Source: Acidobacteriota bacterium
GTDB taxonomy: Bacteria; Acidobacteriota; Terriglobia; Bryobacterales; Bryobacteraceae
Assembly: GCA_025354525.1 (NCBI GenBank)
Contig: JANXMS010000196.1
Location: 1-32,582, forward strand
DNA length: 32,582 nucleotides
Direction: 5' to 3'
Each line of letters begins with the position of its first letter. Position 1 is the stretch's first letter. The translations under genes were made by a program, and so were the position numbers. The notes beneath the pieces are model-generated. The model did not search any database, was not told where the DNA came from, and saw only the letters and a list, made by a program, of their open reading frames with translations. Below, one piece after another: positions 1 to 32,582 of this stretch.

Positions 1-14
1 GTCAATGCATTCGC

Positions 15-1137
15 TTGTCGTCGATCTCGCCGAGGCTCTATCCCCCTTCCTCTCTCCCGACATTGCTCCGGATCTCTTCAGACGTCGCGGATTTGCCCTC
101 TGTTAAGGCAAGACTTGCTATCGTCCCGATCTATGAGGACGGCAAGGTGGCGCATGAGCAGCTTTTCAATCATCCTCCGATGATCATCGCGGTGCTCAGC
201 GTGTGGAGGTGGCTGGAGGAGCGGACGGGAATCCGGATGGGTGTTTGGCTGAGGGGCACTTCGTCGCTCGCCGATTTGGGCACGCTCGCGCGTTTATAGC
301 TGGCCGCCCGGGTGGTATTTGGCCCATCGGCGCCCCATTGCTCTGTGTCCTGGCGGCTAGCCCGATGGCGATTTTCGTCTCCGGATTTCATGCCAACACC
401 GACCCGATCATGCTCTTTTTTATCGTCGCGTCGGCGTTCGTGATGGAGAGTCGGCGGAACTTGGTTGGCTGCGGTCTGCTGCTGGGCGTTGCGATGGAGG
501 TAAAGATTATCCCTGTGGATCTGGTGCCCGCGATACTGCTGATGCTGCCTACCTATCGTCGGCGCGGCGGTTCCGGCGCTGGTGCCAGCACTTCCTTATC
601 CGCACGTGGCAAGGGCAATGATTAAGAACGTCGTTGACTACGCGGTGGGGGCTTTCCTATCTCCACAAGGCGCTCGACCTGCCGCACCCGTATGGCGCTC
701 ACTTCGCTATGAAGTGGAGGATGGTGGCGTCCATCGTGGCGGTGGCGGTCTGGTACCGGCTACGACCCTACCCGGTCCCTCTCTTTCACCGATGGGGCAC
801 CACGTTGTTTCTTGTGCTGACCGCGGCACCGGGTTTCGGCGTTCAGTATTTGGCTTGGCTATCGCCGTGGCCCGCCGCGATCGGCCTTTGGCCGATGGTG
901 CTGTACCACGCGAGCGCCAGTGTCTTCCTCGCTATTGTTTACACGCTATGGTCGGGAAGGATTCCATGGGACTACGCCAACGCCTATATTAGGGGTTGGT
1001 AGGGATGGATGCGGATTCCGCACTTGGCCGTGTGGGTTACTGTTGCCGTGATCACGCTGCTGTTTGTGGTCCGGGCGCGGCGGCCGTTCGGGACCAACTT
1101 TGCTCAGCGTGATCATGAGGATTGCCGCTGGCCTTAA
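15..1137 (+). pseudogene. Degenerate family-87-like membrane glycosyltransferase
   Basis: Successive pieces of one membrane protein can be read on the plus strand, but in three different frames. The first (about 50-215) carries a FNHPPMIIAVL stretch. The second (about 300-570) carries SGFHANTDPIMLFFIVASAF and GVAMEVKIIPVDLVPA. The third (about 634-1137) is hydrophobic and contains an in-frame TAG at 1000-1002, after which it continues with WMRIPHLAVWVTVAVITL to a TAA at 1135-1137. The 'HPP' and 'GFHANTDP' motifs and the string of membrane segments fit DUF2029/GT87-type polyprenol-phosphate-dependent mannosyltransferases. At least two frameshifts and one nonsense codon mean it cannot make a full protein. 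The 5' end may lie outside the window. The family is inferred from motifs only. Confidence 0.6.
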
Positions 1138-1751
1138 CGGGATGGTTCCGCCCCGCGGGCGAGGATTTCGAGGCAGCGGGGTCTATCGGCCCGATCTCTG
1201 TCGGCCTGCTTGGCGTCGGAGACAAGAGCCGAGACCAAACGATTCGACCGCAAAGCGGGCTCATGGCTGTTTGGCTAGTCCGTCGGAGCGCCGCTCGACT
1301 TGATTTCGAGACGGTTGACCCGCAGAATTCACAGAGCCGGGAAGCCCGCAGGCCGTCGTTACCTCAACCCGATACCCCGCGGGTTTCAGTCGAGCCGAAG
1401 CACCGGGGGGCGTGCTTATGATCTGCATTTAAAGGAGGTGGCGTTGTTCAGTTCGCCCGTTGAGCCGATGATCGGACGGCTAGCTGGGTCACTTCGAGGC
1501 GATCAGCTGGGAGGTCACCGAGGTTGGTCTGACGGGGTCGAGGACGCGCCGCGCGGCGCTGTCATGGCCCGGTTTACTCATGAGGCTTGACGGGATTGCG
1601 GTCGCTTTTAACCGCATGGGCGTCGTTCTGATCAGGCATCATGAAGGGGGGGGCCAGACGCGGTGTTCGAGGATGAGGGCGAGACGCCGGGGGCCCGGCG
1701 GTGCCGGAGCTTCAGCGGCGAGTGGAGCGAGCAGACGGCGTCAACCGGAGG
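1138..1751. other. Gene-poor stretch, no supported gene
   Basis: Several short overlapping reading frames exist in this 614-bp stretch, but none has a recognisable motif or a typical codon pattern. A strong Shine-Dalgarno-like AAGGAGGTG occurs at about 1433-1441, followed by a TTG and a 48-codon frame ending at 1590. That peptide has no recognisable family. The stretch probably continues the decay seen in the upstream glycosyltransferase remnant. Confidence 0.5.
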
Positions 1752-2228
1752 TTATTGTTTGGGCTTTTGGGCGGTTGCGAGGCGAGCTTCGTAGTATTGG
1801 ATGTATTGTTTGGCGGAGACGCGTTTGATGGCTTGTCCGAGGACGTTGAGATCGAGGTCGGTGAGCTTTTTGAAGCGGATGCAGGATTTTCCTTTGTCGA
1901 GTTTCTTGCCGGACTTGGCCCATTCGGATTCGAACCAAGCGGTATCACTGCCGTCGACCTGGAGGTAGAGGGACATCAGATAAACCGTCATGTTGTTTTT
2001 CTGGGAGGCGAGGCCGGCGAAGGGGAGGGGGTCTTTGGGATTGCAGTGGTAGCCGGCGGGGTAGATGGTGTGCGGGACGCTGTAGCCGATCATGCCGTAG
2101 GCCATGTTTTCCTGGTAAGCGGGGTCGAGGTTGGCGAGGATGACGGCGCGGACGGCGGCGATGGCTTCGCGGCGATCAGGGGGAAGTTCGGCGAGATATT
2201 GTTCGACGGTGGTGGCGGAGCTGGTCAT
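1752..2228 (-). CDS. DUF1801 (YdhG-like) domain protein
   Basis: The 158-residue protein begins MTSSATTVEQYLAEL and matches the DUF1801 family. Visible family features are the N-terminal 'YLAELPPDRREAIAAVRAVI' helix, the 'YQENMAYGMIGYS' segment, and a C-terminal region rich in Lys and aromatic residues ('GKSCIRFKKLTDLDL'). The open frame extends upstream to 2462, but the extra residues are Arg/His-rich low-complexity sequence that runs into the divergent DinB gene, so I chose the ATG at 2228. DUF1801 proteins are small, soluble and poorly characterised, with a fold reminiscent of the frataxin/YjbR type. No enzymatic role can be assigned. It is divergent from DinB across 84 bp. Confidence 0.85.
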   Translation of the reverse strand: MTSSATTVEQYLAELPPDRREAIAAVRAVILANLDPAYQENMAYGMIGYSVPHTIYPAGYHCNPKDPLPFAGLASQKNNMTVYLMSLYLQVDGSDTAWFESEWAKSGKKLDKGKSCIRFKKLTDLDLNVLGQAIKRVSAKQYIQYYEARLATAQKPKQ

Positions 2229-2312
2229 GCACGGAGAGAATATCACAGCGCGGATTTTGCTTGACTCGGGGCGAACATTGGGCGAAGATGGCAGCCTAGG
2301 AGTTACTTTGCT
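2229..2312. promoter_or_regulatory. Divergent intergenic region DUF1801/DinB
   Basis: These 84 bp separate two divergent genes and must hold both promoters. TTGCTTGACTCGG lies near 2258-2270, and TTTGCTATG runs directly into the DinB start. I could not assign confident -35/-10 pairs. Confidence 0.4.
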
Positions 2313-2792
2313 ATGTCTCTTGCTCAACAGGCCGTAGGCGAGTTGGCCGCCGGCCAGGAGTATTTCAATCGATCGACCCGGAACCTGCCGGAGTCGCTTT
2401 CTGGATTTGCGCCGGCGGTGGGGATGATGACCGCGGCGCAGATGGTGGCGCACGTGGCGCAAACCTTGGATTGGTTTGTGGAGGGGGCGTTCCGGGCGGA
2501 GGGGTTCGACATGGATTTTGAGGCTGCGGCGAAGGAGACGAATGGATACGATTCGTTGACGGCGGCGCGGGAGTGGTTTGAGAAGGCCGTGGCGGAGGCT
2601 TCGGCGACGCTGGGGAGTAAGTCCGATGCCGAGTTGTTGGAGTTACTGCCGCCGGGGCCGATTATGGGTGGAATGCCGCGGATGGCGATTATTGGGGCGA
2701 TTACGGACCATACGGCGCATCATCGGGGGGCGTTGAGTGTCTATGCTCGGTTGCATGGGATTGTGCCGCCGATGCCGTATATGGAGATGTAG
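2313..2792 (+). CDS. DinB family protein (putative metal-dependent hydrolase/transferase)
   Basis: This 159-residue protein is of normal length for the DinB/YfiT four-helix-bundle superfamily. The three-histidine metal site expected for that fold is visible: H47 in 'MVAHVAQTLDW', and H133 plus H137 in 'DHTAHHRGALSVYARLHG'. DinB-fold enzymes often use a divalent metal and include thiol-transferase types, but the substrate here is unknown. The C-terminus 'VPPMPYMEM' is typical of Acidobacteriota and Bacteroidetes members. This is the parental, intact copy. Decayed copies of it lie at 3782-4121 and 5191-5316, and each copy's 3' end is immediately followed by a defence or TA module. Confidence 0.87.
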   Translation: MSLAQQAVGELAAGQEYFNRSTRNLPESLSGFAPAVGMMTAAQMVAHVAQTLDWFVEGAFRAEGFDMDFEAAAKETNGYDSLTAAREWFEKAVAEASATLGSKSDAELLELLPPGPIMGGMPRMAIIGAITDHTAHHRGALSVYARLHGIVPPMPYMEM

Positions 2793-2826
2793 GGGGTGGC
2801 AGGCGAGCGTCGCTAATTCCGTATTT

Positions 2827-3459
2827 CTAGCGATGCTCTTTGAGCCAAGCTACGATGACTTGGCGGAGGTCTTTAAAGGTGACCTCCGCCGGTTCCAACT
2901 TCAGTTCTTTACACAGTGCGGGGAGGTCCGCCTGAAATCGTACGTACCGGTCGAAGATGTCTTTGCCACCTGGCAGCCCACTAGGGTTCGAGGCTGTGGC
3001 GAGCCAAGTTCGCAGCTCGCTTATGGCAGTTTTGAGATCACGGTCGTGGGAGTGGATGTCCTGGCCAGCTATGTCGGAGATGAACTTTTGATAGCGGAAT
3101 GGGACGGCGTCGAAGATTAGCGAGACCTTGTTCCGCTGATCATCGTTTCCGTACCGCTTGCATCCTAAAAACAAGCCGAGTTCCAAGGGCATATTGAAGC
3201 GGGGGAGGTTATTTGCGCTGTCGAGTTCGACAGCCGAAATGTCGTGGACGCCGTACTTGCACTGCTCGATGATGCGTTGAATTTTTACGAGCCGCGATTC
3301 GCCTCCGTCGTCTTCTTCTCGCGCGGAGCGTGCCACCAAGCCTAGGTCGGTGACCGCAAACACGATTGCATCGAACATGGGCTTGTAATCCGCGTCGAAG
3401 GGGCAATTTACGAAAACATGATCGGTGTATTTAGCCACGCGACGGAATTGGGTCTGCAT
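2827..3459 (-). CDS. TIR/nucleoside-deoxyribosyltransferase-like Rossmannoid protein
   Basis: This 210-residue protein starts with a beta-strand motif 'HVFVNCPFD' (residues about 14-22). It continues with 'DAIVFAVTDLGLVARSA', 'QCKYGVHDIS' and 'LPRFNMPLELGLFLGCKRYG'. The order 'strand-loop, D-I-S, then P-x-E-L-G' resembles nucleoside 2-deoxyribosyltransferases and TIR domains, where a conserved Glu in an 'ELG' helix attacks the N-glycosidic bond. Glu in 'PLELG' is the candidate catalytic residue. I recognise the family as a conserved bacterial 'hypothetical' group. NAD or nucleotide cleavage is an inference from fold resemblance. Its start overlaps the DUF2188 stop by 29 nt, so the two are co-transcribed. 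Their setting among TA genes suggests a defence or conflict role. Confidence 0.75.
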   Translation of the reverse strand: MQTQFRRVAKYTDHVFVNCPFDADYKPMFDAIVFAVTDLGLVARSAREEDDGGESRLVKIQRIIEQCKYGVHDISAVELDSANNLPRFNMPLELGLFLGCKRYGNDDQRNKVSLIFDAVPFRYQKFISDIAGQDIHSHDRDLKTAISELRTWLATASNPSGLPGGKDIFDRYVRFQADLPALCKELKLEPAEVTFKDLRQVIVAWLKEHR

Positions 3460-3736
3460 TTAGCCGGTCGCGGGTGATTTTTCCTATTGCCTTTTCGATC
3501 TTGGCGGATTTTTTACCGGGCGGGTCTTTGATCGGGGTAATACCATACGTGTTGTATTCCTTGATCCGCCCGTCGAGGCCGTGAACTACGAGCTGGCCAG
3601 GGAGTTCCTCCCGTGCGATGACTCTGGCGATCTTGATGGCCTCTTTTTGCGTTGAGAACACGCGAGCTGAACTACCGCCTTCGCGCTTCACTGCCCACTG
3701 CTTATCCTTCGGAATTACATGCACGGTCATCGACAT
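3431..3736 (-). CDS. DUF2188 domain protein
   Basis: This 101-residue protein has the DUF2188 signature: a 'VHVIPKDKQWAVKREG' strand pair, a 'TQKEAIKIARVIARE' helix, and 'LVVHGLDGRIKEYNTYG' (residues about 1-67). Most DUF2188 proteins stop near there. This one carries about 35 extra Lys/Pro-rich residues (DPPGKKSAKIEKAIGKI...). DUF2188 is a small alpha/beta domain of unknown function that is often encoded beside restriction, TIR-like or stress genes. It is the first gene of a two-gene operon and overlaps the TIR-like gene by 29 nt. That suggests a stoichiometric partner, perhaps an inhibitor or sensor (inference). The start could be the ATG at 3736 or the ATG at 3730. Confidence 0.8.
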   Translation of the reverse strand: MSMTVHVIPKDKQWAVKREGGSSARVFSTQKEAIKIARVIAREELPGQLVVHGLDGRIKEYNTYGITPIKDPPGKKSAKIEKAIGKITRDRLNADPIPSRG

Positions 3737-3781
3737 AGCTTGTACCGTAATTGTAGATCATCAGCCAAAGGAAGCGGTGTG

Positions 3782-4121
3782 CCGTGGTGACTGCGGCGCA
3801 GAGGGTGGCCCTCGTGGCGCAAACTTTAGATTGGTTCGTGGAGGGGCTTCGGGCGGAAGGGTTCGACCAAGGTTTCGACGCAATGATAGCAAGGACGAAC
3901 GGATTCGATTGGCTGGCGGTGGAGCGGGCGTGGCTTGAAAACGCTGCCGCGGCGGCGACGCTTGGGGGCTGAATCGGACTCGGAGTTAATGGAGTTGCTG
4001 TCGCCCGGGGGCGATTACGGACCATACGGCGCATCATCGGCGCATCATCGGGGGGGGGGCGTTGAGTGTCTATGCTCGGTTGCATGGGATTGTGCCGCCG
4101 ATGCCGTATATGGAGATGTAG
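3782..4121 (+). pseudogene. Decayed second copy of the DinB gene
   Basis: The DNA closely matches the intact DinB gene from its codon 39 onward: 'TAAQRVALVAQTLDWFVEG...FDWLAVERAW' parallels 'TAAQMVAHVAQTLDWFVEG'. It ends with the same 'VPPMPYMEM'-coding 3' end at 4121. The N-terminal 38 codons are missing and the first metal His is replaced by Leu. A frameshift and stop at about 3969-3972 breaks the frame. About 60 bp are missing around the 'GPIMGGMPRM' region, and an 11-bp GGCGCATCATC unit is duplicated near 4028-4050. It is non-functional. Confidence 0.85.
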
Positions 4122-4175
4122 GGTGTGGCGGCTGCTCTATTTGCCATGGACTGTATTTTCAGGTACGGTCAAAGG

Positions 4176-4424
4176 ATGACGGTCGAACTGAACGAAGCAA
4201 CGGAGCGATTGGTTTTGGCGGAGATCGAACGTGGAAATTTTAGCTCGGTTGAGGAGGTTGTTTCGCAGGCGATTGCGTCATTGAGTGAAAAAGCGTCGGC
4301 TGGGTCGGCTGGTGCAGGTCCGCGGCGTAAGGGGCTCTATGAGCTATTAACGGCGGCTCCTTTTGCAGGTTCCGAGCTGAATTGTGAGCGACAGCTCGAC
4401 TATCCGCGGGCATTGGATTTATAG
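4176..4424 (+). CDS. Type II TA antitoxin (RHH/ParD-VapB-like) partner of PIN toxin
   Basis: This 82-residue protein begins MTVELNEATERLVLAEIERG, followed by 'FSSVEEVVSQAIASL', a ribbon-helix-helix-like N-terminus (strand, helix, turn, helix) for operator binding. The C-terminal tail 'APFAGSELNCERQLDYPRALDL' is the usual toxin-wrapping segment of this antitoxin type. It lies 9 bp upstream of a PIN-domain toxin in the same frame. The ATG at 4176 was chosen because the RHH strand starts there; an in-frame ATG at 4146 would add ten residues not expected in the family. Autoregulation by the antitoxin/toxin complex is typical. No operator was identified. Confidence 0.82.
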   Translation: MTVELNEATERLVLAEIERGNFSSVEEVVSQAIASLSEKASAGSAGAGPRRKGLYELLTAAPFAGSELNCERQLDYPRALDL

Positions 4425-4433
4425 GGATTCTTT

Positions 4434-4859
4434 CTGCCCGATTACCTTTTCGACACGAACGCTCTTTCGGAGTTTGCTCGGGCGGGAGCGGCTGATCCTA
4501 GGGTGGATCGGTGGGTAAAATCGATTCCTGAGCAGCGGGTTTATGTGAGCGTATTGACATTGGGCGAGATTCGAAGAGGTATAGAAGTTTTGCCCTTGGG
4601 GCGGCGTAAGGCGATGCTTGCCGAATGGCAAGAAGAGGTTGTGCTCACCCTCGGAGACCGAATTCTTCCGATTACGAAAAGGATCGCAGATCGCTGGGCG
4701 ATTTTGGCGGGGGAGGCGCATCGTGTGGGACGGCCCTTGGCGACCGTGGATGGGTTGATCGCGGCGACGGCGGTGGAGCATGGGCTTGTTCTGGCGACAC
4801 GAAACGTGAAGGATTTTGTCAATCTTCCGATTTCGATTTTGGATCCGTGGAAGGGCTAG
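4434..4859 (+). CDS. vapC: VapC-type PIN-domain ribonuclease toxin, apparent CTG start
   Basis: The PIN fold is complete if reading starts at CTG 4434, giving 141 residues, normal for VapC. The acidic tetrad is visible: D7 in 'YLFDTNALSEF', E45 in 'LTLGEIRRGIE', D106 in 'ATVDGLIAATA' and D127 in 'TRNVKDF'. VapC toxins are Mg-dependent ribonucleases that cut tRNA or rRNA. The antitoxin stop (TAG, 4422-4424) is in the same frame, and no ATG, GTG or TTG occurs between it and the 'DTN' motif. The first usual start codon is the GTG at 4503, which would delete D7 and abolish activity. An AGGGA Shine-Dalgarno at 4423-4427 sits 6 nt before the CTG. Either CTG is used or the start codon has mutated. 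Confidence 0.75.
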   Translation: MPDYLFDTNALSEFARAGAADPRVDRWVKSIPEQRVYVSVLTLGEIRRGIEVLPLGRRKAMLAEWQEEVVLTLGDRILPITKRIADRWAILAGEAHRVGRPLATVDGLIAATAVEHGLVLATRNVKDFVNLPISILDPWKG

Positions 4860-4981
4860 CGGTTACGAAGAGGCGGGCGATGATCAGGTGGGTGTGTATT
4901 GCGATGAGTTGGATGATGAGGGCTGATCAGCACATGGAGAGCTCTCCTCGTCATTTCCGGGTCGCGCGGGTTCGAAGCGCA

Positions 4982-5080
4982 ATTGATGGGTTTGCGCTGG
5001 CTTGCCGTGTACTCGTCGTTTCGCGTGGTCTTGATCTCAAGTCGATCGCCAGTAGCACTGTCGGCGCTGGATTTGGTCAG
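4982..5080 (-). pseudogene. Remnant of AbrB/MazE-type antitoxin
   Basis: The minus-strand translation 'SATGDRLEIKTTR' followed by 'DEYTASQRKPI' parallels the intact antitoxin at 6889-7185 ('IATGDLVEIKATR', 'DDYTPSQRKAI'). The start codon has become CTG (5080-5078), directly after the GAACGCCC leader it shares with the intact gene. Internal pieces and the C-terminus are missing. The remaining bases from 4860 to 4981 show no clear coding content. Confidence 0.65.
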
Positions 5081-5121
5081 GGGCGTTCTCTTCATGATTC
5101 CTCGCATCCGAGTTTAGGCAA

Positions 5122-5190
5122 TGAGAGTGCGGATGCGGGCCGTGACTAGGTCCGCGGCGTTGGGGGCGGATTGGAGTTCGGCGGGGGAGA
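5122..5190 (-). pseudogene. 3'-end fragment of carotenoid-operon acyltransferase (copy C)
   Basis: About 70 bp match the last codons of the intact acyltransferase at 13605-13672. Read on the minus strand they give 'SPAELQSAPNAADLVTARIR', against 'SPAELQSAPNAADLIMARIR' in the intact gene. The fragment ends abruptly where DinB 3' sequence begins at about 5191, making a chimeric junction of two unrelated gene tails. Confidence 0.75.
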
Positions 5191-5316
5191 TGGGGGGATG
5201 CCGCGGATGGCGATTATTGGGGCAATTACGGACTATACGACGTATCATGGGGGGCGTTGCGTGTTTATGCTCGGTTGCACGGGATTGTGCCGCCGATGCC
5301 GCATATGGATATGTAG
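5191..5316 (+). pseudogene. 3'-end fragment of DinB gene (third copy)
   Basis: These 126 bp match the last 40 codons of the intact DinB gene, from 'GMPRMAIIGAITD' to the 'VPPMP...' tail and TAG at 5314-5316. Substitutions change the metal-site residues (TYHGG instead of AHHRG). No upstream part of the gene is present; it is joined directly to an acyltransferase tail fragment. A VapC gene ends 16 bp downstream. Confidence 0.8.
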
Positions 5317-5331
5317 GTTCGGACCCCTGTG

Positions 5332-5772
5332 TCAGGCCAAGGTGTCAGGATGGACGGGGACTACGGCGGAGTAGCGCTGAAAATCAGCGGTATTGAAGGT
5401 CAGAATTTGGCGAATGCCGTGGTCCTTCATCACTGCAACCAGCCGAGCATCGTGAACCTGGACGCCGCTTACCCTATAGGCGCTCAGGAGTGATTTCCAG
5501 ATAAAGTATGAGGCGAGAGTTTCATGGACGACCTCGAAAAAACCTTCTAACTTGGCGAGTTCAACCTGCGCTTCCTCGATTGAGAAACCAAGCCCGTTGT
5601 TGCGGGCCGGACGCGTAGCCGAGTTCCAGAATTCAGCTATGTTTTGAATCGAGACGACCAATGTCACTTGCCGCTTCATTAGCGTAGCGATAGCTTGTAC
5701 CGCAGGCAGGTGCATGGGATGTTCTGGCTGGGCCGCTCGAAGCAAGAGGTTGGTATCCACTAAGATGGACAC
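5332..5772 (-). CDS. vapC: VapC-type PIN-domain ribonuclease toxin
   Basis: This 146-residue PIN-domain protein starts with GTG directly after the antitoxin stop codon (no gap). The acidic residues expected for Mg-dependent RNA cleavage are all present: D6 in 'SILVDTNLLLR', E47 in 'QNIAEFWN', D108 in 'QVHDARLVA' and D130 in 'FNTADF'. Length and motif order are normal for the family. The upstream CopG/VapB-like gene forms its operon, and translation is probably coupled because the two genes abut. Its downstream end faces the DinB tail fragment. It is intact by every visible criterion. Confidence 0.9.
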   Translation of the reverse strand: MSILVDTNLLLRAAQPEHPMHLPAVQAIATLMKRQVTLVVSIQNIAEFWNSATRPARNNGLGFSIEEAQVELAKLEGFFEVVHETLASYFIWKSLLSAYRVSGVQVHDARLVAVMKDHGIRQILTFNTADFQRYSAVVPVHPDTLA

Positions 5773-6021
5773 TTATTCACGGCCCGAATATTGTGCCACC
5801 CTGCTAATCGCTTCGTCGGAGAGCAACGGCGTTGGACGATGGTTCTTGGCCCATTGCAAGAAAGCCTCTGCTTTTAGGGCGCCGGGAGACTCAGGAACGG
5901 GCAGGAGGGTCGCCCGGGCAACCAGGTTGCTCAAGAACTCATCGACACTTAGACCCGAGTCTTGGACTTTGGCAAGAAGGCGGTCTTCTATTTCCGGCGG
6001 TACGGTGAAGGTGATGGCCAT
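5773..6021 (-). CDS. vapB: VapB/CopG-like antitoxin
   Basis: This 82-residue protein starts MAITFTVPPEIEDRLLAKVQ, followed by 'SGLSVDEFLSNLVAR', a short strand plus two helices as in ribbon-helix-helix antitoxins. The C-terminal half ('ALKAEAFLQWAKNHRPTPLLSDEAISRVAQYSGRE') is the likely toxin-binding tail. It directly precedes the VapC gene. Its AAGGA ribosome-binding site lies in a leader shared with the acyltransferase pseudogene copies, although the antitoxin itself is unrelated to the AbrB-type gene found behind the other copies. Confidence 0.85.
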   Translation of the reverse strand: MAITFTVPPEIEDRLLAKVQDSGLSVDEFLSNLVARATLLPVPESPGALKAEAFLQWAKNHRPTPLLSDEAISRVAQYSGRE

Positions 6022-6027
6022 TGAAGG

Positions 6028-6640
6028 ATCCTTTGCTTTTTAGTTTAGCCGAAGCTCGCGTCAGTTGGATGCGGCCATCATTAGGTCGTAGGCGTTTGGG
6101 GATGACGGGGAGGCCGAGTTTGGCTAGGGTGACGAAGAGGCGCTCGACTCCGGGGAGGGGCGGGGCCATTTTTGCGGCCGGGCCGGCGACCCCTTCGGGG
6201 AAGATGCCGCGAGGACGGTCGAGGGTTTTCGCGTCCTTGAGGAGGCTTCGGTAGCTGCGGGCGGTGAGGGCGGGGTTGGTTCCAGCGAAGGACACGGGGT
6301 AACAAGACAGGGCGTGGGCTACCCTTCGGCAGCAGCCAGTCGCCGGGGGAGGGGAGCTTGCAGGGACCGATTTTTGCGGCCGGCCAGTTGGCGGTGACTA
6401 CCCAGCGGATGGGGGGATCGGGGAGATTGTAGTGTCGCTCCAGGGCTACCGTGATCGCGCTGCAGGGGTGGAGGGCGCTCGTAATGATTCGGCGCCGGGA
6501 CGAACGCGGGGCTGGAGGGGAGGTTTTCGAGGCCTTCAATTTGAGGGTCGGGCTGGAGGCAGGGGAGGGATTGTTCCGTGAAGGTTCGGACGGAGTAGCG
6601 GTTTTTTTTTGCCAGAGGTGGGGTGAGGCAGGTGGCAAGA
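6028..6640 (-). pseudogene. Decayed acyltransferase copy B
   Basis: The DNA matches the intact acyltransferase (13575-14303) across most of its length. Recognisable blocks are 'SFAGTNPALTARSYRSLLKDAKTLDRPRGIFPEGVAG' in one frame and 'RHYNLPDPPIRWVVTANWP' in another, so it is frameshifted. It shares with copy A a deletion of about 70 bp near the 3' end (around 6095, removing the 'CGMHETDRLVVRFGP' region) and the same CTACCCTTCGG change, so A and B are sister copies. A T-run expanded to nine bases (6602-6610) sits where the intact gene has six. The match ends beside the RelE-like toxin stop. Confidence 0.85.
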
Positions 6641-6643
6641 GAT

Positions 6644-6865
6644 CTATTTGGGATGGGGAATCAGCTTAAGGATTCGGTACTCGTCGCCTGCGATTTTGAA
6701 ATAAAACCGCCAATCGTCGTTGACGCGGGCTTGCCAAAAGCTCGTTGTCTCGTCGTACTTCTTCGCGTGCAATGAGGGGTGATTTAAGTTCCGCACCAAG
6801 TAGTTAAGTTGCTTGATGAACGCCTTCTGAACGGGTACAGGCGCTTCTGCCCAAGCCGCAAGCAC
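6644..6865 (-). CDS. RelE/ParE-superfamily toxin, 5' end disrupted
   Basis: The 73-residue open frame carries the RelE-like core: 'VPVQKAFIKQLNYLV', 'SLHAKKYDETTSFWQARVNDDWRFYFKI' and 'YRILKLIPHPK'. Such toxins cleave mRNA on the ribosome, with Lys/Arg and C-terminal His residues contributing. The antitoxin stop forms a TGATG overlap with an ATG at 6889-6887. From that ATG the frame reads M-T-V-T-L, then TAA TAA, then T-V-L-A-A-W. The natural start is therefore followed by two in-frame stops. Translation could only resume at GTG 6865, losing the first eight codons. It is probably attenuated or dead, but still intact in its core. Confidence 0.72.
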   Translation of the reverse strand: MLAAWAEAPVPVQKAFIKQLNYLVRNLNHPSLHAKKYDETTSFWQARVNDDWRFYFKIAGDEYRILKLIPHPK

Positions 6866-6888
6866 CGTTTATTAAAGGGTGACCGTCA

Positions 6889-7185
6889 TCAAGTAGTTTT
6901 TGATTTGTGCGATTGCTCGCGCTTGAATTTCTTAAGGTAGGTGTTTATTTCGGTGCCGCTGCTAAAGGGTCCATGAAAAGGGCCTTCGGCAGCCTTCGCC
7001 AGTTGCTCCTTGATGGCTTTGCGCTGGCTAGGTGTATAGTCGTCTTTTGACAAAGGCTCGGTTCTGGTCACGATGGTAATCCGACCGCGCGTGGCCTTGA
7101 TCTCGACTAGATCACCAGTGGCAATGCCAGCGAGCCGTTGGATGGCGACCGGGATCCTGATGGAATTTCTTACGACATTGGTCAT
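6889..7185 (-). CDS. AbrB/MazE-type antitoxin
   Basis: This 98-residue protein begins MTNVVRNSIRIPVAIQRLAG, followed by 'ATGDLVEIKATRGRITIVTR', the swapped-hairpin AbrB DNA-binding domain (residues about 4-48). The C-terminal half ('DDYTPSQRKAIKEQLAKAAEGPFHGPFSSGTEINTYL') is the toxin-binding tail seen in antitoxins partnered with RelE-like toxins. Its TGA stop overlaps the toxin's original ATG by 1 nt. A GAAGGA ribosome-binding site precedes the start. Two remnants of related genes exist at 4982-5080 and 13535-13564, both next to acyltransferase copies. Confidence 0.85.
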   Translation of the reverse strand: MTNVVRNSIRIPVAIQRLAGIATGDLVEIKATRGRITIVTRTEPLSKDDYTPSQRKAIKEQLAKAAEGPFHGPFSSGTEINTYLKKFKREQSHKSKTT

Positions 7186-7197
7186 GGGCGTTCTTAA

Positions 7198-8100
7198 GAA
7201 TCCTTCGCTTTTGAGTTTAGCCGAAGCTCACGTCAGTTGAATGCGGGCCATCATTAGGTCGGCGGCGTTTGGGGACGACGGGGAGGCCGAGCTTTGCTAG
7301 GGTGACGAAGAGTCGCTCGACTCCGGGGAGGGGCGGGGCCATTTGAAAGGCCGTGCCGGCTACTCCTTCGGGGAAGATTCCGCGAGGACGGTCGAGGGTT
7401 TTCTCGTCCGTTAAGAGGGCTTGATCGGTGCGGGCGGTGAGGGCGGGGTTGGTTCCAGCGAAGGACACGGGGTAACAAGACAGGGCGTGGGCTACCCTTC
7501 GGCAGCAGCCAGTCGCCGGGGGAGTGGAGCGTCCAGGGACCGATTTTTGCGGAGGGCCAGTTGGCGGTGATTACCCAGCAGATGGGGGGATCGGGGAGAT
7601 TGTAGTGTCGCTCCAGTGCTACCGCTATCACGCCGCAGGGGTGGAGGATCCAGAGGCCGGGGCGCTCGTAATGATTCGGCGCCAGGACGAACGCGGGGCT
7701 GGAGGGGAGGAATTGTTCGGTGAATGTTTTGACGGAATAGCGGTTTTTTTTGCCAGATATGAGGGGTTAAGGCGAAGACTTGCCGCCAAGGGGTGGGATA
7801 GTGCTTCCCACTTCCCTGCCCTTCCAGATGGCCTTGCGGCCGGTGAGGGTGGTGATCCTGCCATTGATGGCGATGGCTTGGAAGCCGTAGATGGCGAGGG
7901 GGGCGAGGAGCGTGGCGGCGGTTCGGTACCAGGGGAAGAGAATCAGCGAGGGGATGATCGAGAAGAAGGCGGCTTGACGGTAGAGATGGTCGTTGATGAG
8001 CCAGAGGACGACGGGGAGCCAACTGGCAAGGAGGGAGGACGCCATGACGACTTGGAGGCCGGTGAAGGGGTTGATTTGGAATCGGTGGTGGGGGCTGAGT
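7198..8100 (-). pseudogene. Decayed GT2-acyltransferase copy A
   Basis: This segment copies the end of the carotenoid operon. From 8095 down to about 7795 it keeps the last about 90 codons of the GT2 glycosyltransferase ('INPFTGLQVVMASSLLASW', 'RKAIWKGREV'), but the TGA stop has become GGA. The acyltransferase follows, frameshifted several times ('SFAGTNPALTARTDQALL...FPEGVAGTAFQM'). It has the same 70-bp 3' deletion as copy B. The first two-thirds of the glycosyltransferase are absent. It is non-functional and gives the clearest evidence that the source was the 13.6-15.4 kb operon. Confidence 0.88.
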
Positions 8101-8114
8101 TGGAGTCACGGCGT

Positions 8115-8240
8115 CGAGAGACCGATACGTTCCCGACTTACCTTTTGTTTAACTTGGAGAAGGGCGCGGCGGGGGCGGGGGCGACAGGATTCCTGCCGGC
8201 GCAGTTCTCGGTGTTTGACTTGGATCCGCAGCGGCGCTGA
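8115..8240 (+). pseudogene. Possible DUF1501-like fragment
   Basis: The plus-strand frame ending at the TGA 8238-8240 reads 'TFPTYLLFNLEKGAAGAGA' and then 'TGFLPAQFSVFDLDPQ'. The pattern 'P-x-Y-hydrophobic...GxGxTGFLPAxxxxF' is reminiscent of the 'SGFLP-x-Y' segment of DUF1501 proteins. It is cut off upstream at the junction with the glycosyltransferase copy and has a stop downstream. The assignment is weak. Confidence 0.3.
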
Positions 8241-8301
8241 AGGGGATTTATCGGGTATTGCGGGGGGGATCGTGGTTTGACAAGCCGGATTTTCTGACGT
8301 G

Positions 8302-8362
8302 CGCGCACCGGAGTTGGGCTCGTTCGGGTGAGCGGAGCCCGAACATTGGGTTGAGGTGCGCG
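8302..8362. other. Nested inverted repeats upstream of the histidine kinase
   Basis: An 8-bp outer stem, CGCGCACC (8302-8309) with GGTGCGCG (8355-8362), encloses a 7-bp inner stem, GTTCGGG (8322-8328) with CCCGAAC (8338-8344). The alternative GGGCTC (8316-8321) with GAGCCC (8335-8340) uses overlapping bases and excludes the inner stem. There is no T-run, so it is not an obvious terminator. It lies about 136 bp upstream of the chosen kinase start. Confidence 0.45.
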
Positions 8363-8497
8363 AAGGGGAAGGGGAAATGATAAGCTGTCAATCGACGCGC
8401 GGCGAGATTCGCGGTGCTGTCCCCCGATGTCGTCGATATCGGACAGTTTCATATCCCGGATGGGCTTTGTGGACGCGACACCGTAAGAGGGGAGCCT

Positions 8498-11400
8498 TTG
8501 ATTACTTCGTTTCTATCCCGCGTGAAATCGATTGGACCGCGGCGATGCTTTTTGGCGCTTGGATTGGGCTTGGCCGGCCTTGTGGTGAACTATTGGCCAT
8601 ACAGCTTACTGGGCCAGGCCGAGTTTCAATTCGGCGGCATTTTCTACCTGCTGCTAGTGCTGGCTGAGGGACGGGGAACAGCGGTTATTGCCGCGGCCAT
8701 TTCGACTTCGAGGACGATCGCGGTGTTCGGCCATCCGATGTATTTCCTGGTGAGTTGCGGCGAGGCACTGGCGGTACATCGTCTGGTGCGGCGAGGAGTG
8801 TCGCCGCTGGTGGCGGTTGCGGCTTATTGGGTTTTTGCCGGCGCGGCGGTGATGGGGCCGTACTTGTATACGGTCCGCGGCACGGGTTGGGAACAAATCG
8901 CATTCCTCGCCGGGAAGAATCTGATCAATGGCGTCATCAACATTCTGGTCGCGAGCCTTCTGTTGCAATTCCGGCCTATACGTCGATTGCTGAGCGGGCC
9001 GGATCCGGCGCGCGTCGGACGGATTCCCTTTCAGGTTCAGCTCGCTGAGGCGATGGCGTCCATGGCGGTGTTGCCGATCCTATTCATGAATTTTCATGCA
9101 GGGCAGACATTCGGGCGGCGAGTGAGCGAAACCGCCGGCCGACAACTGGAAGAGGCCGCCCGCGGCGCGGGAGATACGGTGGAGGCGTACCTGGAAAAAC
9201 ATGTGAGAGCGATCGAGGTGCTGGCAAGAAACAGCGAAGGAGCCGGCGCATTCTCCGGCCCGGCTCTACAGGGGGCGCTCGCTCGCGCGCACGCGAGCTA
9301 TCCCAGTTTCCGGACTCTATTGGGAACTAACGCCGGCGGCGAAGTGATTGCGACGCAACCAAGGGTGACCTCGGATGGCCGCGACGCGCTGTCGTTTGGT
9401 CGCAACGTCAGCGACCGGGCCTATTTTGTCGAAGCGCGAAAGACAAGCGACACCTATGTCTCCGATGCGTTCCGGGGACGTTCGATGGGGACAGATCCGA
9501 TCATCGCCATCAGCGCGGCGGTGCGGAATGAACGACGGGAATTTCTGGGGATTGTGGAAGGATCGCTCAACCTGAACTCGCTGGAAAAGTCTTCCGGCAA
9601 CATATCGGGAATGGATGACGGTCGGCTGGTGATTTTAGACCGGCAAAACCGTGTGGTCTACGCCAGCCCGAATTCGGGACATGCGTTATTGGACTCGCTG
9701 GCTGGAACCGAGCTGACGAGCGCGGCAGCCGGGGAAGCGGGCCGGATCTTTTCGTTCGGAGAGAATGCAGCAAACGTGGGAACGCGGGCAAAACTGGTTA
9801 AACTCGCATGGGTGGTTATTGTATGGCGGCCGCGCGTCAGCATCGAGCGCGAGGTTCGGGCGTATTACGCGACGTCGGCGGGCTGGCTGATTTTCGGGGT
9901 GGTGGGCGCGTGGGTACTGGCGCATCTGGTGGCCAAGCGGGTGACGGACCCGGTGGGAGAACTGGTGAAGCGGATCGTCCAGCAGGGTCTCGCGTCCGGG
10001 CGGCAAGCGGGTCAGAGAAAAGCCAGGGAGGACGAGCCGGCCGAACTGGCCACACTTGACAGCGAGTTCACGGGGCTATCGGAGCGTCTGCGGGCCTCGC
10101 ATGAAGAGCTGCAAACTGTGATGGACGGGCTGGACGCAAAGGTCAGGGATCGAACGGCGCGGGCCGAGGAAGCCAGCCTCGCCAAGAGCCAGTTCCTGGC
10201 GGCGATGAGCCATGAGATCCGGACGCCGATGAACGGGGTTATCGGCATGACGGAAGCGCTGTTGGAGACCGAGTTAACGGCGGAGCAGTATGATCTGGCC
10301 GAAACGGCCAAGGCGTCGGCGGCGGCGCTGCTGACGTTGATCAACGATATTCTCGACTTTTCGAAGATAGAGGCGGGGCGGATGGAGATCGAGTCGATCG
10401 TGTTCGAGCCTCGGGTCGTGGTTGAAGAAGCGTTGCTGGTGCTGGCCGGGGCGGCGCATCAGAAGGGTCTGGAACTGAACTGCCTTTTCGCGCCGGGCCT
10501 GCCGTGGGCGGCGGTGGGAGATCCGTCGCGAATTCGGCAGATACTCCTGAATCTGCTGGGGAACGCGGTGAAGTTCACGGAGCGGGGAGAAGTGGTGGTC
10601 CGCGTCCGGCGGTGGGAGGAAGGCTTGCATTTTGAAGTCCACGATACCGGAGCTGGCATCGAGTCCGAAGCGATTGACCGGGTATTTGAACCGTTCACGC
10701 AAGCTGATACTTCCACCACGCGCCGTTATGGGGGGACCGGATTAGGACTGGCCATTTCCAGACTGCTGGCGGAACAAATGGGCGGCATGATTGGCGTTGT
10801 AAGCGAAATCGGGAACGGATCGACCTTTACTTTCACGGTTGCGGCGGAGGCGAAACCACATGAGGATGTCGACTTCGATCCGGCCCTGAGCGGCTTGCGG
10901 GTGCGATTGGCGGCGGGCTTCGAAACGACGCGAGAGAGTCTGACCAATCATTTATTGGCTCTTGGCGCGAGGCCCTGTTCCGAGCCGCCCTATGATGTCG
11001 CCATTGTGAATCAAGGGGCCCTCACGGCGGAATTCGGCGATTTGCCGACGATATTGCTGATAACGTCGTCGGAACCGGCGAGCGCTGAGACGCTTCGCAA
11101 GCCCGTGCGATTGCACGATCTTCAGAACGCCTTGCGGCGAGCTGTCACCCCAGGTGCCCCGCGGGCGTCAGCAAGGCGCGGCCAGCCGCTCGGTATCAGC
11201 TCGCCGGACTTTAGCGGCGCTCACGTATTGTTGGTTGAGGACAATGCGGTCAACCGGAAGGTGGCCAAGCGGCTGCTGGAAAAATGGGCGTGCCGGGTAA
11301 CCGTTGCCGAAGATGGATTGGAGGCGGTGGAAGCGGCAAAACTTAACAGGTTCGATCTGATTCTGATGGACTGTCATATGCCTCGGCTGGACGGCTTCGG

Positions 11401-11602
11401 CGCGACCCGTCAAATCCGGTCAAACGAGTCGGGCCGAACGCGCACCCCGATCATTGCGGTGACCGCCTTGGCGGCGCTGAGCGACCGCGCGGAATGCCTC
11501 GCCGCCGGGATGGACGATTACGTCACCAAGCCGATCAGCCATGAACAGTTGAGCGAGGCGCTCGCGCGATGGATGAGGGCGTCACCGGGCGAACCGTCGT
11601 GA
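8498..11602 (+). CDS. Hybrid sensor histidine kinase/response regulator
   Basis: This 1034-residue membrane kinase begins with several hydrophobic segments (residues about 10-175). A further segment leads into a periplasmic dCache-type sensor ('YPSFRTLLGTNAGGEVIA', 'DRAYFVEARKT', about 205-460). After another membrane segment come HAMP ('RVTDPVGELVKRI'), a coiled coil, HisKA with the phosphoacceptor H572 in 'AAMSHEIRTPMNGVIGM', HATPase_c (N-box 'LLNLLGNAVKFTERG', G boxes 'DTGAGIE' and 'GGTGLGLAI'), a degenerate linker, and a receiver domain with D958 in 'LILMDCHMPRLDG' and 'KPIS'. I chose TTG 8498 because AAGAGGGGAG lies just upstream; a GTG at 8414 is in frame but lacks a good ribosome-binding site. 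No dedicated regulator gene is adjacent, so the output is unknown. Confidence 0.92.
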   Translation: MITSFLSRVKSIGPRRCFLALGLGLAGLVVNYWPYSLLGQAEFQFGGIFYLLLVLAEGRGTAVIAAAISTSRTIAVFGHPMYFLVSCGEALAVHRLVRRGVSPLVAVAAYWVFAGAAVMGPYLYTVRGTGWEQIAFLAGKNLINGVINILVASLLLQFRPIRRLLSGPDPARVGRIPFQVQLAEAMASMAVLPILFMNFHAGQTFGRRVSETAGRQLEEAARGAGDTVEAYLEKHVRAIEVLARNSEGAGAFSGPALQGALARAHASYPSFRTLLGTNAGGEVIATQPRVTSDGRDALSFGRNVSDRAYFVEARKTSDTYVSDAFRGRSMGTDPIIAISAAVRNERREFLGIVEGSLNLNSLEKSSGNISGMDDGRLVILDRQNRVVYASPNSGHALLDSLAGTELTSAAAGEAGRIFSFGENAANVGTRAKLVKLAWVVIVWRPRVSIEREVRAYYATSAGWLIFGVVGAWVLAHLVAKRVTDPVGELVKRIVQQGLASGRQAGQRKAREDEPAELATLDSEFTGLSERLRASHEELQTVMDGLDAKVRDRTARAEEASLAKSQFLAAMSHEIRTPMNGVIGMTEALLETELTAEQYDLAETAKASAAALLTLINDILDFSKIEAGRMEIESIVFEPRVVVEEALLVLAGAAHQKGLELNCLFAPGLPWAAVGDPSRIRQILLNLLGNAVKFTERGEVVVRVRRWEEGLHFEVHDTGAGIESEAIDRVFEPFTQADTSTTRRYGGTGLGLAISRLLAEQMGGMIGVVSEIGNGSTFTFTVAAEAKPHEDVDFDPALSGLRVRLAAGFETTRESLTNHLLALGARPCSEPPYDVAIVNQGALTAEFGDLPTILLITSSEPASAETLRKPVRLHDLQNALRRAVTPGAPRASARRGQPLGISSPDFSGAHVLLVEDNAVNRKVAKRLLEKWACRVTVAEDGLEAVEAAKLNRFDLILMDCHMPRLDGFGATRQIRSNESGRTRTPIIAVTALAALSDRAECLAAGMDDYVTKPISHEQLSEALARWMRASPGEPS

Positions 11603-11929
11603 GATGCCATCAACCAGGATCGATTGAGTAATCCGCGGGGAGCGGGGCGGGCGGCTTCAAAGTGCATTCCGGTGAAGTGTTCGCCGAGATCGTCGCCTGT
11701 GATGTGATCGGTGGGGGCGTTTCCGCGGTCGGGGCGGAGCGTCATGCAGGCGAGCGGGAGCAGACGGAGAGGGTGAGCGTGCCGTCATAGTTGGTGAAGA
11801 GGGCGGCGTGGAAGGGGTGCTCGGCGCAGAGGAGAATCTCGCTGAAGGAGCTTCGCGGGCGGTCTGTTGCAGGGAGTAGGAGTTCCATGGGACCAGTGTG
11901 TGGGATCGGGTTGGGCCATGATAGGGCGG
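11603..11929. other. Intergenic remains downstream of the kinase
   Basis: No supported gene was found. On the minus strand, 'EILLCAEHPFHAALFTNYDGTLTLSV' (about 11760-11840) and 'DHITGDDLGEHFTGMHFEAARPAPRG' (about 11640-11715) look protein-like but lie in different frames and end in stops. They resemble remnants of an unidentified gene. The minus-strand frame covering 11518-11745 overlaps the kinase 3' end and is not accepted as a gene. Confidence 0.4.
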
Positions 11930-12338
11930 GCCGGCGCTGATCGCCTTGTGCAGCGTGTTCGCCAGCACCCCCAACTCCTGGGCCATTTGCGGCACGCTTC
12001 GCCCGATCACTCCCCCTTTCAGCACCGACGCCGAACTATGCCGCTGTTTCGCCTTGTAAAAACCGCTTCGCTCCCCGCTCCCGGTACAGCGTCACAGACC
12101 GCTTCACCGTGATCATCGGCACCCCAAACGTTTTCACAATCTCCTTCGGTTTCACCGTTCCGCCGTCGATCATCTGGCTCGCGAACATCCGGAAACTCCG
12201 CACGTCCGCTTCGTCGTGATGGAACACCGGGAGGTGCCCGTGGATGTACCATACCGTGCGCGCCTTCTTCCGCACCACGATCCGGCTATTGATCTCCGTA
12301 GCACCGGCGGGGAATATCGGCAGTTGCAGTTGCGGCAT
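11930..12338 (-). pseudogene. Truncated transposase remnant with helix-turn-helix
   Basis: The first open piece (12338-12036) reads 'MPQLQLPIFPAGATEINS', 'LPVFHHDEADVRSFRMF', 'VKPKEIVKTFGVPMITVKRSVTLYRERG'. This is the N-terminal part of a transposase family with a helix-turn-helix that scans for a target ('GVPxxTVKRxVxLYREGG'). A stop follows at 12036. A second piece in another frame (12025-11930) continues 'GVIGRSVPQMAQELGVLANTLHKAISAG', a second helix-turn-helix. The DDE catalytic half is absent. It is a frameshifted, C-terminally deleted insertion-sequence remnant. Confidence 0.7.
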
Positions 12339-12462
12339 CCTTCTCTTTTTTACCGCTTCTCCAACTCGGCCTTCAACTAGATTTTCGCCTCATTCCGTTT
12401 TCCTCAACCCCCGCAATTCACTGGGCGACATCAGGAGGTCTGAGGCTTGTATCGGAGAGGCC

Positions 12463-12498
12463 GTTCCCGCTATTGCTATCCTGGGTGTTCACGGAAAC
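12463..12498. repeat. Left copy of 36-bp direct repeat
   Basis: It matches 13466-13501 at 32 of 36 positions, including an exact 15-bp core GGTGTTCACGGAAAC. The two copies face the same way, about 1 kb apart, and bracket the MntA/HEPN pair. Confidence 0.75.
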
Positions 12499-12605
12499 AA
12501 GCGACGTATTCCGGAGGAATTCCAGGTTGGACCGGGACCCGCGCTAACCGCTAAAGAAGTTCTGACAGTTCACGGTCAAGCCGGAAAGCATATGAGGAGC
12601 ACCCG

Positions 12606-12929
12606 ATGGGTCAAGAGGAAGCGATCCAGGAAATTGCGCGGCGGCTGGTAGAGTTTTACCAACCCGTGAAGATCTATCTGTTTGGCTCGGTGGCGCGCGG
12701 CGATGACGGACCCGATAGCGATCTGGATTTCTGCGTGGTCATGCCTGACGATACCCCGCCGGAGAAATTCCGGCCGGGAGCTTCGCGGCCGGCGCTTCGC
12801 GGCATTTCCACCGCGGCGGATGTGGTGCCCTGGAGACAAACGGATTTCGAACAGAGGGCGGCGTGGGTAAAGGCCTCACTACCGGCGACCGTTGTCCGCG
12901 AAGGCCGGGTTCTTTATGAATCCGAATGA
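12606..12929 (+). CDS. mntA: MntA-like minimal nucleotidyltransferase antitoxin
   Basis: This 107-residue protein has the minimal nucleotidyltransferase signature GSx10DxD: G27-S28 in 'YLFGSVARGDDGPDSDLDF' with D39 and D41. In characterised MntA/HepT systems this enzyme adds AMP groups to the HEPN ribonuclease and so neutralises it. The first two metal-binding aspartates and the GS pair are intact; a third acidic residue could be D73 in 'AADVVPW'. A GAGGAGC ribosome-binding site precedes ATG 12606. The 3' end overlaps the HEPN gene by 14 nt. Confidence 0.88.
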   Translation: MGQEEAIQEIARRLVEFYQPVKIYLFGSVARGDDGPDSDLDFCVVMPDDTPPEKFRPGASRPALRGISTAADVVPWRQTDFEQRAAWVKASLPATVVREGRVLYESE

Positions 12930-13368
12930 ACTCCTTGCTCGTGAGACCCGCGCTTGGCTTGCAAAAGCCTTTGATGATCTGGAATCCGCCCGGGTACTGG
13001 CGAATGCGGGCCTGGAAGGGACTGCGCTTTACCATTGCCAGCAATCCGCGGAGAAGAGTTTGAAGGCGTTCCTGACATGGCACAACCAGCCGTTCCGAAA
13101 GACCCACAATTTGAAGGAACTGGGGGAACCTTGCTATCGGATTGATCCAGCGCTCGAGGAGACGGCGTCGGACGCGCATGCCCTGACGGACTATGCCTGG
13201 AAGTTGCGCTATCCAGGTGAACTTTATGTGGTGGAAGAGGGCGAATTGGAAGCGATGATGGCCTTGGCCGCGAATGTCTTGAGAGAAATCCAATCCCGCC
13301 TTCCGGCTGAAGCGCGGCTGGAGACGAGGGCTTGCAAGGGCGAATACCGCACGAGCGGACGGAGATAA
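12916..13368 (+). CDS. HEPN-domain protein, HepT-like partner of MntA
   Basis: This 150-residue alpha-helical protein matches the HEPN family (PF05168): 'ETRAWLAKAFDDLESARVL', 'ALYHCQQSAEKSLKAFLTWH', 'PFRKTHNLKELG' and 'ALTDYAWKLRYPGE'. HEPN toxins are RNases with an R-x4-6-H motif. Here the conserved segment reads R61-K-T-H64, the form common in PF05168 proteins, so nuclease activity is not certain. A Cys/Arg-containing C-terminal tail of about 20 residues looks unconserved. The ATG at 12916, inside the MntA 3' end, was chosen over an upstream ATG at 12892 because it gives the usual N-terminus. The overlap indicates translational coupling. Confidence 0.87.
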   Translation: MNPNELLARETRAWLAKAFDDLESARVLANAGLEGTALYHCQQSAEKSLKAFLTWHNQPFRKTHNLKELGEPCYRIDPALEETASDAHALTDYAWKLRYPGELYVVEEGELEAMMALAANVLREIQSRLPAEARLETRACKGEYRTSGRR

Positions 13369-13465
13369 ACCCCAGGTCGAAAATTCGTGCGTGAACTGCG
13401 TACCGAAGCCGTAACCGGGCCGCGACCGTTAAGGCCGGTTCGGGAGCGGGTATGCAATTAGTTCA

Positions 13466-13501
13466 GTTCCCGGTATTGCTATTCCAGGTGTTCACGGAAA
13501 C
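13466..13501. repeat. Right copy of 36-bp direct repeat
   Basis: Partner of 12463-12498 (four mismatches). It lies about 100 bp downstream of the HEPN gene and 34 bp before the antitoxin start fragment. Confidence 0.75.
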
Positions 13502-13534
13502 TGGTCAAGCTACAAGGGCTAACCATTCGCCTAG

Positions 13535-13564
13535 TCTGATGGAATATTTTACGACGTTGGTCAT
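13535..13564 (-). pseudogene. First ten codons of an AbrB-type antitoxin
   Basis: The minus strand reads MTNVVKYSIR, against MTNVVRNSIR at the start of the intact antitoxin (7185). The match includes the GAACGCCC leader and stops abruptly at 13535. It lies directly downstream of the intact acyltransferase and shows that an antitoxin gene once sat there too. Confidence 0.7.
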
Positions 13565-13574
13565 GGGCGTTCTG

Positions 13575-14303
13575 TTAATGATCCCTTGCTTCTGTGGTTA
13601 GCCGGAGAGTGCGGATGCGGGCCATGATCAGGTCGGCGGCGTTGGGAGCGGATTGAAGCTCGGCGGGAGAAATGGCGGGGCCGAAGCGGACGACTAGACG
13701 GTCGGTTTCGTGCATTCCGCAGGGGACGACAGGGAGGCCGAGTTTAGCTAGGGTGACGAAGAGGCGCTCGACTCGGGGGAGGGGCGGGGCCATTTGAAAG
13801 GCCGTGCCGGCTACTCCTTCGGGGAAGATTCCGAGGGGACGGTCGAGGGTTTTCGCGTCCTTCAAGAGGGTTCGGTAGGTGCGGGCGGTGAGGGCGGGGT
13901 TGGTGCCGGCGAAGGAGACGGGGTAGCAGTGCAGGGCATGGGCGACTCTGGGGAGGAGCCAGTCGCCGGGGGAGGGGAGCTCCCAGGGGCCGATTTTCAG
14001 GGGGGGCCAGTTGGCGGTGACGACCCAACGGATCGGCGGGTCGGGGAGGTTGTAGTGACGTTGCAGAGCTACTGTTATGACGCTGCAGGGGTGGAGGATC
14101 CAGAGGCCGGGGCGTTGGTAGTGGTTTGGCGCTAGGACGAACGCGGGGCTGGGGGGGAGGTTTTCGAGACCTTCGATTTGGGGGATGGGCTCCAGGCAAG
14201 GGAGGGATTGCTCGGTGAATGTTTTGACGGAATAGCGGGTTTTTTGCCAGATATGAGGGGTTAAGGCGAAGACTTGCCGCCAGGGGGTGGGATATTGCTT
14301 CAC
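13575..14303 (-). CDS. PlsC-like acyltransferase, last gene of carotenoid operon
   Basis: This 242-residue protein starts at GTG 14303, which overlaps the glycosyltransferase stop (GTGA). It has a lysophospholipid-acyltransferase layout: 'PAFVLAPNHYQRPG' (block I, H61), 'LKDAKTLDRPLGIFPEGVAG' (block III, F160-PEG) and 'VTLAKLGLPVVPCGM' (block IV). Block I normally reads NHx4D; here the Asp position is Gly66, so the catalytic dyad is atypical. From position in the operon I infer that it acylates the sugar of a carotenoid glycoside, analogous in role to the last step of staphyloxanthin synthesis. Three partial copies (C, B, A) lie at 5122, 6028 and 7198. Confidence 0.8.
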   Translation of the reverse strand: MKQYPTPWRQVFALTPHIWQKTRYSVKTFTEQSLPCLEPIPQIEGLENLPPSPAFVLAPNHYQRPGLWILHPCSVITVALQRHYNLPDPPIRWVVTANWPPLKIGPWELPSPGDWLLPRVAHALHCYPVSFAGTNPALTARTYRTLLKDAKTLDRPLGIFPEGVAGTAFQMAPPLPRVERLFVTLAKLGLPVVPCGMHETDRLVVRFGPAISPAELQSAPNAADLIMARIRTLRLTTEARDH

Positions 14304-15364
14304 ACTTCCCTGCCCTTCCAGATGGCCTTGCGGCCAGTGAGGGTGGTGATCATTCCATTGATGGCGATGGCTTGGAAACCATAGATGGCTAGGGGGGCTA
14401 GGAGGGTGGCGGCACTTCGATACCAGGGGAAGAGGATGACCGAGGGGATGATGGCGAAAAGGGCGGCTTGGCGGTAGAGATGGTCGTTGATGAGCCAGAG
14501 GATGACGGGGAGCCAACTGGCGAGGAGGGTGGACGCCATGACAACTTGGAGGCCGGTGAAGGGGTTGATTTGGAGGAAGCGGAACGAGTTCTTTTGAAAG
14601 CCTCGCCAGATGGCTTGGAAGCCGTCGTACATGCGGACGTTGCCCATGTGTTCGGCGCGGGTGACGCGGGTGGCTATGCCCTTTTCGGCGGCGAGTTTGG
14701 CTAGGGCTACATCTTCAATGACGGATTGGGCGACGGCGGCGTGGCCGCCTAGGCGTTGATAGGCTTCGCGTTTTACTAAGAGGCATTGGCCGTTGGCGAG
14801 CCACTGGGTGGGGCGGCGGTGGTTGACGGCGCTGGCGTTGACGCCGGTGAAGTAGAGAGCGAAGGCGTAGGGGAGGAGGACTTTTTCGGCGAGGGTTTCG
14901 CAGTGCTGATGGAGAAAGACGCTGACCATTTGGAGTTCGTGGTCTTCGGCGTATTCGATGAGGCAGGGGGCAAAGACGCGGGCGTACCAGGTGTCGGCGT
15001 CGATGAAGAGGAGCCAGTCTGTCGAGGCTTCGTTGGCACCGGCCATGCAGGCGTTGGGTTTGCCTAGGTGACCTTCCGGGAGGGGCGGAGCAGAGAGGAC
15101 ACGGGCTCCGGCTTCGGCGGCGATTTTGGCTGTTTCGTCAGTCGAGGCGTCGTCAACGACGATAACGGATTCGGGGGGGAAGCCGGAGATGGCGCGGGCA
15201 ATGTTGGCGGCTTCATTGCGGGCGGGGATGATGACGGTGACGGAGGGGAAGTCGAGGCCGATGACGTAGGGAAGCTTCGGGAGACGGGTGTAGTTGTACC
15301 AGGCCTTGCGGAGGAAGAGGACGATGCCGATGGCGGTGACGATGGCCGCGTAGAAAGAGGTCAT
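14300..15364 (-). CDS. GT2 family glycosyltransferase (CrtQ-like), carotenoid operon
   Basis: This 354-residue protein has an N-terminal membrane anchor (residues 5-22), a GT-A domain with 'VTVIIPARNEAANI' (43-56), 'VIVVDDASTDET' (67-78), the metal-binding 'FIDADTW' (D122, D124) and the catalytic-loop 'SVIEDVALA' (E217-D218). Three or four C-terminal membrane segments follow ('ASTLLASWLPVILWLI', 'ALFAIIPSVILFPWY', 'LLAPLAIYGFQAIAI'). This architecture matches CrtQ-type glycosyltransferases, which transfer glucose from UDP-glucose onto carotenoid hydroxyl or carboxyl groups at the membrane. The ATG at 15364 overlaps the preceding stop (ATGA). The open frame extends to 15559 but only as a shadow of the upstream gene. 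The acceptor is inferred from the operon. Confidence 0.87.
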   Translation of the reverse strand: MTSFYAAIVTAIGIVLFLRKAWYNYTRLPKLPYVIGLDFPSVTVIIPARNEAANIARAISGFPPESVIVVDDASTDETAKIAAEAGARVLSAPPLPEGHLGKPNACMAGANEASTDWLLFIDADTWYARVFAPCLIEYAEDHELQMVSVFLHQHCETLAEKVLLPYAFALYFTGVNASAVNHRRPTQWLANGQCLLVKREAYQRLGGHAAVAQSVIEDVALAKLAAEKGIATRVTRAEHMGNVRMYDGFQAIWRGFQKNSFRFLQINPFTGLQVVMASTLLASWLPVILWLINDHLYRQAALFAIIPSVILFPWYRSAATLLAPLAIYGFQAIAINGMITTLTGRKAIWKGREV

Positions 15365-16743
15365 ACGGTGATTTTGCGCACGGTGGGGCCGGCAACGCCA
15401 CTGGGGAATAGTTTGGTTTCTTCGGTGGCTTGCCAGGCACCGTTCCCATCCTTGGCGCGTACTTCGACGTGAGTAGCCGCGGGATCGGGAGTGTAGCGGA
15501 ATACCCAGCGCCTCCAGCATTGATAGTTGAGAGGATTGTCGAGTTCGGCAGGCAGCCATTCACCGGGTTTGCGGTCTTTGTAAAGGAGGCGGACTTCGAC
15601 GCCTTCGATGCGGCGGCTTCCAGCAAAGGAGACACCCTCGACAAATCCGGGAACGGCGCGATCAATGAAGGACGCGGTGTTGGTTTTGGCTTCCTTGGAG
15701 TAACCCATTTTGGGCCAAGTGCCATAGTAGGGTTGAGAGACGAAGGCGATTTCGCCGATCCACTTCACGTTTTTAAAGCCGTAGTAGCGGGGGCAGAGCA
15801 TGCGGATGGGGAAGCCGTGGGCTCGGGTGAGGGATTGGCCGTTCATGCCGAGCGCGAGGAAGACTTCGTCGGAGAGGGCGTAGTCAAGAGGGAGAGAGTC
15901 GCCGTGGCCGTCGGTGCCGATGAAGGCGACTTCCTTGACGGTGGGGGGGAGAGTGGAGCCGTCGAGGATTTGACGCAGGGGGAAGCCGGACCATTCGGCG
16001 GTACCCATGAGGTCAGACTTCAGGGTGTTGGAGATGCAGCGGAGAGTGACGTAGCGCTGTTGGCGTTTGGCTTGGAGGAGTTGGAGGTAGGAGAGTGACA
16101 GGATCTCTTTGCCGTCAACGGTGAATTTAAGACGCCAGGTGTTAGGGTCGATGAGGGGGTCGACTGCATTCTTGGACATCGTGTAATGCTGGCCGATGGG
16201 GGTAACGTTCTTGCGGGTAACTGGGTAGAAATTGTCGACGGGGGGCTGGAATTTCCAGAGGTCGAATGGCTTGGCGGCACGGGCGGCGAGGCGAGCGTCG
16301 CGAAGGTACCCTTCGACTGCGACGGCGAGCGTGGTGCTGCTCATGAGAGCGGAGAGGAGGCGTCGGCGCCCAGGAGAGAATTTTTCGACGCGGGGAGCGA
16401 CGAGTACAAGCGCTGCTACGGCTGGATACCAGAAAGTCTCGTGGAACAAGAATACGAAACCGAGCCACAAGGTGGCGATGAAAACAATGTTGTGGCGCTG
16501 GGCGAGGGCGACGATGGACATGCCGAAACCGAGGGCGAAGAGGCCGCCGGTGAGGGCGAAGGGTTTGGCCCAGGGGCCCATGGTTTCGAGGAGGAAGACG
16601 CTGTATGTATTCGGCGTGCGGGCCATGATCCATTCGCCGATGATTTCGGTGAGGAGGGGGACGCCGAAGAGATAGTGGCAGAGGTAGTGGACGAGGAGGC
16701 CGAGGGCGGTGGCAAGCGACCCGCGTTCGATGGCGGTTTTCAT
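15361..16743 (-). CDS. Membrane-anchored molybdopterin-dependent oxidoreductase (sulfite-oxidase fold)
   Basis: This 460-residue protein has two parts. Residues about 10-145 contain four or five membrane segments ('LATALGLLVHYLCHYLFGV', 'FALTGGLFALGFGMSIVAL', 'IVFIATLWLGFVFLF'). Residues about 170-460 form a sulfite-oxidase-type molybdopterin domain. C236 in 'YVTLRCISNTLKSDLMGTAEW' is the Mo ligand; 'AEWSGFPLRQIL', 'GTDGHGDSLPLDYA', 'LTRAHGFPIRMLCPRYYGFKNVKWI' and a C-terminal dimerisation domain follow in the usual order. The fold is normally cytochrome- or flavocytochrome-linked and oxidises or reduces S- or N-oxides. Overlaps of 4 nt on both sides (ATGA at 16743 and at 15364) place it inside the carotenoid operon. 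Its substrate there is unknown. Confidence 0.88.
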   Translation of the reverse strand: MKTAIERGSLATALGLLVHYLCHYLFGVPLLTEIIGEWIMARTPNTYSVFLLETMGPWAKPFALTGGLFALGFGMSIVALAQRHNIVFIATLWLGFVFLFHETFWYPAVAALVLVAPRVEKFSPGRRRLLSALMSSTTLAVAVEGYLRDARLAARAAKPFDLWKFQPPVDNFYPVTRKNVTPIGQHYTMSKNAVDPLIDPNTWRLKFTVDGKEILSLSYLQLLQAKRQQRYVTLRCISNTLKSDLMGTAEWSGFPLRQILDGSTLPPTVKEVAFIGTDGHGDSLPLDYALSDEVFLALGMNGQSLTRAHGFPIRMLCPRYYGFKNVKWIGEIAFVSQPYYGTWPKMGYSKEAKTNTASFIDRAVPGFVEGVSFAGSRRIEGVEVRLLYKDRKPGEWLPAELDNPLNYQCWRRWVFRYTPDPAATHVEVRAKDGNGAWQATEETKLFPSGVAGPTVRKITV

Positions 16744-17609
16744 GATTGGAACTGGCGGCGGAGGAGGGCTCCGGCGGTGATGCTGTATTTTTTCCAGGGC
16801 GGGACGACGGCGCGTTGGGCGTAGACGTTGTAGTCCATTTTCTCAATTCGGTTGAGGATGTCGCGGTAGACTTTGGCGGCGATTTCGACGGCGAAGCGGC
16901 CTTCTGGTTTGAGGAGGGGGATGCCGGGGAAGGCGCGTTGGTAATAGCCGCGGGCGCGATCGATTTGGAAGCGCATGAGGGCGTCGAAGTTGGGTCCTCG
17001 GCGGCGAGCTAGGAGGTCTTCGGGCGAGTAGTTGAACCGGGCTAGTTCGTCGGCGGGAAGGTAGATGCGGCCGCGGTCGGCGTCTTCGGCGAGGTCGCGG
17101 AGGATGTTCGTGAGCTGCATGGCGATGCCGAGGTCTTCGGCGTAGACGAGGGCGTCGTCGTGGAAGCCGATGACGTGGGACATCATGAGACCGACGACGC
17201 TGGCGACGCGGTAGCAGAAGAGGCGGAGGTCGGCGAAGTCGGCGTAGCGGATTTTTTCGAGATCCATGCGCATGCCTTCGATGAGTTCGAGGGGGTAATG
17301 TTCCGGGAAGCCGCATTGGCGGCGGGTGTGTTCGAAGAGCATGAGGACGGGGCTTTCGACGGTGTGGCCGTTCATAACAGCGAGGAGTTGTTCGCGCCAG
17401 GATTCGAGTTCGCGGCGGGCGGCGGCGAGGTCGGGATTTTCGTCGACGATATCGTCAGTGGAGCGACAGAACCAGTAGACGGCGTACGCCGCATCGGCGA
17501 GGTGGGGCGGGAAGAAGCGGGTGGCGAAGTAGAAGCTTTTGGAGCCGACGGCGGTGGCGGCGGCGGCGTTCCGCTTCCACTGCGCTAGGTGTTTGGGATC
17601 CGCTCGCAT
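16740..17609 (-). CDS. crtB: Phytoene synthase
   Basis: This 289-residue trans-isoprenyl diphosphate synthase joins two prenyl diphosphates head-to-head. Both Asp-rich motifs are intact: 'CRSTDDIVDE' (D52-D53 and D56) and 'DLGIAMQLTNILRDLAED' (159-176). 'SFYFATRFFP' (25-34) and 'RIYLP' (181-185) are further family landmarks. With a CrtE-like GGPP synthase two genes upstream, phytoene (C40) is the expected product; squalene/C30 synthases of the HpnC/D type are less likely because their partners are absent. I chose ATG 17609, which overlaps the desaturase 3' end by 25 nt. The open frame continues upstream to 17732, but only as shadow sequence. Confidence 0.92.
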   Translation of the reverse strand: MRADPKHLAQWKRNAAAATAVGSKSFYFATRFFPPHLADAAYAVYWFCRSTDDIVDENPDLAAARRELESWREQLLAVMNGHTVESPVLMLFEHTRRQCGFPEHYPLELIEGMRMDLEKIRYADFADLRLFCYRVASVVGLMMSHVIGFHDDALVYAEDLGIAMQLTNILRDLAEDADRGRIYLPADELARFNYSPEDLLARRRGPNFDALMRFQIDRARGYYQRAFPGIPLLKPEGRFAVEIAAKVYRDILNRIEKMDYNVYAQRAVVPPWKKYSITAGALLRRQFQS

Positions 17610-19102
17610 ATGAGTTTTTCGGCGATGCGGGCTGAGCTTAGCACCCCGGGGACGCCTGCGCCGGGATGGGTTCCTGCACCGACGAAGAAGAGATTTTTGA
17701 CATCCTCGCTTTCGTTGTGGGGGCGGAACCAAGCGGACTGGGTGAAGATGGGTTCAAAGGAGAAGCCGGAGCCGCGGTAGGTGTTGAGGGTGGTTTCGAA
17801 ATCGAGGGGGGTGAAGCAGCGTTCGGTGACGAGGCGGGACTGGAGGTCGGGGAGGTAGTTATCCTCCATATACTTCATGACGCGGTCGCGGAAGGGTTTG
17901 GCTTGTTTGGACCAATCGATGCCGCTGAGTTGGTTGGGGACGGGGACGAGGGCATAAAAGCAGTCGTGGCCGGGGGGGGCCATGGAGGGGTCGGTTTTGG
18001 TGGGGCGGTGGAGATAGATGGAGAAGTCTTCGCCGAGGATTTTCTTGTTGAAGATATCGTCGAGGAGCTCTTTGTAGCGGCGGCCGAGGAGGATCGAGTG
18101 ATGTTCGATGTTTTCGTAGGTGCCGCGGGTGCCGAAGTAGATGACGAAGAGGCCCATCGAATATTTCATGCTGTCGAGCTTTTTGTTCGTCCACTTGGCG
18201 CGGGAGCGTTCGGGGAGCATTTTGCGGTAGGTGTTGGCGACGTCGGCGTTGCTGACGACGGCGTCGGCGGTGTGCATTTGGCCGACGTCGGTATCGATGC
18301 CGGAGGCGGTGCCGCCTCGGGTGAGGATGCTGCGGACGGGGGTATTGAGATGGATTTTGCCGCCGAGTTCTTCGAAGAGTTTGCCGAGCGCGGCGACGAC
18401 GGCGCCGGTGCCGCCCATGGCGTAGTGGACGCCCCATTCGCGTTCGAGGTGGTGGATGAGGGCGTAGATGGAGGTGGTTTGAAAGGGGTTGCCGCCGACG
18501 AGGAGGGGGTGAAAGCTGAAGACGCGTTGGAGGAGAGGATCTTTGATGTAGCGCTGGACGAACTGGAAGACGGTTTTGTGGCTTTGGAGGCGGAGGAGGT
18601 CCGGGGCGATTTTGACCATGTCCATGAAATTCAGAAAGGGGACGTCGGAGAGTTCGACGAAGCCTTTTTGGAAGATGAGTTTGGCTTGGCGGATCATCTC
18701 TTGATAGCCTTCGACATCGCCCGGGGAGAAGGTGGCGATTTTGCGGAGGGTTTCCGATTCGTCGGCGTTGTAGGAGAAGCTGCGGCCGTTGTGGAACTCG
18801 ATGTTATAGAAGGGGTTGACGGGGACGATTTTGACGTAATCTTTGATGTCTCGCCCGGCTCCGGAGAAGAGTTCTTCGAGCATGAAGGGGGCGGTGATGA
18901 CCGTGGGTCCGGCGTCGAAGGTGAAGCCATCCTGGTGGTAGACGTAGGCGCAGCCGCCGAGCTTGTCACGGGCTTCGAAGAGTTCGACTTGGTAGCCGCG
19001 AGTTTGGAGCCGGATGGCGGTGCCGAGACCGCCGAAGCCGCTGCCAATGACGATGATTTTCTTGAGGATGCGGGCGGAGGAGGGGGGTAGCGATTTTGTC
19101 AT
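17585..19102 (-). CDS. crtI: Phytoene desaturase (CrtI-type)
   Basis: This 505-residue FAD enzyme has an N-terminal dinucleotide-binding site 'KKIIVIGSGFGGLGTAIRLQ' (14-33) with a following 'VELFEARDKLGGCAY'. It also has the CrtI-type 'DAGPTVITAPFMLEELF' and the C-terminal FAD signature 'LFFVGAGTHPGAGVPGVLSSARI'. CrtI enzymes add several double bonds to 15-cis-phytoene to give lycopene or neurosporene at the membrane. The length is normal. ATG 19102 was selected because the GxGxxG motif sits near residue 20. Upstream residues in the open frame are Pro/Ser-rich shadow of the prenyl synthase gene. It starts 7 nt after that gene's stop, and its 3' end overlaps crtB. Confidence 0.94.
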   Translation of the reverse strand: MTKSLPPSSARILKKIIVIGSGFGGLGTAIRLQTRGYQVELFEARDKLGGCAYVYHQDGFTFDAGPTVITAPFMLEELFSGAGRDIKDYVKIVPVNPFYNIEFHNGRSFSYNADESETLRKIATFSPGDVEGYQEMIRQAKLIFQKGFVELSDVPFLNFMDMVKIAPDLLRLQSHKTVFQFVQRYIKDPLLQRVFSFHPLLVGGNPFQTTSIYALIHHLEREWGVHYAMGGTGAVVAALGKLFEELGGKIHLNTPVRSILTRGGTASGIDTDVGQMHTADAVVSNADVANTYRKMLPERSRAKWTNKKLDSMKYSMGLFVIYFGTRGTYENIEHHSILLGRRYKELLDDIFNKKILGEDFSIYLHRPTKTDPSMAPPGHDCFYALVPVPNQLSGIDWSKQAKPFRDRVMKYMEDNYLPDLQSRLVTERCFTPLDFETTLNTYRGSGFSFEPIFTQSAWFRPHNESEDVKNLFFVGAGTHPGAGVPGVLSSARIAEKLICERIPNT

Positions 19103-19109
19103 GGAACGG

Positions 19110-19916
19110 TTAGGAGATCGACTTTGCTTCCAAGTAGTCGAGCATGTCGGCGATTTCGGCGGACTTGGAGTTGAAGGGAGCGAGGAGGGAACGGGTGTCG
19201 GCGAGTTGGTGATCGAAGGGTTCGCGGGAGTTGGCGTGGCCGTCGTTGAGATCGTCCATGAGTTGGTAGGCGATGCCGAATTCGAGGCCGAGTTTGGTGA
19301 TGTGTCGGCGGAGGGGTTCGTCGAGAGGGGAGCCGAGGAGACCGGCGCGGGCGGAGAGCTTGAAGAGGGGGGCGGTTTTAAGTTCGGCGAGGCGGCGGGA
19401 GCTGGCGCCGGGGGAGGCGAGGTCCATGGCTTGGCCGCCGACGAGGGAGTTGCAATCGAGGACGCGGAGGAGTTTTTGTTGGAAGCAACTGAGGCGTTCG
19501 GCTTCGGCGGGGGAGGTGACGCCTTCAGTGGGTTGGCGGGCGGCGAGGGCGACGAGGCTGAAGGCGGCGAGGAGGGCGGTGGCTTCGCCGAATTGGCGAT
19601 GGACGGTGGGTTGGCCTCGGCGCATGAGTTCATCGTCCATGCAGGGGAGGTCGTCGACAATGAGGGAGGCGCAGTGGAAGAGTTCGATGGCGAGGGCACC
19701 TTTGGTGACGAGGCGCAGGTCGGCGTTGGCCATGCGGCCGATGCGGAGGGCGAGGACGGGCCGGAGACGTTGGCCGCCGTTGAGGACAGCGAAGCGCATC
19801 GCCTTGAAGACGGGGTTGGAGGCCGGGCCGGAGGAGACGTCGAGGGCCAGTTCAAGGGCTTCGTCAACGAAATTCCGGTCAGCGACGAGGTTGGGCAAAA
19901 GTGCCAGGCTCATCAT
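19110..19916 (-). CDS. crtE: Geranylgeranyl diphosphate synthase (CrtE-like)
   Basis: This 268-residue polyprenyl synthase is the first gene of the operon. 'LNGGQRLRPVLALRIG' (45-60), the first Asp-rich motif D88-DLPCM-D94 in 'ASLIVDDLPCMDDELMRRG', and the second, 'YQLMDDLND' (221-225), are all intact. The bulky aromatic residues that limit farnesyl synthases four to five positions before the first motif are replaced by A83 and S84. Together with the DDxxxxD spacing this favours C20 product and a CrtE assignment over IspA (inference). A GGAG ribosome-binding site lies 7 nt before the ATG; a second ATG follows immediately. Confidence 0.88.
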   Translation of the reverse strand: MMSLALLPNLVADRNFVDEALELALDVSSGPASNPVFKAMRFAVLNGGQRLRPVLALRIGRMANADLRLVTKGALAIELFHCASLIVDDLPCMDDELMRRGQPTVHRQFGEATALLAAFSLVALAARQPTEGVTSPAEAERLSCFQQKLLRVLDCNSLVGGQAMDLASPGASSRRLAELKTAPLFKLSARAGLLGSPLDEPLRRHITKLGLEFGIAYQLMDDLNDGHANSREPFDHQLADTRSLLAPFNSKSAEIADMLDYLEAKSIS

Positions 19917-19983
19917 GATACTCCGTGAGATGATTGGGACTCGCGAATTGTTCTATTTTTGATTATCGCAAGGATTAAGAAAA
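19917..19983. promoter_or_regulatory. Divergent promoter region crtE / TIM-barrel gene
   Basis: This 67-bp AT-rich gap is the only possible promoter site for the six-gene minus-strand operon if it is one transcript. On the minus strand TGCGATAAT (about 19965-19973) resembles an extended -10 element. On the plus strand AAGGA (19971-19975) is the ribosome-binding site of the isomerase-like gene. Promoter assignment is tentative. Confidence 0.4.
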
Positions 19984-20841
19984 ATGCGGAAGATGACCAT
20001 TAGCCTGTCGCCGGGGGCAATCGGCGTAAAAGCGACTCAAGAGCAGGCGATTGAATTCGCTCATTACTATGGCTACGAGGCGGTGGAGCCGTACGGGGAG
20101 ACACTGGCGGGGCTTTCGGTGGTGCAGATCAAGGACTTGACGGCGAAGTTACGGGCCCAGCGGTTGGTATGGGGGTCGGCAGGTTTGACGGTGGAGTATC
20201 GGAAGGATTTGGCGACGTTTGAGGCGGGGATGGCCAAGTTTCCGGCGGTGTCGAAGGCGTTGGCGGTGGCGGGTGTGAAGCGGGTATCGACTTGGATCAT
20301 GGCGGGGCATGAGGAGTTGACGTATTCGCAGAACATGAAGCAACATGCGGAGCGGTTGCGGGCGATTGCGACGATTTGTAAGGACAATGGGCAGCGGTTG
20401 GGGCTGGAGTATGTGGGGCCGAAGACTTTGTGGACTTCTCGGCGCTTTCCGTTTTTGCACACGATGGCGGAGTGTAAGGACTTGATTGCGGCGATTGGGA
20501 CAGGGAATGTGGGGTTTGTGCTGGATTCGTGGCATTGGCAGATGGCGGGGGAGAAGGCGGCGGAGTTGCAGACGTTGACGAATGCGGATATTGTGTCAGT
20601 GGATTTGAACGATGCTCCGGCGGGGATTGCGGCGGACCAGCAGATTGATTCGCAGCGGGAGTTGCCGCTGGCGACGGGGGTGTTGGATGTGAAGACGTTT
20701 CTCAATACTTTAAATGGGTTGGGCTGCGATGCGCCGGTGCGGTGTGAGCCGTTTAATGCGGCTTTGCGGGCGATGCCGGCGGAGCAGGCGCTGGGGAAGG
20801 TGGCCGATGCGATGAAGCGGGCGATGGCGTTGATTGCGTGA
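19984..20841 (+). CDS. Sugar phosphate isomerase/epimerase-like TIM-barrel protein
   Basis: This 285-residue protein belongs to the xylose-isomerase-like TIM barrel group (PF01261, AP endonuclease family 2 fold). Metal-site type residues are seen at strand ends: Glu in 'RLGLEYVGP', Asp and His in 'FVLDSWHW', Asp in 'SVDLNDA', and Glu in 'RCEPFN'. The family includes hydroxypyruvate isomerases, inosose dehydratases and ketose epimerases; the substrate cannot be read from sequence. The N-terminus (MRKMTISLSPGAIGV) lacks a signal peptide. AAGGA lies 8 nt before the ATG. An ATG at 19993 is an alternative start. It is divergent from the carotenoid operon. Confidence 0.87.
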   Translation: MRKMTISLSPGAIGVKATQEQAIEFAHYYGYEAVEPYGETLAGLSVVQIKDLTAKLRAQRLVWGSAGLTVEYRKDLATFEAGMAKFPAVSKALAVAGVKRVSTWIMAGHEELTYSQNMKQHAERLRAIATICKDNGQRLGLEYVGPKTLWTSRRFPFLHTMAECKDLIAAIGTGNVGFVLDSWHWQMAGEKAAELQTLTNADIVSVDLNDAPAGIAADQQIDSQRELPLATGVLDVKTFLNTLNGLGCDAPVRCEPFNAALRAMPAEQALGKVADAMKRAMALIA

Positions 20842-20842
20842 T

Positions 20843-20857
20843 TTGGGTGCAACCCAA
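20843..20857. other. Small perfect hairpin after isomerase-like gene
   Basis: TTGGGT-GCA-ACCCAA forms a 6-bp stem with a 3-nt loop, 2 bp after the stop codon. There is no T-run, so it is at best a weak 3'-end structure. Confidence 0.35.
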
Positions 20858-20983
20858 TGGCGGGTTAGCGCATCCTAAGGACTGAACACGAAAGGGGAGT
20901 AGATCGGATTCCCTTCTGGCCTATCGTCAAGACGGCGTGAGAGCGCCCGGTAGCCAGCGTACTTGAGAGAGTATGGGTCAAGA

Positions 20984-21036
20984 CCTTTTGTGTCAACCGT
21001 AGGGTAATCGCCGACGGTTGACACAAAGGGTTTTTT
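20984..21036 (+). terminator. Strong intrinsic-terminator-like hairpin just before htpX
   Basis: CCTTTTGTGTCAACCGT (20984-21000) pairs with ACGGTTGACACAAAGGG (21014-21030) over 17 bp with one G-U wobble and a 13-nt loop. Six T bases follow (21031-21036). It is followed by the htpX ribosome-binding site TGGAGG (21045-21050) and ATG (21055). It may end transcription from the isomerase-like gene or act as an attenuator in the htpX leader. The repeat is also a possible operator. Confidence 0.8.
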
Positions 21037-21054
21037 GTATTTTCTGGAGGCATT

Positions 21055-21906
21055 ATGAGTACTTTAAAGACTTATGTTCTGCTGGCGGGGCTTACGGCGC
21101 TGCTGGTGGCGGTTGGCGGAGCGGTGGGAGGCCGAGGCGGGTTAGTGATCGCTTTGGGCATGGCCATCGTGATGAACTTCGTCTCTTACTGGTGGTCGGA
21201 CACGATTGTGTTGAAGATGCACGACGCGCAGGAGATCACCGCGGGGGATGCGCGGGAGTTGTTTTCGATGACGCACGGGTTGGCGCAGAGGGCAGGCATT
21301 CCGATGCCAAAGTTGTACGTGATTCCGGACGATTCGCCGAACGCGTTTGCGACGGGGCGGAACCCGTCGAAGGGTGCGGTGGCGGTGACGGAAGGGTTGC
21401 TGCGGGCGTTGAGCCGGGACGAGATAGCCGGGGTGATTGCGCATGAGTTGGGCCATATTGCGCATCGGGACACGTTGATTATGACGGTGACGGCGACGAT
21501 AGCGGGTGCGATCAGTTCGCTGGGGCAGATGGCGATGTGGGCATCGATATTTGGTGGCGGACGGCATGACGACGACGAGGGAGGGAGCCCGGTTGGTGGC
21601 TTGGTGGCGATGATTGTGGCGCCGTTTGCGGCGATGTTAATTCAGATGTCGATTTCGCGGTCGCGGGAGTTTTTGGCGGATAAAGCGGCGGCGGAGTATA
21701 CGGGGCAGCCGCGGGCGTTGGCGAGCGCGTTGCAGAAAATTGAAACGTGGTCGCACGAGGTGCCGATGACGCACGGTTCGCCGGCGGTGGCGCACATGTA
21801 CATTTCGAACCCGTTTTCGGGGGGATGGATTGCGAGTATGTTTTCGACGCATCCGCCGACGGCGGAGCGGGTGGCGCGTTTACAGGCTATGAGCTTGAGC
21901 CGGTAA
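21055..21906 (+). CDS. htpX: HtpX-family M48 membrane metalloprotease
   Basis: This 283-residue protein is a typical HtpX homologue. Two N-terminal membrane segments (about 5-45) are followed by the zinc-binding H130-ELGH134 motif in 'GVIAHELGHIAHRDT'. Two more membrane segments come next, then the third zinc ligand in 'SREFLADKAAAEY'. HtpX degrades damaged membrane proteins on the cytoplasmic side, complementary to FtsH, and is usually stress-induced. The ribosome-binding site TGGAGG is well spaced. A terminator-like hairpin ends 18 bp upstream of the ATG. Its 3' end overlaps the convergent sigma factor gene by 20 bp. Confidence 0.95.
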   Translation: MSTLKTYVLLAGLTALLVAVGGAVGGRGGLVIALGMAIVMNFVSYWWSDTIVLKMHDAQEITAGDARELFSMTHGLAQRAGIPMPKLYVIPDDSPNAFATGRNPSKGAVAVTEGLLRALSRDEIAGVIAHELGHIAHRDTLIMTVTATIAGAISSLGQMAMWASIFGGGRHDDDEGGSPVGGLVAMIVAPFAAMLIQMSISRSREFLADKAAAEYTGQPRALASALQKIETWSHEVPMTHGSPAVAHMYISNPFSGGWIASMFSTHPPTAERVARLQAMSLSR

Positions 21907-22435
21907 GTTCTCGGCGAAGCAGGGCGCGACCGCGATGGAGACGTTGCTTGGTCGCGTCCGTCGAGAGGCCGAGGATTTCGGCGGTTTCGGCGGTGGAGAG
22001 TTCTTCGCGGTCGCGGAGGAGAAGAACGGCACGGTAGGTATCGGGGACTAAGCGGAGGGCGGCTTGGACTTCGGCGGAGAGTTCGTGTTGGAGGAGTTGG
22101 GTTTCGGGGTCGGGGTCGGTGGTGGGAAGGGGGAGGGTATCGTAAGGGATTTCGGCGATGGGGGCGAAGACGCTTTTTCGTCGCATAGTGAGGCAGCAGT
22201 TACGAGCGATGGAGAACATCCAGGGTTTGATGCGAGTGGGGTCGGCGAGTTGATGCCAGTTTTGGGAGACTTTCAGGAGAGTATCCTGGGCGACTTCTTC
22301 GGCGTCTTCGCGTTGGCCGCACATGAGCCAGGTGTACTGGAAGACTTTGCGCTGGATGGTTTCGAGTAAGGGGGAGAGGGCGGCTTGGTCGCCGGCGAGG
22401 AGGCGGGTGGCGAGTTGGACTTCGGAAGAGTTCAC
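21887..22435 (-). CDS. ECF-type RNA polymerase sigma factor
   Basis: This 182-residue protein has sigma region 2 ('VFQYTWLMCGQREDAEEVAQDTLLKV', then 'KPWMFSIARNCCLTMRR') and sigma region 4 ('LRLVPDTYRAVLLLRDREELSTAETAEILGLSTDATKQRLHRGRALLRREL'). A short linker separates them, the layout of group IV (ECF) sigma factors. The start is GTG 22435, which overlaps the OsmC stop codon (GTGA). The open frame continues upstream into OsmC but only as shadow. No anti-sigma gene with a zinc-finger or membrane segment is adjacent, so how it is controlled is open. Cys39, Cys80 and Cys81 could in principle be redox-sensitive (speculative). Confidence 0.9.
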   Translation of the reverse strand: MNSSEVQLATRLLAGDQAALSPLLETIQRKVFQYTWLMCGQREDAEEVAQDTLLKVSQNWHQLADPTRIKPWMFSIARNCCLTMRRKSVFAPIAEIPYDTLPLPTTDPDPETQLLQHELSAEVQAALRLVPDTYRAVLLLRDREELSTAETAEILGLSTDATKQRLHRGRALLRRELTGSSS

Positions 22436-22839
22436 ACCACCAATGCTAGCGTTTCTACGTTGAGGATGATTTCCGGGGTGACGAGGAGGGTGTTTTTGAC
22501 GAGGCACTTTTCGGCGGTGCGGCGGACACCTTCGAGGTGGGCGGGGTCAGAGACTTGGGGGATGACGACGCGGATGGCGAAGCGGCCGAGGCGGGCGGGG
22601 GCGGTGGCTTTTTCAGCGTCGACGAAGACTTGCATGCCTTTGGCGGGGAGGTTGTTGCGGCGGAGGTATTCAGCGGCGTAGTACATGGCGCAGGTGCCGA
22701 GGGAGGCGAGGAGGAGTTCGGGCGGGGTCATGCCTTCGTCAGTGCCGCGGTTTTCGGTGGGCTGATCGACGATGATCTGGTGGCCACGGGTTTCGGCGAC
22801 GCAGCGGGCGTCGGTTTCGTAGGTGACTTTGCAGGTCAT
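22432..22839 (-). CDS. OsmC/Ohr-family peroxidase
   Basis: This 135-residue protein has the OsmC fold. The catalytic cysteines are C50 in 'MTPPELLLASLGTCAMYYAAEYL' and C112 in 'RTAEKCLVKNTLL', at the usual spacing. These enzymes reduce organic hydroperoxides using lipoyl or thiol reductants and often respond to envelope or oxidative stress. ATG 22839 was chosen because MTCKVTYETDARCVAE is the normal N-terminal strand; the open frame runs on to 23262 as shadow of the divergent gene. It is the first gene of a two-gene operon with the ECF sigma factor, whose GTG overlaps this stop. Confidence 0.9.
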   Translation of the reverse strand: MTCKVTYETDARCVAETRGHQIIVDQPTENRGTDEGMTPPELLLASLGTCAMYYAAEYLRRNNLPAKGMQVFVDAEKATAPARLGRFAIRVVIPQVSDPAHLEGVRRTAEKCLVKNTLLVTPEIILNVETLALVV

Positions 22840-22926
22840 AACGGGGTAGATGCAGGCGGTGGTGGAAACGTGACAATCAGGGGAGAAAGTTCTCGATGGC
22901 GGGCCACTTTCTATTTGAAGCGGCCA
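22840..22926. promoter_or_regulatory. Divergent region OsmC / Rpn gene with inverted repeat
   Basis: This 87-bp gap between divergent genes contains a 7-bp inverted repeat, AGAAAGT (22884-22890) with ACTTTCT (22906-22912). It could be a regulator-binding site or a short stem in the Rpn leader. No clear -10/-35 pair was found. Confidence 0.4.
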
Positions 22927-23775
22927 ATGCCCCAGAATTTTGACGTTACTTTCAAAGCGCTGTTCCTTCGTTCGAGTGGGATATTCGTCCGCCAGCTCTG
23001 CGGAGAGATTGTCGGTTGGCAGAATGTGGAACAGCCGACTGTGACCAACCGTCGAGCCGACCTTCTGGCGCGGTGCGTGGACGGATTTCTGCGTCACATT
23101 GAGATTCAGCTTTATAACGAAGCGGCGATTCCGTTTCGGATGGCTGAATATTACGTTGGCTTTTTTCGTCTGTTGAACGAGCACGTGATCCAGATTCTGC
23201 TCTACGTGGGCCGGGAACCGCTGCGCATGCCTTCGGTGTTCCTCACACCGGCCATGCGGCATGAGTACAGGATTGTCAATCTCCGCGAGATGGACGGAGA
23301 GGAACTGCTGGCGAGCGATGACTGGACGGATAACGAATGGGCGCTGCTGACGAAAACGGATCCTGAACGAGTGATTCGGGTGGTGCTGGAAAAGCTGGAC
23401 CGGATGAATGGCGAAGAGAGACAGGACGCGACCGCGACGTTTCTTTTGCTGGGTGGCATACTGGGAATAGAAGAAGATCTACGGAGCAGGATAAACAACC
23501 CAATGATCGATGTGATGCAAAACAAAGTGCTAGGCCCGCTGGTGCGGGAGCAAATTGAGGCTGGTCACAAGGCGAGTCTTGAGATGGGGCGGCAGGAGGG
23601 ACGGCAGGAGGGGTTTCGATCCCTGTTCCGTCAACTGGTGGAACAACGCTTCGGCCCTCTACCGGCTTGGGCGGCGGACTGCATCGCTGCCGGTTCCGCT
23701 GAGAACATTAAGGAGTGGAGCTTGGCCTTGTACGACACCAATTCGCTTGAGCTCCTACTTCGGTCGAAAATTTAG
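22927..23775 (+). CDS. Rpn-family PD-(D/E)XK nuclease/putative transposase with DUF4351-like tail
   Basis: This 282-residue protein belongs to the Rpn/transposase_31-like group. The nuclease core shows D45 in 'RRADLLARCVDG' and the 'HIEIQLYNE' strand (E59-x-Q61), a PD-(D/E)XK variant. 'AIPFRMAEYYVGFFRLL' and 'EHVIQILLYVG' follow. The C-terminal third starts at M193 ('MIDVMQNKVLGPLVREQIEAG'). It contains a charged 'RQEGRQEG' coiled coil and the DUF4351-type motif 'RFGPLPAWAADCIAAGSAENIKEWSLALYDTNSLELLL'. Rpn proteins cut DNA and promote RecA-independent recombination; roles in phage defence are reported for some. AGGAT lies 11 nt before the internal ATG 23503. The C-terminal third is duplicated three times downstream. 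Confidence 0.88.
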   Translation: MPQNFDVTFKALFLRSSGIFVRQLCGEIVGWQNVEQPTVTNRRADLLARCVDGFLRHIEIQLYNEAAIPFRMAEYYVGFFRLLNEHVIQILLYVGREPLRMPSVFLTPAMRHEYRIVNLREMDGEELLASDDWTDNEWALLTKTDPERVIRVVLEKLDRMNGEERQDATATFLLLGGILGIEEDLRSRINNPMIDVMQNKVLGPLVREQIEAGHKASLEMGRQEGRQEGFRSLFRQLVEQRFGPLPAWAADCIAAGSAENIKEWSLALYDTNSLELLLRSKI

Positions 23776-23822
23776 TTGGAAAGATTGTGGCCGGGTTAGA
23801 CCGAACTAGGATCCATAACCCA

Positions 23823-24137
23823 ATGATTGACGTGATGCAGAACAAGGTGCTGGGCCCGCTGGTGCGGGAGCAAATTGAGGCTGGTCACAAGGCGAGTCTT
23901 GAGATGGGGCGGCAGGAGGGGTTTCGATCCCTGTTCCGCCAGCTGGCGGAACAGCGCTACGGTCCTCTACCGGCTTGGGCGGCGGACTGCATCGCTGCCG
24001 GTTCCGCTGAGAACATTAAGGAGTGGAGCTTGGCCTTGAACGACACCAATTCGCTTGAGCTCCTACTGCGGTCCAAGGTTGAGTTTGAAAGATTGTGGCC
24101 GAGCTCGGCTGAGTTAGGATCCACAACCAATGATTGA
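23823..24137 (+). CDS. Free-standing Rpn C-terminal unit 2
   Basis: This 104-residue protein repeats the Rpn tail: 'MIDVMQNKVLGPLVREQIEAGHK', one 'RQEG' instead of two, and 'RYGPLPAWAADCIAAGSAENIKEWSLAL'. The start is ATG 23823, with AGGAT upstream as in the parent gene. The TAG that ends the parent copy has changed to GAG, so the protein runs about 14 residues further, to 24137. No nuclease domain is present. If translated, it would be a separate copy of the putative dimerisation/inhibitory tail. An in-frame GTG at 23787 is an alternative start. Confidence 0.7.
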   Translation: MIDVMQNKVLGPLVREQIEAGHKASLEMGRQEGFRSLFRQLAEQRYGPLPAWAADCIAAGSAENIKEWSLALNDTNSLELLLRSKVEFERLWPSSAELGSTTND

Positions 24138-24391
24138 TGTGATGCAGAGCTAAGGTGCTGGGCCCGCTGGTGCGGGAGCAGATCGAGGCCGGGATCAAGG
24201 CAGGTTCTGAGAAGGAGCGGCAGGAGGGGCGGCAGGAAGCCCTCCGTCAGCTGGCGGAAAAACGCTACGGTCCTCTGCCGGCTTGGGCGGAGGCCCGGAT
24301 CGCTGCCGGTTCCGCTGAGAACATTAAGGAGTGGAGCTTGGCCTTGTACGACACCAATTCGCTTGAGCTCCTACTTCGGTCGAAAATTTAG
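24130..24391 (+). pseudogene. Rpn C-terminal unit 3, frameshifted near start
   Basis: ATG 24130 reads MIDVMQS and then hits TAA, because an extra base (CAGAGCTAAGG versus CAGAACAAGG) shifts the frame. From GTG 24155 the rest is open for 78 residues: 'MLGPLVREQIEAGIKAG', 'ERQEGRQEALRQLAEKRYGPLPAWAEARIAAGSAENIKEWSL', ending at 24391. It may be dead, or it may be translated from the GTG, though no good ribosome-binding site precedes that codon. Confidence 0.7.
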
Positions 24392-24438
24392 TTGGAAAGA
24401 TTGTGGCCGGGTTAGACTGAACTAGGATTCATAACCCA

Positions 24439-24714
24439 ATGATTGACGTGATGCAGAACAAGGTGCTGGGCCCGCTGGTTCGGGAGCAGATTGAGGCCGG
24501 GATCAAGGCAGGTCTTGTTAGACATGAGCGGCTGGAGGCAGGGCGGGTAGCCCTAACCATCGTGTTCCGTCGGCTGGCGGAAAGACGCTACGGTCCGCTT
24601 CCGTTTTGGGCGGAAGTTCGCATTGCCGGGGCCTCCGCCGAAATGCTTATCGGAAGGGCTGTCGCCCTGGATGACTCCGAGTCGCTCGAATCCCTGATCG
24701 GATTCGAGTACTAG
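24439..24714 (+). CDS. Free-standing Rpn C-terminal unit 4
   Basis: This 91-residue protein starts at ATG 24439 with AGGAT upstream. It begins 'MIDVMQNKVLGPLVREQIEAGIKAG', then diverges: 'RHERLEAGRVALTIVFRRLAERRYGPLPFWAEVRIAGASAEMLIGRAVALDDSESLESLI'. The DUF4351-like motif positions are preserved despite many changes, which suggests constraint on the protein or an older origin. The TAG at 24712-24714 overlaps the convergent TonB-receptor 3' end by 4 nt. No nuclease residues are present. Confidence 0.72.
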   Translation: MIDVMQNKVLGPLVREQIEAGIKAGLVRHERLEAGRVALTIVFRRLAERRYGPLPFWAEVRIAGASAEMLIGRAVALDDSESLESLIGFEY

Positions 24715-27700
24715 AAGATTAGCTTCAGGCCGAGTTGGACGATGCGGGCGTCGCGGGCGGAGTTGACGGTTCCGAAGGTGGAGCTGCGGTTTTTGCCGTC
24801 GGTGCCGGGGACGAAGTTATCGTCGGCGAGGCCGAGATTGACGTGGTTGGCGATGTTGAAGGCCTCGGCGCGGAATTCGACGCGGAAGCGCTCGGCAACG
24901 GTGGTGGACTTCAACAGGGAGATGTCGAAGTTGATGGCACCGGGGTGGCGGACGTCGGGAGTAGTACGGCCGACGTTGCCGAGTTCATACTCGGGCGGGT
25001 TGACGAAGACGTCGGTGCGGAACCAGTTGGCGCGGGTGGGATGGTCGACCTTGGCGCTTTGGCCGGTGGAGTTGGGGCGATCAGCGGCGAAGTTGTTGGC
25101 ACCACGGACGGTAAGGGGAATGCCGGTCTGGATGACGTTGATCATGTTGACTTGCCAGCCGCTTACGATTTTATTGAAGACGAGGTTGGCGGGATTGAAG
25201 AGCTTGCCGCGGCCGAAGGGGAGTTCGTAGAGGAGGCTGATGACGCTGCGTTGGGAGACGTCGGCGGGGTCGACGGACTTGTTGAGTTGGCGGTTGGTGA
25301 GGCTGTCTTGGAAGCCATTATCGTTCGTTTGTTCGACGGGACCGAAGTCGACGGGGACGGAGACGCCGTCACTCATTTTCTTTCCGCCGGTGAAGGCCCA
25401 ATGGACGAGGAGGCCGCGGGCCATGCGGCGCTTGACGTTGATTTGGAGTTGATGGGAGAGGTAGTTGCCGTAGCGGGGATTGCGGACGGAGACGCCCTGA
25501 TAGTGCGGGTAGGGTAGGAGGGAGCGTTCGCGAGAGATGGTGGCGGCGCCGAGGCCGCCTGGGACTTTGCCGACGAGGGGATTGGGCAGAACGTCCTGGA
25601 GCGTACGGCCGAGTTGTTGGCGGACGGCCGGGGTGAGGGTGTTGAGGTTGTATCCGCTGGACGCGAAGTGGTTGCCTTTATTGCCGGCGTAGGTCAAGTC
25701 AATCAGCCAGCCGAAGAGTTCGTGTTGCAGCGAGAGGTTCCACTGCTGGGTGAGGGGGGTCGTGGGATCGTCCTCGGTGAGGCTGACGCCTTGACCGAGG
25801 AGGGCGTTAGGGCCAGCATTGGCACCGGGGGATTCGAGGGGGGCGGAGGGGAAGCCCTGGGCAAAGCGGAAGGCGCGTTGGCCGGGTCCGAGGGCGGCGT
25901 AGTTGGTGGAGGTGGTGGTGAATAGCTGGGTATTGCCGAGGAAATTGCGCCAGAAGACGGGAGGATAGAAGACGCCGTAGCCGCCGCGGAGGACGGTTTT
26001 GGAGGTGCCGAACAGGTCCCAGGCGAAGCCGAAGCGGGGGCTGAAGTCGTTGTAATCCTCTTTCAGGAACGTTCGGGGTTGGCCGTCGAGGCCGGCAAAG
26101 ACGGTTCGGCCGCGGAAACCGGAGACGGGATCGATGGCGGTGAGATGGAAGTTGATTTGGCCGTTGTTGCGTTCGTAGGGTTTCTGCTGGAAGTCATAGC
26201 GTAGGCCTAAGTTGAGAGTAAGTCGGCGGTTGACTTTCCAATCGTCCTGGACGAAGACACTGGAGGAGAAGCCGACCCAGGTGTTGCCGAGGATGCGGTC
26301 GATGGACGCGCTGGAGACTTCGCCGAGGAGGAACTGGGCGAGGCCGGAGCCCGTGGCGGCGGGCACTTGGGGGTTGGTGGTTAGGCCGCCGAAGGCAAAG
26401 TTGCCGGAGAGGGCGGCGCCCTGTTGGTTGCCACCTTGGAGGAGGCGGTGGTTGTAACCGAGTTTGATGGTATGGCTTCGGAATACTTTAGTGAGGGTGT
26501 TTTGGATGTCCCAGTTGAGGGAGCCGCGGGTGCCGGCCGCGCCGCCGCCGACTTCGCCATAGCCGAAGTTGATGAGGGGCATTTGGTCGTTGGGGACGAT
26601 GGAGGGGAGGCCGAGTTTGCGGGGCCAGTTTTGGTTGAAATTCGCGGCGACAAAGACGAACGATTGGCGCATGATGCCGACGCGGAGATCGTTGATGAGG
26701 GTAGGCGAGAAGGTGTGCGTATCGCTGACGACGGCGTTGCGGTTGAGCTGTTCATCGAAGCGATTAGCACCGGCGGTGGGATCGAGGAAGTAGGAGTCGG
26801 CGGAGGTTTTGTGTTGGGCGGAGGTGTAGCGAACGAACATGGAGTTGCGGTCGGAGAAGCGATGGTCGCCTTTGACGTTCCATTGCGTCCAGTCGATGAG
26901 GCCGCGGCCGGCGTCCTGAAAGTTCTGGGCTTGGGTGAGGGCGTTTTGGGGGGTGCGATTGGGGAGGGGCCAGAGGTCGACGATTTTGGGAGCGATGGAA
27001 TCGAAGCGGCTGCGGGGGACTTGGTTCGCGGGGAACTGATCGCGGAGTTGGCCGGTGCCGGTGGGATTGTTGCGGGTGGTGGCGGGATCGTAGACGGGGA
27101 TTTGGGCACCGGCGACGGTAAGGAGGTTGGAAAAATCACCGGTGCGCCAGTTGGCTAAGGGGACGGTGGCGATGCGGGGGGAGCTGCGGCGGGATTTGTA
27201 ATCTTCGTAGTTGAAGAAGGCGAAGGTACGGTCTTTGCGGATGGGGCCGCCGATGGTGCCACCGTATTGGTTGTAGCGGAAAGGGAGTTTGTTGGGGGAG
27301 TAGGTGTTACGGGCGTCGAACTTGTCGTTGCGGAGGAACTCGTAAAGGGAGCCTCGGAATTTGTTAGTGCCCGACTTAGTAACTAAGTTGATGGTGCCGC
27401 CGGCGGTGAAGCCGAATTCGGCGGACATGGTGCCGGACTGGACTTTGAACTCTTCGACGGCGTCGACGGCGGGGGGAACGCCGACTTCGCCGACGTAGCT
27501 GAGGATGTTGTTGGAGCCGTCGAGCATTTGGGCGTTCATGGAGTTGGGGCTTCCGTTGATGGAGATGGACGAGATTTGGATGCCGCGGTCGCCGAAGCCG
27601 GAGTTGGTGGGGCCGGCGTTGGAGATGACGCCGCTCGTGAGGAGAGTGAGGGCGAGGGCGTTGCGGCCGTTCAGGGGGAGATCGCGGACGCGGCGGTTTT

Positions 27701-28100
27701 CGATGACCTCACCGACGGTGGCGTTGGAGGTATTGACGGCGGGCGCTTCGCCGGTGACGACGATGGAGTCGGCGAGTTGGCCGAGTTCGAGGCGGACGTC
27801 GACTTGGGCTGTTTGATTGACTTGGAGGGTGATGCCGGAGCGGACGGAGCGTTTGAAGCCGACGCGTTCGGTGACGACTTCGTAGTCGCCGACGGGGAGG
27901 CCGGGGGCAGTAAAGAAGCCTTGTTCGTTGGCTTTGGTGCGGAAGGTGGCGTTGGTGCCGGTGTTACGGATGCGGACATCGGCGTTGGGGATGGAGGCAT
28001 TTTGGGCGTCGGTGACGATGCCGGAGATGGTTCCTCCGCCTTGTTGGGCGAGGAGGGGGAGAGAGGCGAGAAGGGCCGAGACAACGAGAAGGCGAAGCAT
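24711..28100 (-). CDS. TonB-dependent receptor, Oar-like with carboxypeptidase-regulatory domain
   Basis: This 1129-residue outer-membrane protein has a signal peptide (MLRLLVVSALLASLPLLAQ). A CarboxypepD_reg domain follows ('GTISGIVTDAQNASIPNADVRIRNTGT...GDYEVVTERVGF', about 22-100), then a plug region ('RVRDLPLNGRNALALTLLTSGV', 'QMLDGSNN', 'VDAVEEFKVQSGTMSAEFG') and a large beta barrel ending in 'LGLKLIF' with the terminal Phe used in outer-membrane assembly. This is the Oar-like receptor group that is strongly expanded in Acidobacteriota; the ligand is unknown, probably a polymer or peptide. The Cys-containing divergent neighbour suggests co-regulation. ATG 28100 gives a correct signal peptide. 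Confidence 0.93.
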   Translation of the reverse strand: MLRLLVVSALLASLPLLAQQGGGTISGIVTDAQNASIPNADVRIRNTGTNATFRTKANEQGFFTAPGLPVGDYEVVTERVGFKRSVRSGITLQVNQTAQVDVRLELGQLADSIVVTGEAPAVNTSNATVGEVIENRRVRDLPLNGRNALALTLLTSGVISNAGPTNSGFGDRGIQISSISINGSPNSMNAQMLDGSNNILSYVGEVGVPPAVDAVEEFKVQSGTMSAEFGFTAGGTINLVTKSGTNKFRGSLYEFLRNDKFDARNTYSPNKLPFRYNQYGGTIGGPIRKDRTFAFFNYEDYKSRRSSPRIATVPLANWRTGDFSNLLTVAGAQIPVYDPATTRNNPTGTGQLRDQFPANQVPRSRFDSIAPKIVDLWPLPNRTPQNALTQAQNFQDAGRGLIDWTQWNVKGDHRFSDRNSMFVRYTSAQHKTSADSYFLDPTAGANRFDEQLNRNAVVSDTHTFSPTLINDLRVGIMRQSFVFVAANFNQNWPRKLGLPSIVPNDQMPLINFGYGEVGGGAAGTRGSLNWDIQNTLTKVFRSHTIKLGYNHRLLQGGNQQGAALSGNFAFGGLTTNPQVPAATGSGLAQFLLGEVSSASIDRILGNTWVGFSSSVFVQDDWKVNRRLTLNLGLRYDFQQKPYERNNGQINFHLTAIDPVSGFRGRTVFAGLDGQPRTFLKEDYNDFSPRFGFAWDLFGTSKTVLRGGYGVFYPPVFWRNFLGNTQLFTTTSTNYAALGPGQRAFRFAQGFPSAPLESPGANAGPNALLGQGVSLTEDDPTTPLTQQWNLSLQHELFGWLIDLTYAGNKGNHFASSGYNLNTLTPAVRQQLGRTLQDVLPNPLVGKVPGGLGAATISRERSLLPYPHYQGVSVRNPRYGNYLSHQLQINVKRRMARGLLVHWAFTGGKKMSDGVSVPVDFGPVEQTNDNGFQDSLTNRQLNKSVDPADVSQRSVISLLYELPFGRGKLFNPANLVFNKIVSGWQVNMINVIQTGIPLTVRGANNFAADRPNSTGQSAKVDHPTRANWFRTDVFVNPPEYELGNVGRTTPDVRHPGAINFDISLLKSTTVAERFRVEFRAEAFNIANHVNLGLADDNFVPGTDGKNRSSTFGTVNSARDARIVQLGLKLIF

Positions 28101-28220
28101 GTTCGAGACATCGTTTCATAGAAGAAGGGCGAGTACAAGCAGAAATATTAGGTTTTAGAGAAGTTAGCGCTTCGCGGGAGGGGAAGGCTTGGGATAAGCT
28201 TTATGTTGGAAAGTTAACTT
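28101..28220. promoter_or_regulatory. Divergent promoter region TonB receptor / PSCyt1 gene
   Basis: These 120 bp are more AT-rich than either gene. The stretch near 28136-28155 (AGCAGAAATATTAGGTTTTAG) may hold the receptor promoter, and GGGATAAGCTTTATG (28191-28205) the cytochrome gene promoter. No firm -10/-35 pairs were assigned. Confidence 0.4.
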
Positions 28221-30944
28221 ATGCGGCTCTTGCTTGGCTTGGTTTCGCTTGTCGCCTTTGGCGCGCCTACGTTTGAGACGGACGTGCTGCCGATCTTCAA
28301 GGCGAAGTGTCTGGCTTGTCATGGGGCGGGGACGCCGCAGGGGAAGCTGGATTTGCGGACATCGGAAGGGGTGTTGCAGGGCGGGGCGTCGGGGGCGTCG
28401 GTCGAACCGGGTGCGGCGGCCAAGAGTTTATTGATGGATAAGGTGGTGACGGGCCAGATGCCGCCCGGCAAGGTGAAGATGACGGCGGGGGAGATGGACC
28501 AGGTGCGGGCGTGGATCGACAAAGGTTTGCAGGCACCGATGAAGGTGGCGGCGGTGAGCGAGCACGAGGTGCGGGGGATTATTCAGGCGCGGTGCGTGAC
28601 TTGTCACGGCGGATTGAAACAGATGGGCGGATTGGATCTGCGGACGGTCGAGAGCCGGTTGAAGGGCGGGAAGTCGGGCCCGGCGCTGGTTCCGGGGAAG
28701 CCGGACGAGAGCTTGCTGTTGAAGCGGATAGTGAGTGGGGAGATGCCGCCGGACAAGATGGCGAAGGAGTTGGCGGTGGAGCTACCGACGGACGGGGAGA
28801 CGGAGAAGATACGGGCGTGGATTGCTTCCGGTGCGCCAGGGGCGGTGCCGGTGACGGCGACACCGGACGCGGTGGTGACGGCAAAGGATCGACAGTTTTG
28901 GAGCTTGCAGCCGCCGGTGCGACCGACGGTGCCGGGCGGGGCGAAGCATCCGATTGATGCGTTTTTATTGCAGAAATTAAAGGGAAAGGGACTTGGGTAT
29001 AGCGCGAGGGCGGATCGGTTGGCGCTGCTGCGGCGGGCGCATTTGGATTTGACGGGGATTCCGCCGACGCCGGCGGAAGTGGACGCTTATTTGAAAGACA
29101 CGTCGCCGGGGGCGTATTCGAAGCTGGTTGATCGGTTGTTGGCGTCGCCCCGGTATGGGGAACGGTGGGGGCAGCATTGGCTGGACTTGGCTGGTTACGC
29201 GGATTCGGAGGGGTTTGGGCAGGACGATGGGGTGCGGCGCTATGCGTGGCGGTATCGGGATTATGTGATTCGTTCGTTGAATGCGGATAAGCCGTATTCG
29301 CTCTTTTTGACGGAGCAGTTGGCGGGCGATGAGATGTCGGACGACTGGAAGAAGGCGAAGGGTGTTGCGTCGCCTGAGATGCTGGACCGGTTGGCGGCGA
29401 CGGGTTTTTTACGGACGACTCCGGACCCGACGAACTCGGCGGAGCGCGGATTACTGGGCGAACGGATGAACATCGTGGCGGATGAGGTGGAAGTACTTTC
29501 GTCGTCGGTGATGGGGCTGACGATGGGGTGTGCGCGGTGCCACAACCATAAGTACGACCCGATTCCGCAGCGGGATTACTATCGGCTGAGCGCGATTCTG
29601 CAGGGGGCGTATGATCCCTATGAATGGAAGACGCCGAACAAGCGCGAGTTGGATTTGGCGCTCGAGAGCGAACGGAGAGAGGTGGCGGAGTGGAATGCTC
29701 CGCTGGAAGCCGAACAGGCGAAATTGAAAGAGGCGTTGAAGAAGGCGACGGCGCCGTTTCGGGAGCAGGCGGACGCGAAGATTAGTGATCGGGACTTAGC
29801 AAAGAAGTTTCCGGAACTGGTGGAGATTACGCGACCGATTGAACGGGACTTGCAGGCGGTACGGCAGAAGATGAAGCAGAAGCCGCATGTTCGGGTGCTG
29901 ATGGACAATGAGCAGCCGTCGCAGGCTTATCTTCTGCGGCGGGGGGATCCGGTGGGTTTTGCGGATCCCGTGGAACCGGTGACGCCGTTGTTGCTGGAGC
30001 ATCCGGCGCTGGCCCCATACAAGATTGAGAAGCCGTTTGACGGGACGAGCGGGCGGCGGTTGGCGTTGGCGAAATGGATGACGCAACCGAACCATCCGTT
30101 GACGAGTCGGGTGATGGTGAACCAGTTGTGGATGTGGCATTTTGGACGGGGGATTGTGGCGAGCGTGTCGAATTTTGGACGGTCTGGTGTGCTGCCGTCG
30201 CATCCGGAGTTGCTCGATTGGATGGCGACCGAATTTGTGGCGAGCGGTTGGAGCATGAAGCAGATGCATCGGATGATGATGACGTCGGAGGCGTATCAAC
30301 AGAGTTCGGCGGTGGATGAAAGCCTGACCGCGAAGGACCCCGAGAACGTGTTGTTGAGTCGAATGCCGATGCGGCGGATGGACGCCGAGACGTTGTACGA
30401 TTCGCTGTTGACGGCGGCGGGGCGGTTGGACACGACGGCGTTTGGGCCGCCGACGGATGTGGATATTCGAGAAGACAAGGAAGTTACGGTGAAGGCGACT
30501 AAAGAGGGCTTGCGGCGGAGCATCTATGTGCTGCGTCGGCGGCAGACGCCGGTATCGCTGATGGATGCGTTTGACCAGCCTTCGATGACGCCGAATTGTA
30601 CGGAGCGGCGGCAATCGAATGTGGCGACGCAGGCACTGCATTTGATGAACGGGTCGATGGCTTGGGAACTGTCGAAGTTTATGGCCGGCCGGGTGATTGA
30701 CGAGGCGGATGGGGATCGGGCGCGAGAGGTGGCGTTAGTGTATTTGCGGGCTTATGGGCGGCGGCCGAACGTAGCGGAGGCGAAGTTGGGGTTGGAGACG
30801 ATTGCTGCTTTTCGAGAGAAGTGGCCGGCGCGTTTAGAGAAGGACAACAGCGAGGCACCGCGGGCGGCGAATGCGAAGTGGTTGGCGGTGGCGAATTACT
30901 GCCATGCGATTTTGAACTCGGCTGAGTTTAGTTTCATTGATTAG
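28221..30944 (+). CDS. PSCyt1-DUF1549-DUF1553 cytochrome-like protein
   Basis: This 907-residue exported protein starts with a signal peptide (residues 1-14). It carries two c-type haem sites, C30-LAC-H34 and C125-VTC-H129, each followed by an 'MPP' distal-ligand motif (M80 and about M173). DUF1549 follows ('IDAFLLQKLKGKGL', 'DLTGIPPTPAEVDAYL', 'YGERWGQHWLDLAGYADSEG', 'GCARCHNHKYDPI'), then a coiled-coil insertion (about 475-560) and DUF1553 ('RLALAKWMTQPNHPLTSRVMVNQLW', 'GSMAWELSKFM'). These proteins are frequent in Planctomycetes, Verrucomicrobia and Acidobacteria and are linked to polysaccharide or sulfated-glycan use; the reaction is unknown. It is followed 10 bp later by DUF1501, its usual partner. 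Confidence 0.93.
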   Translation: MRLLLGLVSLVAFGAPTFETDVLPIFKAKCLACHGAGTPQGKLDLRTSEGVLQGGASGASVEPGAAAKSLLMDKVVTGQMPPGKVKMTAGEMDQVRAWIDKGLQAPMKVAAVSEHEVRGIIQARCVTCHGGLKQMGGLDLRTVESRLKGGKSGPALVPGKPDESLLLKRIVSGEMPPDKMAKELAVELPTDGETEKIRAWIASGAPGAVPVTATPDAVVTAKDRQFWSLQPPVRPTVPGGAKHPIDAFLLQKLKGKGLGYSARADRLALLRRAHLDLTGIPPTPAEVDAYLKDTSPGAYSKLVDRLLASPRYGERWGQHWLDLAGYADSEGFGQDDGVRRYAWRYRDYVIRSLNADKPYSLFLTEQLAGDEMSDDWKKAKGVASPEMLDRLAATGFLRTTPDPTNSAERGLLGERMNIVADEVEVLSSSVMGLTMGCARCHNHKYDPIPQRDYYRLSAILQGAYDPYEWKTPNKRELDLALESERREVAEWNAPLEAEQAKLKEALKKATAPFREQADAKISDRDLAKKFPELVEITRPIERDLQAVRQKMKQKPHVRVLMDNEQPSQAYLLRRGDPVGFADPVEPVTPLLLEHPALAPYKIEKPFDGTSGRRLALAKWMTQPNHPLTSRVMVNQLWMWHFGRGIVASVSNFGRSGVLPSHPELLDWMATEFVASGWSMKQMHRMMMTSEAYQQSSAVDESLTAKDPENVLLSRMPMRRMDAETLYDSLLTAAGRLDTTAFGPPTDVDIREDKEVTVKATKEGLRRSIYVLRRRQTPVSLMDAFDQPSMTPNCTERRQSNVATQALHLMNGSMAWELSKFMAGRVIDEADGDRAREVALVYLRAYGRRPNVAEAKLGLETIAAFREKWPARLEKDNSEAPRAANAKWLAVANYCHAILNSAEFSFID

Positions 30945-30954
30945 GGAAGAGGAC

Positions 30955-32358
30955 ATGAAGACACGACGCGATTTCTTTTCATCGGTGGCTAATGGGCTGC
31001 ACGGGGCGGCGTTAGCGGGTTTGCTGGGGCGGGACCTTTATGCCAACAGCGTTTTTGATTTGAAGCCGAAGGCGGCGCATGCGCCAGCGAAGGCGAAGGC
31101 CGTGATTCAACTGTTCATGAACGGCGGGCCAAGCCAGGTGGATTTGTTTGACCCGAAGCCGACGTTAACTCGGTTGGCCGGGACGGCACCGAGTCGGGAG
31201 TTGAGCTTTGCGATTTCGAACGGAGACAAGCCGGGGGTGCTGATGCCCTCGCCGTTCCAGTTCAAGAAGGCGGGCAAAAGCGGGATGGACATTTCGGACG
31301 CGCTGCCGCATTTGGCGGAGTGTGTGGATGACATCGCGCTGATTCGGTCGATGTATGGGGAACATGCCAACCATGAGCCAGCGTTGTTTTTGATGCACTC
31401 CGGGCGGACGATTGCGAGTCGGCCGGCCATTGGGGCGTGGGTGGCATACGGGTTAGGGACGGAGAACCAGAATTTGCCGGCGTACGTGGTGTTGGACGAT
31501 CCGAAAGGGTTGCCGATTAATGGCATTTCGAATTGGCAGTCGGCATGGCTGCCGCCGATTTATCAGGGGACTCGGTTTCGGACCGAGGGGCCGCCGGTGT
31601 TGAACTTGCAGCCTCGGGAGGAGATTCCGACGCCGCTCGTGGAGGCCGAGCGGGACTTGCTGCGGAAGTTGGATAGCGCGCATCAGAAGCAGCGACCGTA
31701 TCAGCCGGAGTTGGACGCGCGGATTTCGAGTTATGAGTTGGCGGCAAGGATGCAGTTGGCGGCTTCCGATGCGTTGGACGTGATGAAGGAGAGCGAGGCA
31801 ACGCGGGAGGCATACGGGTTGAACGACCCGGCTACGGCGTCGTATGGCAAGCGGTGTTTGATGGCCCGGCGGTTGGTGGAGCGGGGCGTGCGGTACGTGC
31901 AACTGTACATTGAGAATCAGATCTTCGATTCGCATGGCAATTTAGAGGCGAGTTTGCGGTATGCGTGCGGGAAGACGGACAAGCCGGTGGCGGCGTTGCT
32001 GAAGGATTTGAAGCAGCGGGGGTTATTGGATTCGACGCTGGTGGCGTGGGGCGGCGAGTTTGGAAGATTGCCGATTTCGCAGGGGGGAACGGGGAAGGCG
32101 GCGGGTCGGGATCATGGGCCGAACGGGTTTAGCGTGTGGATGGCGGGGGCGGGGATGAAGGGCGGGACGGTGCACGGGGCGACGGATGAGATTGGGTTTA
32201 AGTCGGTGGAGAATCGGGTGAGCGTGCATGATTTCCATGCGACGATTTTGCATCAGTTAGGCCTGAATTACAGGGATTTGGTGTATGAGCGGCATGGGTT
32301 GAAAGAGCGGTTGACGGACCAGTTTCCGGCGCGGGTGGTGACGGAGGTGTTGGCGTAG
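30955..32358 (+). CDS. DUF1501 protein with Tat-type signal
   Basis: This 467-residue protein begins MKTRRDFFSSVANGLHGAALAGLLG, a twin-arginine (RR-x-F-F) export signal. The body is of the DUF1501 (sulfatase/alkaline-phosphatase-like) family: 'AVIQLFMNGGPSQVDLFDPKP', 'DDIALIRSMYGEHANHEPALFLMHSGR', 'PAYVVLDDP', 'VRYVQLYIENQIFDSHGN', 'LVAWGGEFGRLP' and 'GRDHGPNGFSVWMAGAGMKGG'. Asp and His residues in these blocks resemble the metal site of that superfamily. The ATG at 30955 was chosen, with GGGAAGAGG as ribosome-binding site; a TTG at 30937 overlapping the upstream stop is in frame but would place residues before the Tat motif. It is co-transcribed with the PSCyt1 gene. Confidence 0.92.
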   Translation: MKTRRDFFSSVANGLHGAALAGLLGRDLYANSVFDLKPKAAHAPAKAKAVIQLFMNGGPSQVDLFDPKPTLTRLAGTAPSRELSFAISNGDKPGVLMPSPFQFKKAGKSGMDISDALPHLAECVDDIALIRSMYGEHANHEPALFLMHSGRTIASRPAIGAWVAYGLGTENQNLPAYVVLDDPKGLPINGISNWQSAWLPPIYQGTRFRTEGPPVLNLQPREEIPTPLVEAERDLLRKLDSAHQKQRPYQPELDARISSYELAARMQLAASDALDVMKESEATREAYGLNDPATASYGKRCLMARRLVERGVRYVQLYIENQIFDSHGNLEASLRYACGKTDKPVAALLKDLKQRGLLDSTLVAWGGEFGRLPISQGGTGKAAGRDHGPNGFSVWMAGAGMKGGTVHGATDEIGFKSVENRVSVHDFHATILHQLGLNYRDLVYERHGLKERLTDQFPARVVTEVLA

Positions 32359-32370
32359 CGGGATTCCGCT

Positions 32371-32582
32371 TCATCGAATGAGTTGAATTTTGACGCCGGG
32401 GACGAGTCCGATCCACTTTCGGTCAGCGGTCAGCACAACCGCGTCATACTTTCGAGCAGTAGCCAAGCAGACTCTGTCTCCCAACGATATCCCGTGTTCC
32501 CAAGCGAGCGGCAAGGTATCGACGGATTCCCAAACGTCCTGTTCGCCCTACACGATGGTGGGAAGCGCGAGGCTCTTGATCG
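32371..32582 (-). pseudogene. C-terminal part of PIN-domain (VapC-like) toxin, cut by window end
   Basis: Read on the minus strand, the final 58 codons give 'EQDVWESVDTLPLAWEHG', 'ISLGDRVCLATARKYDAVVL' and 'TADRKWIGLVPGVKIQLIR', the C-terminal half of a PIN toxin. Acidic positions D in 'LGDRV' and D in 'TADRKW' are retained. Upstream in the same frame there is a TAG at 32550-32548, after which 'IKSLALPTIV' continues to the window edge. The gene is truncated by the window and probably also by this stop. The antitoxin would lie beyond 32582. Confidence 0.72.

Follow-up and report, generated by a model that had tools for sequence, protein, structure and literature searches.

Tandem copies of the RpnS-type 3' end of an Rpn nuclease gene in an Acidobacteriota bacterium and their helix length mismatch with the parent gene

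Introduction

Rpn genes encode a toxic nuclease (RpnL) together with a C-terminal antitoxin, RpnS, which is made from an internal start and inhibits RpnL (Zhong et al. 2023, PMC10327210). According to the main text of that paper, separate rpnS genes also lie downstream of E. coli rpnE (ypaA) and of rpnC and group with their respective parents, and YpaA is made as a protein, a tagged form having been detected. The same text describes rpn gene arrays formed by tandem duplication, states that RpnS is annotated as DUF4351 in some species and that rpnS can be lost via deletion or fusion, and reports that one four-residue repeat added to RpnCS abolishes inhibition. It also refers to the EcoR124I/II type I restriction enzymes, in which two or three TAEL repeats alter specificity. 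Left open there are the reasons for the variation in repeat number and the origin of copies that lie apart from the nuclease gene.

Here we describe a stretch of 32,582 nucleotides from an Acidobacteriota bacterium (GenBank assembly GCA_025354525.1, contig JANXMS010000196.1), hereafter called the window, in which the gene for an Rpn nuclease, an enzyme of the phage-defence type, has three copies of its own 3' end behind it. As in the E. coli pairs rpnE-ypaA (rpnES) and rpnC-rpnCS (PMC10327210, main text), a putative internal start goes together with a free C-terminal copy that follows immediately in the same orientation, and the copy of E. coli rpnE likewise opens with the sequence that codes for KERLM in the parent and includes the ribosome site. 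However, the E. coli rpnE and rpnC loci examined have one copy, whereas the window has three, with a weak ribosome signal and in a distant family. The rpn arrays of the same paper share with the window the tandem direct duplication of rpn DNA, but there it is rpn genes that are duplicated and here the C-terminal third only. With EcoR124I/II the likeness is that the number of four-residue repeats would set specificity in both, there through DNA-target spacing and here through protein-protein recognition.

The array had at first been taken to be of a kind not described before. This view has to be given up in the light of the downstream rpnS genes and rpn arrays in PMC10327210: the kind is known, as single copies in E. 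coli, and three copies make the largest array among the matches listed. A run of three rpnS copies was not found in the main text of that paper, supplement aside, and among the papers listed on Rpn, RpnS, DUF4351 and YhgA, including those from 2023 on, titles and abstract openings gave no other report of such copies.

Results and Discussion

Structure of the array

The array was confirmed: ~95 codons from the end of the Rpn gene at 22927-23775 recur three times downstream (Table 1). The copies are tandem direct repeats on the same strand, with unit starts at 23488, 23808, 24116 and 24424 and a spacing of 320, 308 and 308 bp, in agreement with the original prediction that the last third of the gene is repeated three more times about 310 bp apart. 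Tandem Repeats Finder reported 23497-24497 with a period of 308, 3.2 copies and a score of 1461, against 52 for the runner-up array in the window, and chance is therefore excluded as the origin of the repeats. The repeated segment matches what Zhong et al. (PMC10327210, main text) call RpnS, the short C-terminal form that had been predicted to be amplified here.

Table 1. Features of the Rpn gene and its downstream units (positions in the window)
Feature	Position	Strand	Remarks
Full-length Rpn-type nuclease (RpnL), 282 aa	22927..23775	+	ORF; putative PD-(D/E)XK residues D45, E59, Q61
AGGAT and internal ATG (23503), putative intragenic RpnS start	23488..23505	+	Read in the sequence; anti-SD -4.1
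Unit 1, putative intragenic RpnS	23503..23775	+	90 aa; internal starts kept in relatives
Two GRQE four-residue repeats, helix 1 of unit 1	23587..23610	+	Alignment; helix length 43
Spacer between units 1 and 2	23776..23807	+	Nearly identical to spacer 24392-24423
Unit 2	23808..24137	+	ATG 23823; helix 39, one GRQE fewer; stop lost, 18 extra residues
Unit 3	24116..24391	+	Frameshift 7 codons into the frame of ATG 24130; GTG 24155 sole start of an open frame; helix 39
Spacer between units 3 and 4	24392..24423	+	Weak likeness to 3' end of convergent gene (24715-24740)
Unit 4	24424..24714	+	ATG 24439, 91 aa; diverged tail; helix 44 (off the four-residue register)

The 12-nt difference in unit spacing is one GRQE repeat absent from unit 2. 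Reading of the ORFs confirmed the open frames claimed for units 2 and 4, that of unit 2 continuing because the parent stop TAG has become GAG, which adds 18 residues up to 24137. In unit 3 a 1-nt insertion turns the frame from ATG 24130 into MIDVMQS-stop; the start formerly assigned to this unit, 24155, does open a frame, but its codon is GTG and the conserved ATG is the frameshifted one.

The window units share conserved heads, and units 1 and 3 agree almost perfectly in tail and spacer, with 39 of 40 and 23 of 24 identical columns in the last two alignment windows. Because of this near identity, the array has most likely been recently reshuffled, and of its copies one would be a probable unit, another a possible one and the third damaged. 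Its copy number and mosaic structure are provisional, since the genome is a draft assembly (633 contigs, 7.3 Mb) and units 1 and 3 share ~125 nearly identical bases. The likeness between the spacer of units 3 and 4 and the 3' end of the convergent gene (24715-24740) amounts to 13 of 18 matching columns, which is suggestive only, as is the idea that the tail of unit 4 is the ancestral gene end.

Upstream of the array lie an OsmC-like gene and a sigma factor gene on the opposite strand, and downstream a convergent outer-membrane receptor-like gene. A search of the same genome found only the four places of the array and one paralogue (L006, C335), which is matched from residue 98 on. An origin from an insertion sequence was discarded, as 22500-25500 contains just one inverted repeat, a pair of 20 nt that lies within units 2 and 4 and not at the ends. 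A non-coding RNA was discarded for lack of Rfam matches in the window at gathering cut-offs, and a known defence model because the parent, unit 2 and unit 4 have no PADLOC match; a coding-independent DNA repeat was set aside, since the four-residue register and the dN/dS values across the family argue against it. No sigma-70-type promoter was predicted in 22800-24800, and the one terminator-like site (24767-24786) lies outside the array, shuffled sequence giving more such sites.

Assignment of the parent protein

The window parent carries D45, E59 and Q61, which we take to be the PD-(D/E)XK catalytic residues of the Rpn family (COG5464/TIGR01784). All three are invariant in an alignment of six relatives; in an alignment of 27 members E59 is invariant and D45 is conserved in at least 90%, Q61 being in neither conserved list. 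The TIGR01784 profile gave the window protein a sub-threshold E of 0.026, while 21 of the 27 aligned family members reached E<=0.001. For DUF4351 (PF14261), that level was reached by 11 of the 27 members, with sub-threshold values for the parent (E 0.014) and unit 3 (E 0.012). Units 2 and 4, the latter formerly said to keep a DUF4351-type motif, had no DUF4351 match up to E 0.1. The structure model of the window protein (mean pLDDT 57.6) is too poor for fold comparison, Foldseek returning nothing at E<=0.001 with it, and a profile search of PDB sequences gave only three matches, at E 0.31-0.7, which were taken as chance. The protein is filed here as a predicted member of the Rpn family on the evidence of its relatives.

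The internal start

The AGGAT signal is present ahead of the conserved ATG in all four units, with a spacer of 9 nt in unit 3 and 10 nt in the others, within the predicted range of 9-11 nt. As an argument for a selected start it is weak: in the parent AGGAT..CCAATG is read as the codons R I N N P M, and as parent coding sequence it would be kept in each unit without any need of selection on a ribosome site. The anti-SD pairing is also weak, with -4.1 in the parent and -4.0 in units 2 and 4. Across the family the internal starts averaged -9.1 kcal/mol (78 parents with a single candidate ATG), against -2.6 for 435 ATGs of the nuclease domain; when the best of several candidates was scored instead, in 105 of 106 parents, the values were -9.3 against -2.5 for 415 control ATGs. 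The window lies at the weak end of this range, with 96% of the 105 parents at -5 or lower. As judged from this pairing, the predicted start of an intragenic RpnS is conserved across the family and is weak in the window.

The free units of the relatives have a ribosome site weaker than that of their parent in 11 of 15 cases (for example -2.4 against -10.9 in L164 and -1.7 against -6.7 in L170) and equal to it in four, and their putative expression is therefore in doubt. Strong sites are retained by some units, those of L154, L122, L085 and L083.

Free units in related genomes

Matches were found in 18 of 19 genomes of the genus and in 69 of 237 of the family, the window's own genome included. 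At the class level 39 of 399 genomes gave a match, and no cluster larger than that of the window appeared among the matches listed, where the next-largest is L170 (G217:C12), with two units, the first of them frameshifted. From the 120 stretches taken we obtained 108 ORFs with nuclease domain and tail, of which 106 have a measurable helix.

A search for tandem DUF4351 frames downstream of other Rpn genes had been proposed with the original prediction. Among 101 related Rpn genes with at least 400 nt downstream, 21 had a same-strand tail match within 700 nt, and after setting aside two that are the next full-length genes (L183) tail-only copies were found in 19 of 101, which is not an unbiased frequency since the loci of relatives are matches listed by E-value rank. 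These 19 are made up of the window itself, a further 15 loci of relatives where the unit is full-length, and three where there are remnants (L118, L175 and L096). On the opposite strand no tail copy occurred within 700 nt downstream of the 101 genes. A scan upstream gave tandem genes of full length in L116 and L183 and a single match, weak and partial, in L113. In L072 and L073 an RpnS-like domain lies upstream in frame with a full Rpn, outside the count of that scan because it belongs to the same stop-to-stop ORF as the parent, and for this reason the downstream bias is not absolute.

No nuclease domain alone adjoining a parent was found in searches with the nuclease part around 97 parents. 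These searches matched whole tandem genes (L116, L183 and L079, the last with its second copy split, which are the full-length tandem genes of the relatives) and one sequence 2.4 kb away at the end of a stretch (L147). They also matched fragments in the vicinity of L072, L073 and L075 and, in the units of L122 and L182, the 5' part. In the tree the window units group with their own parent, and so do the units of 13 of the 15 relatives (support 0.72-1.0), as expected of independent origins; the units of L069 and L074 pair together, nearest the full-length tail of L068. Another 20 loci were kept out of every count. They include a parent and unit one repeat apart (L209), a repeat-less pair equal by eye (L211) and two full-length genes without an adjacent tail-only copy (L219, L227), the rest being broken or lone parts.

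Helix length of units and parents

Helix 1 contains variable four-residue repeats, an RpnS trait: glycine is the commonest residue of the profile at 209 and at each fourth position thereafter up to 229, and the distance N199-F242 equals 3 modulo 4 in 100 of 106 parents. The helix of the unit differs in length from that of its own parent in 14 of the 15 relatives (by multiples of four in 13 and by 13 residues in L070), where L069 and L074 represent the same orthologous case; in L086 unit and parent are equal, and without repeats. In the window, units 2 and 3 each have one repeat fewer than the parent, and unit 4 is one residue longer.

The same was observed in E. coli, where rpnE and ypaA differ in eight of nine loci, always by a multiple of four between 4 and 20 residues (L196 being equal), and the repeat segment differs between rpnC and its copy in eight of eight. 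These loci were picked from 40 spread rows for each gene for an actual or possible second copy, and they amount to eight rpnE loci plus K-12 and to eight rpnC loci, L198 having been dropped because it is cut beside an IS2 transposase gene; the aligned tails are identical in L189 and L192 and in L202 and L208. In K-12, rpnE and ypaA are one repeat apart and RpnE is annotated as inactive, while rpnC (L200) has no annotated downstream copy. The K-12 record labels ypaA (L189:3317-3502) a pseudogene, though the tagged protein has been detected (PMC10327210, main text).

At dS below 0.5, the helix was equal in none of nine parent-unit pairs against four of seven pairs of syntenic orthologues (Fisher 0.019), the latter sharing genomes, and so not being independent, and having dS measured over the whole protein. 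These comparisons show that the helix lengths of unit and parent are uncoupled. Active avoidance of a matching length does not follow from them: two parents agree in helix length by chance with a probability of 0.117, and 0 matches in 14 has a probability of 0.18 under simple independence. The helix can change very fast, as in the syntenic full-length orthologues L152 and L168, which have 67 and 55 residues, three repeats apart, at dS 0.09.

Because one added repeat abolishes RpnCS inhibition (PMC10327210, main text), most free copies should not block their neighbour. The original prediction had put forward extra antitoxins, that is, cognate copies that raise the dose of RpnS and hold the nuclease off. 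This would agree with the production of the ypaA product and the inhibition of RpnL by RpnS reported in the same text, as well as with the strong ribosome sites of L154, L122, L085 and L083. However, it goes against the mismatch in 14 of 15 relatives and in the rpnE and rpnC loci, and against the effect of a single repeat on RpnC; in the window itself each unit is off by a repeat or by a residue. We consider extra dose an improbable explanation.

Selection or decay

The ratio dN/dS was below 0.5 in all 15 intact parent-unit pairs of relatives (median 0.23), which were chosen as intact; L118, L175, L096 and L073 had been dropped, as had the first unit of L170, which is frameshifted. Between the free units of L069 and L074 there are 21 differences at 64 synonymous sites and two at 200 nonsynonymous sites (Fisher 1e-12; dN/dS 0.02), which for that locus is strong evidence, at the level of substitution patterns, that the free unit behaves as a gene. 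The intact free-standing copies of the relatives thus look like conserved genes.

Within the window, units 1 and 2 differ at 13 of 62 synonymous and 4 of 196 nonsynonymous sites (dN/dS 0.08). When polarised with units 3 and 4, the changes specific to unit 2 are five synonymous, two nonsynonymous and the stop loss, and those specific to unit 1 are six synonymous and two nonsynonymous, which are too few to decide on selection there. The dN of unit 4 to the paralogues L006 and L064 (0.331 and 0.337) is about equal to that of unit 1 (0.316 and 0.340), and this equal distance speaks for a long constraint on unit 4, the helix of which is now off register.

Accordingly, the statement that the copies are not simple debris holds for the intact copies of relatives but less well for the window, where unit 3 is damaged and unit 2 has lost its stop. 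Here the copies could be functionless, as decaying by-products of slippage or unequal crossing-over. Such decay would account for these lesions and the off-register helix of unit 4, for the mere remnants in L118, L175 and L096, the degenerate copy in L073 and the frameshifted unit in L170, and for the weak ribosome sites; the low dN/dS of the intact pairs, above all the 0.02 between L069 and L074, and the dN of unit 4 argue against it. Decay seems to us possible for the window, if rather doubtful.

Units that are conserved yet mismatched would also fit decoys or sensors, which might capture a phage inhibitor of RpnS/RpnL tails or neutralise an RpnL of another repeat number, from paralogues or incoming alleles. 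Most genomes of the genus have several Rpn matches, and the helix length of units 2 and 3 (39) equals that of the same-genome paralogue L006, but the helix residues of L006 are unlike those of the two units. We know of no phage inhibitor of RpnS/RpnL tails, and this role appears unlikely.

Possible exchange of tails

The loci L068, L069 and L074 are syntenic and 87-95% identical over ~6 kb. In L069 and L074 a nuclease with tail A (helix 23) is followed by a free unit B (helix 43), and in L068 the nuclease has tail B and there is no free unit. Two genomes thus have as a free gene the same tail sequence that forms the C-terminus of the nuclease in a third. The dS between the tail B of L068 and unit B is 0.56-0.58 and that of the N-domains 0.66-0.68, against 1.2-2.2 between A and B, and since the dS of tail B is close to that of the N-domains, B is orthologous by descent. 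The simplest reading would be an ancestor with the order N-A-B, from which L068 lost A by deletion between the heads, with in-frame fusion of B; the alternative is an import of A into the lineage of L069 and L074, and the direction of the L068 event is one that we infer.

We propose that the window contains a nuclease toxin-antitoxin gene of the RpnL/RpnS type, of which the 3' end that codes for the antitoxin would have been duplicated in tandem three times. If the repeat number sets RpnL-RpnS recognition, the copies would add no dose against their own neighbour; the free units could then be made as RpnS proteins of other specificity, perhaps also acting in trans. Recombination at the conserved unit head could swap the tail of the nuclease, which would change the toxin and its intragenic antitoxin in one step. 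The conserved heads of the array and the matching tails of units 1 and 3 support tails of alternative specificity, as they are what recombination within the array would give. On the other hand, the recognition rule is known from one protein, RpnC (PMC10327210, main text), which weakens the explanation. On balance, tails of alternative specificity are favoured over extra antitoxin dose, and for the window, where function is deduced from sequence, we give them about an even chance. The best candidate for a working copy there would be unit 2, unit 4 being possible and unit 3 probably not one.

In a broader form, downstream rpnS arrays in general would be a switching system, in which spare translatable C-termini of other dimerisation specificity are kept under selection and swapped by deletion or conversion at the head with the internal start, the mismatch in repeat number preventing them from silencing the active nuclease; this we put forward tentatively, as a possibility that may well fail. 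In polymorphic toxins such as Rhs and MafB, orphan C-terminal cassettes lie downstream of the toxin gene and are exchangeable by recombination. Those cassettes carry the toxic domain, whereas the cassette of the window would be an antitoxin or dimerisation domain, and the likeness drawn here is one of layout. Since most downstream copies are mismatched with their neighbours, in Acidobacteriota as well as in E. coli, established assays in K-12 hosts could test what these copies do. Should the spares prove to be exchangeable tails, the system would be a gene-within-gene toxin-antitoxin pair that alters both partners by one recombination step.

Other arrangements

Some loci of the relatives show other arrangements. 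L210 (2618-3620, minus strand) has two tail-like ORFs 0.7 kb apart that differ by 8 residues in the repeat helix, and the nuclease-domain profile finds no Rpn nuclease domain in this stretch. The Rpn gene is split over at least two frames in L131, L132, L137, L139, L144, L145, L153, L164, L170 and L179, by decay, by assembly errors or by something programmed. In L187 (3635-4828) and L188 (1277-2524), ORFs of 398 and 416 aa have an RpnS-like domain in frame upstream of a full Rpn, perhaps as a fused or upstream antitoxin. Finally, L183 (2062-4683, minus strand) carries three full-length Rpn genes in tandem, two of which have 100% identical tails, while the third tail is 91% identical and has one repeat fewer.
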